Shown here piece after piece: positions 1 through 64,000 of a DNA stretch of 64,000 nucleotides. A model generated the notes under the pieces. The model saw only the letters and a list, made by a program, of their open reading frames with translations, was not told where the DNA came from and did not search any database. Both the position numbers and the translations under genes were made by a program. Origin of the DNA: Turneriella parva DSM 21527 (GTDB lineage Bacteria; Spirochaetota; Leptospiria; Turneriellales; Turneriellaceae); NCBI RefSeq assembly GCF_000266885.1, contig NC_018020.1, positions 1,364,001 to 1,428,000 of the forward strand, given 5' to 3'. The number at the start of each line of letters is the position of its first letter. Position 1 is the first letter of the stretch.

Positions 1-375
1 AACCTGGGCGAGGCTCTCTTCGCCGGTGACATAAACGCCCGCGGCGCTGCGAAGCACCTCGAGCAACAGCGTCGACTTGCCAATGCCGGGTTCGCCGCCG
101 ATCAGAATCACAGCGCCCGCCATGACGCCGCCGCCCAAGATCTGGTCGAATTGCCTGAGGCCGGTCTTCACGAGCGGCTCTGCGGTTGTTGTTGAGGTAA
201 TGAGCTTCGCGCCCTCTGCAGGCCCCGCAGAAGACCCTGCTGGGCTCTCAGCAAAGCGGTTCTCGCTCAGGCTGTTCCAGGCCTTGCACGAAGGGCACTG
301 CCCGTACCATTTGGCAAACGAATCACCGCACTCGGTGCAGAGGTAAGAGACTTTATCTTTTTTGGGTTTTTGCAT
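1..375 (-). CDS. radA: DNA repair protein RadA, N-terminal part (runs off the window)
   Basis: This is the first 125 codons of RadA, a RecA-like ATPase that processes recombination intermediates and drives branch migration. The protein starts at the ATG at 373-375. It has the family's C4 zinc finger (Cys13, Cys16, Cys27, Cys30) followed by a Walker A motif of the form GGEPGIGKST near residue 100, then a V-T-G-E-E-S motif as in other RadA proteins. The central RadA KNRFG motif and the Lon-like C-terminal domain lie outside the window. The next gene downstream of its start is the cox operon, also on the minus strand but separated by about 215 bases with two inverted hairpin repeats. The identification is firm. 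Confidence 0.93.
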   Translation of the reverse strand, partial: MQKPKKDKVSYLCTECGDSFAKWYGQCPSCKAWNSLSENRFAESPAGSSAGPAEGAKLITSTTTAEPLVKTGLRQFDQILGGGVMAGAVILIGGEPGIGKSTLLLEVLRSAAGVYVTGEESLAQV

Positions 376-409
376 TTGTTGAAACAGCCGAGGCTACCTT
401 TTTTTCAGG

Positions 410-435
410 TCATGCTTCGACTGGCTCAGCATGAC
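410..435. repeat. Dispersed hairpin repeat, copy 1
   Basis: A palindromic element with the core TTCGACTGGCTCA between the stem halves TCATGC and GCATGA. The same core with different but complementary stems recurs at 522-550, 9520-9547, 43859-43885 and 57895-57923. It lies in the non-coding stretch between radA and the cox operon, in inverted orientation relative to copy 2. Confidence 0.75.
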
Positions 436-521
436 AATAAAATATTGGGAATGCTATTGTATTCAAGCCACGATTCAATCTGCAAGAAGACCAAGAGCCC
501 GGCTAAAGAACCAAGCACCCT

Positions 522-550
522 TGTCATGCTGAGCCTGTCGAAGCATGACA
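522..550. repeat. Dispersed hairpin repeat, copy 2 (inverted)
   Basis: This is the reverse complement of copy 1 with one core substitution: TGAGCCTGTCGAA between TCATGC and GCATGA. Copies 1 and 2 face each other about 90 bases apart just downstream of ctaF, so together they could form a large hairpin and end cox transcription, although no U-tract is visible. Confidence 0.75.
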
Positions 551-592
551 AGAAAGGCGAACGCAGCCTGTTTGCTGCGCACCAAACGAAGA

Positions 593-916
593 TTACTTTA
601 CGTAGTTCAGCGCAGCTGTTTTTTCTGCGACGTCCCACACCATGGTGGCGACCATCAGAATCACAAACGGAATCGAAAGCGCAGCGAAAAAGACGATGAG
701 CTTCTCTTCCCATTTGAGGTGCATGAAATACAGAGCCACAAGGCCGGCTTTGATCGATGCGATGAACATTGCGATGGAGATGTTCACCGCTACCGAGCCG
801 AAGTCGAGCTTCGCGATTTTGACGGTGACGTATGTCAGAATAATCAGGCCCACGAAAGTGAGCGTGAGCTCTTTCATGTGCGAGTGCGGTGCGTGTCCGG
901 TTTCTGAGTGTGCCAT
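593..916 (-). CDS. ctaF: Cytochrome c oxidase subunit IV
   Basis: A 107-residue membrane protein that fits the small prokaryotic subunit IV of heme-copper oxidases. After a polar, His-containing N-terminus it has three predicted membrane helices (about residues 15-35, 43-67 and 75-97). The motif ALYFMHLKWE in the second to third helix region is typical of the family. It is the last gene of the operon sco-ctaC-ctaD-ctaE-ctaF and starts 11 bases after ctaE. Subunit IV is thought to stabilise the catalytic core. The call rests on position and helix pattern together with the MHLKWE motif. Confidence 0.88.
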   Translation of the reverse strand: MAHSETGHAPHSHMKELTLTFVGLIILTYVTVKIAKLDFGSVAVNISIAMFIASIKAGLVALYFMHLKWEEKLIVFFAALSIPFVILMVATMVWDVAEKTAALNYVK

Positions 917-927
917 GTTATCTCTCC

Positions 928-1725
928 TTATGCGACCAGATAGAGCAGCGGAAACAGGTAGATCCAGATAAGGTCGACAAGGTGCCAGTAAAGGCCCGAA
1001 ACCTCAACAGGAGTGTACCAGCCGGGGTGAAACTCACCTTTGATGCCCTTGTACATTACCCAACCGAGCAGTGAAAGCCCGATAACAATGTGCAGGCCGT
1101 GAATGCCTGTCATGATGAAGTAAAGAAAGAAGAACATGCTGGCAAACGCTGGCTTTGATTTGTCAGTGCTGCCGATGTTGGCGAGGTTGAAAGGCACAAC
1201 CTTGCACTTCTCAACCATCACGTCTTCACCGTGGTGTTTGTCGAACGTGTCTTCGCACTTGTTGTCGGCCTTGAGCGCCTGGTAGAGTTCAGGTGCAATC
1301 GCCGCTTTCGCGAGTTCAACTTCGTGCACCTTGTGGCCATATTCAAACTTCTTGTTAATCAAGAAGCCGATACCGCAAGCGATCGTGATGCCGAACAGAA
1401 TCAGCATCAGGCGGTTGTTGCCGCGCTTGACTGCTTCGATGCCCCAGGCAACGGTAAATGAGCTGAAGAGCAGAATGACTGTGTTCGCGGCGCCGAAGGC
1501 GACGCTCAGTTCTTTCGCCGAAGCATGAAACGCTTCGCCGTCACGGTAATAGGCAATCGCATACGCTGTGAAGAGAATCGCAAAGAGCAGAATCTCTGTG
1601 GCAAGAAAGAGCCACATGCCGAAACGCGACATCGAATAGACGAGCGGCGCTGGGTTGCCCCAGAGGCTGCCGTCGCGTACGGTGCGGCCTTCGTAGGTTG
1701 TGTAACCTGCCTGATTCGAGCCCAT
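928..1725 (-). CDS. ctaE: Cytochrome c oxidase subunit III
   Basis: A 265-residue polytopic protein matching subunit III of aa3-type oxidases. It has the family hallmarks KFGMWLFLATEILLF-like first helix (here SRFGMWLFLATE), the GIHGLHIVIG motif near residue 210, and the closing YWHLVDLIWIYLFPLLYL segment. An unusual soluble insertion of about 60 residues (around 120-185), rich in Lys, Asp and Glu and containing two Cys, sits between helices. Its start codon overlaps the stop of ctaD by one base, so translation is probably coupled. It forms the oxidase core with subunits I and II in the cytoplasmic membrane. Confidence 0.95.
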   Translation of the reverse strand: MGSNQAGYTTYEGRTVRDGSLWGNPAPLVYSMSRFGMWLFLATEILLFAILFTAYAIAYYRDGEAFHASAKELSVAFGAANTVILLFSSFTVAWGIEAVKRGNNRLMLILFGITIACGIGFLINKKFEYGHKVHEVELAKAAIAPELYQALKADNKCEDTFDKHHGEDVMVEKCKVVPFNLANIGSTDKSKPAFASMFFFLYFIMTGIHGLHIVIGLSLLGWVMYKGIKGEFHPGWYTPVEVSGLYWHLVDLIWIYLFPLLYLVA

Positions 1726-3398
1726 TAGTGCGCCCCTTTCTTAGCCGAGTACTTTGTCGGCTCGCCGTCGCGGCCATATTCATATGGCCACTCGGTAATC
1801 GTTGGTATTTCGTGAAAGTTGTGTTCTGGCATCGGTGAAGGTATTTTCCACTCGAGCGTGTTGGCGTTCCACGGGTTATCTCCGCAGGGTTTGCCTTTGA
1901 AGCTTGAGATCACAATGTTCAGAATTGCGGTGAAGTATCCAATGCCGAGCGCATATGCGCCGATGGTCGAGAGCATGTGGTATGTCTGGAACATCGGCTC
2001 GTAGTCGTAATAACGGCGTGGCATGCCCTGTGTGCCCATGAGAAACTGGGGAATAAATGTGAGGTTAAAACCGATGAACACAAAGAGAAAGCTGTAAACA
2101 CCGAACTTCTCATTATACATGCGGCCCGATATCTTCGGCATCCAGTAATAGAGTGCGGCCATGAGCGAAATCACGGTACCACCCTGAATCGTGTAGTGAA
2201 AGTGCGCGATCACGAAATAGGTATCGTGATAGCTGACATCCACCGCAGGTGCTGCAAGCGGCAGACCTGTCAGGCCGCCGATCGCGAACAGAAACACGAA
2301 TGCCAGAGCGTACAGCATCGGGGTTTTGAGGTCGATCTGCCCACCGTAGAGCGTGGTGATCCAGTTGAAGACCTTGATCGCCGTGGGTATCGCGACGAGG
2401 TACGTCAGAAACGAGAAGAAGATAGCAACCGATGACGAGAGCGTGCTCACAAAAAGGTGGTGCGCCCAGACGATGAAGCTCACACCCGCGATCGCGAGTG
2501 AAGAGTAGGCAATCGCCTTGTAGCCGAAGATCGGCTTGCGTGAGAACACGGGCAGAATTTCTGAAACCACACCCATCGCTGGCAGAATCATGATATAAAC
2601 TACCGGGTGCGAATAGAACCAGAAGAAGTGCTGAAAGAGCACCGGGTCGCCGCCCAAAGCCGGGTCGAAGAAACCGATGCCAAAGAAGCGTTCGGCAATC
2701 AGAAGAAAGAGCGTGATACCGATAACGGGAGTTGCCAGCACCTGAATGAGCGAAGTTGAATAGATCGCCCAGCAGAAGAGCGGCATACGCGTCCAGGTCA
2801 TGCCCGGTGCGCGCATCTTGTGGATTGTCACCACAAAGTTAAGACCCGTCAGAATCGACGAGAAACCGAGCGTGAATGCGCCGAGCGTCATGGTGATGAC
2901 ACTGGTACCTGACTTCGCGCTGTAAGGTGTGTAAAATGTCCAGCCGGTGTCTGCGGGGCCACCGAACCAGTTGAACGGGTCAATGAGGCCCACGAGAATC
3001 GTGGCGATACCGAAGAGGTATACCTGATAGCTGAAGCGGTTCAGAATCGGAAAAGCCACATCGCGCGCGCCGATCATAATCGGCATAAAGATGTTACCGA
3101 ACGAAGCGACGATGCCGGGCACGATGAACACGAAGATCATCATCGAGCCGTGCAGCGTGAAGAGTACGTTGTAGGTCTTTTCGTCGACGAACGTCTTACC
3201 GGGAAACATCAGTTCGGTTCTCAGCAGCAGCGCGAATACGCCGCCGATGAGAAATGCGCCGAGGCCGGTGTAAAGGTACAGAAGGCCGATGCGTTTGTGG
3301 TCTACGCTCGAGAGCCATGACATGATACCTTTCTTGCTGAGAAAGTTCTCATGGTGATCGCCGTGTGCGTGATCTGCAGAGTGTGCTATAGATGACAT
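1725..3398 (-). CDS. ctaD: Cytochrome c oxidase subunit I, A2 subtype
   Basis: The 557-residue catalytic subunit, which binds low-spin heme, the high-spin heme and CuB, reduces O2 to water and pumps protons. Twelve hydrophobic segments are visible. The CuB helix reads [12 protein letters not shown]: the usual Glu of HPEVY is missing and a Tyr-Ser pair precedes the His, which is the mark of A2-type (Rhodothermus-like) caa3 oxidases. The WAHHLFV motif (CuB His pair) and the [12 protein letters not shown] motif (heme ligands) are present. Its stop overlaps ctaE by one base and it starts 13 bases after ctaC. The subtype is inferred from the motif. Confidence 0.97.
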
Positions 3399-3411
3399 CG
3401 TTCTCCCCTTT

Positions 3412-4509
3412 TTATTTCAATGACTTGATGAAAGCAACGAGGTATTTCACATCGCCCTCTTCAACACCCATGTTGGGCATTGGTGCATAACCCTTAACGA
3501 CTTTCGCCGCAGGCTTCAGCATCGACTCTTTCAGGTAGGCGTCGTCGACCTTGATTTTACCGGTAGTGAGAATCTCTTCTTTGCCGTAGAGACCTTTGAA
3601 CGACGGCGCGGCGCCGCCCGCTGCGCCTGAAACGTTATGGCAGGCAAGGCAACCTTTCGCGCCGTAGAGTTCTTTACCCTTGGCAATAAGCGCTGTCTCG
3701 TCGACCGGCCCGCCCGATGCGTCCTGGTCGAGTTCTTTCTGCAGCAGCGCGAGCTTTTCAGCCTTCCACTTATCGAAGTCGGCAGGCTCCATAACCTGAA
3801 TCATGCCGAGCATGCCCGAGTGTTTGTCGCCGCAATATTCGTTACAGGTAATGACAAATTCGCCAACAGTTGTGGGTTCAAACCACAGGCGCGAGGTCAG
3901 GCCTGGCACAACGTCTTGTTTTACGTAGAATGCGGGGATAGTGAAGCTGTGGATAACATCGGTCGAAGTCATCTGCATCACGTACTTGCGGCCTTTCGCA
4001 ACAACAAAGCGAACCTGGTCTTTTTGCAGTTCATCTTGTAGTTTATTCGATTTGATGCTGTCTTCGGTGGGGTTAACGTTCTTGCTGGTGAGCTTGATGC
4101 ACTTTTCAGCGTTTGTTTTCGCGTTTTTTACGCAGTATGGGTATTTAATATCCCACAGCCACTGGCGGCCGGTAAGCTGAATGATTTCGCCGTCTTTCGG
4201 CATGTTGCGCAGTTTCACGAATGACGCGACGCCGTAGTAGAAGATGACGCCGAGAATCAGGGTCGGCAGCACAGTCCAGATGATTTCGGCTGTGGTATGG
4301 TGGGTGAGGTAAAGCGTTTGTTTGTTGGCTTCACCCTTGCGACGGCGGTATTTGATCACAAAGTAGATCAACACACCCTCGACGAGAATGAAAGCGACGA
4401 GGCTGATACCATTGATCAGGTCGGCGGCAAACTTGACTTCAGAGGCAACGGTCGATGCCGTGGGTGCATGGGTAATAAAACCCAGTGCTGCATGGATAAA
4501 ACTCGTCAT
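3412..4509 (-). CDS. ctaC: Cytochrome c oxidase subunit II with fused cytochrome c (caa3 type)
   Basis: A 365-residue fusion. Two N-terminal membrane helices (about 29-52 and 72-96) are followed by the periplasmic cupredoxin domain with the complete CuA motif [12 protein letters not shown], and then a C-terminal class I cytochrome c domain with CLACH for heme attachment and a Met (PMPNM) as likely axial ligand. The fusion makes this a caa3-type enzyme that takes electrons from a soluble or membrane cytochrome c and passes them to subunit I. A soluble insert of about 50 residues containing two Cys lies between the WLWDIKYP segment and the cupredoxin core. It is followed by ctaD after 13 bases. 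Confidence 0.96.
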
Positions 4510-4529
4510 TACTTTCCCCTAATTCGTTG

Positions 4530-5720
4530 CTACGCTTTCGCGCGCTTGAGTCTTTCGCGGTACCAAAGCACCCCAAGCAGAAGAACCACCAGAATTAAGG
4601 TGGCAATACCGCCCAGGCGCATGACGCGCCAAGCCACCAAACTGTATTTGCGCTTCACCGGGTCAAAACTATAACAGGTCAACATTAACCTGTCGCCGAT
4701 TGTTTTTGAAACCTTGCCGTCTGCCGCTTCGAGCAGCGCCAGGCGGTAATCGGTCTGAGCATATTCGACTCCATAGAGATAACGCGAAACCTTGAGGTCG
4801 GGTGTGGTAACGATCAGCGCCGCGGGGTGAACATATTCAACGTCTTTTTTGCGCGGGTTCGTCGACGTCTCTTTCAGGTAGCGAAAACCGATCGCTTTCG
4901 AAATCGCCGCGATATTCTCGATGCTGCCGGTAAAGAACCGCCAGTGGGATATATAACCGTCAAGGTTCTGGTCGGTCACCTGCGTTAATTTTCTGAGGTA
5001 GTTTTTCTGTTTCACCTGCGCCAGCTGGTGCTTTTCATCAGGGTGAAAGCTATACGCGACGACCAGGTAGTCCTTTCCCAGCGCATAGCGGTTCTCTTTT
5101 TCAATCGCCTGCAAAAGCCCATTCAGAGTAAGTGTACACAGGTGGGGGCAATTATAGTAAACTGGCGCTATAATAACAGGGCGTTTGCCGTCGGCAAGTT
5201 GACCCAACGTGACATTTTTACCATTTTCATCGACCAGCACAAGTTTTGACAGATCGCCGCCAATCTGCTCTTCGATCGTCACCTCGGCCGGAGGGGGTGT
5301 TTTGGCGATGGTATCATCGGCCGGCGGCAACGCCGTCCTTGGCGCCGCCGGCTCAGAGACGTCGTGTCTCCCCACCTGCGGCAACGCCGTCCTTGGCGCC
5401 GCCGGCTCAGAGACGTCGTGTCTCCCCACCTGCGGCAACGCCGTCCTTGGCGCCGCCGGCTCAGAGACGTCGTGTCTCCCCACCTGCGGCAACGCCGTCC
5501 TTGGCGCCGCCGGCTCAGAGACGTCGTGTCTCCCCACCTGCGGCAACGCCGTCCTTGGCGCCGCCGGCTCAGAGACGTCGTGTCTCCCCACCTGCGGCAA
5601 CGCCGTCCTTGGCGCCGCCGGCTCGGAGACATCGTGTCTCCCGACCGCTGGCAGATCTGCAGAAAGCTGCGTGGCCGTCGAAATTAAGGCGACCGATAAC
5701 AGAACTTGAGAAATCCTCAT
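4530..5720 (-). CDS. SCO1/SenC-family copper chaperone with internal 18-residue repeats
   Basis: A 396-residue membrane-anchored Sco protein, expected to deliver copper to the CuA site of the oxidase encoded directly downstream. The chosen ATG (5718-5720) opens a signal peptide ending near TQLSA; a longer frame from a TTG at 5771 would bury this signal. Residues about 23-130 are six tandem copies of an 18-residue Pro/Ala-rich unit (VGRHDVSEPAAPRTALPQ). The thioredoxin-like domain follows, with the copper ligands in NCPHLC and the His of YVHPAALIV. The C-terminus has one more helix (LGGIATLILVVLLLGVLWY) and a basic tail. The repeat region is not part of the normal Sco fold and is probably a disordered linker. 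Confidence 0.92.
   Translation of the reverse strand: MRISQVLLSVALISTATQLSADLPAVGRHDVSEPAAPRTALPQVGRHDVSEPAAPRTALPQVGRHDVSEPAAPRTALPQVGRHDVSEPAAPRTALPQVGRHDVSEPAAPRTALPQVGRHDVSEPAAPRTALPPADDTIAKTPPPAEVTIEEQIGGDLSKLVLVDENGKNVTLGQLADGKRPVIIAPVYYNCPHLCTLTLNGLLQAIEKENRYALGKDYLVVAYSFHPDEKHQLAQVKQKNYLRKLTQVTDQNLDGYISHWRFFTGSIENIAAISKAIGFRYLKETSTNPRKKDVEYVHPAALIVTTPDLKVSRYLYGVEYAQTDYRLALLEAADGKVSKTIGDRLMLTCYSFDPVKRKYSLVAWRVMRLGGIATLILVVLLLGVLWYRERLKRAKA
5325..5650. repeat. Six tandem 54-bp repeats inside the Sco gene
   Basis: Five near-identical 54-bp units and one divergent unit (the copy nearest the gene start, about 5600-5650). Each unit is a multiple of three, so all frames stay open. On the minus strand the divergent unit contains GGAGACACGATGTCTCC, a perfect 7-bp-arm hairpin with a CGA loop, while the others carry GGAGACACGACGTCTCT with the pairing partly lost. 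This suggests that a palindromic element entered the gene in frame and was then amplified. Confidence 0.93.
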
Positions 5721-5780
5721 ATGCACCAAGGCATGCCTGCGAAGCCGGTCAGGGTGAAACGAGTTTTTCAAATTTGCGAT

Positions 5781-6721
5781 CTACTGCATGATCTTGAAAA
5801 ATTCGAGCAGCCGCTTTTCCATAAAAGACGCCGACATGCGCAGGTTGAGCAGCATCGCACAGTGGCCGCCGGTCTCTGGCATTTCGAGTGTGAAGTTTTT
5901 ACTCTTGCCGGCAAACCGCTGCGGGTAGCACTCGCGACTCAAGAACGGGTCATCAATGGGGTTGAGCAGCAACGCCGGCACCCGAATTGCATTCAATACC
6001 GGCAGCGAGCTACACTGCTGGTAATAAACCTTTTCATCGGGAAACCCGTTCCACGGGGCGGTGTAGTGGGCGTCGAGTTGGCCAAGCGTGCGAATACGTT
6101 TCGCGAATTTTTTGGTATCGATGCGGTAGCCGCGCCTGGTCGTTTTGGTATTGAACTTTGCATGAAAGTCGCGCAGAAAGCGTTTCAGGTAAAGGCGATT
6201 TTCTTTTGCTTCAATTTGCGCCTGCGAGCTGACGAGATCAACCGGCGCGCAGACTGCCGCGACCGACTGAATTTCTTTCGCGATAGTTTTACCTTCACGC
6301 GCAGCGTAGAGCAGCGTGAGGTTACCGCCAAGGCTAAAACCGGCGAGCCAGATCTTTTTGAAACCTTTCGCGAGTGCATGCCGCACGACCGCTGCGAGAT
6401 CTTCGGTTCGGCCGCTGTGATAAAAATGCAGTGCCCGGTTCGGTTCGCCCGAACAGCCCCGCATATTCCATGCAACTGCCGAGGTGCCGGCAGCGTTTGC
6501 TGCGCATACTGTGTGCAAAATATATTTGCTGTGGCTCGAACCTTCCATGCCGTGGGTTAAAATCACGAGCTGATTATTTTTTGTACCCGGTTTTTTGCCG
6601 AATTCTTTTTGGTTGGCAAGCGACCAGTCAAGATCGACAAAATCACCATCGGCGAGTTCAAGCCGTTCGCGATAATACTGCACGCGAGGCCTTTTTCTCA
6701 GCAGCGCGCAGGCAACTGCAG
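5781..6721 (-). pseudogene. YheT-type alpha/beta hydrolase, 3' part, split by an IS element
   Basis: This is the large C-terminal part of a YheT/EMB8-family hydrolase. Visible features are the family opening RERLELADGDFVDLDW, the oxyanion-region HGMEGSSHSKYI, the nucleophile elbow GFSLGGN, and the closing Asp and His in NPIDDPFL and GGHCAML. The first 24 codons lie at 8014-8086, on the far side of the IS at 6722-8013. Removing the IS and one copy of its 6-bp flank rejoins the two parts in frame into 335 codons (HFHTVAVVACALLRKRPRVQ across the junction). A shortened product from the GTG at 6683 would lack the N-terminal segment, so the gene is probably inactive. It lies upstream of the sco-cta operon, on the same strand. 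Confidence 0.9.
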
Positions 6722-6743
6722 TGACCCCCGAAAACCGGACAGC

Positions 6744-7565
6744 TTAACCTGCTGCCATTAGGTTCCTGTATTCAACCGGCGAACGCATCTTCAAGCCTTT
6801 ATGGGGCGCATGATGGTTGTAGTCATGCATCCAGTCTGAAATCTGCGGCATTACTTTCCACGCGGATTCAAGGCGATTTATGTAAACGTAATCGCGCTTG
6901 AATGTTTTCACAAATGCTTCGGCCATACCGTTGCTTTCAGGGCTATAGGCAGGCGTCGTGCAGACTTGAAAGCCGATGGAAGATGCAAAATGAACCGTTT
7001 CACGGCTCGTGAATTGTGGGCCATTATCACTGAGCAGTTGAATGGTGTGTGGGCATTCAGCCTTGCCAAAGCGCTCTTCGACTGCACCGAGCAGCATGTC
7101 GCGAATGTTCAGACCGTCGATGCCGACGGTGCTGCTAAAGTGATTGATGACTTGCCGATCGTGGCAATCCAGAACAAACGCCACCCAGACGTGAGTGCCA
7201 TCCCAGGTAAGCACGCCAAATATATCCATGCACCAGCGCACGTCACTTTTCGCCGTGATGATTCTGCCATCATGCACAAGGGTGCGACGGCTTGCAACTT
7301 TTTGCAGCAGCAACTGGTGCACCTTCATCAATCGGTAGACGCGCTTCTTATTCACGCGTGAAAAGCCTTGTTTTTCAAGGGTTTTGTTGAGCATTGCTGT
7401 CACGCGTCTATACCCGTAAGTCGGTCTTTCATCACAGATGCGTCGGATTTCCGGCAGTACTCGTTCATCTACCGTCTGGTCGGTTTTATTTCCGCGTCGT
7501 GAGGATTTCAAGCTTTCATAGAGGTTGGATCGAGATACGCGCAATACATCCGCTACCTGATTCAC
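6744..7565 (-). CDS. IS2-like transposase OrfB (DDE integrase)
   Basis: A 273-residue transposase catalytic protein. It has an N-terminal helix-turn-helix-like segment (VADVLRVSRSNLYESL), the HTH_21-type segment RPTYGYRRV, and a retroviral-type integrase core. The acidic triad is visible as Asp in RWCMDIFG, Asp in LLSDNGPQF and Glu in SNGMAEAFVK, with 35 residues between the last two. It closely follows the pattern of IS2 OrfB (CCDREAL/LDCHDRQV, SPESNG, VKTFKRDYV). The active transposase of this family is normally an OrfAB fusion made by a -1 frameshift near the orfA/orfB junction at 7562-7565. Confidence 0.95.
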   Translation of the reverse strand: MNQVADVLRVSRSNLYESLKSSRRGNKTDQTVDERVLPEIRRICDERPTYGYRRVTAMLNKTLEKQGFSRVNKKRVYRLMKVHQLLLQKVASRRTLVHDGRIITAKSDVRWCMDIFGVLTWDGTHVWVAFVLDCHDRQVINHFSSTVGIDGLNIRDMLLGAVEERFGKAECPHTIQLLSDNGPQFTSRETVHFASSIGFQVCTTPAYSPESNGMAEAFVKTFKRDYVYINRLESAWKVMPQISDWMHDYNHHAPHKGLKMRSPVEYRNLMAAG

Positions 7566-7957
7566 TCGAAACCCTCGATGCCGCGCAATGGCTTGTGCGA
7601 GATCAGTTTTTTTTCGCGTCCAATACGCACGGCTTCCTTGAGGATTTCAACTTCTTCCGTCTTACGACCCAAAATGCTCTCCAGCCGACGGATGCGCTCT
7701 TGGAGCTGCCTGACCTGCGATACGGGCAATACTTCCTCTTCGCTGCCAACAGCCGTCAGAGCGCCAGCCTCTTTCAGCTTTTTCCATTTGAAAATCTGCG
7801 TCGCTGCGATTCCATGTTTTCGGGCCACATACGACATGCTCATACCGGGCTGTTCGGCCTCTACCAGAATCTCCAGTTTCTCCGCGACCGACCATCTGCG
7901 CCGCCGCTGGACGGTTGTGACTAACTCTACCTTAGCCTTAGTACTATCATTATTCAT
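7562..7957 (-). CDS. IS2-like transposase OrfA (DNA-binding)
   Basis: A 131-residue protein with an N-terminal helix-turn-helix (RRRWSVAEKLEILVEAEQPGM, then VARKHGIAATQIFKWKK) and a leucine-zipper-like coiled coil (VRQLQERIRRLESILGRKTEE). It resembles IS2 InsC/OrfA throughout, including the LLKEAV-like and LISHKPL C-terminal motifs. It binds the terminal repeats and is the N-terminal part of the OrfAB fusion. The stop overlaps the start of orfB (ATGA), and the ATG is at 7955-7957. Confidence 0.94.
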   Translation of the reverse strand: MNNDSTKAKVELVTTVQRRRRWSVAEKLEILVEAEQPGMSMSYVARKHGIAATQIFKWKKLKEAGALTAVGSEEEVLPVSQVRQLQERIRRLESILGRKTEEVEILKEAVRIGREKKLISHKPLRGIEGFE

Positions 7958-8013
7958 ATCACTACTCCTATGTCTTAGGAGCAGGATAAGGTGTCCGGTG
8001 ATTTAGGGGGTCG

Positions 8014-8086
8014 CTACAGCAACCGTGTGAAAGTGAGGATTTCTAAAGAATCGCGGGCTTTGGTATGAAGACGTGATTACGGGCAT
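8014..8086 (-). pseudogene. YheT-type hydrolase, 5' fragment (24 codons)
   Basis: The ATG at 8084-8086 opens MPVITSSYQSPRFFRNPHFH, ending TVAV before the IS. The N-P-H-x-x-T pattern is the N-terminal signature of YheT-family hydrolases. The reading frame continues exactly into the fragment at 5781-6715 when the IS and one target copy are removed. A TAG lies two codons upstream of the ATG, fixing the start. Confidence 0.85.
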
Positions 8087-8413
8087 CTGCTAGCAGTTTT
8101 CACACTGTTGTTTATATAATATAATATATATCTTAAATTATACAATAACAATAACCGTGTGGATATGTGGAAAACGCCTAAAACCCTTGTAAATATTATG
8201 TCTCCTCATATTTATCGATGAACTTTTTTGACATCTTACCCTGCAAGGCTCAACATGCTTGCTTAGCAGGCTCAAGAAATGTGCACGACTGTGGAATATT
8301 GCGGCCAGATTGTGAATAACCACGAATACGTGGGTTTTTGATTTATCTGCAACTTTCTGACCCATTGCGCAAAAGTGCTTTTCAGCCACTCGGCTGCTCC
8401 ATGCGCTGATTTT
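8087..8413. other. Intergenic region with AT-rich tract and DnaA-box-like 9-mers
   Basis: A 327-base stretch without a gene. Bases 8108-8154 are almost pure A+T. Next to it are TGTGGATAT (8158-8166) and TGTGGAAAA (8166-8174), and further on TGTGGAATA (8290-8298) and TGTGAATAA (8311-8319). The second and fourth match the reverse complement of the DnaA box TTWTNCACA, and the others differ by one base. The region should also hold the promoters of the split hydrolase (minus) and the DsbA-like gene (plus), but no clear promoter was recognised. Confidence 0.35.
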
Positions 8414-9433
8414 ATGAAGAAATTTCTTACGGTTCTCGCTTTGGTTCTGAGTGTTTCAACCAGCACCCTTTGCGGCGGGGCCAATGAAACCATAGCAACA
8501 TTTGATGGCGGCAACGTCACCACGAAAGATGTTGAAAAAAACAACGAGCAAGAATTCTACGAAATTCGCCAGAAAGAGTTTCAGATTCGCCAGCAGGCCG
8601 CATTTGAAACCGCGCGCGAAAAAATCTTCGAAGCCGAAGCTAAAAAGCGCAATCTACCGGTAGACAAGTTTGTCGAAACCGAACTGGCTAAGCGGCGCGG
8701 CAACGTGACCGACGAAATGATACGCCAGTTCTACGAAAATAATAAACAGCGTATCAATCAGCCTTTCGCAATCGTGCGCGACCGCATTCGCCAGCAGCTG
8801 ATTAATAACTCTGAAAAAGGCGCCCGCGACGGATTAACCTCTGAACTGTTTAAAGCATACAATTTCAAGTTTAACCTGCAAGAACCGAAACCACCGACAC
8901 TGACAATCGTTAACGACGGCAAACCGTTCTGGGGTAAAGCTGATGCAAAGGTTGTCATTACTGAATTTTCAGACTTTGAATGTCCCTATTGCCGCCAGAT
9001 GCAGGGTGACGTGCAGCGCCTTAAAGCCGAATATTCCGGTAAAATCAAATGGGTGTTCCGCAACTTTCCGCTCGACTTTCACCCACAGGCAATGCCGTCT
9101 CATATCGCCGCGCAGTGTGCAGGCAAACAGGCGAAATATTTTGAGTTTCAGACGAAGGTTTTTTCGATACCTTACAACGGCCGAGAACTCGATATGTCGC
9201 CGGCACAGCTCGACCGCATAGCGCAGAGCATCGGCCTCAATATGCAGGCCTACACACAATGTAAGGCCGACAAAGACGGCAAAGAGCGTGAGGCAATTGA
9301 AGCCGATATGCGTTATGCGCAAAAGATAGGTGTCAGGGGAACTCCCACTATCTACATCAACGGCGTTCTCTATCAGCAAGAACGTTCGTACGAAGCGATG
9401 AAGCAGGCAATCGACAAGCTGCTTGATTCGTGA
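8414..9433 (+). CDS. Exported DsbA-like thiol oxidoreductase with SurA-like N-terminal region
   Basis: A 339-residue exported protein. The ATG at 8414 opens a signal peptide (MKKFLTVLALVLSVSTSTLC); an upstream GTG at 8375 would hide it. Residues about 25-160 begin IATFDGGNVTTKDVEKN and are rich in charged helices, resembling the N-terminal chaperone segment of SurA-type foldases but without a PPIase domain. The C-terminal half is a DsbA/Thioredoxin_4 domain with the active site CPYC in FSDFECPYCRQM and the cis-proline loop VRGTPTIYING. It probably oxidises or isomerises disulfides in the periplasm. A Cys lies near the cleavage site, but the flanking residues are a poor lipobox. Confidence 0.87.
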   Translation: MKKFLTVLALVLSVSTSTLCGGANETIATFDGGNVTTKDVEKNNEQEFYEIRQKEFQIRQQAAFETAREKIFEAEAKKRNLPVDKFVETELAKRRGNVTDEMIRQFYENNKQRINQPFAIVRDRIRQQLINNSEKGARDGLTSELFKAYNFKFNLQEPKPPTLTIVNDGKPFWGKADAKVVITEFSDFECPYCRQMQGDVQRLKAEYSGKIKWVFRNFPLDFHPQAMPSHIAAQCAGKQAKYFEFQTKVFSIPYNGRELDMSPAQLDRIAQSIGLNMQAYTQCKADKDGKEREAIEADMRYAQKIGVRGTPTIYINGVLYQQERSYEAMKQAIDKLLDS

Positions 9434-9439
9434 TAGGCA

Positions 9440-9482
9440 AGTCATGGTTCGACAAGCACTGCAAGCAGAGACTGCGTCTCAC
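9440..9482. repeat. Degenerate dispersed hairpin repeat, copy 3
   Basis: The halves GTCATGGTTCGAC (9443-9455) and TCTCACCATGAC share the stem GTCATGG/CCATGAC of the copy at 43859-43885, but the core is expanded by unrelated bases. It sits immediately 3' of the DsbA-like gene. Confidence 0.5.
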
Positions 9483-9519
9483 CATGACGATCGGCAGACC
9501 GCAAGGGCAATATTATTGT

Positions 9520-9547
9520 CACCCTGAGCCAGTCGAAGGGTGACCTG
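9520..9547. repeat. Dispersed hairpin repeat, copy 4
   Basis: GTCACCC and GGGTGAC flank the core TGAGCCAGTCGAA. The stem differs from copies 1 and 2 at several positions but is fully complementary, which indicates covariation. It lies between the DsbA-like gene and the PhnP-like gene and ends about 15 bases before the start codon at 9559. Confidence 0.75.
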
Positions 9548-9558
9548 CACACAAAAAT

Positions 9559-10347
9559 ATGCGAGTCACTGTCTTAGGCAGCGGCACCTCGACTGGTGTG
9601 CCGATAGTCGGCTGCCAGTGTAAGGTCTGCACTTCAGCGGACGAAAAGAACCAGCGGCACAGGGCAGCAATTCTGCTCGAAGAAGATGGGCGCGTGCTGA
9701 TCGATACCGGCCCCGACCTGCGTTACCAGATGCTGAAACAGCAGGTGCGTTCGCTCGATGCTGTTCTCTTTACCCACTTTCATTACGACCACCTCGATGG
9801 TCTGCCCGATCTTCGGCCGTTTACGTTTGATAACAAGGCAGAGTTGGTCTGTTATGCAAACCCGCAGACGCATGAAATTATTCTCAGCCGCTACCCGTAT
9901 ATTCGCGAGCGGGCAGTCTACAGCAACGTGCCGCACCTGAGCCTGAAGATATTTCCCGGCAATGAAGAAGACGGTTACGAAGAGCTCAAAATCGCCGGTA
10001 TGAAAATTCAGCCGATTCGGCTGGTTCACATACCCAAGGCGGGGGTGTTGAGCACCGGTTTCGTGGTGAACCGTAAATTCGGCTATTTGACCGATTTTAA
10101 AGAGATCAATGCGCAAGACGAAAAATTTCTCGAAGGTCTTGAAGTCTTATACCTCGGTTCACCGATCGATAAACCCCACATGTCGCATATCAACCATGCA
10201 GAGGGGCTCGAGCTGATAGAAAAGTACAAGCCTGCACGGGGTTATATCGGTCACCTTTCGCACCAATACCTGCATACTGAACTACTCGAAAAATGGCAGG
10301 GTGTCGCCGAGCCGGCTTTTGACGGGCAGCAGTTTGTATTTCATTAA
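9559..10347 (+). CDS. PhnP-like metallo-beta-lactamase-fold hydrolase
   Basis: A 262-residue cytosolic enzyme of the PhnP subgroup of the MBL fold, typically phosphodiesterases acting on cyclic or strained phosphate esters. It starts VLGSGTSTGVPIVGC and has the extra zinc-site cysteines in GCQCKVC, the metal-binding motif HFHYDH near residue 73, a further His in VHIPKAG, an Asp in LTDFKE, and closing His residues in SHINHAEG and GHLSHQ. The natural substrate cannot be told from sequence. It stands alone on the plus strand. Confidence 0.88.
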   Translation: MRVTVLGSGTSTGVPIVGCQCKVCTSADEKNQRHRAAILLEEDGRVLIDTGPDLRYQMLKQQVRSLDAVLFTHFHYDHLDGLPDLRPFTFDNKAELVCYANPQTHEIILSRYPYIRERAVYSNVPHLSLKIFPGNEEDGYEELKIAGMKIQPIRLVHIPKAGVLSTGFVVNRKFGYLTDFKEINAQDEKFLEGLEVLYLGSPIDKPHMSHINHAEGLELIEKYKPARGYIGHLSHQYLHTELLEKWQGVAEPAFDGQQFVFH

Positions 10348-10378
10348 GCAGGCAGCGTAATCGCTGCATGCTTAAAAT

Positions 10379-11170
10379 TTACCGTTCAAAGCGAAAACTT
10401 TTGCCTTCACGCTGGGCTGCTACCGATTCGGCAATTTGCCCGGTGCTCATGCAAATACCCTGGCCGGCAGCTTCGGCCTGCATTACTTCTTCACGGCTCA
10501 GCGTGTGGCCCCGCAGTAGCGGCAACGATAGCGCGATCGACTGCGGCGATGCCGAAGCAATCGCCCGGGCGCATGATAGCACTGCATCCTCAATTTCTTC
10601 GCTGGCGCCCACCTGGTTAAAGAGCGCCCTCAGGCGGATGTCAGACGAATTGTAGATCTTTCCCGTGAGCAGCATTTCGTTCAGAAGCGGAGTGTGGCCG
10701 AGGTGCGCCCAATGTTCTGCGGCCATGCCGGGGTTTAGCCCGATGCGCACAAAGTTCATACCGACTTTGCTGTTCGAAACCGCAAAGCGCAGGTCGCACG
10801 CGAGTGCGAGGCAGAAGCCGGCGCCGACGCAGGGGCCGTTGATGTGGGCAATGGTAGGCAGCGGCAGCGTGAACAATGAGAGATAAGATTTGTAGAAGTG
10901 CAGCATTGCCGCGGCAGATTCGGCCGCGGGCAGTTTTGTGAGTTCTATCAGGTAGTTCAGATCACCGCCGGCAGAGAAAGCGCGGCCGGCGCCGGTGAAA
11001 ACCACGACACGGGCCGTAGACTTCTGAATAATTTCGGCAAGCTCAACCGCGCCCGCGGCCATGGTGGTGTTGAGCGCGTTCAGCTGGCTTGCATTGTTGA
11101 GTTCTACATGGCAGACACCGTTGCCGTCGAGCGTTGCTCTGAGCTGTTTGTGGTCATAAAGGGTTTGCAT
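10379..11170 (-). CDS. Enoyl-CoA hydratase/isomerase family protein
   Basis: A 263-residue crotonase-fold protein. The oxyanion-hole segments are visible as AFSAGGDLNYL (about residues 65-75) and HINGPCVGAGFCLALACDLRFA (about 108-130). At the hydratase Glu positions the sequence reads VGMNFVRIGLNPGMAAEHWAHLG, where the second catalytic Glu is not obvious, so isomerase or another crotonase activity is possible. It lies downstream of HMG-CoA lyase and an MBL hydrolase on the same strand, suggesting leucine or branched acyl-CoA breakdown. A perfect 16-bp-arm palindrome (11172-11205) separates it from the lyase gene. Confidence 0.88.
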   Translation of the reverse strand: MQTLYDHKQLRATLDGNGVCHVELNNASQLNALNTTMAAGAVELAEIIQKSTARVVVFTGAGRAFSAGGDLNYLIELTKLPAAESAAAMLHFYKSYLSLFTLPLPTIAHINGPCVGAGFCLALACDLRFAVSNSKVGMNFVRIGLNPGMAAEHWAHLGHTPLLNEMLLTGKIYNSSDIRLRALFNQVGASEEIEDAVLSCARAIASASPQSIALSLPLLRGHTLSREEVMQAEAAGQGICMSTGQIAESVAAQREGKSFRFER

Positions 11171-11171
11171 T

Positions 11172-11205
11172 TGCCTTGCCCATGAATAAATTCATGGGCA
11201 AGGCA
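11172..11205. terminator. 16-bp-arm inverted repeat without a U-tract
   Basis: Arms TGCCTTGCCCATGAAT and ATTCATGGGCAAGGCA are separated by AA. It fills the gap between the end of HMG-CoA lyase (11222) and the start of the crotonase gene (11170). It may be a terminator, an mRNA processing site or an attenuator; there is no run of T on either side. Confidence 0.6.
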
Positions 11206-11221
11206 GCAAGTTTTCCCGGGC

Positions 11222-12061
11222 TTATTCGGGCGTAGGTAGCGCCAGAGGCAGCTTTACACCATGTTGAAGACCGACCGCATCGGCAAGCTGCAGTACCTTC
11301 TCGGTTGCAATGTTACCCTTCGCGCCGGGCGAGAACGGGCAGCCGCCGATGCCACCAGCTGATGAGTCGAACTTACGAAAGCCGTTTTGCATACACCAGG
11401 TTGCGTTTTCTGCGGCAAGCCGATAGGTGTCATGAAAATGCCACCAGATTTTATCGTGAAAATTGGCGAGAAGTCCAGATGCCACTAGATCGGATACCTG
11501 TTTTTTCGTGGCCCGGCCAGTTGTATCGCCTAAAGAGATTTCATCTACCTGCGTAAAGAGCGGTACGAAACGCTTCAGATCATTTACTGCGTCCATCGTG
11601 CCTTCGTATGCGCAGTCGAATACGGTAGAGATATACAGCCGAGTCGTCATGCCGGCTGTGCGCGCGCGGTTGATCATAGGTGTAAGGTCTGCGAGCGACT
11701 CGGCGACGCTGCGGTTGATGTTCTTCTGGTTGAATGTCTCAGAAGTTGCTGTGAAGAATGCAATCGATTTGCAGCCGATCGCGATCGCTTGCTCAAGACC
11801 CCGCGGGTTCGGCACGAGCAAAGAAAATTCGGCTGATGCCGCAGCAGCTGTTGGTTGCAACGCAGAATAAACTTTATCTGAATCGGCCATTGTCGGTACC
11901 AGCTTGGGGTTGACGAGCGAGCCAACTTCGACCTTAGTGAGGCCTGCAGCGACAAGCTGCTCTACGAACGCGACACGCGCGGCGACACTCAGAATTTGCG
12001 CTGCTGACTGCAGGCCGTCGCGCGGGCCGACTTCGCAGATTTCAAGTTGCTTTGCGCTCAT
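11222..12061 (-). CDS. hmgL: Hydroxymethylglutaryl-CoA lyase
   Basis: A 279-residue TIM-barrel enzyme that cleaves HMG-CoA to acetyl-CoA and acetoacetate in leucine degradation. It opens with the substrate-binding motif EVGPRDGLQ, contains the metal ligands of this family (Asp in GPRDG and the HFHDT pair), and has the active-site loop GGIGGCPFSPGAKGN with the catalytic Cys. The ATG at 12059-12061 overlaps the stop of the upstream MBL gene (ATGA), so the two are translationally coupled. A longer frame to 12196 has no support. Confidence 0.95.
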   Translation of the reverse strand: MSAKQLEICEVGPRDGLQSAAQILSVAARVAFVEQLVAAGLTKVEVGSLVNPKLVPTMADSDKVYSALQPTAAAASAEFSLLVPNPRGLEQAIAIGCKSIAFFTATSETFNQKNINRSVAESLADLTPMINRARTAGMTTRLYISTVFDCAYEGTMDAVNDLKRFVPLFTQVDEISLGDTTGRATKKQVSDLVASGLLANFHDKIWWHFHDTYRLAAENATWCMQNGFRKFDSSAGGIGGCPFSPGAKGNIATEKVLQLADAVGLQHGVKLPLALPTPE

Positions 12062-12996
12062 TTTGCCGCCTTCTTGCGCGCGCGGGCGGCCGCGAACACG
12101 AGACCTTGCGCATTGAGATCGATATCTAAGCCCAGCATTTGTTGTTCGGCCGCTGTGAGATTGATGCCACGCTCTGCCAACTGGCCCGCAAACCATGCTT
12201 CGATTGCAGAGCGCGCAAAGGCATAGGGTTCAGCAGAACCGGTGTCGCCGCTTTTCAGAGCCTCAAAAATCTTCTCAATCTGCGTCATGTGTTCGCTGAG
12301 CATCGCATGCCCGGCACGCAAATCACTCCACACCCCAAAATGTGTCGGGTATGCCTGCGCCGCGCCTGTCGCGACGATCTTTGCGTAGCTCGCGCGGGCT
12401 TCGGCTGCATCGAAATCGGTCGGCGAGGTTGAGGCGAATAAAAAGGGCCTTGAACCATGCTGCAGCATGGGGTAAGCGATGCCGAATGAATCGCCCGTGA
12501 AGATACTGTTTGTCTTGCGGTCGAGAATCACGAAGTGGTGGTTTGCATGGCCGCGGGTATAGATGAACTGCAATTCGGTGTCACCCACCTGCATCACCTC
12601 GCCGTCAGCGGGAATATAAACGCGTGACTCCGGTACAGGTTGAATTGTACCATAGAGCTTTTTGAACTCCGCTTCGCCATAGACCGATTGCGCGCTTTGC
12701 ACGAGTCGTGACGGGTCAATCACGTGCGGCGCCGCACGCGGGTGGGCAATCACCGTTGCCTTAGGGCAATGCTCGAGCAAAAGACCGGTGGCTCCCGCAT
12801 GGTCGAGGTGAACGTGCGTGATGATGATATAGGCGACGTCGTCAGGTTTGAAGCCGTTGTCTTTGAGCGCGGCGAGCAGCAGCGGCACTGCATGGTTCGT
12901 GTTGTTGTCGATGAAGCATGCCTTGTCGCCGCAGTGCAGCAGGTAGGCAGCTGCTACTTTAGGCATGACATATTCACAATCAATAGTTGTGGTCAT
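12058..12996 (-). CDS. Metallo-beta-lactamase-fold hydrolase
   Basis: A 312-residue MBL-fold protein with the metal motif HVHLDHAG near residue 68, GHANHHFV with a further His, and SIFTGDSFG with the bridging Asp. The family includes thioesterases and glyoxalase II-like enzymes; coupling to HMG-CoA lyase suggests an acyl-CoA or acyl-ester substrate, which is inference. The start is placed at the ATG 12994-12996, because the upstream ATG at 13035 lies inside a strong hairpin (13004-13038). No clear Shine-Dalgarno site precedes either start. Confidence 0.85.
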   Translation of the reverse strand: MTTTIDCEYVMPKVAAAYLLHCGDKACFIDNNTNHAVPLLLAALKDNGFKPDDVAYIIITHVHLDHAGATGLLLEHCPKATVIAHPRAAPHVIDPSRLVQSAQSVYGEAEFKKLYGTIQPVPESRVYIPADGEVMQVGDTELQFIYTRGHANHHFVILDRKTNSIFTGDSFGIAYPMLQHGSRPFLFASTSPTDFDAAEARASYAKIVATGAAQAYPTHFGVWSDLRAGHAMLSEHMTQIEKIFEALKSGDTGSAEPYAFARSAIEAWFAGQLAERGINLTAAEQQMLGLDIDLNAQGLVFAAARARKKAAK

Positions 12997-13003
12997 GCGG
13001 CAG

Positions 13004-13038
13004 TGAATGTAGTTTTCGCGGGGCGAAAACCACATTCA
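13004..13038 (-). promoter_or_regulatory. 16-bp hairpin in front of the MBL gene
   Basis: On the minus strand TGAATGTGGTTTTCGC and GCGAAAACTACATTCA pair across a CCC loop; the only non-Watson-Crick position is a G-U pair in RNA. It starts 6 bases after the FecR-like gene and ends 8 bases before the MBL start codon. It could limit read-through from the sigma-factor genes or control translation of the MBL gene. No U-tract follows. Confidence 0.6.
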
Positions 13039-13043
13039 GGGGA

Positions 13044-13880
13044 CTACAGGCTTTCGCTATCCTGATCTGAAAGACTAAAGATGGCTTTTTCGCCCTCTTT
13101 GTAATGTTCGAAATCGTCTTCGTCGTCGACTTCGGCAATCTGCACGTTGCCCTTGATGACTTCGATTTCAAACTGGGGCTCACCTGAAGGCAAAGGTGAC
13201 CCCATTTCTTTGAATTTCAGGTGTACATCCTGGTGGTTGTCTTGCGACATGCGCACCTTTGCTTTAAAGGGGCCGTTATTGACAATGACCGAGGCCTTAC
13301 CCCTGTACTGCAGTTTAAAATGAGCTTCAGTGCCGGCGAACGCCACTTCTGAGCGAAATGCTTCGCCATTGCTCGTCTTGACGACGCGCAGACGCGAACC
13401 CTGCCCGACTGTAATTTCACCGATTTTTTTGCGCTTGCGCATGAAGTTCAGCGAAACACTTTTTTCGTGCGCATTCACTTCGCTGTGCATCGCGCTCTGG
13501 CCGCTCTCGTCTTCGATATGAATGCCGTCTTCGCCGAAAGGGTTCACCAGCAAGATGCCTGCCCCCACGGCGACGACGAGTGACGCCGCAACCGAAAGGT
13601 ATTTTACTGAAGTGATACGGGTCCAGGCGGCAACGACGGGGCTAATCAGAGATGAGGATTTCTGAGGTTCTGTAACCGGCTTCAGCTGCGACAGTTTTTC
13701 GCTGTGGGTGTTCTGAAATTCGGCGATGGCAGCAATTCGTGCCTTTTCATTTGTGGGCAAAAGTTGCCCGGCTGCGTCGGGTATTTTATGGGTCGCGGCG
13801 GCGAAAAGCGTGTCGGCGAGCGTCAGGGTGTGCGCCTTCGCCTTGCGTGCGGTTAACGGTATTTTGCTGCTGCGCGCCAT
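13044..13880 (-). CDS. FecR-like membrane protein, probable anti-sigma factor
   Basis: A 278-residue protein with a basic cytoplasmic N-terminal region of about 90 residues, one predicted membrane helix (YLSVAASLVVAVGAGILLV, near 95-115) and a C-terminal exported region with a FecR-like beta-rich pattern (ITVGQGSRLRVVKTSNGEAF, FKLQYRGKASVIVNNGPF). The tail is very acidic. It follows an ECF sigma factor gene on the same strand after 128 bases, the usual place for a membrane anti-sigma factor. It would hold the sigma factor at the membrane until an envelope signal arrives. The function is inferred from topology and position. Confidence 0.7.
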   Translation of the reverse strand: MARSSKIPLTARKAKAHTLTLADTLFAAATHKIPDAAGQLLPTNEKARIAAIAEFQNTHSEKLSQLKPVTEPQKSSSLISPVVAAWTRITSVKYLSVAASLVVAVGAGILLVNPFGEDGIHIEDESGQSAMHSEVNAHEKSVSLNFMRKRKKIGEITVGQGSRLRVVKTSNGEAFRSEVAFAGTEAHFKLQYRGKASVIVNNGPFKAKVRMSQDNHQDVHLKFKEMGSPLPSGEPQFEIEVIKGNVQIAEVDDEDDFEHYKEGEKAIFSLSDQDSESL

Positions 13881-14008
13881 TTTTAGCTCTCAGACTCTGG
13901 TTTTAGGCCTTTGTCTTCTTGATGATGATACGCAATTATCGGCAACCTCGGACATAAAATTTCGCATCGAGCGCATATTCGAAAACGGCATGAGACATAA
14001 AACGCTCA

Positions 14009-14539
14009 TCAATCCAACTCGATGGCTTCGATGCCCATTTTCTTGAGTTCAAGCTGAAAAAACTGAAAGAGCTGCGAGACGCGGCGCCGCAGGTGGCGGT
14101 CAGAGATACCCAGAGTCTCGGCGATCAAGAGCTTGGGTTTGCCCTCTTCGAGCATATGCAAGAGCAGAATGCCTTCGCCTTTTTTGTCGAAGCGAATCGC
14201 CAGCTCTTTGAGCGTGCCGCGCAGTTCGTGCCAGGCGCGGGTTTTCGCGTTCTCTTCGGGTGCTTCGATGCGGTCGAATTTTTCTTCGGTGAAGTGCGTG
14301 AGCTTCTTGCCTTTGCGAATATAGTCGATCGCGCGGTTATGGCACGAGCGGTAGAGCCATGACAGCTCGTCTTGTGTGCGAATCTTCTCTTCGCGTTTCT
14401 GCTTTAAAAAAGAAATAAAGACATCTTGCAGCACATCGTGCGCTTCATCTTCGCCGACGAATGTGCGCAGGTATTTGAGCAGCTGCCCTTTATGGTCTCT
14501 GAAGAGACTGTTTACGGAATCGTCAGCCACTTCGGGCAT
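14009..14539 (-). CDS. ECF-type RNA polymerase sigma factor
   Basis: A 176-residue sigma-70-family protein with region 2 (LLKYLRTFVGEDEAHDVLQDVFISFLKQ, then SWLYRSCHNRAIDYIRKGKK) and region 4 at the C-terminus (EGKPKLLIAETLGISDRHLRRRVSQLFQF, a helix-turn-helix that would read the -35 element). There is no region 1 or 3, as expected for the extracytoplasmic-function group. It is followed by a FecR-like membrane protein, its probable anti-sigma factor. The target promoters are not visible here. Confidence 0.9.
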   Translation of the reverse strand: MPEVADDSVNSLFRDHKGQLLKYLRTFVGEDEAHDVLQDVFISFLKQKREEKIRTQDELSWLYRSCHNRAIDYIRKGKKLTHFTEEKFDRIEAPEENAKTRAWHELRGTLKELAIRFDKKGEGILLLHMLEEGKPKLLIAETLGISDRHLRRRVSQLFQFFQLELKKMGIEAIELD

Positions 14540-14578
14540 GAAGCAGTGTGAGGCAGCAAGTCATTGAGTAAACCAGAT

Positions 14579-15316
14579 TCAAGGGCGTGTCAGATGCAGA
14601 ATGTATTCTTGATTGCCGTGGCGACCGGTGATGGCTGCCGGCTGCACAGTTTCAGTGAGAATTCCGGCATTTGCAAGCCGTTGGCTGAAGGCGCTGATGA
14701 GCTCGCCCGCTCTATTCTGGTCACGTAAGATACCGCTATCGAGCAGCTCGCGCTCGGCGCGCGGCAGCTCGAATTGGGGTTTGAAGAGTACCAGAGCCTC
14801 GCGTCGCCTGGCTTTGGCCTTTAGCAGGTCAAACGCCAGAGGCAGAAGAGGCTCTATAGACGTAAACGACACGTCGGCGACAAACGCTTCGGGCTGTTGC
14901 CACAGATCTGCCGGCTGAATTTTTTTGAAATCGTAACCTTCGAGTACCTGCACGCGCGCATCGGAGCGCAGCTTCTGGTGTAGAAGGCCTTTGCCCACGT
15001 CAATGGCGGCAACAAACCTGGCCCCACGTCGCAGCAGGCAGTCGGTAAAGCCACCGGTCGAAGAACCGATATCCATGAAGCTGCGGCCTGTAACGGGAAA
15101 CTGCAAGCCTTGAATGGCGCTATCGAGTTTTTCACCCGAGCGCGAGACAAATTTCTTGATCCCGCGTAGCCGAAGCTCGACAGTTTCTGCAACCGGGATT
15201 CCCGGTTTAGTCTGCGGGGTATCGCCGATCAATACCTTGCCTGCCAATATCAGGCCTTTTGCCTCACGCTCGCTGAGCGTTGGGTACGCGGCCAATAGCG
15301 CTTCGAGCAGGTTCAT
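14579..15316 (-). CDS. tlyA: TlyA-family S4/FtsJ RNA methyltransferase
   Basis: A 245-residue protein with an N-terminal S4 RNA-binding domain (LIL..GKVLIGD, residues about 3-60) and an FtsJ-like methyltransferase domain with the SAM motif FMDIGSSTGGFTDCLLRRGA, then AIDVGKGLLHQKLR and VADVSFTS. TlyA proteins 2'-O-methylate cytidines in ribosomal RNA and affect sensitivity to capreomycin. It starts two bases after the ispA stop and is the last gene of ndk-ispA-tlyA. Confidence 0.93.
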   Translation of the reverse strand: MNLLEALLAAYPTLSEREAKGLILAGKVLIGDTPQTKPGIPVAETVELRLRGIKKFVSRSGEKLDSAIQGLQFPVTGRSFMDIGSSTGGFTDCLLRRGARFVAAIDVGKGLLHQKLRSDARVQVLEGYDFKKIQPADLWQQPEAFVADVSFTSIEPLLPLAFDLLKAKARRREALVLFKPQFELPRAERELLDSGILRDQNRAGELISAFSQRLANAGILTETVQPAAITGRHGNQEYILHLTRP

Positions 15317-15318
15317 GC

Positions 15319-16164
15319 TCAGGCTTTGCGTTCGAGCAGGTATTTTGGCAGTTGCTGCAATAGGGGAGAAGAGGCAAACAGGGTTGAGCTCGTGTTCGCC
15401 AGCTGCATGGCCAGTTTTTCTGCCGCGAGTTTAGCCTGACCGAGCCCGAGCTCGCTGACGAATGTCTTCTTATTCTGTTCAGCGTCTTTGCCTGCCGTCT
15501 TACCGAGTGTCACAGAATCAGAAGTTGCGTCAATGATATCATCGGTGATCTGAAAAAGCATGCCCAACCCTCTGCCCCAGCGAACCGTTGCGAGACTGAG
15601 ACCGCCTTGGGCGGTAAGGAGTGGCAGATTCAGGGCTGCTTCGATCAGGCGGCCGGTTTTCAGGCGGTGCAACCTTTTGACCGAAGACGGTTGTTGCTGC
15701 ATGTCGAGGTATTGTCCTGAGACCATTCCCTGAGCGGCGATTGCGCGCGCGAAATAGTTCATGGCTTTGGGCTGCAATTCTGCGAGCGACAGCAGCTCGA
15801 ATGCGAGCCCTTGCAGCAGGTCGCCGACCAGAATAGCTGTGCTCTCTCCGTACTTCTTGTGGCACGATGGTTGCCCCCGCCGCATGTCGTCGTTATCCAT
15901 TGCGGGCAGGTCGTCGTGCACCAGCGAATAGCTGTGCAGGCATTCAAATGCGGCAGCGATGGCGAGCGCCCGGTTATCTTCAAGCCCGGCTAAGCGTGCT
16001 GTTTCGAGAGCCAGAATGGGACGAATACGTTTGTTGGCCCCTGAGAGTGCATAGAGCGTCGCTTCTTTGAGCAGCGGGGGCGCAGATTTGAGCGAGGTGC
16101 GACCCAGACGCAAAAAAAAATCCCGCTCAAAGCGGGATCTCTGGTTTTCGAGAAGTTCTCGCAT
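15319..16164 (-). CDS. ispA: Short-chain polyprenyl diphosphate synthase (IspA-like)
   Basis: A 281-residue enzyme that condenses isopentenyl diphosphate with allylic diphosphates. Both Asp-rich motifs are present: DDLPAMDNDDMRRG (about residues 82-95) and DDIID (about 205), along with CHKKYGES, GLAFELLS and GLGMLFQITDDIIDAT. The residue pattern upstream of the first Asp motif suits farnesyl or geranylgeranyl diphosphate synthases. The ATG at 16162-16164 gives an N-terminus the length of E. coli IspA; a TTG at 16198-16200 would add 12 residues but lies in a small hairpin (16183-16200). Confidence 0.92.
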   Translation of the reverse strand: MRELLENQRSRFERDFFLRLGRTSLKSAPPLLKEATLYALSGANKRIRPILALETARLAGLEDNRALAIAAAFECLHSYSLVHDDLPAMDNDDMRRGQPSCHKKYGESTAILVGDLLQGLAFELLSLAELQPKAMNYFARAIAAQGMVSGQYLDMQQQPSSVKRLHRLKTGRLIEAALNLPLLTAQGGLSLATVRWGRGLGMLFQITDDIIDATSDSVTLGKTAGKDAEQNKKTFVSELGLGQAKLAAEKLAMQLANTSSTLFASSPLLQQLPKYLLERKA

Positions 16165-16218
16165 CGGGTGCGATTGTACTAATTGGCGGTATGCCGCCAA
16201 ATAGTATTGATACCTCTT

Positions 16219-16647
16219 TTACTGGCCTGCCAGCTCGAGGCCGCTGAAGAAGAAAGCAGCTTCGATCTTTGCGTTCTCAACTGAGTCAGAACCGTGAACC
16301 GCGTTCTCACCCTTTGACTTGGCGTATAGTTTGCGAATGGTATTGGGTGCAGCTTCTGCCGGGTCGGTAGCACCGATGACATCGCGCCAGTGTTGCACGG
16401 CGTTATCGCGTTCGAGAATTGCTGCGACCACAGGGCCCGACGCCATAAACGAGCAAAGTTCGCCGTAGAACGGGCGTGCCGCGTGCACGCTGTAAAATTG
16501 CTGCGCCTGCTCAAGGCTGAGGCGAACGCGTTTCATCGCGCGAATCTTGAAGCCCTCTTGTTCAATGCGCGCAAGAATCTTGCCGCTGTCGCCCGAACGG
16601 ACACCGTCGGGTTTGATCATGATTAAAGTAAATTCTTTTTCAAACAT
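16219..16647 (-). CDS. ndk: Nucleoside diphosphate kinase
   Basis: A 142-residue enzyme of normal length that transfers the gamma phosphate from ATP to other nucleoside diphosphates. It opens [11 protein letters not shown] and contains the active-site motif NAVHGSDS with the phosphorylated His. [13 protein letters not shown] and [14 protein letters not shown] are also typical. It is the first gene of the ndk-ispA-tlyA run and is divergent from the START protein at 16738, with about 90 bases between. Confidence 0.97.
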
Positions 16648-16737
16648 GGGTTAATAATGGTGTTTGAGACATGCCGTCAATCTGATGGATTGTCACAATT
16701 GGCTTTGACATCCGCCGCAGGCTATTCAGGCTTGGCT

Positions 16738-17400
16738 ATGAAACACATGAAAAGATTCTCGGTATTTATCGCGGTCGTCTGGCTCGTTGCCGGCAGCTGG
16801 GCCGATGCGCCGACGGAGTTCTCACTCGACAAAGACAAAAACGGCATCAAAGTCTACACGCGCAAGATCGAAGGCTCTTCGCTGAAAGAGTTCAAGGGCG
16901 TTACGGCGATGAAAACCTCACTGGCGAGCCTCGTGTCGCTCATGGATGACACCGACGCGCTGCCGAAATGGCTGCACGACTGCACCTCTGCCAAACTCGT
17001 GCAGAATATCAACCTCTACGAGCGCATCACCTACACAGTCATCAAGGCGCCATGGCCGGTTTCTGACCGTGACACAGTTTCTTACAGCAAAATTGTACAA
17101 GACCCGAAAAGCAAGGTTGTGACCATCTACCTCAAAGGCATGGCGGATAAATACCCTAAACAAAGTGGTAAGGTGCGCGTGCCTTCGATGAAAGGTTTCT
17201 GGCAGTTTATACCGAGCAAAAGCGGGTACGTGACCGTGATTTACCAGCTGCACTCAGACCCGGGCGGTTCGATTCCCGATGCGCTTGCAAATTCGACAGC
17301 GACGGATATTCCCTACAACACGTTGCTGAACATGCACAAGATCATTAAAGACCCCAAGTACCAGACTGCGAAGATCGCGCAGGTGAAAGAACTGAATTAA
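16738..17400 (+). CDS. Exported START-domain protein
   Basis: A 220-residue protein with a signal peptide (MKHMKRFSVFIAVVWLVAGSWA) followed by a START/SRPBCC lipid-binding domain (NGIKVYTRKIEGSSLKEFKG, PWPVSDRDTVSYSK, SDPGGSIPDALAN). It is homologous to the protein at 35771-36403 over its full length. Such domains have a deep cavity for a lipid or other hydrophobic ligand; the ligand is unknown. The start at 16738 was chosen because it begins the signal peptide. It converges on the hydrolase at 17403 with a gap of two bases. Confidence 0.85.
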   Translation: MKHMKRFSVFIAVVWLVAGSWADAPTEFSLDKDKNGIKVYTRKIEGSSLKEFKGVTAMKTSLASLVSLMDDTDALPKWLHDCTSAKLVQNINLYERITYTVIKAPWPVSDRDTVSYSKIVQDPKSKVVTIYLKGMADKYPKQSGKVRVPSMKGFWQFIPSKSGYVTVIYQLHSDPGGSIPDALANSTATDIPYNTLLNMHKIIKDPKYQTAKIAQVKELN

Positions 17401-17402
17401 TT

Positions 17403-18281
17403 TCAGTTGCGCGAGGCTTTGCCTCGCGCGATAAATGCCAGGTAAAGTTTTGCAACTTCACCCGGCGCTTCGACCTGCGGGTAGTGCCCGACGCCGGGCA
17501 GTGATTGCAACTCGGCGCGCGGGTTTCGTTCTGCAAATGCTGCGGCGAGGTGTGCACCCGAAATCGGGTCGAGCGGCCCGTTGATCATCTGCACGGGTAT
17601 CTTGGTCTGCTCCATGGCGGTCACCCAGCGCTCGCGGTGTTGGCGGCGATCTATCATGTAGTGCAAGAGATGTGGTATCACACGGCGGCCGCGGTTCATT
17701 TCAATGAGCTGCCAGAAGGCTTCGATATCCGCCTCGCTCGCTTTGTTTTCTCCGAAGATTGAGTCGAAAGTTTTGCGCAGTTTCTTTTTGGTGAAGAACC
17801 GCGCGAGCAGCGGCCCGAGTCGCGTGAGCATCAGTTTCTGAATCAGCAGCGGTTTGTGAAATTCGGGATAGAGACCGCCGTTCAGAAAACTGACCGACAG
17901 AATCGGTTTCTTTTTGCCAACCTGGCGTGCGAGCAGCTCTTGCGCAACCGAGACACCGTAGTCGTGCGCGAGCACATGGTAGTTTTTTATGCTAAGGTGC
18001 TGCATGAGGGCGACAAAAATGTCGGCCTGCTCAACGATTGAATAGTCATGCGGCAGGGGCTTCGCAGAAAAACCAAAGCCGAGCATATCGGCAGTAATGA
18101 CCGAGTATTTTTTCGCGAGCTCACCCCAGATGGGTGCGAAGTCGAAAGACGAAGTGGGAAACCCGTGAATCAGCAGCACGGTGGGTTTTCCGCGTTTCAG
18201 AGATTGGCGGTAGAAGATATTATGTGAGTGGAATTCAAAAATTGTACCGGAAGAAAACCAGAGTTTTGGTTCAGATAGCAT
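17403..18281 (-). CDS. Alpha/beta hydrolase, haloalkane dehalogenase/MEST-like
   Basis: A 292-residue alpha/beta hydrolase. The oxyanion motif HGFPTSS is followed by the nucleophile motif LAHDYGVSVA, which has Asp instead of Ser as in epoxide hydrolases, haloalkane dehalogenases and MEST proteins. The charge-relay Asp (NGPLDPIS) and His (GVGHYPQVE) are present, with a cap domain of about 90 residues between. The substrate is unknown. Its ATG follows directly after the stop of a small membrane-protein frame (18282), so the two are probably co-transcribed. Confidence 0.87.
   Translation of the reverse strand: MLSEPKLWFSSGTIFEFHSHNIFYRQSLKRGKPTVLLIHGFPTSSFDFAPIWGELAKKYSVITADMLGFGFSAKPLPHDYSIVEQADIFVALMQHLSIKNYHVLAHDYGVSVAQELLARQVGKKKPILSVSFLNGGLYPEFHKPLLIQKLMLTRLGPLLARFFTKKKLRKTFDSIFGENKASEADIEAFWQLIEMNRGRRVIPHLLHYMIDRRQHRERWVTAMEQTKIPVQMINGPLDPISGAHLAAAFAERNPRAELQSLPGVGHYPQVEAPGEVAKLYLAFIARGKASRN
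17409..17429. terminator. 9-bp-arm hairpin at convergent gene ends
   Basis: GCGCGAGGC and GCCTCGCGC flank a TTT loop. It lies within the last codons of the hydrolase on the minus strand and just after the START protein on the plus strand. No U-tract follows; a bidirectional terminator role is possible. Confidence 0.45.
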
Positions 18282-18446
18282 CTATTTCTTTCTAAAGAAT
18301 TCTATGATTCCAAGGAGCCTGCCGCTGATGCCGAGAATCAAAGTAACAATCTCGCTCATGGCTCGAAACTCACGATACGTTTGCAGCAGCGCTATTGTTG
18401 TGGCAAGGATCATCACAGCAAGAAATATGAGAACCTTGCCGCTCGA
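18282..18446 (-). CDS. Small two-helix membrane protein, pair A second member (start unclear)
   Basis: An open frame ending TAG at 18282-18284 that encodes two hydrophobic helices (VLIFLAVMILATTIALLQTY and IVTLILGISGRLLGIIEFF) and a basic tail RKK. It aligns without gaps over 50 residues with the protein at 55858-56022, about 20 positions being identical. No ATG, GTG or TTG exists at the position matching that protein's start; the first canonical start is the GTG at 18414-18416, inside the first helix. Use of a rare start codon, a frameshift from the upstream microprotein, or loss of the start are all possible. No known family is recognised. Confidence 0.5.
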   Translation of the reverse strand, partial: SSGKVLIFLAVMILATTIALLQTYREFRAMSEIVTLILGISGRLLGIIEFFRKK

Positions 18447-18454
18447 CGGACGAC

Positions 18455-18631
18455 TTAGCCGGCGTGGGCTTCTTTCTGCGCGTGTGGCTTAACTTCAACC
18501 TGGGTTACAGGGAAACGAGATTGTATATCTTTAGAAACATTTTCGCTGATGAGCTTTGCAATACCGACACTCAGAAGATACAGCCCTGAAGCCAGAGAGA
18601 GTGTGACACCTATCAGCATAAGTAGGCTCAT
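18455..18631 (-). CDS. Small one-helix membrane protein, pair A first member
   Basis: A 58-residue protein with one N-terminal membrane helix (MSLLMLIGVTLSLASGLYLLSVG) and a polar C-terminal tail rich in Lys, His, Gln and Val. It resembles the 39-residue protein at 56028-56147 (shared pattern M-S-x-x-M, S-L, Y-L-x-S-x-G-I, L-I), and both are followed by a second small membrane protein in a different frame. It is divergent in role from nothing known; no family was recognised. It lies between sucC (minus, upstream) and the hydrolase. Confidence 0.6.
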   Translation of the reverse strand: MSLLMLIGVTLSLASGLYLLSVGIAKLISENVSKDIQSRFPVTQVEVKPHAQKEAHAG

Positions 18632-18674
18632 AGGTGTAGATTATATCCGGTGAATTGGGTCGCCCAGTTTTTTA

Positions 18675-19838
18675 CTATTTCCCGATCGCCTGCACAACCT
18701 TTTCAGCCCCGTCTTTGAGACCATCAGCCACTTGCAGCGGAATACCGCTTTTGAGCAGAATTTCTTTCGCTTCTTCGGCGTTCGTACCGGCCAGACGCAC
18801 AACGAGAGGCACGGTGATTTTCACATTTTTGGCTGCTTCGATAATGCCATTTGCGATGCGGTCGCATCGCACGATACCACCGAAGATGTTCACGAAGATC
18901 GCCTTCACGTTCGGATCAGACAGAATAATTTTGAATCCGTTGGTGACGGTGGTGACGTTGGCTCCGCCGCCAACATCCAGAAAGTTTGCCGGTGACGCGC
19001 CGGCGTACTTGATGATGTCCATTGTGCCCATCGCGAGGCCCGCGCCGTTCACCATGCAACCGACTGTACCGTCGAGACGCACGTAGTTGAGATTGTACTT
19101 CGACGCCTCAACTTCGAGCGGGTCTTCTTCGGCTTCGTCGCGCAGGCCAACCTGGTCGGGGTGGCGGTATGTGGCGTTGTCGTCAAAGTTCACCTTCGCG
19201 TCGAGCGCCATGACCTTGCCGTCTTTGGTTGAAATGAGCGGGTTGATTTCCATCAGCGAGCAGTCTTCGCCGTCGTAGCAGTTCCAGAGTGCGATCAGAA
19301 TGTTAATTGCCTGCTTCGCCATATCGCCTTCGAAGCCGAGGCCATATGCGAGACGCGACGCCTGAAAGCGCTGCAGGCCGAGTGCGGGTTCAATCGTTTC
19401 TTTCAGAATTTTTTCAGGGTGTTTTTCTGCGACTTCTTCGATATCCATACCGCCTTCGGTTGAAACCATCATGACGGGTTTTGAGAGCCGGCGGTCGAGA
19501 GTGATGCCCACGTAATATTCGTGCAGAATGTCAGAGCCTTCTTCGACGAGAATGGTCTTCACGAGCTGGCCTTCAGGGCCCGTTTGCGGGGTTTTGAGCA
19601 TCATGCCGAGAATCGCCTTCGCATGCGCTTTCGCCTCATCGGCCGACTTTGCGAGCTTGACGCCGCCGCCTTTGCCACGGCCACCCGCGTGAATCTGGGC
19701 TTTCACAACAGCGACGGATTTACCCAGTTTTGTATAGATCGCGCCTGCTTCATCTGCAGTCGTTGTCACGACGCCGTTCGGCACGGCGATGTTGTACTTG
19801 CGAAAGATTTCTTTGCCCTGATATTCGTGAATCTTCAT
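18675..19838 (-). CDS. sucC: Succinyl-CoA synthetase (ADP-forming) beta subunit
   Basis: A 387-residue subunit of the citric-acid-cycle enzyme that makes ATP or GTP from succinyl-CoA. It has the N-terminal ATP-grasp domain ([46 protein letters not shown]) and the C-terminal CoA-binding half ([38 protein letters not shown]). Its length and start match the family. Its partner sucD lies about 29 kb away at 49252-50133, not next to it, which is unusual. Confidence 0.97.
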
Positions 19839-19906
19839 GGCGGATTGACCATAGTAAGGAAACAGTGGGTCAAGAAGAAGGCAAGGGCGCAGGGTTTATT
19901 ACGGTC

Positions 19907-19926
19907 ATTCCCGCGGAAGCGGGAAT
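19907..19926. repeat. Hairpin ATTCCCGC/GCGGGAAT
   Basis: An 8-bp-arm inverted repeat with a GGAA loop in the gap between sucC and the lipoprotein gene. Similar ATTCCCGC-GCGGGAAT units are common extragenic repeats in many proteobacteria. No second copy was noticed here. Confidence 0.5.
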
Positions 19927-19973
19927 CTTGCCCCTGTTTATATGGATATTGAAAAAGATTTGTGGCGGCTCGA

Positions 19974-20011
19974 CTTACCTTGCCACCGAATTAATTCGGT
20001 GGCAAGGTAAG
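19974..20011. terminator. 38-bp perfect palindrome
   Basis: The arms CTTACCTTGCCACCGAATT and AATTCGGTGGCAAGGTAAG are exact complements with no spacer. It begins 5 bases after the lipoprotein stop codon (minus strand), so it probably ends or stabilises that transcript. No U-tract follows. Confidence 0.7.
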
Positions 20012-20015
20012 ATTC

Positions 20016-21410
20016 TCACGGACAGGCGGCTGAACATGAGCCAATGGACACAGGCGTGGAAATGCCTGACGAAACTATATAGGTGCCACATGGGGCAGCA
20101 GTTTCGGGAAAGCCATCAGCGTTAGTATCGGTGGCATCGCAGGTGCCGGCTGTCGAGGTCGTTAAACAACGCCTTTTATCACACATGCGGTAGACATCAT
20201 ACGAGCCAGGCTGCAGATTCGCAATAGTTGTATTTGTGCCTGCCGTTGCAGCATGGGGTAATACTGAAACAGGTGTTGCATACGCTGTGCCCGCTGGCAT
20301 TACCGCAAAATATTCGCCGCTGGTTGCTGTACCGCCGGTGATGTTGATGCTGCCCACCTTCGCCGGTTGGTAAGTACGCGCGGTCATGAGCATCGCACCG
20401 CCCATACGGTTCAGGTTTGTCAGGTCGTTAAACTTGTGGTCTACATTCCAATCCGGTGGGCCTGCAAAGATGAATGCGCCATTGCTTGCCGAGGTCGCTG
20501 TGGTTGAATCATTTGTGATTTGGGCGACGTGCACCATCATCATGTTATGTATGGCGATGCGCACTTCCATTACGTAGGGTTCTTTGTCGTGAACTATTTG
20601 TAGGGCGAGATCTTTGCGCTGCAAGGGGAACATCAGGGGTTCCGTTGAAGTGGCACCGTAAGGGTTTTGCAGGTAGCTTTCGATGTCGAATGCATAGATC
20701 GTTCGGTTATCGAACGCGGCGGTGACGGCTGATTTTGCTGATGCTTCGCTGCCATTGTAGTATGAGCCATCGCCATTGAACCGTGCGGAGGGGGCGACAG
20801 TGAATCGCCTGAAATAGATGCCCAAGTGGTTAAATGTGTCGAACGGAACGTCAACCGCTGGGTAAGTGAAACCGCCATTAAAAAAATCAGCCAGACGGCC
20901 GATGCCATTCTGGTCCCGGCAGTTAGCCAATGAGCGGCCATCCGCCGTATCATAATTTGAGCACAAGAGCTGTCTATCAATAGCGAATTGGTTCCAATAA
21001 TCGCTGATAGTTTGGCTCGATGATTTTCCCTGACCTTTTGCGAGGCGTATTTCAGCGATGTCGATGTAATATTTTAAGTCAGATGGCTTTATTGCATTCG
21101 CAAATAACGCAATATCGGGGATCGTTGGTTCAGGAGGTGTTGGCACCAATGTCAAGTTAGAGCCCGTTATTCCTGTTGCTGTTATCACATCATCTTTGCG
21201 AATATTCGCGGCCAGGTTCGCATCCGTGAACCCCAGCGGATAAGGATTGTTGCTCTCGTAAGTGCCCAGAACTTTCAACGTAATGGTATTGTTGATGAGG
21301 TCAGAAAGCGGTAACTCACCTGTGCAGTTTGCAAATGCGGTGATGAGCAGAAGAGAGAAAAATCCCCCTTTGGCCCGGCGTAATGGTTGCAAATTGTCAA
21401 AATTTTTCAT
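20016..21410 (-). CDS. Exported lipoprotein of unknown function
   Basis: A 464-residue protein with a lipoprotein signal: basic N-terminus, hydrophobic core and the lipobox ITAFANC (Cys29). The mature part is rich in Thr, Asn, Ser and Ala with many aromatic residues, as in surface proteins. The last 60 residues hold about eight Cys (MCDKRRCLTTS, GTCDATD, APCGTY, GSCSAACP), which suggests disulfide bonds. No catalytic motif was recognised. The pattern resembles large secreted lipoproteins of leptospires, but that is only an impression. It starts 6 bases after the beta-barrel gene's stop and is probably co-transcribed with it. Confidence 0.75.
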   Translation of the reverse strand: MKNFDNLQPLRRAKGGFFSLLLITAFANCTGELPLSDLINNTITLKVLGTYESNNPYPLGFTDANLAANIRKDDVITATGITGSNLTLVPTPPEPTIPDIALFANAIKPSDLKYYIDIAEIRLAKGQGKSSSQTISDYWNQFAIDRQLLCSNYDTADGRSLANCRDQNGIGRLADFFNGGFTYPAVDVPFDTFNHLGIYFRRFTVAPSARFNGDGSYYNGSEASAKSAVTAAFDNRTIYAFDIESYLQNPYGATSTEPLMFPLQRKDLALQIVHDKEPYVMEVRIAIHNMMMVHVAQITNDSTTATSASNGAFIFAGPPDWNVDHKFNDLTNLNRMGGAMLMTARTYQPAKVGSINITGGTATSGEYFAVMPAGTAYATPVSVLPHAATAGTNTTIANLQPGSYDVYRMCDKRRCLTTSTAGTCDATDTNADGFPETAAPCGTYIVSSGISTPVSIGSCSAACP

Positions 21411-21415
21411 TTGTG

Positions 21416-22003
21416 TTATCTGCTGAGGTTGAAGTTCACCATGAGGCCGAAGTTCAAGAAGTGCGCGTTATGGATTTCGTAGTTGGGGTTATTGGGCGGC
21501 GGACTCAGGTACTGTTCGTAAACGAAGAAATAATCGGCGCGCACGCCGATGTTGATGAGCCTGCCAGCGGGAAACGAAGTTTCAAAGCCGAGGTAGCCTG
21601 CGGGCAACCAATTTTTTGAGCCTTCGGGGTAATTGCGCAGAAAGTTGCCGCCGCCACCCACCTTTACATAAAACGAGAGTGGCAGGTTGATCGGCAGAGT
21701 GTAGACGAGTGCACCATAAACAGGAATCGAGTGCAGTCGCGCAACAGTGCGCGAGGTGTAATAGCTGTAAGAAAAACCAATTTCAGTGCGCAGCGTGTTG
21801 GTCGGCAGATTGCCCCGAAAGAACAGACCGCCGCCGAGGCTGGTGGTGAGTACATCGGCGATGCGAGTATTGGGCACCGGGGTAACCGGGCCGAACCAGA
21901 GACCGAGCTGAGGCTTAAAACGCCACTGTTCGCTCTCGACTTGTGCAGAGAGAGCGCCGGTCGTCAGAACAAGCAGGCAGATATGGCGTAGGGTTTTTGG
22001 CAT
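21416..22003 (-). CDS. Small outer-membrane beta-barrel protein
   Basis: A 195-residue protein with a signal peptide (MPKTLRHICLLVLTTGALSAQ). The mature part shows alternating aromatic and polar strands (RTEIGFSYSYYTS, LSFYVKVGGGGNFLRNY, LINIGVRADYFFVYEQYL) and a terminal strand NFGLMVNFNLSR, as in OmpA-type or OmpW-like barrels. The ATG at 22001-22003 was preferred over one six codons upstream because it gives a cleaner signal peptide. No specific family can be named. It is the first gene of a two-gene unit with the lipoprotein. Confidence 0.7.
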   Translation of the reverse strand: MPKTLRHICLLVLTTGALSAQVESEQWRFKPQLGLWFGPVTPVPNTRIADVLTTSLGGGLFFRGNLPTNTLRTEIGFSYSYYTSRTVARLHSIPVYGALVYTLPINLPLSFYVKVGGGGNFLRNYPEGSKNWLPAGYLGFETSFPAGRLINIGVRADYFFVYEQYLSPPPNNPNYEIHNAHFLNFGLMVNFNLSR

Positions 22004-22129
22004 GAAGAACAGGCGCGGCATTCTGATATCACCGTCTGAAACCCGGCCTGAAACGTCGCGTCAACCGATGTGCGCATTACGACCTGCATTTAACTTGACG
22101 GCAAGCGTTCGTTTGCGGAGTTTCCGGGT

Positions 22130-22300
22130 ATGCAAAAACCGAATACGCTGTTGCTCATTCTGGCAATCGTTGTGTTGCTGCTTTTTCTGCCGGCCGGTAC
22201 TTTCTCATTTCTTATCGGCACAGCATGGCAGATCACGAAGATCGTGCTCGTACTTGTTGCGATCATTATTATCATTGCTTACTTTCGTAAGAAGAAATAG
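22130..22300 (+). CDS. Small two-helix membrane protein (56 residues)
   Basis: A short frame encoding MQKPNTLLLILAIVVLLLFL then PAGTFSFLIGTAW and a second helix ITKIVLVLVAIIIIIAYF ending RKKK. Two membrane helices and a basic C-terminus are clear. It lies 15 bases ahead of the mlaC-like gene on the same strand and may be its operon partner. The sequence resembles generic small membrane proteins of the DUF-type found beside transport genes; function unknown. Confidence 0.6.
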   Translation: MQKPNTLLLILAIVVLLLFLPAGTFSFLIGTAWQITKIVLVLVAIIIIIAYFRKKK

Positions 22301-22315
22301 ACTCATTACGATACC

Positions 22316-22942
22316 ATGATGCGTTCTCTGCGATTGCTGTTCTGTTTCGCTTTTGTTGCCACCGCCGTGCATGCGGGCGAGGGCCTCGAATACATGCAGA
22401 ACATAATCAATAGTTTTGAACAGCTGCGCGGCGAACTTGCTGAAGACTTCTCAGCAGAGAAGCGTAAAGATGTTTCGGCGCGTGCACGCGACCTGGCGTT
22501 GCAGATTCTCGACATTAAAGAAATCGGCAAACTTGCGCTCGGTTCGTATTTCAACAAGCTCAACCCCAAACAACAAGAAGACTTTCTGGGCTTGTTTCAC
22601 GAGCTGATGGCAAATCGCGTAGTTGAGGCTAATATTCCCTCGCAAAAGGTAATTACCGGTAAGATACCCATTGAGATAATTTCAGAGCGCGTCGAGACCG
22701 ATGACACCTTTGGCAAAGAAGCGTTGATTGTGAACACGAAAGTGCCGCATCGCAAACAAAGCTTTAAGGTGGAGTTCTATTTATACCGGTCAGACGACGG
22801 TCTGAAACTCTACGATGTGCACATCGACGAGGCTTCTACCCTGCTCGACTTTCGCAACCAGTTCTCATCGATCATCAAGAAAAAGGGTTACAAACACCTG
22901 GTGAAGTTATTGCGTGAACGTATTCAGCGCATCAATAAGTAG
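22316..22942 (+). CDS. MlaC/Ttg2D-like lipid-binding protein
   Basis: A 208-residue exported protein with a signal peptide (MMRSLRLLFCFAFVATAVHA) and the MlaC (toluene tolerance Ttg2) pattern: DIKEIGKLALGSYFNKLNPKQQEDFLGLF, VNTKVPHRKQSFKVEFYLYRSDDGLKLYDVHIDE, and FRNQFSSIIKKKGYKHLVKLL. MlaC carries phospholipids between membranes as part of an ABC system. No mlaDEF genes are nearby, so its partners must be elsewhere. The downstream TolC-like gene overlaps it by 29 bases. Confidence 0.88.
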   Translation: MMRSLRLLFCFAFVATAVHAGEGLEYMQNIINSFEQLRGELAEDFSAEKRKDVSARARDLALQILDIKEIGKLALGSYFNKLNPKQQEDFLGLFHELMANRVVEANIPSQKVITGKIPIEIISERVETDDTFGKEALIVNTKVPHRKQSFKVEFYLYRSDDGLKLYDVHIDEASTLLDFRNQFSSIIKKKGYKHLVKLLRERIQRINK

Positions 22943-24272
22943 ATTCGGCGCAGCAGCGCTCGCGCTGTCAGCTGTTGCTTTCATACCGCTTCACGCAGAG
23001 AAGCCGATTCGTTTCAGCGAAGGGCTGACCCAGCTCTTAAAGAACAACGCCAAGATTCTGGAGAGCAAGGCGCAGATTCTCAGCTATTCGGCTTACCAGA
23101 CCGAAGCCTCGGCGATGGATTATCCGACGCTATCGCTTTTAACCTTTGTGGCGCCGATTTTTGAGTCGCGCGGCAACGCCGCCGCAAGCCAAGATAACTT
23201 CAACAAGTGGGGGCCGTACATTCGCGGCGAGCTCACGGTGGTTTACCCCGTCTTCAGTTTTGGGCGCATCGCCGACGCGAAACAGGCAGCGGCCTCTGCC
23301 GTCGAAGGGGCGCGGCAGTTGCATGAAAGCCAGATCAACAAAAGTATATTCGATTACAAGCAGTTGTACCTGCAGATTATTCTGCTGAACCGTTACAAAG
23401 CGGTTCTCGACGATGCAGGCGAAAAGATGCGCGCTGTTTTGTCGCGTGCTGAAAAATTGTATAAGAAGGGCACCGGTGAGGTACAACGCAAAGACCTCAC
23501 GAGGCTGAAACTCTTCGCGCTCGAGCTTGAACGTTTTGGCGCCGAGTGGCTCGCCAACAAGAAGAGCGCCGGGCTCGCGCTGGGGCATTTTCTCGGCGAG
23601 CGCGAATCGTTGCTCGTGCTCGAACAGGATTTTCCGCGTATCGAAGATGCGACGCGCAGCCTTGAGGCTCTTATCGCCGAAAGTCAGGAAAAAAATCCGG
23701 AACTCAAGGCGGTCGCTGCGGGTTTACGGGCCAGGCGGCACCAGGTAGAAATGGAAAAAGGTGGATATCTGCCCGTGCTGTTTCTCGCGGGCCGTTCTGA
23801 AATCAACTACACTGACCTGCGCGATTCTCAGCAGAGTTCGTATGCATTCGACCCCTTTAACCGAAACTGGTTTGCCGTCGTGTTCGGTGCCAAGTGGGAT
23901 ATCGACTTCGGCAACACAAAGGCCAAGGTACAGCGGGCGCAGGCCGAGCTCGAGAAGATGCAGGCCAAACAGAGCGAGGCGCTCACGGGTCTGCCGCTCA
24001 AGGTCGCCATGGCCATGTGGGAATTCGAAAAGTTTAAATTTCAATCCGAGATTGTGCAGTCTAAATATAAAGAAGCAAATAAATGGGCTCTGTCTGAGAT
24101 GACCGCCTATACGACGGGCACCGGCAGCGCCAAAGATCTGATCGAGGCGCTCGGTGCACAGCTGATGACTGAAAAAGAATCAGCCGAAATGGAGTATAAT
24201 CTTTGCCTCGCGGCGGCAAAGTTGGCGATGGAAATCGGCGATCAAAATACTCTAGGCCAGTGGCGGGAATAA
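22914..24272 (+). CDS. TolC-family outer-membrane efflux protein
   Basis: A 452-residue protein with a signal peptide and the TolC/OEP architecture: long coiled-coil helices rich in Ala, Gln and Lys with a repeated half (about residues 35-215 and 245-440). Features include GPYIRGELTVVYPVFSFGRIADAKQA and WDIDFGNTKAKVQRAQAELEKM, the usual strand-to-helix transitions. It would form a trimeric channel for a transporter whose inner-membrane parts are not here. The GTG start at 22914 overlaps the mlaC-like gene. Confidence 0.87.
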   Translation: MNVFSASISRFGAAALALSAVAFIPLHAEKPIRFSEGLTQLLKNNAKILESKAQILSYSAYQTEASAMDYPTLSLLTFVAPIFESRGNAAASQDNFNKWGPYIRGELTVVYPVFSFGRIADAKQAAASAVEGARQLHESQINKSIFDYKQLYLQIILLNRYKAVLDDAGEKMRAVLSRAEKLYKKGTGEVQRKDLTRLKLFALELERFGAEWLANKKSAGLALGHFLGERESLLVLEQDFPRIEDATRSLEALIAESQEKNPELKAVAAGLRARRHQVEMEKGGYLPVLFLAGRSEINYTDLRDSQQSSYAFDPFNRNWFAVVFGAKWDIDFGNTKAKVQRAQAELEKMQAKQSEALTGLPLKVAMAMWEFEKFKFQSEIVQSKYKEANKWALSEMTAYTTGTGSAKDLIEALGAQLMTEKESAEMEYNLCLAAAKLAMEIGDQNTLGQWRE

Positions 24273-24311
24273 AAAGCTGATTCGGCAGCGCGGGTAGACA
24301 TTAGAGTTATC

Positions 24312-25877
24312 ATGAAGAAGGCGAAATTTCTTATCGGTTTGGCGTTGGTGCTATCGGCAGGTAACTCGGGTGCGTTCGCGAAAAGCAAAGAACTGATTCT
24401 CGGCGAAAAGGCATATTCGCGCGGCTCGTTCGATGCGGCGAAGCAGCATTTCGAACAGGCAATCGATAACGGCGATGAATCGGGTGACCCGAGACTTTAT
24501 ATCGGCCTCATTCTCGAATCGCGCCGACAATACGCAGAGAGTATTCCGTACTTTCGCGCTGCGGCGGAGCGGCCGATGCAAAAGAAATTCAAAAAGGTCG
24601 CTTATTGGAAACTAGCTATTCTCTACCGGCAGGCAAAGCAGTATCCCGAATCACTGCGCTATGTCGAAAGGCTTGAAGAACTCGGTGAGAAAAGCGAACT
24701 CTTCGAAAAAATTCGTATGGAAGCTGAAGGGCACCATGGCGGAGGCAGTTCAAAAGGGTATTCAGACGTCAAAAAGGCTGTGGTGCTTGAGAAACAGTAC
24801 AGGGAGAAATCCTCACAAGGCGCTGAAGCAGGTGAGTTGTGCGAAATCGCAGATTCGATCATCGCAGCTTACACCGCGGCGATAGCGGCAGACCCCCGCT
24901 GGAAAGAATACCGTTTTAAGATTGCGCTTTACCACGAACGCTGCAAGCGCATGGGCGAAGCTGAGCGCGTTTACGCCCAAATCTGGGATGAAGCACGTGA
25001 CCCGGCAGCAGCTTACAAGCTTGGTCTTTTGGCGCGCAAGCGCAAAGATTACAAGTTGGCGCTGAAGTTCTTCGGCGGAGCGCTGGAGAACCCGCCTGAA
25101 GATCTGCAGATGCGTTTCTATATTCATTATAACGCAGCTCAGGCACATTATGCGTTGGGCAACCTTGCTGAAGCATACGCACACGCCAGGCCGGCGCGCC
25201 GTCTGTCGGGTGAAATCGAGCTGAAGAAAAAGACGCAGCAGGCGCTGCGCAGACTCTATTGTCTCGCGAAAATTTCGAAACGGATTCACGAAGAAGACTA
25301 TTGCCGGTTCTCTCAGAAGACAGAAAGCAAGATGTTCATGAGCCTCTATGCGATGAAACGCGCGCTCGCGGAGAACAACAGCGCAGAAGCTGCGCAGCAC
25401 GCCGTGCAGATATATGCGGGCGATACCGTAGACGATGACGAATCGGGTGCAAGTCTACCAGCTTATGCCCTGTCAGATCTGCCGGTGGCTGTGGGTGTTC
25501 TGTTTAAAGAAGAAAAGTATCGTGCCGTCATCGAGCTCACATCAAAATTCAAGACGCAGCTTCAAGATCTGAAAGACACCAATGGCTGGCGCGCAGTTTC
25601 GCATTTTGCCCTAAAAGAATATGGTTCAGCTCTGGTTGAGTTTGACAAGATCAAGAACCCATCGCCGTCGCAGATGAATTTGCACCTCATGGCGATGGCG
25701 CATATGGGCGACATTGCAGGCATAAAGAGCAGGGGTAGAGTCTATCTGAAAGACCCGCGCGCCCGCAAGAAACTCACGGAGAATTTTCGCAAGATGCGGC
25801 TATATGAATCACTGCGCCGCGAACCTGATTTTGAAATCTGGTTGAACGAAGGTGCGGGCGCCTCATTGCCCGAATAG
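24312..25877 (+). CDS. Exported tetratricopeptide-repeat protein
   Basis: A 521-residue protein with a signal peptide (MKKAKFLIGLALVLSAGNSGAFA). At least six TPR-like helix pairs follow, for example LILGEKAYSRGSFDAAKQHFEQAIDNG, YAESIPYFRAAAERP, and KLGLLARKRKDYKLALKFFGGALENPP. These form a superhelix for protein binding. It may be a scaffold in envelope assembly with the TolC-like protein upstream, but no partner can be named. It converges on the kamA gene with a two-base gap. Confidence 0.8.
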   Translation: MKKAKFLIGLALVLSAGNSGAFAKSKELILGEKAYSRGSFDAAKQHFEQAIDNGDESGDPRLYIGLILESRRQYAESIPYFRAAAERPMQKKFKKVAYWKLAILYRQAKQYPESLRYVERLEELGEKSELFEKIRMEAEGHHGGGSSKGYSDVKKAVVLEKQYREKSSQGAEAGELCEIADSIIAAYTAAIAADPRWKEYRFKIALYHERCKRMGEAERVYAQIWDEARDPAAAYKLGLLARKRKDYKLALKFFGGALENPPEDLQMRFYIHYNAAQAHYALGNLAEAYAHARPARRLSGEIELKKKTQQALRRLYCLAKISKRIHEEDYCRFSQKTESKMFMSLYAMKRALAENNSAEAAQHAVQIYAGDTVDDDESGASLPAYALSDLPVAVGVLFKEEKYRAVIELTSKFKTQLQDLKDTNGWRAVSHFALKEYGSALVEFDKIKNPSPSQMNLHLMAMAHMGDIAGIKSRGRVYLKDPRARKKLTENFRKMRLYESLRREPDFEIWLNEGAGASLPE

Positions 25878-25879
25878 AT

Positions 25880-26809
25880 TCAGCACATTGGCTTTTTGCC
25901 CTGCTTCGAGTCTTTCACAAAAGCGGGCAGCATGTACCGCGGAATCAGAGTCTTGAGTTCGCTGTAAATGCGCATTGCTTCTGCATCGGTCACCTCGAAG
26001 TGAGCGGAGCCGGTGACGCGATCGAGTTGATGCAGATAATAGGGCTGAATTCCGGCGTGGTGAAGAGCATCGCAAAGAGCGGCTAGACTTGTGGCATTGT
26101 CGTTGACTTCGCGCAGCAAAACCGATTGTGAATAACAGGCAATACCCAACGCACGCAGATTCTGAACGGCGGCGCGCGCCGAGTCGCTGATTTCAGCCGA
26201 CGTGTTGATGTGCAGCACAAATGCAATCGTCTTCTGCTTAAAGTTGCCGATTAGTTCTGCAAGGGCGTCGAGATAACGCTGGCTTAAGAGCCCTGGTGAT
26301 GTGGTGAGTGCGCGCGTGTGCAGGCGCAAATACCGCACCGAATCGATTTGCAAGAATGTCTGCGCTCGGGCAAGAAAGTCAGACGGGGTTAACATGAGAG
26401 GGTCACCGCCTGAAAAAATGATTTCGTTGATGGCATTGTTGCGGCGCAGGTAATCTGCGATGAGGTCGAGCGCAGTGGGCTGGTGACCTTCAGAGAGCAA
26501 AGTCTTGCGCTTGCGGGTGCAATAGCGGCAATATACCGGGCACTCATCTGTCGTGAGATAGAGCAGCTTGTTCGGGTATTTATGTATGACATCGGCAAAA
26601 GGGTGTATATCGCTGTCATCTTCGCTCAGTGGGTCGTCAGAATACCCGGGCGCATCGACAAGCTCGCGTACATCGGGCGTGAATTGTCTCAAGAGCGCTG
26701 CTGAATCCAGGTCATTGAGAGTAGCGGCGTGTTTTTTGATATGAGGAGCGATACGCGTTCTAAAACGGCGCGAGAGTTCTTGGGTAGACGCAGCTTCGGG
26801 CGCGGTCAT
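25880..26809 (-). CDS. KamA/EpmB-family radical SAM aminomutase
   Basis: A 309-residue radical SAM enzyme with the cluster-binding motif CPVYCRYCTRKRK near residue 90 and the family motifs NEIIFSGGDPLML, LRLHTRALTTSP, and YYLHQLDRVTGSAHFEV. Its short length and lack of the long C-terminal zinc region of true lysine 2,3-aminomutases suggest EpmB, which converts lysine to beta-lysine for elongation factor P. The end of the protein (KDSKQGKKPMC) contains candidate lysines for pyridoxal phosphate. epmA and efp are not nearby. Its start overlaps the stop of the signal-peptidase-like gene by one base. Confidence 0.88.
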   Translation of the reverse strand: MTAPEAASTQELSRRFRTRIAPHIKKHAATLNDLDSAALLRQFTPDVRELVDAPGYSDDPLSEDDSDIHPFADVIHKYPNKLLYLTTDECPVYCRYCTRKRKTLLSEGHQPTALDLIADYLRRNNAINEIIFSGGDPLMLTPSDFLARAQTFLQIDSVRYLRLHTRALTTSPGLLSQRYLDALAELIGNFKQKTIAFVLHINTSAEISDSARAAVQNLRALGIACYSQSVLLREVNDNATSLAALCDALHHAGIQPYYLHQLDRVTGSAHFEVTDAEAMRIYSELKTLIPRYMLPAFVKDSKQGKKPMC

Positions 26810-27351
26810 TAGAACAGTAAGAGCGGCTTGAATACCTTCGCCACAATCTGGTTACGCGAAAAGATACCATGAGCGCGCGAATCATTTGTGTTTAAGTGAT
26901 TGTCGTTCATGCAAAAGATAAAGTTCGGGCGCACTTCTGTTTCAGGCATTTCATAACTCAAATCGCGCGCATCGCTGGTCCGGGGCAAAAGATCGCGCGC
27001 GACTGAGCCGTTGATCTTGAGTTTGCCCTGTGCTATCTGAACGCGGTCGCCGTCTGCAGCCACGATGCGGCAGAGCAGTTCAACATCGGCGCGCGCAGAT
27101 TTGATGAGCACGACATCGCCGCTCACGGGCGTCGACAGCCGTGAATAAACAAAGTAGCGCCGGTCTCCCGGCTTAATTTCGGGCGACATTGCGTCGCTGG
27201 TGACACTCAACGGATAGAAAAACAGTTGGCGCAAGATAAGTTGAATCAAGACTGCAACCGTAACGACGATTAGTGATGCGAGCAGAAGACCACGCCATTT
27301 TTTATTCGAGCCTTTGCCCGATGCCCGATAATGTTCGGCTTTGCGAATCAC
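26809..27351 (-). CDS. Signal peptidase I homologue lacking catalytic Ser and Lys
   Basis: A 180-residue type II membrane protein with one helix (about residues 20-45) and the S26 peptidase fold. The box that normally reads S-x-S-M-x-P-T reads TSDAMSPEI, so the nucleophilic Ser is Ala. The box normally containing Lys (Y-V-K-R-I-I-G-L-P-G-D) reads LLCRIVAADGD, so the general base is Cys. The structural motifs SGDVVLIK, GKLKING and DNHLNTNDSRAHG are conserved. Loss of both catalytic residues with an intact fold suggests a non-proteolytic role such as regulation or binding of pre-proteins. It is coupled to the KamA-family gene. Confidence 0.85.
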   Translation of the reverse strand: MIRKAEHYRASGKGSNKKWRGLLLASLIVVTVAVLIQLILRQLFFYPLSVTSDAMSPEIKPGDRRYFVYSRLSTPVSGDVVLIKSARADVELLCRIVAADGDRVQIAQGKLKINGSVARDLLPRTSDARDLSYEMPETEVRPNFIFCMNDNHLNTNDSRAHGIFSRNQIVAKVFKPLLLF

Positions 27352-27436
27352 CTGCGGGAAATACGGTATTTCAGGCTGCGCGTCAAATCTTTAGCCGTCG
27401 CCCATGCGGCAGGGTTCGCGGAATCGGCAGGTAAGA

Positions 27437-28339
27437 ATGCCAGGCAAAATCTCTCTAAATCTTGGGGGTGGCGCCGCGCGGGGGTTCGCACACGTGGGTG
27501 CAATTCGCGCACTGGTCGAGAACGATATACATTTCGATCTGCTGGTGGGCATCTCAATGGGTTCAATCGTCGGCGGTATCTACAGCGTGATGCCCGATGT
27601 CGACTTTCTCGAAAAGCGGCTGAAGCAGCTCGTGGCATTCGAAGCGTTCAAGAACTCCGTGGTGGGCACCTGGACTACAAATCAAGATCCGAATTCCAAA
27701 GGTTTTGTGCATCGTGCGCAAAAGCTTTTCGCCGGTACGAATATCTTGCGGCGAATCTTCACCGCCCCGGGTGTTCTTACTCCTTCAGATGTGCAGAGCG
27801 TTATGTACCCGTTTATCGCCGACGTTACGTTTAACGCGACGGCAATACCCTTTGCCACCGCCGCTGTCAATATTCGCAACGGTGAGCTGCGCGTCTTTCA
27901 GGGTTCAGACCGGCTGCGCGATGCAGTCATCGCATCGGCTTCGATGCCGCTGATATTTCCCCCTGAGCGCATCGGCAAAGAGTGGTATGTCGACGGCGGG
28001 GTTCTCGACAAACTCGGCATCGAGACGGCTGAGCGTTTGGGTGCGACGAGGTTCATCGTGGTCGATGTGTCAGACGAAAAATTACCCGACAATATTCCGC
28101 GCAGCGGATTCGATGTGATGCTCAAGACAGAAGAAATCGCGTCTGAGCACCGGCGTATAATACAGCTGCAGAAGGCCAATCTGGTTGTGCGCCCGATTCG
28201 CGGCAACTACCACTGGGCCGATTATTCGGCCGCCGATGAATTCATCGCTATGGGTTATGAGGCAACAATGGAACAGATCGGCGAGATCAGGTCGATAGCA
28301 GCGAATCGCCGCCTTTTCGGTTTTCTCTCGCGCTCCTGA
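27437..28339 (+). CDS. Patatin-like phospholipase
   Basis: A 300-residue RssA-type patatin. The oxyanion motif GGGAARGFAHVG, the nucleophile motif GISMGS and the catalytic Asp in VDGGV are all present, so the Ser-Asp dyad is complete. Such enzymes hydrolyse acyl esters of phospholipids. The start at 27437 follows an AGGTAAG-like ribosome site and gives the family's N-terminus (KISLNLGGG). The C-terminal end (DYSAADEFIAMGYEATMEQIGEI) matches RssA proteins. It is divergent from the signal-peptidase-like gene. Confidence 0.93.
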   Translation: MPGKISLNLGGGAARGFAHVGAIRALVENDIHFDLLVGISMGSIVGGIYSVMPDVDFLEKRLKQLVAFEAFKNSVVGTWTTNQDPNSKGFVHRAQKLFAGTNILRRIFTAPGVLTPSDVQSVMYPFIADVTFNATAIPFATAAVNIRNGELRVFQGSDRLRDAVIASASMPLIFPPERIGKEWYVDGGVLDKLGIETAERLGATRFIVVDVSDEKLPDNIPRSGFDVMLKTEEIASEHRRIIQLQKANLVVRPIRGNYHWADYSAADEFIAMGYEATMEQIGEIRSIAANRRLFGFLSRS

Positions 28340-28409
28340 CCGTTTTGGCCCTGGGCAGGCCGTTTTTCAAATGTGTTTGCCTTGCCGTTTCACACTTTCA
28401 TCGAGCCAA

Positions 28410-29450
28410 ATGCTTTCGCTATTCAAGAAAAAAGAAAAACCCACATTCACTGCGGTGATACAGAGTATGGGCAAGACAGTGACGGTGAAACACCGCCAAA
28501 CCCTGCTCGAGGCCGCACTCGAAGCCGGTTTAGATTATCCTTTCAGCTGTGGCGCAGGCAGCTGCACGACCTGCAAGACAAAACTCATTCAGGGTGAATA
28601 TAAAGACCTTTCAGATATGTCGCTGGTCTTGACCGAAGATGATCTGAAGAAGGGTTATATTCTCGCCTGTCAGGCGATACCCAAGTCTGACCTGATCGTC
28701 ACGCTTGAACCCGATGAGTCAAAGGAATATTCGGGTGAAGTCAGCGGTTACCGTAAACTCACGCACGACATCATCGAAATCAAGATCAAACTCAGCGAGA
28801 AGCTGCGGTATACCGCCGGCCAATACGCCGATCTGGCCGTTGCAGGTGTGAAGGGTTCAAGATCATATTCATTCGCCAGTGCGCCAGGGGCGGGCGGTGG
28901 CAATGTTGAGGTCGCGTTTCACCTAAGGCTCGTGCCAAACGGTGAAATGACCACGTGGTTTCACGAGAAAGACCGCACCGGTGAAAAAGTGAAGCTGCGC
29001 GGCCCGCGCGGCACGTTCGGCTGGCGCGAAGAGAAGAGTAACCTGCTGTGCATTGCGGGTGGCAGCGGCATGGCACCGATTCGCGCGATGCTCGAAGACG
29101 CGGCCCAGAAGAAAATGACCAAGCGTATCGTCTATCTATTCGGAGCGCGTACACAAAAAGACCTGTATGCCCTCGAAGACATGGAGAAGATCAAAAAGCA
29201 ACTCGGCGCAAATTTTGAGTTCGTGCCGGTTCTTTCTCACGAAGACGCCGGCTCAAACTGGAAGGGCGCGCGTGGCCTTGTAACAGAATACATAGGCAAA
29301 CAAAAGCTCGACTTTGCCGACACGGCTGCATTTCTCTGCGGCCCGCCAGGCATGATCGATGCCGCGATTGTGTCGCTGGCAGAAAACGGTATTGGCAAAA
29401 ACGATATCTTCTTCGACAAGTTCACCGACAAGAGTCACGTGAACAAATAA
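28410..29450 (+). CDS. 2Fe-2S ferredoxin/flavin reductase fusion protein
   Basis: A 346-residue electron-transfer protein. The N-terminal 90 residues are a plant-type 2Fe-2S ferredoxin domain (CGAGSCTTCK and a later C in LACQ). The rest is a ferredoxin-NADP reductase-type module: FAD-binding RSYSFASAP and NAD-binding GGSGMAPIRAML, then CGPPGMIDAA. The order matches reductases of oxygenases and of deoxysugar dehydrases (class IB type). The electron acceptor is unknown; no oxygenase lies nearby. The ATG at 28410 was chosen because it starts just ahead of the ferredoxin fold. Confidence 0.9.
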   Translation: MLSLFKKKEKPTFTAVIQSMGKTVTVKHRQTLLEAALEAGLDYPFSCGAGSCTTCKTKLIQGEYKDLSDMSLVLTEDDLKKGYILACQAIPKSDLIVTLEPDESKEYSGEVSGYRKLTHDIIEIKIKLSEKLRYTAGQYADLAVAGVKGSRSYSFASAPGAGGGNVEVAFHLRLVPNGEMTTWFHEKDRTGEKVKLRGPRGTFGWREEKSNLLCIAGGSGMAPIRAMLEDAAQKKMTKRIVYLFGARTQKDLYALEDMEKIKKQLGANFEFVPVLSHEDAGSNWKGARGLVTEYIGKQKLDFADTAAFLCGPPGMIDAAIVSLAENGIGKNDIFFDKFTDKSHVNK

Positions 29451-29482
29451 CTGACAGGTTTCTGAAAAGTAGCCTGTCAGTT
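29449..29482. terminator. Inverted repeat at convergent gene ends
   Basis: AACTGACAGG and CCTGTCAGTT pair across a 14-base loop between the reductase gene (plus) and the nuclease-like gene (minus), overlapping the end of both. A bidirectional terminator is likely; U-tracts are weak. Confidence 0.55.
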
Positions 29483-30166
29483 GCTTAATTCGGTGCGCAG
29501 TTCGTCTCGCAGGCGGGCTGCCTCTTCGTAATTCTCGCGGCCCAGTGCGGTCTTGAGCATTTGCTGCAAGACCTCGCTGCGTGAAAGAAATTTCACTTTC
29601 TCAAGGGTTGTCTCTTTAGTCTCTTTTGGGCTCTTCTTCTTTTTTTCGCCAAACTCTTCGAGAATCGCCTCGAAAAAGTCGTCTCTATCATCGGCGGTCA
29701 AGAACTCGTCGATGCTGCCTTCGCTTGCCGTGCGCAGCGCATCAGCATCGGCTTCGCGCAGCGTCGTCGGGTCAATGGCGGTGCGATCGTAGACATGCTC
29801 AGCGACGTAAATGGGCGACTTAAAACGAACTGCCAGGGCAATAGCGTCAGAGGGGCGTGCATCGAGCTCGAGCAGATTATTCTCAAAATGCGACCCAGTG
29901 ACATAAACACGCGCGAAGAACGTGCCGTTATGAAAGTCGTTAATGAAGACTTTAGTCAGCGAACCACCCGCAGCTTCGATAACCGAGCGCAGAAGATCGG
30001 CCCCCACAGGGCGCTCCAGTTTGTCGTTCTGCAGAACAGTTGAAATTGCGTACGCTTCAGACGGGCCGATAAAAATTGGTATAATTTTGTCTTTAAATTC
30101 GGGCGTCACAACGGCGGCATACCCCATAGGGGTGATGGCAATCTCGCGGACGGCAGCGGGCATCAT
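29477..30166 (-). CDS. Bifunctional nuclease (DUF151) family protein with UVR motif
   Basis: A 229-residue cytosolic protein. Residues about 1-140 form the DUF151/BFN domain (IPIFIGPSEAYAISTVL, VFINDFHNGTFFARVYV, LDARPSDAIALAVRFKSPIYVAEHV). A charged linker follows with a run of Lys and Glu, and the C-terminus carries a UVR motif (LQQMLKTALGRENYEEAARLRDEL) as in UvrB, UvrC and ClpC partners. BFN proteins have been given nuclease activity in plants and their bacterial relatives are little studied. It is divergent from hemY. Confidence 0.9.
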   Translation of the reverse strand: MMPAAVREIAITPMGYAAVVTPEFKDKIIPIFIGPSEAYAISTVLQNDKLERPVGADLLRSVIEAAGGSLTKVFINDFHNGTFFARVYVTGSHFENNLLELDARPSDAIALAVRFKSPIYVAEHVYDRTAIDPTTLREADADALRTASEGSIDEFLTADDRDDFFEAILEEFGEKKKKSPKETKETTLEKVKFLSRSEVLQQMLKTALGRENYEEAARLRDELRTELSN

Positions 30167-30262
30167 GCTTGAAACCTCGAAATAAATATGTTTCTGTAAA
30201 GCTATTTTTGCTTTTTCATGGCTTTTTAATTGTCAGGCTATGCAAAAAACCGAGGCACACTA

Positions 30263-31621
30263 ATGCAACGAATCGCTGTGGTGGGTGCCGGTATCTCGGG
30301 TCTCAGCCATGCCTATTACCTCAAGAAGAAGTTTCCACAGGCGCACGTGGCACTCTTCAACGGGCAAAAACCGGGAGGCAATATCGCCACCGAGCAGCAC
30401 GAGGGTGCGACGCTCGAGCCAGGCCCTGATTCGTATCTCGATCGCAGCGGGCTTTTTAACCAGCTGATAACCGAGCTCGATATTAAAGACAAGTTGCTTT
30501 TCGAAGACAAGAAGAGTGCGAAGCGTTACATTCTTAAAGACGGTTATTTGGTAGCAGCTCCGAAATCACCGGGGGGATTCATAACGACATCGTTATTGTT
30601 CTTTCCTGAAAAAATCCGCATTTTTCTGGCGATGCGCCGCAAATTCTCCCTGTGGCCAACGATTACGCTTTTCGATGCTGCCCGCAATGTCCTGGGCTTT
30701 AGTGCAGCGGAATACCTTGCCTCACCTTTTGCCCGCGGCGTTTATGGCAGCGAAGCAGAAGACCTGGAGTTTTCATCGGTGTTTCCGCAGCTCTTTGGTA
30801 AGATAGTGGCGGCGCCGCGCCTCAAGAATGCACTCAAAGAATATATGCTCGAGCGCAAGAATTTCTGGCAGGGCGAACTCGGTGAGGTTAAGTTCGAAAA
30901 GGGTATCTACTGCTTTAAGGGCGGCATGGTCACCTGGGTTGACGCCTTCGTCAAAAAGCTGCAGGCTATGGGTGTAGAGTTAGTCAACGAGAAGATAGCG
31001 CGCGTGCAGACTGCCTCAGGGGGCCAGCTGCAGCTCAGCTCTAAATCCCGCCAGTTTGATGCATTTGACCACATCGTCTCGACGATTGGTACAGCCGATG
31101 TTGCCTATGTGCTCAGAGACTTCGACAAAGAACTGGCGAAAAAGGTAGCCGAGCTCAAGCATTCGCCGATCAATGTCGTCTATTCGGGCTACAATCGCAA
31201 AGAGTTCTCATACGCTGGTTATGGCTTTCTCGTGCCGCGCAAAGAACGGGCTTCGATTCTAGGTTCGATATTCGCAAGCAATGTTTTTCCCGGGCGCGCA
31301 CCCGACGATATTTTTCTCACCAAGACGATGATCTCGGGCGAGAGCGATCTCTTCAAAGATGCGGAGTTGGCATCTTTGGCTGAAGAGTCTCTGGCGCGTG
31401 TCATGAAGGTTCGTGCCAAACCGAAATGGAGCCGGGTTTTCAGGCATACACCCGGCATTCCGCGTTATGCCCCGGGTTATGGCGAGTGGAAACGCGACGT
31501 CATGGCGCTAAAAGAAAAACACCCGAACCTGCACCTCGCAGGCTGGGCGTTTTCGGGAATTGGTTTGGCAGACCAGCTGGAATCTGGCTACCTGCACGCG
31601 AGGTCAATCGCCACAAAATGA
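30263..31621 (+). CDS. hemY: Protoporphyrinogen oxidase (HemY type)
   Basis: A 452-residue FAD-dependent oxidase for the penultimate step of heme synthesis. The dinucleotide motif VVGAGISGLSHAYYLK opens the protein, followed by the GGNI and EPGPDSYLD motifs of this family and a C-terminal FAD-binding stretch LHLAGWAFSGIGLADQLESGY. The ATG at 30263 fits the family's N-terminus. Its stop overlaps the lipA start (ATGA), so they are coupled. The heme made here would serve the oxidase genes in this window. Confidence 0.93.
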   Translation: MQRIAVVGAGISGLSHAYYLKKKFPQAHVALFNGQKPGGNIATEQHEGATLEPGPDSYLDRSGLFNQLITELDIKDKLLFEDKKSAKRYILKDGYLVAAPKSPGGFITTSLLFFPEKIRIFLAMRRKFSLWPTITLFDAARNVLGFSAAEYLASPFARGVYGSEAEDLEFSSVFPQLFGKIVAAPRLKNALKEYMLERKNFWQGELGEVKFEKGIYCFKGGMVTWVDAFVKKLQAMGVELVNEKIARVQTASGGQLQLSSKSRQFDAFDHIVSTIGTADVAYVLRDFDKELAKKVAELKHSPINVVYSGYNRKEFSYAGYGFLVPRKERASILGSIFASNVFPGRAPDDIFLTKTMISGESDLFKDAELASLAEESLARVMKVRAKPKWSRVFRHTPGIPRYAPGYGEWKRDVMALKEKHPNLHLAGWAFSGIGLADQLESGYLHARSIATK

Positions 31622-32505
31622 GCGCAACCGCCGAAGCACCCAAGAAAACAACCAAACGCATTCCGTGGAGCTTCGATAATGAAACGCAGCTCTTGCAATA
31701 CCAGAATGTGCACACGGTATGCGAAGAGTCGCGTTGCCCAAATCGGCACGAATGTTCGTCGCTCGGTATTGCGACCTTTCTGATCGGCGGCCGCGAATGC
31801 ACGCGCGCATGTAAATTCTGTCACATCGCAACGGCGAAGCCAGTGCCGCTCGCGACCATCGCCGAGAAAGAGCACGACGATATTCTTCGCGCAGCGATCG
31901 CCGGCAAATATGATTATCTTGTCATCACTTCGGTGGCGCGCGACGACGATGAGGCAGGGCTCGCAGCTCACTTTGCGCGCATCACGCGCAGTCTCAGGGC
32001 CGAGGGCATTACCGTAGAGTTGCTGATTCCTGACTTTCACAACCGGGCAGAGCACCTCGCGGTGATCGCCGAAGCAGGCCCCGCGGTCATCGCCCACAAT
32101 CTGGAAACAGTGGAGCGTCTGTCGCCGTCGATTCGCCCGCAGGCTGCATACGAGAGATCGCTGCAGCTTTTCAAAGACCTGAAAGCGGCCTGGCCGAAGA
32201 TTATCCGCAAGAGCGCATTCATGGTGGGGCTCGGCGAGAGCGATGGCGAAGTGCAGCAGCTTCTGAACGATATGAAATCCGCCTCTATCGATATCGTCTC
32301 AATCGGCCAATACCTGAGGCCGTCTGCCGAGCAGGCTGAGGTAGTGAAAATCTATACCGCTTCTGAGTTTGAAGAGCTCGAGCAGTCGGTCGTCGCGCGT
32401 GACTTTCTGGCGCACGAGGTTGGGCCTTTTGTCCGCAGCAGCTATATGGCGAAAGATACCCTGGCGAAGCTGAACGCCGAGCTCGCAAAGAGAGAGCATG
32501 GCTGA
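31618..32505 (+). CDS. lipA: Lipoyl synthase
   Basis: A 295-residue radical SAM enzyme that inserts two sulfurs into octanoyl groups on lipoyl domains. Both cluster motifs are present: the auxiliary cluster Cys in CEESRCPNRHEC (about residues 36-47) and the SAM cluster CTRACKFC (about 62-69). GVGLGESDGE-like MVGLGESDGEV and the closing VRSSYMA also match. The ATG at 31618 overlaps the hemY stop; a longer frame to 31426 is a shadow of hemY. It serves pyruvate dehydrogenase, whose E1 beta gene is at 47550. Confidence 0.96.
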   Translation: MSATAEAPKKTTKRIPWSFDNETQLLQYQNVHTVCEESRCPNRHECSSLGIATFLIGGRECTRACKFCHIATAKPVPLATIAEKEHDDILRAAIAGKYDYLVITSVARDDDEAGLAAHFARITRSLRAEGITVELLIPDFHNRAEHLAVIAEAGPAVIAHNLETVERLSPSIRPQAAYERSLQLFKDLKAAWPKIIRKSAFMVGLGESDGEVQQLLNDMKSASIDIVSIGQYLRPSAEQAEVVKIYTASEFEELEQSVVARDFLAHEVGPFVRSSYMAKDTLAKLNAELAKREHG

Positions 32506-33457
32506 CCGCGAGGGTCTCTACCGCGATTTTCACAACATCGATCTGTCGCACCTCAAGGCGATGGTGCGCGAGAACCGTATCGACGAGACCGTGGTTCGGC
32601 CTTTGCTGGCCTATTGGCGCCGGCGCATAGAAGACCCGAACGACGCAATCTATTCGCGCTACATGGAATATTACCTCTTTTTTGAGGCGCTGCGGGCACT
32701 TTTCTTGTCGGTGTTTGTGTACGACATGAAGACCGGCACGGTCGGTCATAGTTATGGAATTTTTCCCGCGCTGAGCCCGGCGGTTTATGCCGCTGTCTCG
32801 GCAGACACCCATTCGAACGATGCGGGCGTCATCGATTTCGAGCACAATGGCCGCAACTACTCTCTGCATTATTTGCGCAGCGGCTACCACGATCAGGAAT
32901 ACACGATTGCCGCGCTCGCCCTCAAAGACACCGCAATTACCGACAACCTGCGGCGGCTAAAGTACGTGTTTGAACGTTTTTACCTGCCTTCGGGCTTTTC
33001 GCGCGACGACCGGGTGACGCCGCTCTTTACGCATACGGAAAATCTGGTTGTCGAATGGATTACACCGACCCTCGCCAGAAAACAGCCGGTAACTTTCACG
33101 TATCTGTATTTCGAATCGCTTACCAAGTACGTGGGTCTCACGGGCGAATTTTTCGCGCAAGAGATGCTCGATGAACTGCAAAAAGATGTGCACCGCATTC
33201 TCAAAGAAACCGATCGCAGTATTGTACTGTCAACGCGTGAAATATTGATTGTGTCGCTGAACTGCGATGAAGAGGTCTTGCGCAAACGTTTTTCGCATGC
33301 TTATTTTCACGCAAAGAGTCTGTTGCTTTCGTATCAGGTAAATTTTTTCACTCTGACTTCTCCGGTTGTCGAATTGCACTCCCTGTGGAACAACATTACA
33401 GCCAACATCGCCTACACCCGTAAGGCAGGCACGCCTGCGCAGGTTTCCGCATCGTAG
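32498..33457 (+). CDS. Protein of unknown function coupled to lipA
   Basis: A 319-residue protein that starts 8 bases inside the end of lipA. There is no signal peptide and no clear membrane segment. The N-terminal half (VFVYDMKTGTVGHSYGIFPALSP, SLHYLRSGYHDQEYTIAAL) has a GAF/PAS-like alternation of strands and helices. The C-terminal half (TFTYLYFESLTKYVGLTGEFFAQEMLDELQ, REILIVSLNCDEEVLRKRFSHAY) is faintly like a GGDEF fold without the catalytic motif. This is a weak impression only, and no family is claimed. The overlap indicates co-translation with lipA. Confidence 0.7.
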   Translation: MADREGLYRDFHNIDLSHLKAMVRENRIDETVVRPLLAYWRRRIEDPNDAIYSRYMEYYLFFEALRALFLSVFVYDMKTGTVGHSYGIFPALSPAVYAAVSADTHSNDAGVIDFEHNGRNYSLHYLRSGYHDQEYTIAALALKDTAITDNLRRLKYVFERFYLPSGFSRDDRVTPLFTHTENLVVEWITPTLARKQPVTFTYLYFESLTKYVGLTGEFFAQEMLDELQKDVHRILKETDRSIVLSTREILIVSLNCDEEVLRKRFSHAYFHAKSLLLSYQVNFFTLTSPVVELHSLWNNITANIAYTRKAGTPAQVSAS

Positions 33458-33471
33458 CGGATTTTCAGCGA

Positions 33472-33924
33472 TTACGAATCGGCGAGTGATATCTGCTGAA
33501 TGTACCTGTCGATGTAGGGCAGGTCAATCGAAAGCGCGTCAAATTTCAGATTGAATATGACGAGATAGACGATTGTGTCACCCGTACGGGTGATGTAGAC
33601 AAAGCCTCCGCCCTGTTTTTTGTGAAATGAATATTGCAGCCAGCGGTGAGCGCCTTCGACCATGTCGAGTTTTGTGAGGGCTTTGGGCGAAATCTTAAAG
33701 CCTTTCGCGATTTGTTTCAGCTGAGCTGCGATCGTATTGCCGGGTTGATTGACGACTGCGTGCAAAACGACTACAGAATCTACCCGGGAAACGAGGCTCA
33801 TGACGGCGCCGAAACGCGGCGGGTTGTCTTCACGAAACTGGCTGCCGGGCAGGCGGCCCGAAATTTCTATTGCCGGCAGGGCGGTCGCGAGTGAAAAGAA
33901 TACCGCAAGCAATCGCTCAGGCAT
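33472..33924 (-). CDS. Small exported protein of unknown function
   Basis: A 150-residue protein with a short signal peptide (MPERLLAVFFSLATALPA). The mature part has a central segment VVVLHAVVNQPGNTIAAQLKQIAKGF and a strand-rich end (GGGFVYITRTGDTIVYLVIFNLKF). No family was recognised. It is the last gene of a five-gene minus-strand unit (37238 to 33472) and overlaps the preceding gene by 8 bases. Confidence 0.7.
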   Translation of the reverse strand: MPERLLAVFFSLATALPAIEISGRLPGSQFREDNPPRFGAVMSLVSRVDSVVVLHAVVNQPGNTIAAQLKQIAKGFKISPKALTKLDMVEGAHRWLQYSFHKKQGGGFVYITRTGDTIVYLVIFNLKFDALSIDLPYIDRYIQQISLADS

Positions 33925-35290
33925 CTGCGAAAGTTAGAGATCCGGCTATGCGAAGCTTTTTGCCCTGCGTTTCAGTGAAGAGCCGCAGCACAGTTTTCTG
34001 CAGAGTCGCCGCCGATTTAAAGAGCGCGTCGCGAAACTCATTGAAGTGACCGGGCGAATAGATCGCATCGAATTGTTTGAGGGCTGCTTCAGAATTTTTT
34101 AACAGCGGATATATTTTTATTCTGGCATCAAAATCGTGCGCCGGGTTAATCTCAAGAGTTGTCTGCGGCGGCTGCTTCGCAGGTAAAAAGCTCTGCCAGA
34201 AGAAACGGGTCTTGTTCGCGACGAGGTGCGGTGAAAACAGCTCAAACTTCTTATCGGCATAAGCGTAAGGGTAGGGATACTTCACACGAATGCCGCCATC
34301 AGCATTTTCAAGAATGTGGCGGCGCGTTTTGAACGCCTGCGCCAGAAACTCGAGCGCCTTCTGGTCGCTGCTGGGCCCTGACAAAAACAGCTGCGGAATA
34401 AGGTAGCCAAATTCAGACTGCAGCCCGTACAGCGCAAAGACATGCGCGGGTGAATTATCTTCTTTCTGAAAATGCACCACCGCAGGGTAGTCAGGTATGC
34501 TGATTGATTCGGTGCGCGCGGCCGGCGTAGACTTTGCATTATTTTGCGAGCAGCTACCATCGGCGGCAATCGTGTTTGCCGCTGGCGCAAAGACGATGGT
34601 ACACTCTCCGGTCAGTGAAAAACCCGCTGACTCGCTCAGCAGCGAGCGAAACAGACTGCGGCGTTTCTCTTTGTCTGTCGAAGCCTGCCAGCTGAGTGTG
34701 AGCGCCTGCGGTCTAGAAAAAGCGTTATCGAGTTCAGTATCCTGCGTTTTGGGGTTTTTCAGGTAAGCCAGCTGATTTGCCAAGGCCTGCGGGTCAGACG
34801 CAACCACGAGCAGGCTATCGGTACGCGCTGCGTGCGCGTCTTTTAGCAGCGAGGTTATGACTTGCCCTTTCTTGTTGAGAGCAATGATAAGCACGAAAGA
34901 TTTTCCCTGCGAACGGTAGAATACCGGCCCATCGGTGATGAGTGAATAAAGATTCCACTGCCACGAGCGCGGCGCGAGAGAAATCAGCCGGTGCAGGTGC
35001 GCGGCACCACGCAGCGGGGCTGAGCGCACGAAATGCAGGCCGAGCGGCGAATCGAAGAAGCTGCGCATCGCGCTGCCTTCGCGCAGTTTGCCCAAAAAGC
35101 CCGAAGCGTCGGGCAACACGCCGATTACCGAGTAGGGTTCGCCCAAATCGAAGTATTTAGAAAGCCGCTGCTCGACGGCCGCCTTGGGGGCGAGAGTGAA
35201 GATAAAGAGAAAGCTCAGGAAACCGGCAAACGCAAGGGCGGTCGTATAGACTTTGCGCCTGGTCAAGAATGCCTGCGCTTTGGGCTTCAT
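33917..35290 (-). CDS. Membrane-anchored protein of unknown function (DUF3352-like pattern)
   Basis: A 457-residue protein anchored by one N-terminal helix (YTTALAFAGFLSFLFIFTLA). The exported part shows features of DUF3352-type proteins: an early YSVIGVLPDASGFLGKLREGS segment, a VLIIALNKKGQVITSLL segment and LLVVASDPQALANQLAYL. Function unknown. It overlaps the response-regulator gene by 4 bases upstream and the small exported gene by 8 bases downstream, so all are translated together. Confidence 0.65.
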   Translation of the reverse strand: MKPKAQAFLTRRKVYTTALAFAGFLSFLFIFTLAPKAAVEQRLSKYFDLGEPYSVIGVLPDASGFLGKLREGSAMRSFFDSPLGLHFVRSAPLRGAAHLHRLISLAPRSWQWNLYSLITDGPVFYRSQGKSFVLIIALNKKGQVITSLLKDAHAARTDSLLVVASDPQALANQLAYLKNPKTQDTELDNAFSRPQALTLSWQASTDKEKRRSLFRSLLSESAGFSLTGECTIVFAPAANTIAADGSCSQNNAKSTPAARTESISIPDYPAVVHFQKEDNSPAHVFALYGLQSEFGYLIPQLFLSGPSSDQKALEFLAQAFKTRRHILENADGGIRVKYPYPYAYADKKFELFSPHLVANKTRFFWQSFLPAKQPPQTTLEINPAHDFDARIKIYPLLKNSEAALKQFDAIYSPGHFNEFRDALFKSAATLQKTVLRLFTETQGKKLRIAGSLTFADA

Positions 35291-35763
35291 GCCTGGCCGA
35301 GCTCGCGGATGCGCGCTTCGAGATTATTCAGAAGATACTGATTTTCGAGATTCTGCCTGAACTTGCCGATCAGGCCCTTGATGTCGTCTCGCATCGCTTC
35401 GGCGTTCCACGGTTTTTCGATGTAGCGGTTTAGCCCGCCCTCGTTGATGGCTTTGATAGCAGAATCGAGGCCCGCATGGCCGGTGAGCAGAATTTTCATC
35501 GTATCGGGTAAGACACTGTGCACACGTTTCAGAAATTCATCACCTTTCATCGTGGGCATCATCTGGTCGGTGATGATGAGTTCGATTATTTCGTTTTCTG
35601 AGCGCGCCGCTTCAACGAAGGCAAGGGCTTCTTCACCCGAGGTGGCGGTAACGACGTCATGCGTCGCAATAAAATCGGCGAGCAGCTGCTCTTTCAAGGT
35701 CGAGAGCACACCCGGCTCGTCGTCGACGCAGAGTATAATTCCCTTTCGGTTCGTTACTGACAT
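35287..35763 (-). CDS. Response regulator receiver protein with C-terminal coiled coil
   Basis: A 158-residue protein with a complete receiver domain: acidic pocket DDEP, phosphorylation Asp in LIITDQMMP, Thr in ILLTGHAG and Lys in YIEKPWN. After the domain (about residue 125) comes a predicted helix (FRQNLENQYLLNNLEARIRELGQA) that could dimerise. No output domain is present. It resembles the receiver parts of RpfG-like regulators. It sits between genes for exported proteins in a five-gene unit; no histidine kinase is adjacent. Confidence 0.88.
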   Translation of the reverse strand: MSVTNRKGIILCVDDEPGVLSTLKEQLLADFIATHDVVTATSGEEALAFVEAARSENEIIELIITDQMMPTMKGDEFLKRVHSVLPDTMKILLTGHAGLDSAIKAINEGGLNRYIEKPWNAEAMRDDIKGLIGKFRQNLENQYLLNNLEARIRELGQA

Positions 35764-35770
35764 TTGGCCC

Positions 35771-36403
35771 TCACAGTTCTTTGATGTAGCTCAGCTTTGC
35801 CCTGACATACTTTTCTTTACGTATCTGCGTCCGCAAGTTTTTAATCGAATTCAGGGGAATCATGACCACAAACTGGTTGGCGACCGCAGAGGGTATAATG
35901 CCGCCTGGGTCGGTGTGGCCAATCATCTGAATGTGTACCTTGCCGCCTGGTTTAGGGGTCAGCACCCAACGACCGCGGGTTTCTTTGACGCGTTCATATT
36001 TTGAGTCAACCGGCAGATAATCGGGTCGACCGGTTGCCACGAGCGTCACAACTTTAGTTTTCGGGTCTTGGTAGAGTTTGCCGTGCGATATGGCTTCACG
36101 GTTCTTGAGCGGAAAAGGCGACGCCGTGATGGTACGCGTAATCGATTCTGTCGGGCTCATCTCTTTTAACATTCGCGCTTCAGCGCAGCGGTCGACCCAC
36201 TGCGGCATGTCGGCAACACTCATGATCGTCGCCACGACCTGCGTCAGCGTGGCATCGACTTCAGTTTCGACTTTATATTCTTTGAAGTTCGAGGTTGAGA
36301 CAACACGTGTGTAGGCAGTCACGCCATCGGCTGATTTGGCGAATTTCCAGCCATCGGCTGACAATGAAACGGTAATGGTCAGTAAGAAAAAAACGAAACG
36401 CAT
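35771..36403 (-). CDS. Exported START-domain protein, second paralogue
   Basis: A 210-residue protein with a signal peptide (MRFVFFLLTITVSLSADG) and a START/SRPBCC domain (DGVTAYTRVVSTSNFKEYKVETEV, ASPFPLKNREAISHGKLYQDPKTKVV, TDPGGIIPSAVANQFVVM). It is colinear with the protein at 16738-17400, including the conserved T-D/S-D-PGG-I-P region, so the two arose by duplication. The ligand is unknown. It lies 10 bases after a DUF3108 gene and 7 bases before a response-regulator gene. Confidence 0.85.
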   Translation of the reverse strand: MRFVFFLLTITVSLSADGWKFAKSADGVTAYTRVVSTSNFKEYKVETEVDATLTQVVATIMSVADMPQWVDRCAEARMLKEMSPTESITRTITASPFPLKNREAISHGKLYQDPKTKVVTLVATGRPDYLPVDSKYERVKETRGRWVLTPKPGGKVHIQMIGHTDPGGIIPSAVANQFVVMIPLNSIKNLRTQIRKEKYVRAKLSYIKEL

Positions 36404-36413
36404 GCCTTGCCCC

Positions 36414-37238
36414 TTAAGGTTGTGTATAGTTTTCGAGCAGAATATAAGCGATGCCTAGATAAGGTACTTCGGTCCAGATTTTCACGGGAACGAAGTCTGC
36501 GTCTGCCGTTATCCACATTTCAATCTGCGACTGCGTGTTAAAGAACATATTGCTGCCCGCCTGCGTCTTGTTGTTCACGTCATCGACGAGCATCGAGCGC
36601 ACGTGAATAATTTCACGTTTGCCGAAAAATGGCACGTCGGTGCGCGTTTCCCTGGCGAGCACTTTGAGCACGAGGCTGCGCCGCGCCCCGGCTGGCAGAA
36701 CGGGCACGCGCAAGACCTCACCGACCCGGGGTACCCGCCCGGTGCTGCGCACGTAATAAAACGCGCCCAGCAGGTCTTGATAACCGCCTTTGGTGCTCAC
36801 GTCATAGTTCTCTTTCCACTCGCCTTTGAGTTCTTTTGTATGCGGATAACTATGTTCCTGAAACTTCTTTTCGTTCTTGTCGACATTCACCGTGTCTTTT
36901 CCAAAGCGAAACTTGCGGCGTTGGTAGGCATCACCCTGATACGCCTCTTCAAAGGCTATCACCGGCAACCGCGACATATGGTTCCATTTTGTGGCAAAGG
37001 CGCCCTGCACGTAATAGATACCGTGCACTGTCTCGAGAGAGTTAACCCGGGCATTGACGGTAATGTGCTTATCGCCTTCGGTACGCGTACGCAAGGTGAC
37101 GTCGCCGGCCCGAATGCCCTTCCATTCGATGCGAAAGTTCATGGTCTCGTTATAAAAGTTGGGTAGCTTTTGCCCATGCAAAGCCGATGCGCCTGTCACC
37201 AATGCCACAAGCATGGCGCGCGCGGGAGAAAAATGCAT
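36414..37238 (-). CDS. DUF3108-family exported protein
   Basis: A 274-residue protein with a signal peptide (MHFSPARAMLVALVTGASALHG). It matches the DUF3108 pattern: FRIEWKGIRAGDVTLRTRTEGDKHI near the start, GGYQDLLGAFYYVRSTGRVPRVGE in the middle and an ending with VEMWITADADFVPVKIWTEVPYLG-like sequence (here IEMWITADADFVPVKI). The fold is probably a lipid-binding beta barrel of the kind seen in other envelope proteins. The ATG at 37236-37238 starts the signal peptide. It is the first gene of a five-gene unit. Confidence 0.82.
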   Translation of the reverse strand: MHFSPARAMLVALVTGASALHGQKLPNFYNETMNFRIEWKGIRAGDVTLRTRTEGDKHITVNARVNSLETVHGIYYVQGAFATKWNHMSRLPVIAFEEAYQGDAYQRRKFRFGKDTVNVDKNEKKFQEHSYPHTKELKGEWKENYDVSTKGGYQDLLGAFYYVRSTGRVPRVGEVLRVPVLPAGARRSLVLKVLARETRTDVPFFGKREIIHVRSMLVDDVNNKTQAGSNMFFNTQSQIEMWITADADFVPVKIWTEVPYLGIAYILLENYTQP

Positions 37239-37379
37239 AATCGCGAGTGCCTTTGCCCTGTTGGGGGTCAACACATTCTTGGCGTGGCCTGGTGGCCTCG
37301 GGGCGAGCGAATACAGACCGCATCTCAATCAAATGCGACATAAGATGGTAGCTGGCGCGGCATCGCTCTTTTTTCCGTA

Positions 37380-37436
37380 TGTCCAAGGTTGTTAAAAAAC
37401 TTGGACAAAAATTCCCTGTTGCAGTATACTGAGAGC
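37380..37436 (+). promoter_or_regulatory. Promoter and inverted repeat of the BLUF cyclase gene
   Basis: TTGGAC (37401-37406), an 18-base spacer and TATACT (37425-37430) form a good sigma-70 promoter. The ATG at 37437 lies where transcription would begin, so the message is probably leaderless. The inverted repeat TGTCCAAG (37380-37387) and CTTGGACA (37400-37407) overlaps the -35 element, as an operator would. Confidence 0.6.
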
Positions 37437-38498
37437 ATGAAGAGATTGACTTACATTAGCAGCTTCACCCGGCCCCTTATGGCGAGTGAAGTCGAAGAGA
37501 TCGGCGCTCGCTCGGTGAAGAACAACACGCGGGACGGCCTAACCGGCGTTTTGTTCTGCTTTAATAATATTTTCTACCAGATTCTCGAAGGGCCTGAAGA
37601 TGCGTTGAACAGATGTTATGCGCGCATTCTGAAAGATAACCGGCATAAAGATATCTTTTGTCTTGAAGTTGAAAACAATATCACGGTCAGGCAGTTTGGC
37701 GACTGGGCGATGAAAACAGTTCGGCTCGATGAATCGAGTGATTCGTTAATCCGCCCTATACGCACGATGCTCAACTCACTCGCGCGTACGCATTACGTGC
37801 TCGAGCGCTACTCGCCATTCGAAGTTTTGCAGGGACTGCAGAAAGGTGAAGATCCGCTCGCCTGGGTGCTGAAGACCAGCGAGAAGACCATTCTGTTCTC
37901 TGATATTTTTTCTTCGACAACATTTGCCGAGAGTCTCTCGAGCACCGAGTTCGAGCGTCTTCTCGGCATCTATTACGACATCGCCAACCGCTCGGTGATG
38001 GAAAACGGCGGTACGGTCTCAAAGCTCACCGGCGACGGGCTGATGGCATATTTTAAAGCGAGCGACACGGTGCATGCGCTCAGCGCCGCGATTGAAATCT
38101 GCCGCCGCCTCGAAGATGTCAGAACGAGTGCGCCCGCAAGCGACCCGGCGCACTACCTCTATGCCGGTGTCGGCCTTTGCTCAGGCCAGGTGCGTGAGGG
38201 AAACATCGGTTCGGCGGCGAAATTCGACTATACTTTGCTCGGCGACTCGGTAAACTCTGCCGCAAGGCTCGAAGGTGTTTCGCGCAAAGTCAATCCGCTG
38301 GTGATTTTCGACGATTCGCTGCTGAAGCACATAGATAAACCGTCGACGCTGAAGAAGCTGGGTCTTTACCAGGCCAAAGGCAAAACGGAAAATTTGTCAG
38401 TCTATACGGTCGATTATCCATACACGAGCCGCAACATTACAATCCCCGACCTCAAAGCGGCGATTGCAAAGTTTCGCACCGCTTCGTCGGCAGCCTAG
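37437..38498 (+). CDS. BLUF-domain photoactivated adenylate cyclase
   Basis: A 353-residue soluble protein. Residues about 1-95 are a BLUF blue-light receptor: the flavin-site Tyr in RLTYISSF, Asn in NNTRDGLTGVLF, Gln in IFYQILEGP, and the Met of FGDWAMK. A linker leads to a class III cyclase domain with both metal Asp (FSDIFSS, TGDGLMAY), the adenine-site Lys and Thr (SKLTGDG, DYTLLGD) and Asn-Arg (NSAARLE), so it should make cAMP. Length and order match photoactivated cyclases such as bPAC and TpPAC of Turneriella parva. It links blue light to cAMP signalling. It stands alone behind its own promoter. Confidence 0.95.
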   Translation: MKRLTYISSFTRPLMASEVEEIGARSVKNNTRDGLTGVLFCFNNIFYQILEGPEDALNRCYARILKDNRHKDIFCLEVENNITVRQFGDWAMKTVRLDESSDSLIRPIRTMLNSLARTHYVLERYSPFEVLQGLQKGEDPLAWVLKTSEKTILFSDIFSSTTFAESLSSTEFERLLGIYYDIANRSVMENGGTVSKLTGDGLMAYFKASDTVHALSAAIEICRRLEDVRTSAPASDPAHYLYAGVGLCSGQVREGNIGSAAKFDYTLLGDSVNSAARLEGVSRKVNPLVIFDDSLLKHIDKPSTLKKLGLYQAKGKTENLSVYTVDYPYTSRNITIPDLKAAIAKFRTASSAA

Positions 38499-38507
38499 TG
38501 TAACCAC

Positions 38508-38534
38508 GCCGCAGACTCGACACTAGTCTGCGGC
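38508..38534 (+). terminator. Hairpin after the BLUF cyclase gene
   Basis: GCCGCAGACT and AGTCTGCGGC pair across a 7-base loop 10 bases after the stop codon. A terminator is likely, though only CAAATATT follows rather than a run of T. Confidence 0.6.
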
Positions 38535-38577
38535 CAAATATTCTTGACCCTCGCCTCGCGGTGTCGCTTGTTATCCC

Positions 38578-40242
38578 ATGCAAGCGAATAACCCTTCTCA
38601 ATTTCGGTACCGCTGGTTCGCACTGGGCGACCTCAACGCATTCTTTGCGCTGATGTTCGACAACGTTGCGAATCTGGCACTCTTTGGTCTGTTGCTCACG
38701 GGCGTCTTTAAGATACCCGCAGAGATTGTTTACATGAAAATGTTTCCCGGTACCGCCATCGGCGTCCTCATTGGGGATGTCATCTACACATGGATGGCGT
38801 TTCGCCTGGCGCGCAGAACGCAGAACCCCAATGTCACTGCGATGCCCCTGGGTCTCGACTCGCCTTCAACCGTCGGCATTGCGCTGATGGTCATCGGCCC
38901 GGCATGTCTGGCGGTGCTGCGCAATACGCCAAACCCGACACCGCAGCAGATGTACGACGCCGGCATCGTGGCATGGCAGGTCGGCATGGCGACGCTGTTT
39001 CTGATCGGCGTTGTTAAACTGGTCTTTTCTTTTTTCGGCGACTGGGTCGCGCGCGTTGTGCCCGAAGCGGGCCTCTTGGGTTCGCTCGCCGGCGTGGGCA
39101 TAACCTTTCTTGCGCTCGTACCGCTCGAACACATGTTCGGTCTGCCGATCGTCGGCATGATTGCGTTCGGCATCATTCTTTATGCACTCGTCGCGCGAGT
39201 GAAACTGCCGTACAACATTCCAAGCGTATTCTTGTCGGTTCTCGTCGGCGCGGTGCTCTACTATATTCTTCTCGCGGCGAAATTGATACCCGCACACACG
39301 ATTGATTTTTCGCTGCGTTTTGCGCCGCCGATACCCACTCTCGAATTCATGTCAGGCCTCAAGACGGCTTTCGACTATCTGCCGATTGCCATTCCATTCG
39401 GATTGCTGACTGTCATTGGGGGTATCAACGTGACTGCGAGTGCACGCCTGGCGGGCGACGCATATAAGACGCGAAGCATTTTGCTCACCGAGGCGGTTGC
39501 GACTTTAGGAGCCTCGCTTTTTGGCGGGGTCGCTCAATCGACGCCCTATATCGGGCACCCGGCGTACAAAGCGATGGGCGGCCGTGCGGGTTATACCCTG
39601 GCGACGGGTGTCTTCGTGGGGCTTGGCGGCATCTTCGGCTACCTCGGCTTTATGGCAGAGCTCTTGCCAGCTGCGGCGCTCGCACCCATCTTTATCTTCG
39701 TCGGCCTCGACATCGTCGAGCAGTCTTACCATTCAACACCCAAACGCCATGCGACCGCGGTCACGATGGCAATTATTCCCGCGATACCGGCGCTGGTGCA
39801 GATGAAGCTAGGGCCGATGATCGGCGACATCGAGCGCTTCTATGCAACACTCAAGGCATCTTCGGTTGAGCTGGCAGCAAAGATGCACACGAGTTTTGCC
39901 TACTTTGAACGGCATTACCAAGAAGGCTGGCTTGCCATCAACGCGGTGGGCAACGGGTTCATTCTGACGGCGATGATCTGGGGTGCGTTTACGGCGATGC
40001 TGATCGACAGGCGCTTTCGCCGCGCGAGTGTATTCATTATGATCGGCGCCCTCTTTTCATTCTTCGGGCTAATGCATTCGGTACAGATTGGCGGCGGCAT
40101 GTACCTGCCGTGGCGCGTGCAGGTTGTGGCTGGGCCAACGCCCTATGCGATCACGCTGGCGTACGTTTCGCTCGCCGCTTTGATTTTTTTGCTGTCATTC
40201 AGCAAGGGCGCCAAAGACGCAGCCGCCGAAACCATCTCTTAA
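38578..40242 (+). CDS. NCS2-like permease (AzgA-type)
   Basis: A 554-residue integral membrane protein with about 12-14 hydrophobic segments. The segment FALMFDNVANLALFGLLL and the conserved TAMPLGLDSPSTVGIAL stretch resemble the substrate-binding helices of NCS2 xanthine/uracil or AzgA-like permeases, and VTASARLAGDAYKTRSILLTEAVATLGASLFGGVAQSTPYIGHPAYKAMGGRAGYT matches their central signature region in pattern. The substrate could be a purine, but the usual Q/E and N motif residues cannot be assigned by eye. No purine genes are adjacent. Confidence 0.7.
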   Translation: MQANNPSQFRYRWFALGDLNAFFALMFDNVANLALFGLLLTGVFKIPAEIVYMKMFPGTAIGVLIGDVIYTWMAFRLARRTQNPNVTAMPLGLDSPSTVGIALMVIGPACLAVLRNTPNPTPQQMYDAGIVAWQVGMATLFLIGVVKLVFSFFGDWVARVVPEAGLLGSLAGVGITFLALVPLEHMFGLPIVGMIAFGIILYALVARVKLPYNIPSVFLSVLVGAVLYYILLAAKLIPAHTIDFSLRFAPPIPTLEFMSGLKTAFDYLPIAIPFGLLTVIGGINVTASARLAGDAYKTRSILLTEAVATLGASLFGGVAQSTPYIGHPAYKAMGGRAGYTLATGVFVGLGGIFGYLGFMAELLPAAALAPIFIFVGLDIVEQSYHSTPKRHATAVTMAIIPAIPALVQMKLGPMIGDIERFYATLKASSVELAAKMHTSFAYFERHYQEGWLAINAVGNGFILTAMIWGAFTAMLIDRRFRRASVFIMIGALFSFFGLMHSVQIGGGMYLPWRVQVVAGPTPYAITLAYVSLAALIFLLSFSKGAKDAAAETIS

Positions 40243-40257
40243 GTTTCAGCGACTGGC

Positions 40258-41076
40258 TCAGACCGCCGCGGGCTTTTTTTCGAGCACGCGGCGGGGATAA
40301 CTGAGCGTCACAAGAGTCTCGCGGTTTCGCGACTCAATTCTCATGTGTTCGAAAGGGTTTAGGCCAAAGCGATAGAAGCCCTGGTCAACCATCGCAATGC
40401 CGAACCCTGCTGATTCTGTCGTGTCGATGTTGTCGTAATCAAAAAACTCACCGGCTCGGCCCTCTTTGTGCAGCTTCTGGTGGTAGCGGCGGCTGTTTTC
40501 GATGCGCTCAAGGTCGCGGCCCAGCATCGGTACGTTATTCGTGACCGTGATGGTGATGAGTTCAGCCGACGGCTGAATGACGAGCAAAACTTCTGCGTCG
40601 ATGCTGCGAATCAGCAAACGAAAGCGCTTTATGAGTTCAATTTGTTCCGCGCTGAGCTTCTTGCCCATGCCCGCCCGGTATTTCTCTTCAAGGTCGAAGA
40701 TCTTGTTTACCTGCGGGCGCAGCACTTCGGGCAAGACCCGGTGCGCCATGAACTCGCGCAGCGTGCGTTCTTCAATAATCACCTGCAGCAGGTCTTCGAT
40801 CTCTGAAATTTTGAAGCGAGTGAGCTGTTTGCGAATCTCTTCACGAAACGCCACGAATTTTACGTTGGCCTTCAGGGCATTGAAGACGACTTCGACAATC
40901 GCGTAATGAATCGGCAGAACGTGCGAGCGGTCGAGGTTTTCCTGATTGAAGAATTCGACGAGAACGTCTTGCAGCTGCTTGCGGCCGACTTTGGTGAGCG
41001 CGTTGATCTGAAATCGGGCTGGCTTGCGCAACGTGAGCCGTTGCACGGTTTTTTCGACTAGGGCAGCTTCGACCAT
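40258..41076 (-). CDS. GHKL-like ATPase-fold protein
   Basis: A 272-residue cytosolic protein. HYAIVEVVFNALKANVKFVAFRE near residue 60 resembles an N-box (Glu, Asn and Lys) of histidine-kinase-type ATPases, and ESAGFGIAMVDQGFYRFG near 225 resembles a glycine-rich ATP lid. An alpha-helical insert of about 90 residues lies between. There is no phosphoacceptor His domain or membrane segment, so it may act as an anti-sigma kinase or a partner for an unlinked regulator. The reading is by motif only. It is convergent with the permease and lies 80 bases before the flgE end. Confidence 0.6.
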   Translation of the reverse strand: MVEAALVEKTVQRLTLRKPARFQINALTKVGRKQLQDVLVEFFNQENLDRSHVLPIHYAIVEVVFNALKANVKFVAFREEIRKQLTRFKISEIEDLLQVIIEERTLREFMAHRVLPEVLRPQVNKIFDLEEKYRAGMGKKLSAEQIELIKRFRLLIRSIDAEVLLVIQPSAELITITVTNNVPMLGRDLERIENSRRYHQKLHKEGRAGEFFDYDNIDTTESAGFGIAMVDQGFYRFGLNPFEHMRIESRNRETLVTLSYPRRVLEKKPAAV

Positions 41077-41120
41077 ACGGTATTATCGTGCCCAGATGTT
41101 CACAAACTAAAGCGAAATGG

Positions 41121-41155
41121 TCTGACTATTCGCGGCGCTGCCGCGAATAGTCAGA
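41121..41155 (-). terminator. 16-bp-arm hairpin after flgE
   Basis: TCTGACTATTCGCGGC and GCCGCGAATAGTCAGA flank a GCT loop, 8 bases after the flgE stop (minus strand). It is the likely end of the fliK-flgD-flgE transcript. No strong U-tract follows. Confidence 0.65.
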
Positions 41156-41162
41156 GAGTTTA

Positions 41163-42557
41163 TTATCGTTTCAGGCCTAGCAGCTCTTGCAGCATCTGGT
41201 CGGCTGTTGTGATGCTGCGCGAGTTCGCCTGAAATCCCCTTTGGGTAACGATCATGTCGGTAAACTGGTCCGCGAGGTCGACGTTCGACATTTCGAGAAA
41301 GCCGGCGTTGATACCGCCGAGCCCCTGAATTCCCGAAGTGCCGATAATCGCATTACCTGAGTTGATCGACTCGACAAAATTGTTCTGGCCAGACTTTGTG
41401 AGGCCTTCTGGGTTCGTGAAGTTGGCAAGCGCAACCTGACCGAGAATGTTGCGCGCACCGTTCGAGTAGACGCCGGTAATCATACCGGTATCGTTTATCT
41501 CAAAGGCTTCCATGTAACCCATGGTATAGCCGTCTTGTTCAACCGCTTTGGTGGTGAAGGCTGACGAGAATTGCGTAATACCATCGACCTGGCCGGCTTC
41601 GCCGAGACGCAGCTCGATATTTTTGACGGCAGGGTTGCCGGCGAGACGAAAGCTCACTTTCGCGTTGAGATTGTCCTGGTTGCGCATGTCGGCGCCGTCA
41701 GATACCGATGTTAGTCTGCCGTCGGGTGAAAAGCCGAGTGTGAGGCGCGTGTTGCCCGCAACTTCGGTGTTCTGACCGTTTGACCCGGTGACATCGACCG
41801 AAAGCTGCTCTGCGCCCTGCATCGCGACCGAGGCAGTCCACTTATTGGTGTCAGATTTCCACATGAATACTTTCAGCGTGTGCTCTACGCCCTGGTCGTC
41901 GAAAACGTTCATGCTGGTAATATGGCCGCGGCGTTTTGCCGGGTCGGCATCCATGATCATTTTCACGCGGTCTGCGTCAGAAACACCCGCGGGAATCGCC
42001 TGCACCGAAGAATTCAGGTTACTCTTGAAGCGTACGAAGCTCGTTTCTTTAGCCGGTTCTTTCTGAAAAAGAGGCACTTTCAGGTTTTCTGTGTCAGCCG
42101 CTGTGTTGACGTTGGGTTTGCCGTCAGACGATTTGGTGGCGTTCCAGCCCTGCAGGCGCATGCCGTTCGCGGGGTTAACCAGCCAACCTTCTTTGTCGAC
42201 GTCGAAATTGCCGTTGCGCGTATAAAACTTTTTGCTGCCGTCTGCGAGCACAAAGAAACCTTCGCCCGAAATCGCGAGGTCGGTGTTTTTCGAAGTGGTC
42301 TGCAGCGCACCCTGGTGCATCAGCTTATCGACAGAAGCTACCATGGAGCCAAGGCCCACCTGCTTGGGGTTGACACCGCCGACGTTGTCGCGCGGCTCAG
42401 AGGCGCCCGACATGAGTTGTGATATCATGTCCTGAAAGTTTACGCGCTCGCTCTTGAAGCCGTTTGTGTTCACGTTTGAGATGTTGTTACCGATAACATC
42501 CATTCTCACCTGGTGGTTCTTAAGGCCGGAAACGCCGGCATAAAGTGTTCTCATCAT
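41163..42557 (-). CDS. flgE: Flagellar hook protein FlgE
   Basis: A 464-residue hook protein. It has the rod/hook N-terminal motif [42 protein letters not shown] and the matching C-terminal motif [39 protein letters not shown], which form the D0 coiled-coil core, with the variable D1/D2 domains between. In spirochaetes FlgE is crosslinked through lysinoalanine between a Cys and a Lys; no Cys was found in the translated sequence here, which is unusual if that chemistry operates. It lies 4 bases after flgD in the hook operon. Confidence 0.96.
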
Positions 42558-42561
42558 AGTC

Positions 42562-43332
42562 TTATTCTCCCTTTGGAACTTCTATTTTAGTCTGTTGTTT
42601 GTGAGGTGCAGCTTCGGCCTTCACAGGGGCAGTCGCACCGTTTGTTTCACGTGAAACATTCACTGCTTTCTGATTGGTTTCATAGGCCTGCGCAGCCTGT
42701 GCAGCACTCGGTTCGGCGACAGGTGGTTGAACTACTGTCTTCGCGGCGGAGGTTAATGCCGACGCCGCTTCACTTGTTTCACGTGAAACATTTTGCTGGT
42801 TCTGGCCTTGCTGCCCTCTCCACACCTGTGGTGATGGGCTGGGGGTGGGATTCGGCACCGGAGTCACCTCGGTTACCGAAGTAATATCATCGAGTTTAGT
42901 AAAGCGGCCATTCACTTTCAGCAGAACATCGCCGTTCGGTTGGTAGAGGGCTGTGGTGACGATGCCCTGTACCGGCTTCTCAGTCACAAAATCTTTGCCT
43001 TCAACCATTTTGCCGATCAGCTGGTTAGCCTGTGTGCCGCGCAGCTTGTTCATCGAGTTGGCGACGTTGTTCATTTGCTCGAGTGAAGAAAATTGCGCCA
43101 TCTGCGAGATGAATTCACGGTCGTTCATCGGGTTAGTGGGGTCTTGCTTCGATAATTGCGTAACGAGCAGCTTTAAGAAGCTGTTTTTGTCCAGGGCGTC
43201 ATAACCGCTCTTGCGCACCGGCAGGGGTGCACCCTTGCGGTCTACGGGCATCTTGCGCTGGTTGCGCAACAGCTCTGTCAGCTGTGGCGCATCACCAGAT
43301 GCCTGATTTGGGTTGAGTGAAACCTCAGGCAT
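42562..43332 (-). CDS. flgD: Flagellar hook assembly protein FlgD (contains two parS sites)
   Basis: A 256-residue scaffold for hook polymerisation. The conserved FlgD part is [53 protein letters not shown] (about residues 42-95). GKDFVTE and [19 protein letters not shown] follow. The C-terminal region from about 165 on is low-complexity, rich in Gln, Ala, Val and Pro, and contains NVSRET twice, encoded by the 16-bp palindromes at 42643-42658 and 42775-42790. It overlaps fliK by 8 bases. Confidence 0.9.
42643..42658. other. parS centromere site 1 (within flgD)
   Basis: TGTTTCACGTGAAACA matches the bacterial parS consensus TGTTNCACGTGAAACA exactly. ParB would bind here to load condensin and segregate the chromosome. 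The site lies in the unconserved tail of flgD and is read as NVSRET. Confidence 0.9.
42775..42790. other. parS centromere site 2 (within flgD)
   Basis: TGTTTCACGTGAAACA, identical to site 1 and to the parS consensus, lies 117 bases from the preceding site and is read in the same frame as NVSRET. Confidence 0.9.
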
Positions 43333-44809
43333 ACAGTGCGTTACCTTTTTGTTGCGGCACGTCTACGGCCTCATAGAGCACAGACGCTGTGCGGGTTACA
43401 AGATTCTGCAACAGCTCTGCGTTATCTGTGGCGCTGTCAGAGGTTTGAGCGTTCTGGCTCTCGCTGCGCACCTCGATACTTACCTTGCTGAGGTCTGTTG
43501 CCTCTTCACCCTGATTATTTTCGCGGTTCTGCAGAAAGTTCTGCATCTCGTTCTTCACGTCTTCGCTTTCAACGACAATCTTGCCGCGCATTTCACCGTC
43601 GACGAGCTTCAGATCAATTTCCATGCGGCCGAGCTCACGGGGAAAAAGTTTAACGGAAAACCTTGCGTTGTCGGCGTCGGTAACGAGAACCTGGGCTCGC
43701 GTCATGACCTCGTTGAACTGGCGTACGAGTTCAGGGCGCATTAGAGGATTTTCCACTGCTGCGCGAATTGTTTCGGCATTGTGGGCGTTTGCTGCCGCGT
43801 CGGCGAGACCGGCCTGGCCTGTGGATGGAACAGGGCTTTGCTGGCGGGTTGTAGTGATGTCATGGTTCGACGGGCTCACCATGACATTTTGGTCTCTGAT
43901 GTCCCCATCTGACATCCCCCCCGCATGCGGGGGGGAAAGAGGGGGGGAGGTTTCACGTGAAACATTGCGTGTTGTCTGGTTACGCGCACCGCGTTGGTTG
44001 TTTTTTGCATCCGCTTCGCTTTCGCTGCGGCTGTTATTATGGCCGGCTTTGTTGGCCATGGGGCTTGCTGTCTGGCTGTGTGAATCACGAGCTGACTCGG
44101 CGCGAAAGGTTGAAGCGCCGTCGCTGCGCGGGGTCTTTTCGTTGAGCTTCTCGGCAAACTTGCTCAAGAAGCCGATGCCAATCTTTTCGCTGAGGCGCTT
44201 GAGGCCGTCGTTCTGCACCAGAATAGCGTCGGGAGCCTTTTGTAAAATGTTGAGCGTAGTCGTCACAGTTTGTGCGCGTACCGCCTGCAGACGCGCTGCG
44301 GCTGAGAGTGTGCCGCCCGTCTGCTGCGCGAGTTCGGCAGGTTGTGCCTTCTCTGCCGCTTTCGCAGTCGTTGTGCGCGCAGTCAATGTTGCAAGGCCCA
44401 GTGCCTGCAGCATGTCATGCGATGATTTCTTCGTTTGGGCTGTGGTTGTGGCGCTGGCTTCAGCGGCAGGTTGTTTGGCCTTCGCTTCGCCTTCGCTGGT
44501 TTCGGCTTTCGCAGCTTCATGGCCCGCTTTGGGAGTATTGATCGCGTCGCCCTTGATTTCGTTTACAGCACCATTATTGCCGGCCGGGGCGGGAGATTCG
44601 GCCTTAGGCGCATGCTGTTGGTACGACTCTCCGGTTTCTTTGGTGCGCAGCGGCTGTTGCTCGATTTTGGCCGGCTGAACAGCAGCAACGACCATGGCCT
44701 GAAAGTCAGGGCGTGCTTCGCGTTCGTCGCTGTTGGCGCCGCGTGGCCTCGGCTGCGCTATCTCGCGCGCCTGTGCCTTGTTGTCGGGTACGGAATTCAG
44801 AGAAAGCAT
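43325..44809 (-). CDS. fliK: Flagellar hook-length control protein FliK (contains one parS-like site)
   Basis: A 494-residue protein, mostly low-complexity and rich in Ala, Glu, Lys and Thr, as in FliK. The C-terminal domain RPELVRQFNEVMTRAQVLVTDADNARFSVKLFPRELGRMEIDLKLVDGEMRGKIVVES matches the conserved FliK C-terminus (L-x-P-x-x-L-G-x-v-x-v). FliK measures hook length and switches export to filament proteins. Residues about 270-335 are encoded by three foreign-looking repeats in a row: a GC palindrome (43916-43935), a hairpin repeat (43859-43885) and a parS-like site (43949-43964). It overlaps flgD by 8 bases. Confidence 0.88.
   Translation of the reverse strand: MLSLNSVPDNKAQAREIAQPRPRGANSDEREARPDFQAMVVAAVQPAKIEQQPLRTKETGESYQQHAPKAESPAPAGNNGAVNEIKGDAINTPKAGHEAAKAETSEGEAKAKQPAAEASATTTAQTKKSSHDMLQALGLATLTARTTTAKAAEKAQPAELAQQTGGTLSAAARLQAVRAQTVTTTLNILQKAPDAILVQNDGLKRLSEKIGIGFLSKFAEKLNEKTPRSDGASTFRAESARDSHSQTASPMANKAGHNNSRSESEADAKNNQRGARNQTTRNVSRETSPPLSPPHAGGMSDGDIRDQNVMVSPSNHDITTTRQQSPVPSTGQAGLADAAANAHNAETIRAAVENPLMRPELVRQFNEVMTRAQVLVTDADNARFSVKLFPRELGRMEIDLKLVDGEMRGKIVVESEDVKNEMQNFLQNRENNQGEEATDLSKVSIEVRSESQNAQTSDSATDNAELLQNLVTRTASVLYEAVDVPQQKGNALYA
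43859..43885. repeat. Dispersed hairpin repeat, copy 5 (within fliK)
   Basis: GTCATGG and CCATGAC flank the core TTCGACGGGCTCA. It is read in frame as VMVSPSNHD in the low-complexity part of FliK. The stem differs from copies 1, 2 and 4 but is complementary. Confidence 0.75.
43916..43935. repeat. 20-bp GC palindrome within fliK
   Basis: Seven C, then GCATGC, then seven G form a perfect palindrome in the FliK low-complexity region, next to the parS-like site. It is read in frame as Pro-Pro-His-Ala-Gly-Gly. Confidence 0.7.
43949..43964. other. parS-like site 3 (within fliK)
   Basis: GGTTTCACGTGAAACA differs from the parS consensus only at the first base. It is read as NVSRET and lies about 1.2 kb from site 2. 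Confidence 0.8.
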
Positions 44810-44982
44810 CTGTACTCTGATATATCGGGAACAAACAGAAATGCTGAAGCGGATTTTCGGGCCCGCGCGGGTTTAAACTTAAATTTTTGCTCAAGGAGTT
44901 GGCTAATGTGCAAATAATGCGTGTTTCAGAAAGTGACATAAACCGGCGGTGAATCCACACTGTTTTCCACAAATGTGGACAA
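44810..44982 (-). promoter_or_regulatory. Upstream region of the hook operon with DnaA-box-like repeat
   Basis: A 173-base gap upstream of fliK. At 44963-44980 it holds TTTTCCACA (a DnaA-box match) and TGTGGAC in inverted order, i.e. TCCACAAATGTGGA. A clear promoter hexamer pair was not found. Confidence 0.35.
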
Positions 44983-45933
44983 CTAAAGGGGAAACAGGTT
45001 CGCAATATCTGATGGTAGCGGAGCGGTGAGCTGCCAATGGCTGCCGGTGAAGGGGTGCTTCAGCACCATCTGTGCACAGTGAAGCGCTGAGCGGTCGATG
45101 CGCAGTCTCTGCCAGTCTGCGGGCGTCATCTCGTCGTCGACGAAGCGAAAGTACAGATTTGCATCCACACCATAGAGTTTGTCGCCAACAACCGGGTACC
45201 CCAATGAGTGAACCGTTGCCCTGATCTGGTGCATGCGGCCGGTATATAGCTTCGCCCTGACCAGCGACATACCTGGTGCCTGGCGAAAGGGCTCAAATAC
45301 GGTGCGCGACGTCTGTACTTCAGTTGCTTCTGCGGCGGGGTGTTCATAAGAGAAGAATCGCTGCCGGGGCAGCAAAGAGCCGGGTAGGCGATAGAGAAAG
45401 CCCGTCGCGTCTATCGTCTCTGCCCAGGTGCCCTCGACTGCTACCAGGTACTGTTTATCGATCTCGCCCGATCGCAGGGTTTTTTGAAAGACGGCAGCGG
45501 CCTTTCGGTTCTTTGCCATAATGAGCACACCGCTTGTCTCGCGGTCGAGCCGATGTAACGGGTGCGGAGTTTCGAGTATACCGCGTTTCACGAGCAGCGC
45601 CGTGAGCGTCTGCTCCTTGTAAATTCCCGATGGGTGTACGGGTAAACCCGGCGGCTTGTTCACCACGAGAAAATTTTCGTCTTCGGCGATGGTGGCAATC
45701 TCTGCGTTGACTTCGGGCTCGTCGCGCAGCGGGTAGCGAAACGCCACCGCTTCGCCCGACTGCAGGCGGCGTGAACCCCGCGCCGGTAGGCCAGAGACTG
45801 TGACATTCTGCTCATCAATACGGTTCTGCCACTGCGTGCGCGAAAACTGGCTGTATTTTTCAGCCAGATAAGCGTCGAGGCGCTTACCGTGATCCGATTC
45901 GTGTACAACGATCTCGCGCGTTTCTATGCGCAT
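44983..45933 (-). CDS. RluA-family pseudouridine synthase
   Basis: A 316-residue RNA-modifying enzyme. An S4-like N-terminus (RLDAYLAEKYSQFSRTQWQNRI) precedes the catalytic domain with VVNKPPGLPVHPSG, the active-site motif HRLDRETSGVLIMAK (catalytic Asp) and GRMHQIRATVHSLGYPVVGDKLYG. The RNA target cannot be predicted; family members modify 23S rRNA and tRNA. The ATG at 45931-45933 was chosen because it starts the S4 segment; the frame up to 46146 is non-coding. It is divergent from the SH3 lipoprotein. Confidence 0.94.
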   Translation of the reverse strand: MRIETREIVVHESDHGKRLDAYLAEKYSQFSRTQWQNRIDEQNVTVSGLPARGSRRLQSGEAVAFRYPLRDEPEVNAEIATIAEDENFLVVNKPPGLPVHPSGIYKEQTLTALLVKRGILETPHPLHRLDRETSGVLIMAKNRKAAAVFQKTLRSGEIDKQYLVAVEGTWAETIDATGFLYRLPGSLLPRQRFFSYEHPAAEATEVQTSRTVFEPFRQAPGMSLVRAKLYTGRMHQIRATVHSLGYPVVGDKLYGVDANLYFRFVDDEMTPADWQRLRIDRSALHCAQMVLKHPFTGSHWQLTAPLPSDIANLFPL

Positions 45934-45991
45934 GGTGAGGCTCTGAATTTCAAATGAGTTGACCCACCTGCTCGATAATAAACCCGACGTT

Positions 45992-46711
45992 ATGCGAAAA
46001 GCAAATTGGTTGGTATTTATTTGCGCTCCGCTGCTCGCGGCGTCGGCCTGCAAAAAGGGCGGTGCAGCTGGTGACGCCGGTGATGCGATACCCGCAACCT
46101 CGATCGTGACTTCGCCCGATCTAAAGATGCGCATTGCCCCCAACACGACAGCCGTTGAAATTGCAAAGTTGTCGCGCGGCGAAGTGGTGAAAATCGTTCA
46201 GCGCAGCGCCGACAGCGTTCAGGTTGGTAAGCTCAACGCGCATTGGTATAAAGTGACCAATAGCGCAGGGTTAACCGGATGGGTCTATGGCGCGCACCTC
46301 GCTGTCGAATCCAATGACGGCGACGCAAAAGGCGCCATAGAACAGGCGGAGAAAAAGCTGAAAACCGCGCTGCTCGGCCGCTGGGATGCCGCCAAAATCA
46401 CAGGCGCGCTCACCGCTTATTTCGTCACACTCACGCCCGACGGCCAGATCGAGTTTGGCAATAACCGCAAAGGGCTGCAGTACGGCAAATACGAGATTAC
46501 CTTTGTTGATGGCGCCGCGATCGTCAATGTGACGGATATCCAGAAGCCACTCATGACTGATCTGAAGGCAAAAATGGTCGGTGAAACTCTGGTCTTCACC
46601 ACGACTCTGAATGGTGGCGAATACAAGCTGAACCTTTCAGAAAAAGACCCTGAACTTTTTCGCGATCAGGAGAAAAAGAAGGCAGCCGGCGCTTCGCCGA
46701 CAACGCCCTGA
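45992..46711 (+). CDS. SH3-domain lipoprotein
   Basis: A 239-residue protein whose ATG at 45992 opens a lipoprotein signal (MRKANWLVFICAPLLAASAC, Cys20). An SH3-like domain follows (LKMRIAPNTTAVEIAKLSRGEVVKIVQRSADSVQVGKLNAHWYKVTNSAGLTGWVYGAHLAV), of the type that binds peptidoglycan or other ligands in the envelope. The C-terminal 100 residues form a beta-rich domain resembling lipocalin-like stretches (DGQIEFGNNRKGLQYGKYEI). It stands between two pseudouridine synthase genes. Confidence 0.82.
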   Translation: MRKANWLVFICAPLLAASACKKGGAAGDAGDAIPATSIVTSPDLKMRIAPNTTAVEIAKLSRGEVVKIVQRSADSVQVGKLNAHWYKVTNSAGLTGWVYGAHLAVESNDGDAKGAIEQAEKKLKTALLGRWDAAKITGALTAYFVTLTPDGQIEFGNNRKGLQYGKYEITFVDGAAIVNVTDIQKPLMTDLKAKMVGETLVFTTTLNGGEYKLNLSEKDPELFRDQEKKKAAGASPTTP

Positions 46712-46748
46712 TGATTCACATCACCCAGTGTCTTCGTGGGCGTGATGC

Positions 46749-47504
46749 ATGAAGCCCGATGCTGACGTGGGCGGAGACTCTTCAGGGAAGATACGCATTG
46801 GCAAACTGCTGGCGAGGGCGGGGCTCGTTTCACGGCGCGGGGCTGCAGAATTTCTTGTGGCTCATGATGTGCGCATTGACGGCAATCGTGTTCACGATCT
46901 GAATTTCTATGTCGACGAACAAACGCTGGGGACGCACCTACTTTCCGTAGACGGTAAGCCGGTTACCCTTCAGGCAGCCGCAGAAGTCTTATTGTTCCAC
47001 AAGCCGCGCGGGCTTGTCTGTTCGCACAAACACCAAAAAGAGCGGGGCAAAGAGCTGCGCACGATCTTTGATGCCTTACCGCGCGAGTACGCAGCCTGGT
47101 TCTTTGCCGGTCGGCTCGATGTGAACTCAGAGGGGCTAATGGTGCTCTCAAACGACGGTGACCATATCTATGCGCTCAGCCACCCGTCGCAGCGCGTACT
47201 GAAAAAATACCGCGTGCAGACAACGAGGCCGTTATCCCCGGCTGAAATGAGTCGCTGCTTAAAGGGCATCATCGACAAGGGCGAAAAACTCAAATTCGAA
47301 AAAATGACCCCCGGCACCGTACCGGCCGAATACGAGGTCTGGCTGCGTGAAGGCAAGAACAGGGAGATCAGGCGGCTCATTGAAAGGCTGGGTGTGTTTA
47401 TACGCAAACTCGTCAGGCTCGAACTGGGCCCGTATCAGCTCGGCACAATGGCACCCGGTGCCTACCAACTCGTGGCAAAGATAGATCCTCATGCATCTGC
47501 TTAA
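46749..47504 (+). CDS. RsuA/RluB-family pseudouridine synthase
   Basis: A 251-residue enzyme with an N-terminal S4 domain (IRIGKLLARAGLVSRRGAAEFLVAHDVRIDG) and the small pseudouridine synthase catalytic core: LLFHKPRGLVCSHK, the active-site motif GRLDVNSEGLMVLSNDG with the catalytic Asp, and the terminal EGKNREIRRLIERLGVFIRKLVRLELGPYQLG. It modifies rRNA, probably 23S or 16S. It lies 38 bases after the SH3 lipoprotein. Confidence 0.95.
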   Translation: MKPDADVGGDSSGKIRIGKLLARAGLVSRRGAAEFLVAHDVRIDGNRVHDLNFYVDEQTLGTHLLSVDGKPVTLQAAAEVLLFHKPRGLVCSHKHQKERGKELRTIFDALPREYAAWFFAGRLDVNSEGLMVLSNDGDHIYALSHPSQRVLKKYRVQTTRPLSPAEMSRCLKGIIDKGEKLKFEKMTPGTVPAEYEVWLREGKNREIRRLIERLGVFIRKLVRLELGPYQLGTMAPGAYQLVAKIDPHASA

Positions 47505-47515
47505 CCGTTTCTAAC

Positions 47516-47549
47516 TTGACGCACAGCGTTCGAACGCTCACGCTATGCC
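47516..47549 (+). promoter_or_regulatory. Palindrome upstream of pdhB
   Basis: A -35-like TTGACG (47516-47521) is followed by the perfect 14-bp palindrome AGCGTTCGAACGCT (47525-47538), ending 11 bases before the start codon. This is a candidate operator; a clear -10 was not found. Confidence 0.35.
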
Positions 47550-48539
47550 ATGGCCGACGTAACCGTAAGGGAGGCATTGAACCAGGCGCTCGCCGAAGAA
47601 CTCGAGCGCGACCCGAATGTATTCTTGATCGGTGAAGAGGTTGGCCACTACAATGGCGCCTACAAGGTTTCACAGGGTTTGCTTGCAAAGTTCGGCGATG
47701 GCCGTGTCATTGATACTCCCATAGCCGAAGCCGGTTTTGCCGGGCTCGCAATTGGCGCGGCGATGGCGGGCCTGCGGCCAATCGTCGAATTTATGACCTG
47801 GAATTTTTCATTGGTCGCAATCGATCAGGTTCTCAATAATGCGGCGAAAATGCACCTGATGTCGGGCGGGCAATTCAACATGCCGATCGTCTTTCGCGCA
47901 CCTCAGGGAGCGGGCGGTAGTCTGAGCGCGCAGCATTCGTCGACTATCGAGAATTTTTATACGTATACACCCGGGCTGATTGTCGTATCACCTTCGACGC
48001 CGGGAGACATGCGCGGTATGCTCAAGACCGCGGTGCGTAGCGATAACCCGGTCATCTTTCTCGAGCACGAAAAAATTTATGCAATTAAAGGTGAGCTCGA
48101 TGAACCGGAAAATGCCGACTACTTGGTGCCATTCGGTAAAGCGCGGGTGGTTCGTGAGCATGCAGATGCGCAGCTGACGATCATTTGTTGGTCGCTCACC
48201 GTGCATTTAGTGAGCGATGCCGCAAAGCAGCTCAGCGAGCAGGGTATCGAAGTCGACGTAATGGACTTACGCAGCCTTAAGCCCTTCGATTCAGAAGCGG
48301 TGATGGCAGCCGTGGCGAAGACGCACCGTGTGCTGATCGTGCAAGAGGCGACTCCAGTTGCCTCATATGGCACCTGGCTGGCGCACCAGATTCAGGAGCT
48401 TGCCTTCGACGAGCTCGATGCGCCGGTCAAGGTGTTGTCTTCTGATGATGTGCCTATGCCGTATACGTTTGGTCTTGAGCCTCAGGTCTTGCCTAATGTG
48501 GATAGGATTATTGCGGCCGCAAAAGAAGTCGTTCGCTAA
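47550..48539 (+). CDS. pdhB: Pyruvate dehydrogenase E1 component beta subunit
   Basis: A 329-residue transketolase-like subunit: VREALNQALAEELERDPNVFLIGEEVGHYNGAYKVSQGLLAKFGDGRVIDTPIAEAGFAGLAIGAAM at the start, then SAQHSSTIENFYTYTPGLIVVSPSTPGDMRGMLKTA and VMDLRSLKPFDSEAV. It forms the thiamine diphosphate site with the alpha subunit and feeds acetyl-CoA to the citric acid cycle. The pdhA gene is not adjacent, which is unusual. It could also serve a branched-chain 2-oxoacid dehydrogenase, but the Glu of VIDTPIAE fits PDH. Confidence 0.93.
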   Translation: MADVTVREALNQALAEELERDPNVFLIGEEVGHYNGAYKVSQGLLAKFGDGRVIDTPIAEAGFAGLAIGAAMAGLRPIVEFMTWNFSLVAIDQVLNNAAKMHLMSGGQFNMPIVFRAPQGAGGSLSAQHSSTIENFYTYTPGLIVVSPSTPGDMRGMLKTAVRSDNPVIFLEHEKIYAIKGELDEPENADYLVPFGKARVVREHADAQLTIICWSLTVHLVSDAAKQLSEQGIEVDVMDLRSLKPFDSEAVMAAVAKTHRVLIVQEATPVASYGTWLAHQIQELAFDELDAPVKVLSSDDVPMPYTFGLEPQVLPNVDRIIAAAKEVVR

Positions 48540-48544
48540 GTTTG

Positions 48545-48560
48545 CTTAGTTAAGGAAAAG
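48545..48560. promoter_or_regulatory. Motif CTTAGTTAAGGAAAAG, copy A
   Basis: Its reverse complement contains TTTTCCTTAACTAAG, shared with the site at 50591-50608 and related to the palindrome at 49179-49194. It lies between the convergent ends of pdhB and def. Confidence 0.4.
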
Positions 48561-48564
48561 TTTC

Positions 48565-49119
48565 TCAAGCCGTTTTCTTGCGGTTTCTGTACTTGGGTTC
48601 AGCAGGGTGTTCTATGGATTTTCCCTGCTTAATCAAAGCAACGTCGCCTGCCAGCATCTTATGGATCGCTGGCTCGAGTTGGTCTACAAAGACCTTACCG
48701 TCCAGATGATCCATCTCGTGTAAGAATGCCCGGGCCAGCAACATTTCACCTTCGACAGTCTTTTCATTGCCACTGAGGTCTTGGTAACCAATCTTTACCC
48801 AGCGCGGCCGTTTCAGTTCAGCGGAAAGCCCTGGTACAGAGAGACATCCCTCTTCGCCGTCTTGCATCTCATCTGAGGCTTCAATAACCCGCGGATTGAT
48901 AAAGGCACCTTTAATGAAGCCCTTTTCCACGAGGTCGATTACCAGCACGCGTTTGAGTATACCGATTTGAACGGCGGCGAGCCCAACGCCGCCCTCGGAC
49001 GCCATGGAATCGAACATGTCGCGAACCAGGTCGCGCAGGTCGCGGTCGAATTTCTTCACGGGTTCAGAGACCTTATAAAGGCGCTCATCTTGAATTGTGA
49101 GTACAGGTTTTACTGCCAC
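48565..49119 (-). CDS. def: Peptide deformylase
   Basis: A 184-residue metalloenzyme that removes the formyl group from new proteins. All three motifs are intact: GVGLAAVQIG (motif I), EEGCLSVPG with the metal Cys (motif II), and HEMDHLDGKVF with the HExDH metal ligands (motif III). Start and length are normal. It is the first gene on the minus strand after the sucD terminator, with a symmetrical motif (49179-49194) 60 bases upstream. Confidence 0.97.
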   Translation of the reverse strand: MAVKPVLTIQDERLYKVSEPVKKFDRDLRDLVRDMFDSMASEGGVGLAAVQIGILKRVLVIDLVEKGFIKGAFINPRVIEASDEMQDGEEGCLSVPGLSAELKRPRWVKIGYQDLSGNEKTVEGEMLLARAFLHEMDHLDGKVFVDQLEPAIHKMLAGDVALIKQGKSIEHPAEPKYRNRKKTA

Positions 49120-49178
49120 GGTCAGAACTTAAACTGAAAGTAAAGACAGGGCGAAAATAAGTAATAAACCGGGAAAAA

Positions 49179-49194
49179 TTCCCTAATTAGGGAA
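49179..49194. promoter_or_regulatory. Palindromic motif TTCCCTAATTAGGGAA, copy B
   Basis: A perfect 16-bp palindrome 60 bases upstream of def. Together with TTCCTTAACTAAGGAA (50593-50608), upstream of rpsU, it defines TTCCYTAAYTARGGAA. A shared repressor or a short terminator stem is possible. Confidence 0.45.
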
Positions 49195-49198
49195 AAGT

Positions 49199-49226
49199 AA
49201 AAAAAAAAGGGCCGGAAACCCGGCCC
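49199..49226 (-). terminator. Intrinsic terminator of sucD
   Basis: On the minus strand GGGCCGG and CCGGCCC form a 7-bp stem with a 4-base loop followed by ten T. It lies about 25 bases after the sucD stop codon. This is the clearest factor-independent terminator in the window. Confidence 0.92.
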
Positions 49227-49251
49227 CTTGCGAAACAGATTCAAGCCGTGC

Positions 49252-50133
49252 TTATTTGCCCAAAGCGCGTTTCATGGTTGCGCCAATCTCGGCTGGCGAC
49301 TCGCACACGTGTATGCCCGCATCTTTCATCGCCTTCATCTTCGTCTGCGCAGTGCCAGCCGACCCCGAAATGATCGCACCTGCATGGCCCATACGGCGGC
49401 CAGGAGGGGCGGTTTGACCCGCGATAAAGCCGACGACTGGCTTCTTAACATGCTGCTTAATGTATTCCGCAGCCTCTTCTTCGGCACTGCCGCCGATTTC
49501 ACCGATCATGACAATGCCTTCAGTACCTGGGTCATCCGCAAGCAGCTTCACGGCTTTAAGGTGTGGCAGACCGATGATCGGATCGCCCCCGATACCAATA
49601 CAAGTGCTCTGGCCGAGGCCTACCTGGCTCAACTGGTGTACGGATTCGTATGTGAGTGTGCCTGAGCGCGATACCACGCCAATCGTACCCGGTTTGTGGA
49701 TAAAGCCGGGCATAATGCCCATTTTGCCGACGCCGGGAGTAATTACGCCGGGGCAATTTGGCCCCACGACGACCGTCTTGCTGTTGCGGATGAAATCCAC
49801 AATGCGAGACATATCACGCACGGGAATGCCTTCTGTGATACAGATCACGAGATCAAGACCGGCGGTGATGCCTTCAAGTATCGCATCGGCCGCGAAGGGT
49901 GGTGGTACGAAGATAACTGCGGCGTTCGCCTGCTCTTTCTCGACCGCTTCTTTGACACTATTGAAAATCGGCAGACCGTGTTCAGACTTCTGCCCGCCTT
50001 TGCCTGGGGTAACTCCGCCAACGACCTTTGCCTTCGTGTTGTATTCGAGCATTTGGCCGGTGTGAAACGAGCCCTCTTTGCCGGTAATGCCCTGCACGAT
50101 GATGCGGGTCTTTTCTGTAATAAGAACTGCCAT
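49252..50133 (-). CDS. sucD: Succinyl-CoA synthetase alpha subunit
   Basis: A 293-residue subunit with the CoA-binding N-terminus ([39 protein letters not shown]) and the phosphorylated active-site His in [47 protein letters not shown] is also typical. The ATG at 50131-50133 is preferred to a TTG five codons upstream. It is not next to sucC (18675-19838); def is on the same strand downstream. Confidence 0.97.
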
Positions 50134-50689
50134 AGAGTTTGAGTTCAAACGGAAAAGAGGGCGTCAAGGAGTAAGAGGTGGTGGCGTGGCGAAGAATTCG
50201 AGGGATTCGGATATCTGCATGCGCTGGGCCGACCATTGGATGGCGCTGAAAGCGTACTTAAGCACCGGTGTGCAGTTGATTATACGTTGCCATATCCCAA
50301 TACACGCTCAGAACCTCGCATTGGATTCCCTTTGCTGCGTACCTGCGAAAGCGATCTCTTCTGGGCCGAGCTCTATGGTATCGGTTCAGCAACCTTGGGA
50401 GCCGTTCTACGAACCTGGTGCGGGTGGCAAACCAGCGCCTTCGTGCCCCGGTTGGCAAGGATATGCTTGTCTTTTTCCGCGAGAGAGTCGTGTTTTTAGA
50501 ATTAGGCATATACATTATAAATACCAAGGAATGCAGTTTTTTTCTCAATCGTTCATGAAAAAATGAGGAGACATAATTCACACCGATCCATTTTCCTTAA
50601 CTAAGGAAATCCTCCTCTGAGCTGACCTAAAAACTGCAAATCATTGACGCCTTGTCTCAAACCACTACTCTTACCGGTCAGGAGGCTTA
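50134..50689. other. Region without a recognised gene upstream of sucD and rpsU
   Basis: About 555 bases. Several frames of 80-160 codons are open but none has a recognisable motif or fitting ribosome site. The part nearest rpsU holds the palindromic motif (50593-50608), and a TTGACG (50644-50649) with TACTCT (50666-50671) may be its promoter. The middle is gene-like in composition and could be a decayed gene, but nothing was identified. Confidence 0.4.
50593..50608. promoter_or_regulatory. Palindromic motif TTCCTTAACTAAGGAA, copy C
   Basis: An 8+8 inverted repeat, except for the AC centre, 82 bases upstream of rpsU. Related to the motifs at 48545-48560 and 49179-49194. Confidence 0.45.
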
Positions 50690-50923
50690 GTGCAAAAACT
50701 AGCAGACATTTCTCAACACTTCAGCAACGGCATAGAGTTGCGTGATAACGAACCCGTAGAAGGTGCGATCAAGAAATTCAAACGTGAAGTCGCAAACTCG
50801 GGTATTTTGACCGAGCTGAAAAAGCGTGAATATTTCGAAAAGCCGAGCGTCATCAAGAAACGTGAACGCGACCAGGCTGAGCGCAAGCGTTTCCGCAAGC
50901 GCAATATCTACAACGAAGCATAA
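50690..50923 (+). CDS. rpsU: Ribosomal protein bS21
   Basis: A 77-residue basic protein with the bS21 pattern EPVEGAIKKFKREVANSGILTELKKREYFEKPSVIKKRERDQAERKRF. It is required for initiation on most mRNAs. The GTG start at 50690 is preceded by a strong Shine-Dalgarno AGGAGG six bases upstream. It is followed by dnaG, the usual macromolecular-synthesis order, but rpoD is missing downstream. Confidence 0.95.
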   Translation: MQKLADISQHFSNGIELRDNEPVEGAIKKFKREVANSGILTELKKREYFEKPSVIKKRERDQAERKRFRKRNIYNEA

Positions 50924-50975
50924 AAATCTTCTACTTTAAGGGGATGGCTGCGCCACCCCCTTAACAACCCCCGCC

Positions 50976-52817
50976 GTGACTGACGCAGACAAAATCATCG
51001 CGGCCATTCCCGTCGAAAGCTATATCGGGCGCTTTGTGGTGCTCAAGCGCAAAGGCAACAACCTCTGGGGCCTTTGCCCATTTCATGGTGAAAAGACCCC
51101 GTCGTTTTCTGTTGCTCCCCAAAAGGGGATCTATAAATGTTTTGGGTGCGGCGTCGGTGGCAACGTCATCACATTCGCCAAAGATTTCAACAAACTCTCG
51201 TTTCCCGAAGCGCTGAAGTTACTCGCAGACTTTGCCGGTATTGAACTTTCGCGCCAACCGCACAGGCCCGGTGAAGATGACCGCAAGCGCGCATTCATTG
51301 AGTTGCACCTGTGGGCACACAAACTGTATCGTTCTGCGTTTGGCGGCTCTGATGCCGAGCGCTACACGAAATCAAGGGGGATTCAAGAGCGTGCCGTTGA
51401 GGCATTTGAATTGGGTTATGCTCCCGATCAAACGCGGTATCTAGAGAGTAAGCTCAATGAGCGCTACAGAAATGAACCCCAGCTCTTGGCGAAGGCAATC
51501 GAAAACTTAACGGTCATCGGCCTCACAGGCCGCAATGACAGTGATACTTACAACCGGTTTCGCGACAGATTGATTTTTCCGATCAAAGATCTGCGAGGGC
51601 AGGTGATTGCCTTTGGCGGCCGGCTCGTGCGCGAGAAAGAAAACGCGGGCAAATACATAAACTCGCCAGAGACTCCGCTTTTTAATAAGTCCAACTCTGT
51701 TTACCGTCTTGGCGAAGCGGCGCAGGCTATTCGCAAAGAAGGTTTTGTGATCGTCTGCGAAGGCTACCTCGACGTGCTGGGGCTTTTCGAAGTGGGTTTG
51801 GAAAATGCTGTGGCGCCGCTGGGCACGGCGTTCACAGGCGAGCAGGCGAAGCAGATCAAACGCTTTGCAGATAACGTGACGTTCTTTCTCGATAATGACA
51901 ACGCAGGAACAGAGGCCGTTTACAAATCGCTGCGCATTGCGCGAAAGGCGAATCTGGCCATAAAAGTTGTACATCCACTTGCCCCGGGCGACAAGCAAGA
52001 CCCGTTCGATCTGAGCCGCAAGCTTTCTCCAGAAGAGATGCGCTTTCTCGTGCAACAGGCGCACAGCGAAGTGAAGTTTCTGGTCTGGTATTTTTTCCAG
52101 TTCAAATACAACGTCTCTGACCTCTCGCAAAAGAAGCAGGCGCTCGTGGATTTCTACGATTACGTGCGTATTCTCGAAACCGAATTGGAGCGCGACGAGT
52201 TTCTGAAGACTGCCGCCGGAGCGCTGCAGATCGAAGTGCAGATTCTGCGCAAAGATTTTACGACTCCTGTGCAGGGCGGCAAGACAGCTGGTGCTTGGCT
52301 CAACCAGCCCGAGCCGGCAGTTGCGCGCACCGCGGCCGTTTCATCAAAGCCGAAGCCCGTCAGCAAACAAGAAAAAGAAATCATCGCGATGCTGGTGCGA
52401 TTTCCCGACCTCGGTGATGAGCAGATGCTATTGTCTGAGATACCCTGGGAGAATGAAAACGCCTATCTGCTCTACTCTTTTTTTCACGACCGCTTGCGCA
52501 CGGGCGAAGCCTATTCATGGCAGAACCTAAACGCAGCGATGCAGTTCTTGCCCGACAACCTTGGGGCACTGCTTGCCGAAATCATGATGGATTATGAAGC
52601 CGCGTTTGATCAGGCAGAGAGTCTCACACCCGCCGAGGCCAAACGCAATTTGCGGCAGCTCGTGCGCTCGCTGGCGATTCAGGCCCTTGACAAACGCATT
52701 CAAGACCGGCAGAAAATAATCGGCAGCGAAGAAAAGCGCGGAGCCGACATCGAAGAGCTGATGCTCGAGCAGCAGCAGGATATCGACAAGCGCACCCAAT
52801 GGTTTCGCGCGCAGTAG
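50976..52817 (+). CDS. dnaG: DNA primase
   Basis: A 613-residue primase that makes RNA primers for replication. The N-terminal CHC2 zinc domain is visible (CPFHGEKTPSFSV, YKCFGCGVGGNVITF). The Toprim catalytic core follows (FVIVCEGYLDVLGLFEVGLENAVAPLGTAFTGEQ, VTFFLDNDNAGTEA) and a C-terminal helicase-binding domain (PKPVSKQEKEIIAMLVRFPDL to the end). The GTG start at 50976 lies 52 bases after rpsU. It is followed closely by a nucleotidyltransferase instead of rpoD. Confidence 0.96.
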   Translation: MTDADKIIAAIPVESYIGRFVVLKRKGNNLWGLCPFHGEKTPSFSVAPQKGIYKCFGCGVGGNVITFAKDFNKLSFPEALKLLADFAGIELSRQPHRPGEDDRKRAFIELHLWAHKLYRSAFGGSDAERYTKSRGIQERAVEAFELGYAPDQTRYLESKLNERYRNEPQLLAKAIENLTVIGLTGRNDSDTYNRFRDRLIFPIKDLRGQVIAFGGRLVREKENAGKYINSPETPLFNKSNSVYRLGEAAQAIRKEGFVIVCEGYLDVLGLFEVGLENAVAPLGTAFTGEQAKQIKRFADNVTFFLDNDNAGTEAVYKSLRIARKANLAIKVVHPLAPGDKQDPFDLSRKLSPEEMRFLVQQAHSEVKFLVWYFFQFKYNVSDLSQKKQALVDFYDYVRILETELERDEFLKTAAGALQIEVQILRKDFTTPVQGGKTAGAWLNQPEPAVARTAAVSSKPKPVSKQEKEIIAMLVRFPDLGDEQMLLSEIPWENENAYLLYSFFHDRLRTGEAYSWQNLNAAMQFLPDNLGALLAEIMMDYEAAFDQAESLTPAEAKRNLRQLVRSLAIQALDKRIQDRQKIIGSEEKRGADIEELMLEQQQDIDKRTQWFRAQ

Positions 52818-52853
52818 TGCTTGCAGTGCTGCGGCAAATTGGCAATCGGGCAT

Positions 52854-53819
52854 ATGCCAGTCAAATGTCTGATTCCCGCTGCCGGCAAGGGTACGCGCAT
52901 GCGCCCGCTGACGCACACGTTGCCGAAGGCAATGCTCCCCGTTGCTGGTAAGCCGTCTATCTACCACATCATCGACCGCGCCGCAAAGGCGGGCGTCGAA
53001 GATTTCGTCATCATCACCGGGTACCTGCGCGAGCTCATGGAAAGTGAAATTCTTGCGGCATACCCAAAGCTGAAGATACAATTCGTCGAACAGAAAGAGC
53101 AGCTGGGTCTGGGCCACGCCATCTATATGGCGCGCGACAAGTTTGCTGCAGGCGATTCGATGTTACTCATTTATGGCGATACACTGTTTGAAGGCGACAT
53201 TGAGACCATGATGAAAAGCGCGACACCCGTCATCGGTGTCTTCGAGGTGCCAGACCCAAAGCGCTTTGGCGTGATTGAAAAAGGCGAGGGTCAGACCATC
53301 ACGAATCTCGTTGAAAAACCAGAGAAGTTTGTCTCAAACCTCGCGATACCGGGCGTGAATTATTTTCCGAGTTCGGCAGAACTCTTCGCAGCGCTCGAAC
53401 ACATAGTCTCAAATAACATCCGCACAAAAAACGAATACCAGGCGACCGATGCTTTTCAGTACATGCTGAAAGAAAAGAAAACTGTATTCACCTGGCAGAT
53501 TCTCACAGCATGGGACGACGCCGGCACGCTCGAGGCGATTCTCGACACCAACAAAATTATTCTCGACCGCCGTGGCGCTGGCAAGATGTCTGCGATCGCT
53601 GCAGATGCCAAAATCGTGAATTCACAGCTGCAGCAGTATGCGAGTGTCAGCGAAGGTGCGCACATCGAAAACTCCACCCTGATCAATTGTATCGTCGACA
53701 GAGGTTCGGTCATCAAGAATTGCAAACTCGAAAACTCGCTGGTCGGGCGCAATGCCGTGCTCGAGAATATTTCGGGTACAATTGTGGTTGGCGACGACAC
53801 TCAGGTGCGCGGTCGCTGA
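52854..53819 (+). CDS. Sugar-1-phosphate nucleotidyltransferase
   Basis: A 321-residue enzyme with the GT-A type nucleotide-binding motif CLIPAAGKGTRMRPLTHTLPKAMLPVAGKPSIYHII and the metal Asp in LLIYGDTLFEGD. The pattern fits RmlA/GlmU/GalU-like enzymes. A left-handed beta helix is suggested at the C-terminus (AKIVNSQLQQYASVSEGAHIENSTLINCIVDRGSVIKNCKLENSLVG), which points to a mannose- or glucose-1-phosphate transferase of the two-domain type. The sugar is not known. It starts 36 bases after dnaG and is 8 bases before the next gene. Confidence 0.9.
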   Translation: MPVKCLIPAAGKGTRMRPLTHTLPKAMLPVAGKPSIYHIIDRAAKAGVEDFVIITGYLRELMESEILAAYPKLKIQFVEQKEQLGLGHAIYMARDKFAAGDSMLLIYGDTLFEGDIETMMKSATPVIGVFEVPDPKRFGVIEKGEGQTITNLVEKPEKFVSNLAIPGVNYFPSSAELFAALEHIVSNNIRTKNEYQATDAFQYMLKEKKTVFTWQILTAWDDAGTLEAILDTNKIILDRRGAGKMSAIAADAKIVNSQLQQYASVSEGAHIENSTLINCIVDRGSVIKNCKLENSLVGRNAVLENISGTIVVGDDTQVRGR

Positions 53820-53827
53820 CTCAGACC

Positions 53828-55108
53828 GTGAAATCGATCTTTATCGCTGAGCCCTACTATTCGGTTTGTCGCTATATCGAAGAAACTCTCGTGAAACACG
53901 GCTACGAAGCCTGGCTGGTGGGCGGCAGCGTTCGTGACCTGTTGATAGCCGGGCGGCTGAGCGACCTCGATTACACCACCAATGCGCGCCCTGAGGCAGT
54001 GCAGAAAATATTCCCGCGCACCGTGCCGGTCGGTATCAAATTCGGTACGCTCTTGGTGCTGTATCGCGGACAAAAAGTCGAGGTCACAACCTACCGTGCC
54101 GATGCCGATTACGAAGACGGTCGCCGGCCGAGCACGGTCGAATATGCGCAAGAGCTCGCAGTCGACATCCGCAGGCGCGACTTTACCATCAACGGGCTGG
54201 CATATTCCGTTCTGAAAAAGCAACTTGCCGACTATTGCGGCGGCGTTGACGATCTCGAGCGCAAACTGCTCAGAACGATCGGCGACCCCATGCAGCGCTT
54301 CAGCGAAGATGGCCTGCGGCCGATCAGAGGATGCAGAATCGCGGCGAAACTGGGTTTTGAGATTGAGCCCAATACGCTGACTGCAATGCGGCATTGTGTG
54401 CCGATCACCTCAAAGGTTGCACCCGAACGCTTTTTCGACGAATGGCGAAAAACTCTGCGTATGAAGAATCGCCGCTCGTATTGGCACCATTTGCTTGAAG
54501 CGCACATTCTACCGGCCTTTTTGCCGCACATCGCCGAGGCGTTTGTCGGCGAGGCGCGCGACCAGTTCTTGCGCGAGATCGATCATCTGCAGATGCGTTC
54601 AATGGCTGAATACGCTGCTGCGCTTTTCTTCTTGCTGCAAATAACCGATCGCGGCAAGATCGAACAAACCTTACGTGGCACGAAATTTCCCACGGCAGAC
54701 ATGAAGTTGTGTCTCAACCTTCTCGATTCGCCTCTGTTGCGAATAGCTGATGCCCATGGTCGGCTCGATCTAAAGCGAGCCTTGGCACAAACCGGGCGGC
54801 GCGATCGTATCGCCCATATGCGATTCGCGACACAAATGCGCGCCGCTTTGCAAACGAGCTCGGGCCTGCAGCCGGGGCCAGTTCGCAAAGGCCGCGAGCT
54901 TGCCGTGTCGCTCTACAAGTCTATTCGCCGGTCAGGCGAACCCCTCGATATTTCTGATCTGGCAGTCACGGGTACTGACCTGCAGGCGAAAGGCCTGCAG
55001 GGCCGAGCCGTCGGCGAAGCGCTCGAAAAACTCAAATTGATTGTGCTTGAGCAGCCGCAGCTAAATACCCGCGAAAGGCTGCTACAACTTGTTGGCAAAT
55101 CGACCTGA
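53828..55108 (+). CDS. CCA-adding enzyme/poly(A) polymerase family protein
   Basis: A 426-residue class II nucleotidyltransferase. The head domain shows WLVGGSVRDLLIAGRLSDLDYTTNARPEAVQKIFP with the two metal Asp, the neck shows RRRDFTINGLAYS and RKLLRTIGDPMQRFSEDGLRPIRGCRIAAKLGFEI, and an extended C-terminal helical domain follows. The family includes tRNA CCA enzymes and poly(A) polymerases; the sequence cannot separate them with certainty, and the family signature RRRDFTIN is compatible with CCA enzymes. The GTG at 53828 was chosen because it opens the domain. It lies 8 bases after the nucleotidyltransferase. Confidence 0.92.
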   Translation: MKSIFIAEPYYSVCRYIEETLVKHGYEAWLVGGSVRDLLIAGRLSDLDYTTNARPEAVQKIFPRTVPVGIKFGTLLVLYRGQKVEVTTYRADADYEDGRRPSTVEYAQELAVDIRRRDFTINGLAYSVLKKQLADYCGGVDDLERKLLRTIGDPMQRFSEDGLRPIRGCRIAAKLGFEIEPNTLTAMRHCVPITSKVAPERFFDEWRKTLRMKNRRSYWHHLLEAHILPAFLPHIAEAFVGEARDQFLREIDHLQMRSMAEYAAALFFLLQITDRGKIEQTLRGTKFPTADMKLCLNLLDSPLLRIADAHGRLDLKRALAQTGRRDRIAHMRFATQMRAALQTSSGLQPGPVRKGRELAVSLYKSIRRSGEPLDISDLAVTGTDLQAKGLQGRAVGEALEKLKLIVLEQPQLNTRERLLQLVGKST

Positions 55109-55133
55109 CAGGGCAGCGGTGGGTAGCCGCCGA

Positions 55134-55850
55134 TCACCTTACGGCCGTAGGCTTCTTTTTTTTGCCAGCGTACTCAGAGACGCCTGCAAGTTGGTCTAAT
55201 TTGCTGCGTTGTTCGAGCATACGGCGCTCATGATAGGCACGCCGATTTTCTCGTTCTTCTTCGGTCTGTTTTCGCGGTTCAGTCTCAGAAGGCTGCAGGG
55301 AAACCAGAAGCTCGGTGAAGGGCTTGGGTATCAAGAAGCCATCCCAACTGTTGAGACGCCAGAAACGGCGCGGCGCCACACAAACCGGAACAAGCTCAGT
55401 CTGCGTCAGCTGCGAAGCGACGAGTGCTCCGGCCTGAAAGACATACATCGGCCCCCGGGGGCCGTCGGGTGTCATGACCACCGAACTCTTGCGCCGCCCC
55501 AGAGCATGGCTCAGCATCGTCAGCGCTTCTTTTCCCCCGCGTGACGAAGAGCCGCGCGCTACATCGCCGCCCCAGCGCTCAACCACGTTGGCAATGGCCT
55601 CACCATCATTCGATTGGCTGATGAGCACAGTCAAATGCACGCCCTTGTCGAAGAACGTACGCTTCAGGTAGATTGCCGCCATGAAGATGCGGTTGTGCCA
55701 AAAGATAAAAATTACCGGTCGGCGACGGGCAAGAATGTCATCACGAATCTCTTTGCCCTCAACGTACGTGACGCGGCAGGTCATGTAGATGAACTCCATC
55801 AGCCACTTGAGCAGCGTTACGCCGAGCCAATGCATGATAGATCTAAACAT
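55134..55850 (-). CDS. DUF374-family lysophospholipid acyltransferase
   Basis: A 238-residue LPLAT-superfamily protein. FIFWHNRIFMAAIYLKRTF carries the catalytic-type His, followed by LISQSNDGEAIANVVERWGGDVARGSSSRGGKEAL and VVMTPDGPRGPMYVFQAGALVASQL, which are the DUF374 motifs. Relatives add acyl groups to lipid A-like or other lipids, and this one could act on spirochaete glycolipids. A basic C-terminal region (REN to KKKKPTAVR) is added. It is co-transcribed with two small membrane proteins upstream (55858-56147), with a 7-base gap. Confidence 0.87.
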   Translation of the reverse strand: MFRSIMHWLGVTLLKWLMEFIYMTCRVTYVEGKEIRDDILARRRPVIFIFWHNRIFMAAIYLKRTFFDKGVHLTVLISQSNDGEAIANVVERWGGDVARGSSSRGGKEALTMLSHALGRRKSSVVMTPDGPRGPMYVFQAGALVASQLTQTELVPVCVAPRRFWRLNSWDGFLIPKPFTELLVSLQPSETEPRKQTEEERENRRAYHERRMLEQRSKLDQLAGVSEYAGKKKKPTAVR

Positions 55851-55857
55851 TTGGGGC

Positions 55858-56022
55858 CTATTCCTTTGTGAAAAATTGCCAGATGCTGAGCAAACTAGCG
55901 ACGAGACCTACCAGAATCATAAGCGTTTCGGAGGTCTTGGCGTAATCTTTATAGGTACTGATCAGCAATAAGCTCGTACCAGCGATCGATACGCCAAGAA
56001 AAATGACCACCCTTTGGTTCAC
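55858..56022 (-). CDS. Small two-helix membrane protein, pair B second member
   Basis: A 54-residue protein starting with a GTG at 56020-56022: a short N-terminus, one helix (VVIFLGVSIAGTSLLLIST), a charged hinge (YKDYAKTSE) and a second helix (TLMILVGLVASLLSIWQFF) ending TKE. It aligns without gaps with the frame at 18282-18446. The start codon overlaps no upstream stop but lies 5 bases after the first member. No known family was recognised. It lies 7 bases ahead of the DUF374 gene and is probably co-translated with it. Confidence 0.65.
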   Translation of the reverse strand: MNQRVVIFLGVSIAGTSLLLISTYKDYAKTSETLMILVGLVASLLSIWQFFTKE

Positions 56023-56027
56023 GTAAG

Positions 56028-56147
56028 CTATTTTTTCTGAAGCTGGGCGTGTACTTCGCGGGCGATAAGTCTGCTAATGCCGCTTGAAATCAGATAAGCG
56101 GCACAGAGCAGGCTCACCACCGAAGCTGCTATCATTGTGACACTCAT
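56028..56147 (-). CDS. Small one-helix membrane protein, pair B first member
   Basis: A 39-residue protein: MSVTMIAASVVSLLCAAYLI forms one membrane helix and the tail SSGISRLIAREVHAQLQKK is amphipathic. It resembles the 58-residue protein at 18455-18631, which is also followed by a two-helix partner. The pair B-DUF374 order suggests a link to lipid or envelope processes, which is inference only. It is the first gene of its unit, with the dcd gene downstream on the same strand about 40 bases away. Confidence 0.6.
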   Translation of the reverse strand: MSVTMIAASVVSLLCAAYLISSGISRLIAREVHAQLQKK

Positions 56148-56187
56148 GACCTGAGATTACAAAACACCGGGTCTGGCGTCAATGTTT

Positions 56188-56706
56188 TCATTCGAAATCT
56201 TTATAGATTAGACTCGGCTGAATACCCGTATTGCCCTGGTATTTGCCGCTCTTGTACTCGGTATATTCGCCTTCGACGGTGTGGTAGAAAATCTGGCAAA
56301 TTTGCACGCCGGGGTAGATGCGCACGGGCTGAATGCTCGAAATTTCGAGCGTCCAGAAACCGCGAAAGCCGATATCGCCGAAGCCCGCGGTGATGTGCAC
56401 GAACAGGCCCAGTCGTCCCACGCTGCTGCGCCCTTCGAGCATCGGCACCAGGTTGTGCGTCTCAGTGAGTTCACGGGTGCGCCCCAAGTACAGCCTTCCC
56501 GGTTCAATGACGAAGCCCGATTCGGGTATCTTCAGAAGCTGCGTTTCATTCGGCTTCTTCATATCGAGCAGCGATTCTTTGTAAACGAGCAACTCGTCGT
56601 GCAGCGTCAGATTGTACGAATTAGGATTCAGAAATTTCTCGTCGTATGGCTCGATCTTGATATCTTTGCCGAGTCGTTTCTTGATTTCAATACCCGAGAG
56701 AATCAT
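56188..56706 (-). CDS. dcd: dCTP deaminase
   Basis: A 172-residue trimeric enzyme that converts dCTP to dUTP for thymidylate synthesis. It begins MILSGIEIKKRLG, and the catalytic Glu region is MLEGRSSVGRLGLFVHITAGFGDIGFRGFWTLEI. IYPGVQICQIFY and the C-terminal YQGNTGIQPSLIYKDFE also match. The ATG at 56704-56706 is the first codon after the last tandem repeat and carries a GGAGG site 6 bases upstream. Its start overlaps the stop of the last repeat ORF (ATGA). Confidence 0.95.
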   Translation of the reverse strand: MILSGIEIKKRLGKDIKIEPYDEKFLNPNSYNLTLHDELLVYKESLLDMKKPNETQLLKIPESGFVIEPGRLYLGRTRELTETHNLVPMLEGRSSVGRLGLFVHITAGFGDIGFRGFWTLEISSIQPVRIYPGVQICQIFYHTVEGEYTEYKSGKYQGNTGIQPSLIYKDFE

Positions 56707-56942
56707 GTCGCCTCCGAATGCGCACGATGCGCTGAGTGAGGCGACTGCCATGGATGGCATCTCATGTCGCCTCCGAACGCGCAGGACGCGCTGAGTGAGG
56801 CGACTGCCATGGATGGCATCTCATGTCGCCTCCGAACGCGCAGGACGCGCTGAGTGAGGCGACTGCCATGGATGGCATCTCATGTCGCCTCCGAACGCGC
56901 AGGACGCGCTGAGTGAGGCGACTGCCATGGATGGCATCTCAT
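56703..56942 (-). repeat. Four tandem 59-bp repeats, each a coupled micro-ORF, between mrp and dcd
   Basis: The unit lies at 56704-56762, 56763-56821, 56822-56880 and 56881-56939, with a fifth partial start at 56940. On the minus strand each unit carries GGAGG, a start ATG and a 20-codon ORF (MRCHPWQSPHSARPARSEAT) whose TGA overlaps the next ATG as ATGA. The ORFs run 56942-56880, 56883-56821, 56824-56762 and 56765-56703; the last differs (HRAHSEAT). The first ATG overlaps the mrp stop and the last TGA overlaps the dcd ATG. GTCGCCTC and GAGGCGAC in each unit can pair and hide the GGAGG site. Confidence 0.9.
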
Positions 56943-58012
56943 GTCGCCTCCATTACGGATACAAGATTGCGTGCGATGTGCTCGAACGCATCTACTACCG
57001 GGGCGATATTCTTGTTTTTGTTTTTGTAAACGGCAATCTCACCCTTCTCGGCTGCGGCCATGCAGTCTTCGACCAGCGGCACCTGACCCAAAAGCACGCT
57101 CTCAGAGCTTGCCGCAAGTCGCGAACCGCCGCCGCGCGAGAAGATATGGCTTGGCTTGCCGCAGTGGCTGCAGATAAACTCACTCATGTTCTCCACTACC
57201 CCCAGTATTCTGATGTTTACCTGTTCGAACATGGCTACTGCACGACCAGCGTCAAGCAGCGCCACAGATTGCGGGGTCGTAACAATGATAGCGCCGTCTG
57301 TCTGCACCAGTTGCGCGAGCGACAGCTGTGTGTCACCGGTACCCGGAGGCAGATCGATGATCAGGTAGTCGAGCTCACCCCAGTTCATGTCGTACAAGAA
57401 TTGCTCGACTGCTTTGCCGAGCATCGGCCCGCGCCACACGATCGGTTGATTGTCGTCGACCAGAAATGAAAAGCTCATCAGCTTCAGACCATATTTCTCT
57501 ACCGGTGTAATGCGGTCATTTTTTACGTCTATCTGCTGCCGGCCCGATAAGCCGAGCATCTTGCCGACCGACGGCCCGTAGATATCGGCATCCATGAGCC
57601 CGACTTTTTTGCCCATCTGCTGCAGCGTCGAGGCCAGGTTGACTGACACAGTTGACTTACCCACGCCTCCCTTGCCTGACGCGACGGCGATAACATGCTT
57701 GACTCCCGGTATGCTGCGCTGCGGGCGCGAGACCGGGCCTTGTTTCGTAACTTCGGGCTTTGCTTCGTTCCATTTGAACTTGAAACCGTCGGGCGCAATA
57801 CCCTCTTTGCTCGCAAGCGTACGCACCTGTGCCTCGATGGCGAGCTGCCATTTTTTGTCGCCCGCAGCCTTAAGCTCGATCGTTGGCTTATCAGCTTGCC
57901 CTGAGCCCGTCGAAGGGTCATGCATCGCGATGAAAAGCTTATCGTCGATGATCGATTTGTGCGTTAAAGGATTCTGAACTTTGCCGAGAAGGCTTTCGAG
58001 TTTCTCTTTCAT
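56939..58012 (-). CDS. mrp: Mrp/ApbC-family iron-sulfur cluster carrier ATPase
   Basis: A 357-residue P-loop protein of the Mrp/Nbp35 family. A DUF59-like N-terminal domain is followed by the deviant Walker A GKGGVGKSTVSVNLA, the LMDADIYGPSVGKMLG motif, VDDNQPIVWRGPMLGKAVEQFLYDMNWGELDYLIIDLPPGTGD and the CxxC pair CSHCGKPSH. It carries or inserts iron-sulfur clusters. The stretch DPSTGSGQA (about residue 31-40) is encoded by a dispersed hairpin repeat (57895-57923) inserted in frame. It starts one base after the MFS gene, and its stop overlaps the first repeat ORF before dcd. Confidence 0.93.
   Translation of the reverse strand: MKEKLESLLGKVQNPLTHKSIIDDKLFIAMHDPSTGSGQADKPTIELKAAGDKKWQLAIEAQVRTLASKEGIAPDGFKFKWNEAKPEVTKQGPVSRPQRSIPGVKHVIAVASGKGGVGKSTVSVNLASTLQQMGKKVGLMDADIYGPSVGKMLGLSGRQQIDVKNDRITPVEKYGLKLMSFSFLVDDNQPIVWRGPMLGKAVEQFLYDMNWGELDYLIIDLPPGTGDTQLSLAQLVQTDGAIIVTTPQSVALLDAGRAVAMFEQVNIRILGVVENMSEFICSHCGKPSHIFSRGGGSRLAASSESVLLGQVPLVEDCMAAAEKGEIAVYKNKNKNIAPVVDAFEHIARNLVSVMEAT
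57895..57923. repeat. Dispersed hairpin repeat, copy 6 (within mrp)
   Basis: CCC and GGG flank the core TGAGCCCGTCGAA, followed by TCATGC as in copy 1. It is read in frame as HDPSTGSGQA, a segment normally absent from the family. Confidence 0.7.
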
Positions 58013-58013
58013 G

Positions 58014-59369
58014 TTACCTGCTTCTGAATGTGTTTGCTACCCAAATGGCGGCTATGTTAAATATGATTCCAAAAACTCCGACCCAGGCATAGTGTTGAAT
58101 CGGCTGTCCTGCGGGTGCATAGATAATCAACGAAGCGGCAATTGCCCCGAGTGACATTGCGAGCTGCTGCACCGAGCCGTTGAGGCTCATGAAAGTGCCT
58201 CTGTGCGCCGGGCTAACCGTATTGTTCAAAAGCGCCATCGCGGGTACCATGCGCCCAGAGACGAATATAAAGAATAATACCGTTGAAGCCATCAGAAGCG
58301 CAAATGACTTTGTCCATTCGTAGGTCACGAGCACAAAGGGTATTGAGGCGAGCAGCGAAACGAAACTGTAGATGCGCACGTTGCCAAACTTGTCGCTGAG
58401 CCAGCCAACGACGGGTGAACTCACGATGGTGGCAATGCCACCGCTGAGGTAAATGAGCGGCAGCTGGTCGTCGCTGACCCCATTGTTCTTTTGCATGAAG
58501 CCTGCAATATAGGGAATTATGCTGAAGCCAGCCACAAAATGAAAAACCATCATAAGGTAGAGGCGCTGGTGTTTGTTGTTGCTGAGCACTGCGCGAATCT
58601 GCGCGATCACATTCATGCGCGGCCCAAAAAGGTGGTCTTTCAGGGGCGGCATGCGCAACCAGGCAAATACCAGAATTAACGCTGAACCGAGCGCGATCAG
58701 ATAATAGGGCAGCTGCAGAAAGTATCCGTTGGCTAGCCAGATGCCTACCGGAACCCCGACCACGGCAGCCACTGAAAAGGCCATCATGATCACACCCGTG
58801 GCGCGGCCGCGTTTCGCGGGTTCAATCAGGTCGCCTATGATCGAAAATGTCACGCCAGACAGCAAACCACCGAATGCTCCGGTGACAAAGCGTGCAGCCA
58901 GAAAAGTATAGAACCCCGGCGCAACTGCACAGAGAAGGTTGCCGGCGATGAATCCCATAAAGCCGACCATGAGCGATGCCTTTCGGGAAATGCGGTCTAT
59001 AAAGAACGTCGCGGCAATGCCCGAAGCAAAAGCCGCCAGAGTGTAAGTAGAAACCAGCCAGCCGAACTGATTCGTCGTAATGTGAAACAGCTCTTCGAAT
59101 TTTTTCGCCAGAGGCATAATGACCATAAAATCAACGATGTGCATGAATTGTATGAGGGCAAGAATTGCCAGCACACCCCATTGCAGACGGCTGAAAACAG
59201 CTGGTTTGGATTCGCGATCGACAGGGGCGGCTGAGGTTAAGGCGGTGTGCGCTACACTGCTCTTTCTTCTGGGCGGTGATGCCTTTGCCGGCCGTTTTGC
59301 AGTAGGCTTTTTCTTTGCCACCTTACGGCGGGCCGGCTTTGCTTTGCTTGTCTTTTTCGCCTTCGCCAT
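58014..59369 (-). CDS. MFS transporter with Lys/Ala/Pro-rich N-terminal tail
   Basis: A 451-residue MFS protein with about 12 membrane helices (GVLAILALIQFMHIVDFMVIMPL, WLVSTYTLAAFASGIAATFFIDRISRKASLMVG and so on). The motif DRISRKASLM corresponds to the MFS motif A loop. Residues 1-40 are a basic tail (about 20 Lys or Arg, with Ala, Thr, Ser and Pro, for example KAKKTSKAKPARRKVAKKKP) like histone H1-type tails and unusual for a transporter. The substrate is unknown; the fold is like sugar-efflux or drug-efflux carriers. It is the first gene of MFS-mrp-repeats-dcd. Confidence 0.88.
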   Translation of the reverse strand: MAKAKKTSKAKPARRKVAKKKPTAKRPAKASPPRRKSSVAHTALTSAAPVDRESKPAVFSRLQWGVLAILALIQFMHIVDFMVIMPLAKKFEELFHITTNQFGWLVSTYTLAAFASGIAATFFIDRISRKASLMVGFMGFIAGNLLCAVAPGFYTFLAARFVTGAFGGLLSGVTFSIIGDLIEPAKRGRATGVIMMAFSVAAVVGVPVGIWLANGYFLQLPYYLIALGSALILVFAWLRMPPLKDHLFGPRMNVIAQIRAVLSNNKHQRLYLMMVFHFVAGFSIIPYIAGFMQKNNGVSDDQLPLIYLSGGIATIVSSPVVGWLSDKFGNVRIYSFVSLLASIPFVLVTYEWTKSFALLMASTVLFFIFVSGRMVPAMALLNNTVSPAHRGTFMSLNGSVQQLAMSLGAIAASLIIYAPAGQPIQHYAWVGVFGIIFNIAAIWVANTFRSR

Positions 59370-59444
59370 GCGCCAAGCATCGGTTCTGAGACACGGCGAA
59401 AAAGATTTATCGGGGGCAACTGTACCTGTTCGGATGAAATCGGC

Positions 59445-60107
59445 CTAATCGACAACCTTATCGATCTGGCCCTTCACAAAACGCTGCCACGCTTTCAGTT
59501 CGTCTGGCTTAAACTCGATTTGCGCCTGCCAGGACCCGAGGGGTATAAGCATTTTCAGGCCCTGCCCGTTTTGCAATGCAGCGAGCACCCGGTCATTGGC
59601 CAGAGCGTCTGCGCTGTATACCTTCCAGGCGCGTGCGACTGCCCCTGCTGCAGTCGGCTTGCCAAAGGTGATGTAACCGGTCTGCGCCTGCACTTCACTT
59701 GTCAGGGCGGCATTGTTGTGCGCTCGCTGGCCGGTATCGAGTACTGTCACCTTTTCGCGCAGCTCGCGCACCTGCCATGCGGTTACCGTAACCGTCGCGG
59801 CCACTTCGCCGCCTGCGAGCTGCAGCGCGACGCCCGGCATGGGGTCGTCATCATAGAGGCGCAGCGCTATACTCAGCGTCACGGGCGTCGTGCCGTCGGG
59901 AGTTTTAGTTTTGCTTGCCTTGATCTCGGCGCGACGTTCGCCACGCTCGAGTTCTTGCACATGGTTGTCGTCGGTACGAAGGTAGTGCTGCGTGCGCAGC
60001 GTGAGGATCTCAGAACCTGCTGAACGCTGCAGCCTTACGGTGTTAAACTCGCTGGCACAACCAAGACAAGCCACGCTCAGAACCAATAAAAAAGCCGGAG
60101 CCCGCAC
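59445..60107 (-). CDS. Lipoprotein of unknown function
   Basis: A 220-residue protein. The GTG at 60105-60107 opens a good lipoprotein signal (MRAPAFLLVLSVACLGC, Cys17). The mature part is strand-rich with a central MPGVALQLAGGEVAATVTVTAW stretch and an ending LKMLIPLGSWQAQIEFKPDELKAWQRFVKGQIDKVVD. No family was recognised. Its start overlaps the terminator of the acyl-CoA dehydrogenase gene (60088-60129); a longer frame from 60125 is possible but makes a poorer signal peptide. Confidence 0.75.
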   Translation of the reverse strand: MRAPAFLLVLSVACLGCASEFNTVRLQRSAGSEILTLRTQHYLRTDDNHVQELERGERRAEIKASKTKTPDGTTPVTLSIALRLYDDDPMPGVALQLAGGEVAATVTVTAWQVRELREKVTVLDTGQRAHNNAALTSEVQAQTGYITFGKPTAAGAVARAWKVYSADALANDRVLAALQNGQGLKMLIPLGSWQAQIEFKPDELKAWQRFVKGQIDKVVD

Positions 60108-60129
60108 GCCCCAGCATGCGGACACCGGC
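60088..60129 (-). terminator. Intrinsic terminator of the acyl-CoA dehydrogenase gene
   Basis: On the minus strand GCCGG and CCGGC close a hairpin whose inner arms are CCGCATGC and GCGTGCGG (one G-U pair), followed by six T. It lies about 25 bases after the dehydrogenase stop. It contains the start codon of the lipoprotein gene at 60105-60107. Confidence 0.85.
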
Positions 60130-60154
60130 CATCGGTGTCAATGTTTAAGCGAGC

Positions 60155-61312
60155 TTAGGTGCTCGCGAGGCCCAGATTCTTTGCGACAATTTCTCGCATA
60201 ATTTCTGAAGTGCCGGCATAAATCGTCTGCACACGGCAGTCGAGGTAAGCCTTCGCGATGGGGTATTCCATCATGAAGCCATAACCGCCAAAGAATTGCA
60301 GGCACTTAGACACGTGCGCCTGCAGCATCTCAGAGCACTGCAGTTTCACCGCAGAAGCTTCTGCCGTCACTTTCTCGCCTGCCATAAATGCCAAGACGAC
60401 GCGGTCGCAATACGAACGAGCCGCTTCTTGTTCGACGTACATGTCGGTCAGGCTGAAGCGCGTGTTCTGGAAAGAACCCACTGGCTTGCCGAACACTTTG
60501 CGTTCGTTGCAGTACTTTACAGTCTGGTCGAGCACGGTTTCTGCCGAGGCGATGTTCGAGATCGCGAGAACGAGGCGCTCTTGTGCGAGTGACATCATCA
60601 GGTAACGGAACCCTGCGTTGAGTTTGCCGATGAGGTTTGCCTTTGGCACCTTCACATCGTTAAAGTGGAGCTCCGATGTATCTTGTGCATGCAAACCGAT
60701 TTTTTTGAGTTTGCGGCCGCGTTCAAAGCCTGGCATACCGCGCTCTACCATCAGCAGCGAAATGCCGCCTTGGCCTTCGCCGGTGCGTGCAACGACGATG
60801 CACAGGTCTGAGAGGTAACCGTTTGAGATGAAAGTTTTTGACCCGTTCAGCAGGTAGTGGTCGCCCATGTCGACGGCCTTGGTCGTTACCGCGGCGAGGT
60901 CTGAGCCTGTGCCCGGTTCAGTCATGCCGATCGAAAGAATTTTGGTTCCGTTAATGATCCCCGGTAGCCAGCGCTTCTTTTGTTCTTCGTTAGCATAATG
61001 CAGAACGTAGGGGGCAATCACGTCGGCGTGCAGAGATATAAAGAAGCCAGACGATGCTGCTTTCGCGAGTTCTTCGATAACAATCACGTTATAGAGAAAG
61101 TCAAGGCCCATACCGCCATATTCTTCGGGAAAGTTAGGGCAGATCATGCCGAGCTGGCCTGCTTTTTCCCATACGTCGCGGGTAACTTCGCCCGCTTTTT
61201 CCCACTCTTCGTGGCGCGGAACGCATTCTTTCGCAATAAAATCAGCCACCATTTCGCGAAAGCGATCGTGCTCTTCAGTGAAAGGAAGCAATCGAGGAAG
61301 TCTTTTAACCAT
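60155..61312 (-). CDS. Acyl-CoA dehydrogenase, long-chain type
   Basis: A 385-residue flavoenzyme of fatty-acid beta-oxidation. The FAD-binding motifs MTEPGTGSDLAAVTTKAVDMGDHYLLNGSKTFISNGYL and QVLRQTVKY-like VLDQTVKYCNERKVFGKPVGSFQ are present. The position near the C-terminus that holds the catalytic Glu in medium-chain enzymes reads IYAGTSEI with Ala, while the Glu in AQERL occupies the site used by long-chain and isovaleryl enzymes. The chain-length preference is therefore inferred as long-chain or branched. A strong intrinsic terminator follows (60088-60129). Confidence 0.95.
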   Translation of the reverse strand: MVKRLPRLLPFTEEHDRFREMVADFIAKECVPRHEEWEKAGEVTRDVWEKAGQLGMICPNFPEEYGGMGLDFLYNVIVIEELAKAASSGFFISLHADVIAPYVLHYANEEQKKRWLPGIINGTKILSIGMTEPGTGSDLAAVTTKAVDMGDHYLLNGSKTFISNGYLSDLCIVVARTGEGQGGISLLMVERGMPGFERGRKLKKIGLHAQDTSELHFNDVKVPKANLIGKLNAGFRYLMMSLAQERLVLAISNIASAETVLDQTVKYCNERKVFGKPVGSFQNTRFSLTDMYVEQEAARSYCDRVVLAFMAGEKVTAEASAVKLQCSEMLQAHVSKCLQFFGGYGFMMEYPIAKAYLDCRVQTIYAGTSEIMREIVAKNLGLAST

Positions 61313-61474
61313 TGTTTTCTCCTATGATACACGAGGTATCGGGGTGACGGCTGGCACGGATGCCATTTCATGCCGTCACGTGTATTGTAGCGTTCGTTAC
61401 AGCTACTGCGTAGACCGATTACCAGATTGCGACATTGCGTAAATGCTTTGCGGGGTCTTAATATTGACAGTACT

Positions 61475-61510
61475 GTAATCGCCAAATCGCGTATACGAAT
61501 TGGCGATTAC
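61475..61510. promoter_or_regulatory. 11-bp-arm inverted repeat upstream of 61577
   Basis: GTAATCGCCAA (61475-61485) and TTGGCGATTAC (61500-61510) flank 14 bases containing GTATAC. A TTGACA lies at 61464-61469, next to the palindrome ACAGTACTGT (61467-61476). This 264-base gap separates the acyl-CoA dehydrogenase gene (minus) from a plus-strand exported-protein gene. A candidate operator. Confidence 0.5.
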
Positions 61511-61576
61511 GTTGTTGTATTTATGTCTCATTTTACTCACAGCATTGCCGCATCGCGTCGATAATCATGTAGAGAT

Positions 61577-62854
61577 ATGCGGGCTTTTTTGTTCACCACT
61601 TTTCTGTGCACTCTGAGCTCCTCATTATTCGCCGAGGTCTACCCGCTCATGCTCTTTCGCCAGTACGAAGACCATGAACCGAAACCCGGCCTCATGATCG
61701 GGCGCATCAACACGAAGGGTACCGACAATTCGGTCGCGCCGCGCCAGGTGCTCGGCTACGACGCGCGCATGTCTGTGGTGAGCGCTTCGATCGACAACGC
61801 GGCGAAGGTGTACCCCGGCATGAAGGTTTACCTCGTGAAACGCGAGCGCGACCACCAGAAGAACAGGGCGGCACTGATCGTCGCTGAGGGTGAAATCGCT
61901 TCGCTGACCGATACGGTGTTTTCGGGGCGGGTGGCACAGATACGCGGCCAGTTCTCGATGGTTTCGCGGCAGCATTTCGTCGCCGTCATGCAGCCTTCAG
62001 CGGGCCGCGAGCAGCGCGATGCGCAGAGCTATCTGCTTGAAGCTGACCGCCACAGGCATGAGCAGGATTTCGCACGTTCTGCGCAAAAACTGCAGCACGC
62101 GCGCGAGCTCGAGCCCAATAACCCTCTGGTGAACCTGCGCTATGCGCAGCTCGCGCTGCAGAACGGCGCCGAAGAGAAAGCGGCTGCAGCGCTTGCGAAA
62201 GCTTTTAACGAGCGCCGAAGTCTTGAAGACGTCAATGATTACCTGACGCTCGGTTCGTTGTACCTTGCCGCTAAGGTGCGCTCTCTGCCATCGCAGCCCA
62301 AAGAGTTGCTCAAGGCGGGTACCGCCATTTTGACCTCGATGCGGCAATTCGAGAAAGATCTAGGCCAGTTTGGTAAAGACTTAACGCCGCCCAAATCGGC
62401 GAGCTTTCGCCAAAAGCAGAGTCGGTTTTCGGCGGCGTACCATCTGCAGTATGGCGTTCTGCTCAGGCGAATCGCCGACAGCCTGCGTGAATATTCGCCC
62501 GAAGCCATCAGTAACATTCTCAGTTATGCCGAGCGCGACGCCCTGTATGCGCCGATCGAGACGCGCGTCGCGCGTGAGCGAGTGCTTGCTCTGCCCCGCA
62601 AAAAATGGGACAGAGCTTATGTCGACGCGGCGATTACCCATTTTGAAATTGCACTGAAGAAAGACCGGCACAGCGAGGCGGGTTTTGAAATTATCGACCT
62701 CTGCGAACAGCTGTGGGTTTCAGCCGATAACAATCGGCGCGTGTATCTCAAAGAACTTGTCGAAAAATACTCGGGGCAATACCTCGAAGCGGCGCACGAC
62801 GATCAGCGTATGGGTCGGGTGCGGCGGGCAGTCAGTAAAGTCAACCAGGCCTGA
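61577..62854 (+). CDS. Exported helical-repeat protein of unknown function
   Basis: A 425-residue protein with a signal peptide (MRAFLFTTFLCTLSSSLFA). Residues about 20-140 resemble a beta-domain (PGLMIGRINTKGTDNSVAPRQVLGYDARMSVVSASIDN). After that, TPR-like repeats follow (SYLLEADRHRHEQDFARSAQKLQHARELEPNNPLVNLRYAQLALQNGAEEKAAAALAKAFNERRSLED). A role in envelope assembly or secretion is possible but not shown. Its 3' end overlaps the convergent glycosyltransferase gene by 52 bases. Confidence 0.72.
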   Translation: MRAFLFTTFLCTLSSSLFAEVYPLMLFRQYEDHEPKPGLMIGRINTKGTDNSVAPRQVLGYDARMSVVSASIDNAAKVYPGMKVYLVKRERDHQKNRAALIVAEGEIASLTDTVFSGRVAQIRGQFSMVSRQHFVAVMQPSAGREQRDAQSYLLEADRHRHEQDFARSAQKLQHARELEPNNPLVNLRYAQLALQNGAEEKAAAALAKAFNERRSLEDVNDYLTLGSLYLAAKVRSLPSQPKELLKAGTAILTSMRQFEKDLGQFGKDLTPPKSASFRQKQSRFSAAYHLQYGVLLRRIADSLREYSPEAISNILSYAERDALYAPIETRVARERVLALPRKKWDRAYVDAAITHFEIALKKDRHSEAGFEIIDLCEQLWVSADNNRRVYLKELVEKYSGQYLEAAHDDQRMGRVRRAVSKVNQA

Positions 62855-63654
62855 TAGCGCCTTGCGGCTTCGGGGCGCTGGTATTTCTGTGCACCTTTCA
62901 CCAAAATCTGGCACTTGTAGATCGCCTCATCGAGCAGCGCTTCGGCCGCGCTTAATGCGAGGCCTGCCTTGCGTCTGTCGCGGTAGAAGCGGTGCAGCGC
63001 CAGCACACGGTAGCGGTCTGTTTCAGGTGTACTGCTCACTTGCGGCCAATCACCCGCCCGCTTAACGACCAGCGTCTCTTCGAGAAACCCAATCGGTGCG
63101 TCGGCAAGCATGCGTAACCACAGTTCGAAGTCACTGCAAACGGGAAAATGCGCATTAAAACCGCGATGTTTCTCGTAAAAGCCACGCCTGAACACCACAG
63201 CCGAATTGGCAATCAGGCACCGGCCAAAGGCGCGTTCAAGAAACGAGCCACCCTGTTTGCGGTGTTCGGCGCGTTGCGTCACCACTACACCGTGGCGCTG
63301 CCATTCTTCATTGCTATGCGTCCATTGCAGAGACGGTTCGGCTGAGAATTGCCGAACCTGTTTTTCAAGCTTCGTTTCACGCCAGAGGTCGTCGCTGTCG
63401 AGAAATGCGACCAGCGGCGCTCTGCCTGCTGATACACCCGCATTACGCGCGCCGCCGGGCCCCCGGTTTTTCTCTAACCTCACAAATCGCATTCGCCGGT
63501 CGGCGATCAAAACCCGCTCAGCCAGTGGCTGCGGTGAGGCATCATCGACGATAATAAGGTTCAAATCGGTGTGCGTCTGCGTGAGCACGCTCTGCGCGGC
63601 CTCAATCAACAGCTCAGCGCGCTCATAGGCCGCGATGATGACGTCAACCTGCAT
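62803..63654 (-). CDS. Family 2 glycosyltransferase
   Basis: A 283-residue GT-A enzyme. It begins QVDVIIAAYERAELLIEAAQSVLTQTHTDLNLIIVDDASPQPL, with the nucleotide-sugar Asp pair in AFLDSDDLW and a later RGFYEKHRGFNAHFPVCSDFELWLRMLADAP region typical of GT2. The substrate is unknown; such enzymes build surface glycans. Its stop lies inside the end of the convergent TPR gene. It starts just upstream of the RibD-like gene's stop codon, with no gap (stop 63655-63657, ATG 63652-63654). Confidence 0.93.
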   Translation of the reverse strand: MQVDVIIAAYERAELLIEAAQSVLTQTHTDLNLIIVDDASPQPLAERVLIADRRMRFVRLEKNRGPGGARNAGVSAGRAPLVAFLDSDDLWRETKLEKQVRQFSAEPSLQWTHSNEEWQRHGVVVTQRAEHRKQGGSFLERAFGRCLIANSAVVFRRGFYEKHRGFNAHFPVCSDFELWLRMLADAPIGFLEETLVVKRAGDWPQVSSTPETDRYRVLALHRFYRDRRKAGLALSAAEALLDEAIYKCQILVKGAQKYQRPEAARRYQAWLTLLTARRTRPIR

Positions 63655-64000
63655 CTACGCGTTCTTGATGAAAAAGAAGAACTCATCTGCCGGCCAGCTC
63701 GCGTGTTCGAGCAGCTGAAAGCCTTCAAGGTGCGGCATAGCGACTGTCGCCGCGAGCGCCCGGCTCATGGCATTACCCCGGCCGGGCTTTGACCAAAGCA
63801 TCGCATCGGATCGAATCTTTGAATGGTAGACGGCTACTGCATCGACAAGCCCCTGTGCGATCAGCAGCTCAGAGAACTGCGGGCCCGCCTCGATCAGCAC
63901 CGAATTATAGCCGTCTGCAGCCAGCTGCCTGAGGGTTGCTTTCAGACTTTCGGCGAAATTTGACTTTAATGCATGCCGGTTGACGGGGAGAATTTTGCTC
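63655..64000 (-). CDS. ribD: RibD-like reductase, C-terminal part (runs off the window)
   Basis: The last 115 codons of a dihydrofolate reductase-like RibD C-terminal domain, with the signature SVLIEAGPQFSELLIAQGLVDAVAVYHSKI. In riboflavin synthesis RibD deaminates and reduces the pyrimidine intermediate; the N-terminal deaminase part, if present, is outside the window. A free-standing reductase of the same fold is an alternative. It ends directly before the glycosyltransferase start. Confidence 0.8.
   Translation of the reverse strand, partial: SKILPVNRHALKSNFAESLKATLRQLAADGYNSVLIEAGPQFSELLIAQGLVDAVAVYHSKIRSDAMLWSKPGRGNAMSRALAATVAMPHLEGFQLLEHASWPADEFFFFIKNA

What the first reader, a model, noticed from the sequence alone, without database searches (positions are those of the whole stretch)
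26809..27351. Signal peptidase I homologue without its catalytic Ser and Lys
The SxSMxPT box reads TSDAMSPEI (Ser to Ala) and the KRxxGxPGD box reads LCRIVAADGD (Lys to Cys), yet the structural motifs DNHLNTNDSR, GDVVLIK and GKLKING are conserved. Both active residues are lost while the fold is kept and the frame is intact, which suggests selection for another function. It is coupled to a KamA-family gene.
Basis: partly seen in the sequence, partly recalled or inferred. Interest (0 to 1): 0.6.

Follow-up and report, generated by a model that had tools for sequence, protein, structure and literature searches.

The report
Signal peptidase look-alike without catalytic residues
This bacterium, like most of its relatives, keeps a second copy of the enzyme that clips export tags off proteins, but the cutting residues are gone, and in its own order two conserved cysteines sit at and beside the old cutting site, so the protein probably binds exported proteins rather than cutting them.

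Summary
Window 26809-27351 (-) encodes an intact 180-aa type I signal peptidase homologue (Peptidase_S26, E 4e-24) in Turneriella parva. The catalytic Ser is Ala54 and the catalytic Lys is Cys94; the alignment is ungapped around both boxes. The two losses differ in age. Ser-to-Ala is recent: the closest relative shares it, while 9 of 17 orthologues, four congeners among them, keep Ser. Lys loss is old: Cys stands there in all 17 full-length orthologues of the order, always with a second Cys (Cys147) in box E. Lys-less members occur in 42 of 48 genomes of the class. Gly272 and Ser278, which accommodate and stabilise Lys145 in E. coli LepB, are lost with it, while the structural D-S-R motif is kept. 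Short paralogues in other spirochaetes are mixed: 19 with Lys, 22 without. The top structural match is SipA, a known inactive signal peptidase homologue. I infer a membrane-anchored, non-catalytic peptide-binding protein, probably braced by a disulphide. Function and disulphide are untested. The downstream EpmB-like gene is a conserved neighbour only in this order.

The parts
26809..27351 (-). pseudo-signal-peptidase ORF, 180 aa (GTG start, TAA stop)
   Evidence: orthologues
27223..27291 (-). single N-terminal membrane helix (about residues 21-43) after a Lys/Arg-rich tail; predicts cytoplasmic N-terminus and periplasmic S26 domain
   Evidence: sequence; helix 11-44 in the AlphaFold2 model
27190..27192 (-). 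Ala54 (GCA) at the catalytic Ser position (E. coli S90) in box B
27070..27072 (-). Cys94 (TGC) at the catalytic Lys position (E. coli K145) in box D; invariant in 17/17 orthologues
26911..26913 (-). Cys147 (TGC) at the E. coli M270 position in box E; invariant in 17/17 orthologues; only other Cys of the protein
26875..26916 (-). box E FCMNDNHLNTNDSR: Gly272 replaced by Asn149, Ser278 by Thr155, D280-S281-R282 kept
25880..26809 (-). downstream KamA-family radical SAM gene, EpmB-like, 309 aa; its ATG overlaps the ORF's stop (TAATG, 26807-26811); conserved neighbour in families f1, f3, f4 of the order
27404..28339 (+). divergently transcribed patatin-like phospholipase; conserved upstream neighbour in several close relatives (context only)

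Best explanation
It is an ancient signal peptidase I pseudoenzyme: a single-span inner-membrane protein whose periplasmic S26 domain keeps its fold and hydrophobic peptide cleft but has lost the general base and its supporting residues. Shown here: homology, loss of Ser and Lys, coupled loss of Gly272 and Ser278, class-wide conservation, and an invariant Cys pair in the order. Inferred: no proteolysis; Cys94 and Cys147 form a disulphide in the oxidising periplasm that closes or rigidifies the emptied lysine pocket; the protein works by binding exported polypeptides or partner membrane proteins as an escort or scaffold, much as is proposed for SipA in streptococcal pilus assembly, while the genome's canonical LepB does the cleaving.
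For: Pfam and NCBIfam matches. AlphaFold2 model pLDDT 84.9, pTM 0.74. Top second-look structural match is inactive SipA 4n31, Z 16.1, 121 residues, 2.2 A; E. coli and S. aureus SPases Z 13-16. Column statistics: Gly272 57/57 and Ser278 55/57 in Lys-bearing proteins against 1/43 and 2/43 in Lys-less ones, while D280 43/43, S281 43/43 and R282 41/43 stay. Cleft-facing positions 86, 91, 95, 144 stay hydrophobic in 93-100% of Lys-less proteins. C94 and C147 are 2 of 9 invariant columns among 17 orthologues. None of 57 Lys-bearing proteins in that set has Cys at 145, 270, 272 or 278. VKOR in 47/48 genomes of the class; in this genome VKOR and DsbA matches lie in one 411-aa frame. dN/dS 0.098. Canonical LepB present. 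Literature: any side chain at 272 would clash with Lys145, and Ser278 stabilises Lys145 (PMC4049620).
Against: No activity, binding or redox data exist. Nine orthologues keep the Ser, so residual chemistry is not excluded for them. No conserved partner across the class points to a client. The 145/270 Cys pair is confined to one order, so it cannot explain the function of the whole family.
Confidence: 0.62

Rival explanations
1. Redox-active variant: Cys94/Cys147 switch between dithiol and disulphide and either catalyse thiol-disulphide exchange on exported proteins or gate the peptide cleft.
For: Both Cys strictly conserved while the Ser position varies freely; disulphide machinery present.
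Against: No CxxC motif or thioredoxin fold; conservation fits a structural disulphide equally well; the rest of the class lacks this pair.
Confidence: 0.12
2. Regulatory partner of the active LepB: the pseudoenzyme binds LepB or its substrates at the membrane and tunes cleavage (subunit or competitor).
For: Co-resident with a canonical LepB in this genome and most of the class; cleft-lining positions conserved; pseudoproteases often act this way (general knowledge).
Against: No shared operon with lepB; no evidence of interaction; T. parva LepB lies 2 Mb away.
Confidence: 0.14
3. Still a protease by a different mechanism, with Cys94 as nucleophile or an alternative base activating Ser where Ser is kept.
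For: Ser kept in 9 of the 17 orthologues of the order; the fold is that of a protease.
Against: Ser is A, N, Y, R or C in the other 8; Gly272 and Ser278 also lost; Cys94 sits at the buried base position and never occurs without Cys147. From memory, E. coli LepB K145C is inactive (no held paper found).
Confidence: 0.05
4. Decaying gene with no function.
For: Loss of catalytic residues; sequence diverges fast outside the core.
Against: Intact frames in all 17 full-length orthologues, dN/dS about 0.1, class-wide retention and a gene pair kept across three families.
Confidence: 0.02

Closest known systems
SipA (Spy0127), Streptococcus pyogenes, PDB 4n31 / 4k8w (PMC4049620)
   Same: S26 fold without the Ser-Lys dyad; Gly272 replaced by Asn as here; Ser278 lost; top structural match (Z 16.1).
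   Different: Gram-positive pilus gene cluster with Asp/Gly at the dyad positions; here a spirochaete, no pilin or sortase neighbours found, Ala/Cys at the dyad with a paired Cys, found class-wide rather than in one gene cluster.
SpsA, Staphylococcus aureus (PMC12445088)
   Same: Second, dispensable SPase homologue lacking both catalytic residues beside an active SpsB.
   Different: Role unknown; different phylum; a Cys pair was not checked.
LepB, canonical signal peptidase I (E. coli; L001 in this genome)
   Same: Fold, boxes B-E, D280/R282; present in the same genome.
   Different: LepB keeps Ser90, Lys145, Gly272 and Ser278 and is larger (L001 ORF 334 aa).
Short second S26 paralogues of other Spirochaetota (L187-L226)
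   Same: Same size class; best hits of the family profile; 22 of 41 also lack Lys.
   Different: 19 of 41 keep Lys, usually with Ser, and may be active; none has the 145/270 Cys pair.

Membership tests
Type I signal peptidase (S26), as a homologous family | Peptidase_S26 profile match and S26 beta fold | tested here: met
   PF10502 85.8 bits; predicted fold matches LepB, SpsB and SipA, Z 13-16
Type I signal peptidase, active enzyme | Ser90-Lys145 catalytic dyad | tested here: not met
   Ala54 and Cys94
Type I signal peptidase, active enzyme | Gly272 and Ser278 around the Lys | tested here: not met
   Asn149 and Thr155
Type I signal peptidase, active enzyme | cleaves signal peptides | not testable with these tools
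   needs an assay
SipA-type pilus assembly factor | S26 fold without Ser-Lys dyad | tested here: met
SipA-type pilus assembly factor | encoded with pilin and sortase genes | tested here: not met
   the Pfam-scanned neighbours are radical SAM (KamA), patatin, TPR and OEP genes
Ser-His (archaeal/ER type) signal peptidase | His at the Lys position | tested here: not met
   Cys in 17/17 orthologues; no His in any Lys-less protein of the class
EpmB (neighbour gene) | NCBIfam TIGR03821 above its cut-off | tested here: not met
   227 bits against cut-off 369; passes KamA family TIGR00238, 213.9 against 199.2; only KamA gene in the genome; EF-P with PGKG present

The most novel reading that the evidence does not exclude
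A signal peptidase fold in which the catalytic lysine was replaced by one half of a conserved disulphide, turning a protease into a redox-sensitive or redox-locked escort for exported proteins, within a spirochaete paralogue lineage that lost its lysine repeatedly.
Probability: 0.15. Interest if true: 0.75.

Novelty: new variant of a known kind. Interest (0 to 1): 0.5.

Why it matters
The inactive signal peptidase homologues I could find described are Gram-positive cases (SipA, SpsA). Here one is a near-universal gene of a class that includes Leptospira-type families, so it likely has a standing role in the spirochaete envelope. These genes pass the signal peptidase I model and would be annotated as such, which misstates their function. 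The Cys pair gives a direct, cheap test, and the mixed Lys-bearing/Lys-less paralogues of other spirochaetes offer a natural series for studying how a protease becomes a binding protein.

Tried and rejected
Misalignment or a displaced dyad: rejected, boxes align without gaps and no Ser/Lys pair occupies the sites. Pseudogene: rejected. Phage or mobile origin: no relative in viral contigs for the window family or a Leptospira-type member. KamA coupling as a key to function: not general. Gene neighbourhoods of the other spirochaete paralogues: no common partner. A second Cys pair (272/278) in five other Lys-less proteins was examined; single Cys at 272 or 278 also occur, so pairing there is weaker. 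Tests of independent Lys loss: parsimony needs 5-6 changes, but one clade of all Lys-less proteins was not rejected (p-AU 0.083) and one clade for the class fits well (p-AU 0.86) (thinned set, simple model); the fuller AU test did not finish. The independent-pairs test had only 3 pairs, too few. Papers on this gene in spirochaetes: none found.

Full report
Observation. The ORF at 26809..27351 (-) encodes 180 residues with no internal stop. It belongs to Peptidase_S26 (85.8 bits) and passes the signal peptidase I model TIGR02227 (82.7 against 47 bits). The genome is 4,409,302 bases in two contigs, the exact size published for the Turneriella parva type strain (PMC3746428). It has three S26 genes: a canonical LepB (L001, Ser and Lys present), this one, and a divergent short one (L003).

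Catalytic residues. Aligned with LepB and about 100 other S26 proteins, the Ser position is Ala54 and the Lys position Cys94. The anchors beside them align without gaps. Two further features of the active site are lost: Gly272 is Asn149 and Ser278 is Thr155. In E. coli LepB any side chain at 272 would clash with Lys145, and Ser278 stabilises Lys145; inactive SipA also has Asn at 272 (PMC4049620).

Relatives. Among 61 genomes searched, orthologues fall in all four families f1-f4 of the order: 17 full-length genes plus one cut at a contig end (L012). The Ser position is S in 9, A in 2, Y in 2, C in 2, N in 1 and R in 1; Cys stands at the Lys position in all 17, and a second Cys at the M270 position in all 17. 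Invariant columns are M1, C94, G101, C147, N151, D157, S158, R159, G162. Apart from L005, which shares Ala, the four other full-length congeners (L006-L009) and the next relative, L010 of another genus, keep Ser.

Class and phylum. Lys-less S26 proteins occur in 42 of 48 genomes of the class; of the rest, one has the cut gene, one is a fragmented assembly, and four belong to genus g14. In the first tree 43 Lys-less proteins form one clade (SH-aLRT 90), including one protein from outside the class. Among these 43 the Lys position is C 17, R 11, G 6, A 5, S 3, L 1; Gly272 remains in 1 and Ser278 in 2, against 57/57 and 55/57 in Lys-bearing proteins; D280-S281-R282 is retained. A phylum search and 40 fetched loci show a short S26 paralogue in other spirochaetes, with Lys in 19 of 41 and without in 22. 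Parsimony asks for 5 changes, but a single clade is not excluded, so repeated loss is suggested, not shown.

Selection and fold. dN/dS against L005 is 0.098 with dS 1.40; other pairs are mostly saturated. The AlphaFold2 model (14 sequences) has mean pLDDT 84.9. Foldseek ranks S. aureus SpsB first; the VIA-align second look ranks inactive SipA first (Z 16.1, rmsd 2.2, 121 residues), within one Z unit of SpsB (15.6), so the two are tied. Cleft-facing positions stay hydrophobic (which positions line the cleft is from general knowledge of LepB).

Cys pair. C94 and C147 are the only Cys of the protein, and neither occurs without the other in the set. Published contacts place 271, 272 and 278 around Lys145 (PMC12984324, PMC4049620); contact of Met270 with Lys145 is from memory of the E. 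coli structure. From the Arg146-Met271 bridge, 145 and 270 lie diagonally on one face of neighbouring strands, which permits but does not prove a disulphide. Machinery for disulphides is present: VKOR in 47 of 48 genomes, with VKOR and DsbA matches in one 411-aa frame here.

Context. The stop overlaps the ATG of a KamA-family gene (TAATG). This pairing holds in families f1, f3 and f4; the single f2 contig shows no detectable KamA in the 1.8 kb downstream. The KamA gene is the only one in the genome, EF-P carries PGKG and an EpmA-like gene exists below cut-off, so EpmB function is likely but unproven.

Reading. The simplest account is a non-catalytic, membrane-anchored peptide-binding protein. 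Inactivity is inferred from sequence; SipA, which shares the losses, shows no peptidase activity (PMC4049620). Whether Cys94-Cys147 is structural or redox-active, and what the protein binds, remain open.

Noticed in passing
L187-L226; tree: Short S26 paralogues of other spirochaetes are mixed: 19 of 41 keep the catalytic Lys and 22 have lost it (R, G, S, L, T, V), hinting at repeated conversion to pseudoenzymes.
   Followed up: partly
L026, L032, L138, L139, L140 box E: Five Lys-less proteins from two families carry a different Cys pair, at the Gly272 and Ser278 positions, also next to the former Lys.
   Followed up: partly
L003:1105-1647 (+), own genome C1 4331389-4331931: Third, divergent short S26 protein of T. 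parva with Ser and Lys aligned but a degenerate box D, directly after a 188-aa protein.
   Followed up: no
window 8375-9433 (+): 352-aa ORF overlapping a DSBA-family match (genome C1 1372957-1373412), one of four such matches in the genome.
   Followed up: no
own genome C1 3071025-3072149 (-): VKOR and DsbA matches in one 411-aa open frame, apparently a fused disulphide-forming protein; VKOR occurs in nearly all genomes of the class.
   Followed up: partly
window 22316-25877 (+): Conserved block of a 208-aa protein, an outer-membrane efflux protein (OEP) and a TPR protein, convergent with the KamA gene in several relatives.
   Followed up: no
L123 (G002): A LepB-like protein with Ala at the Ser position but Lys and Gly272 kept: a possible separate inactive copy.
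   Followed up: no
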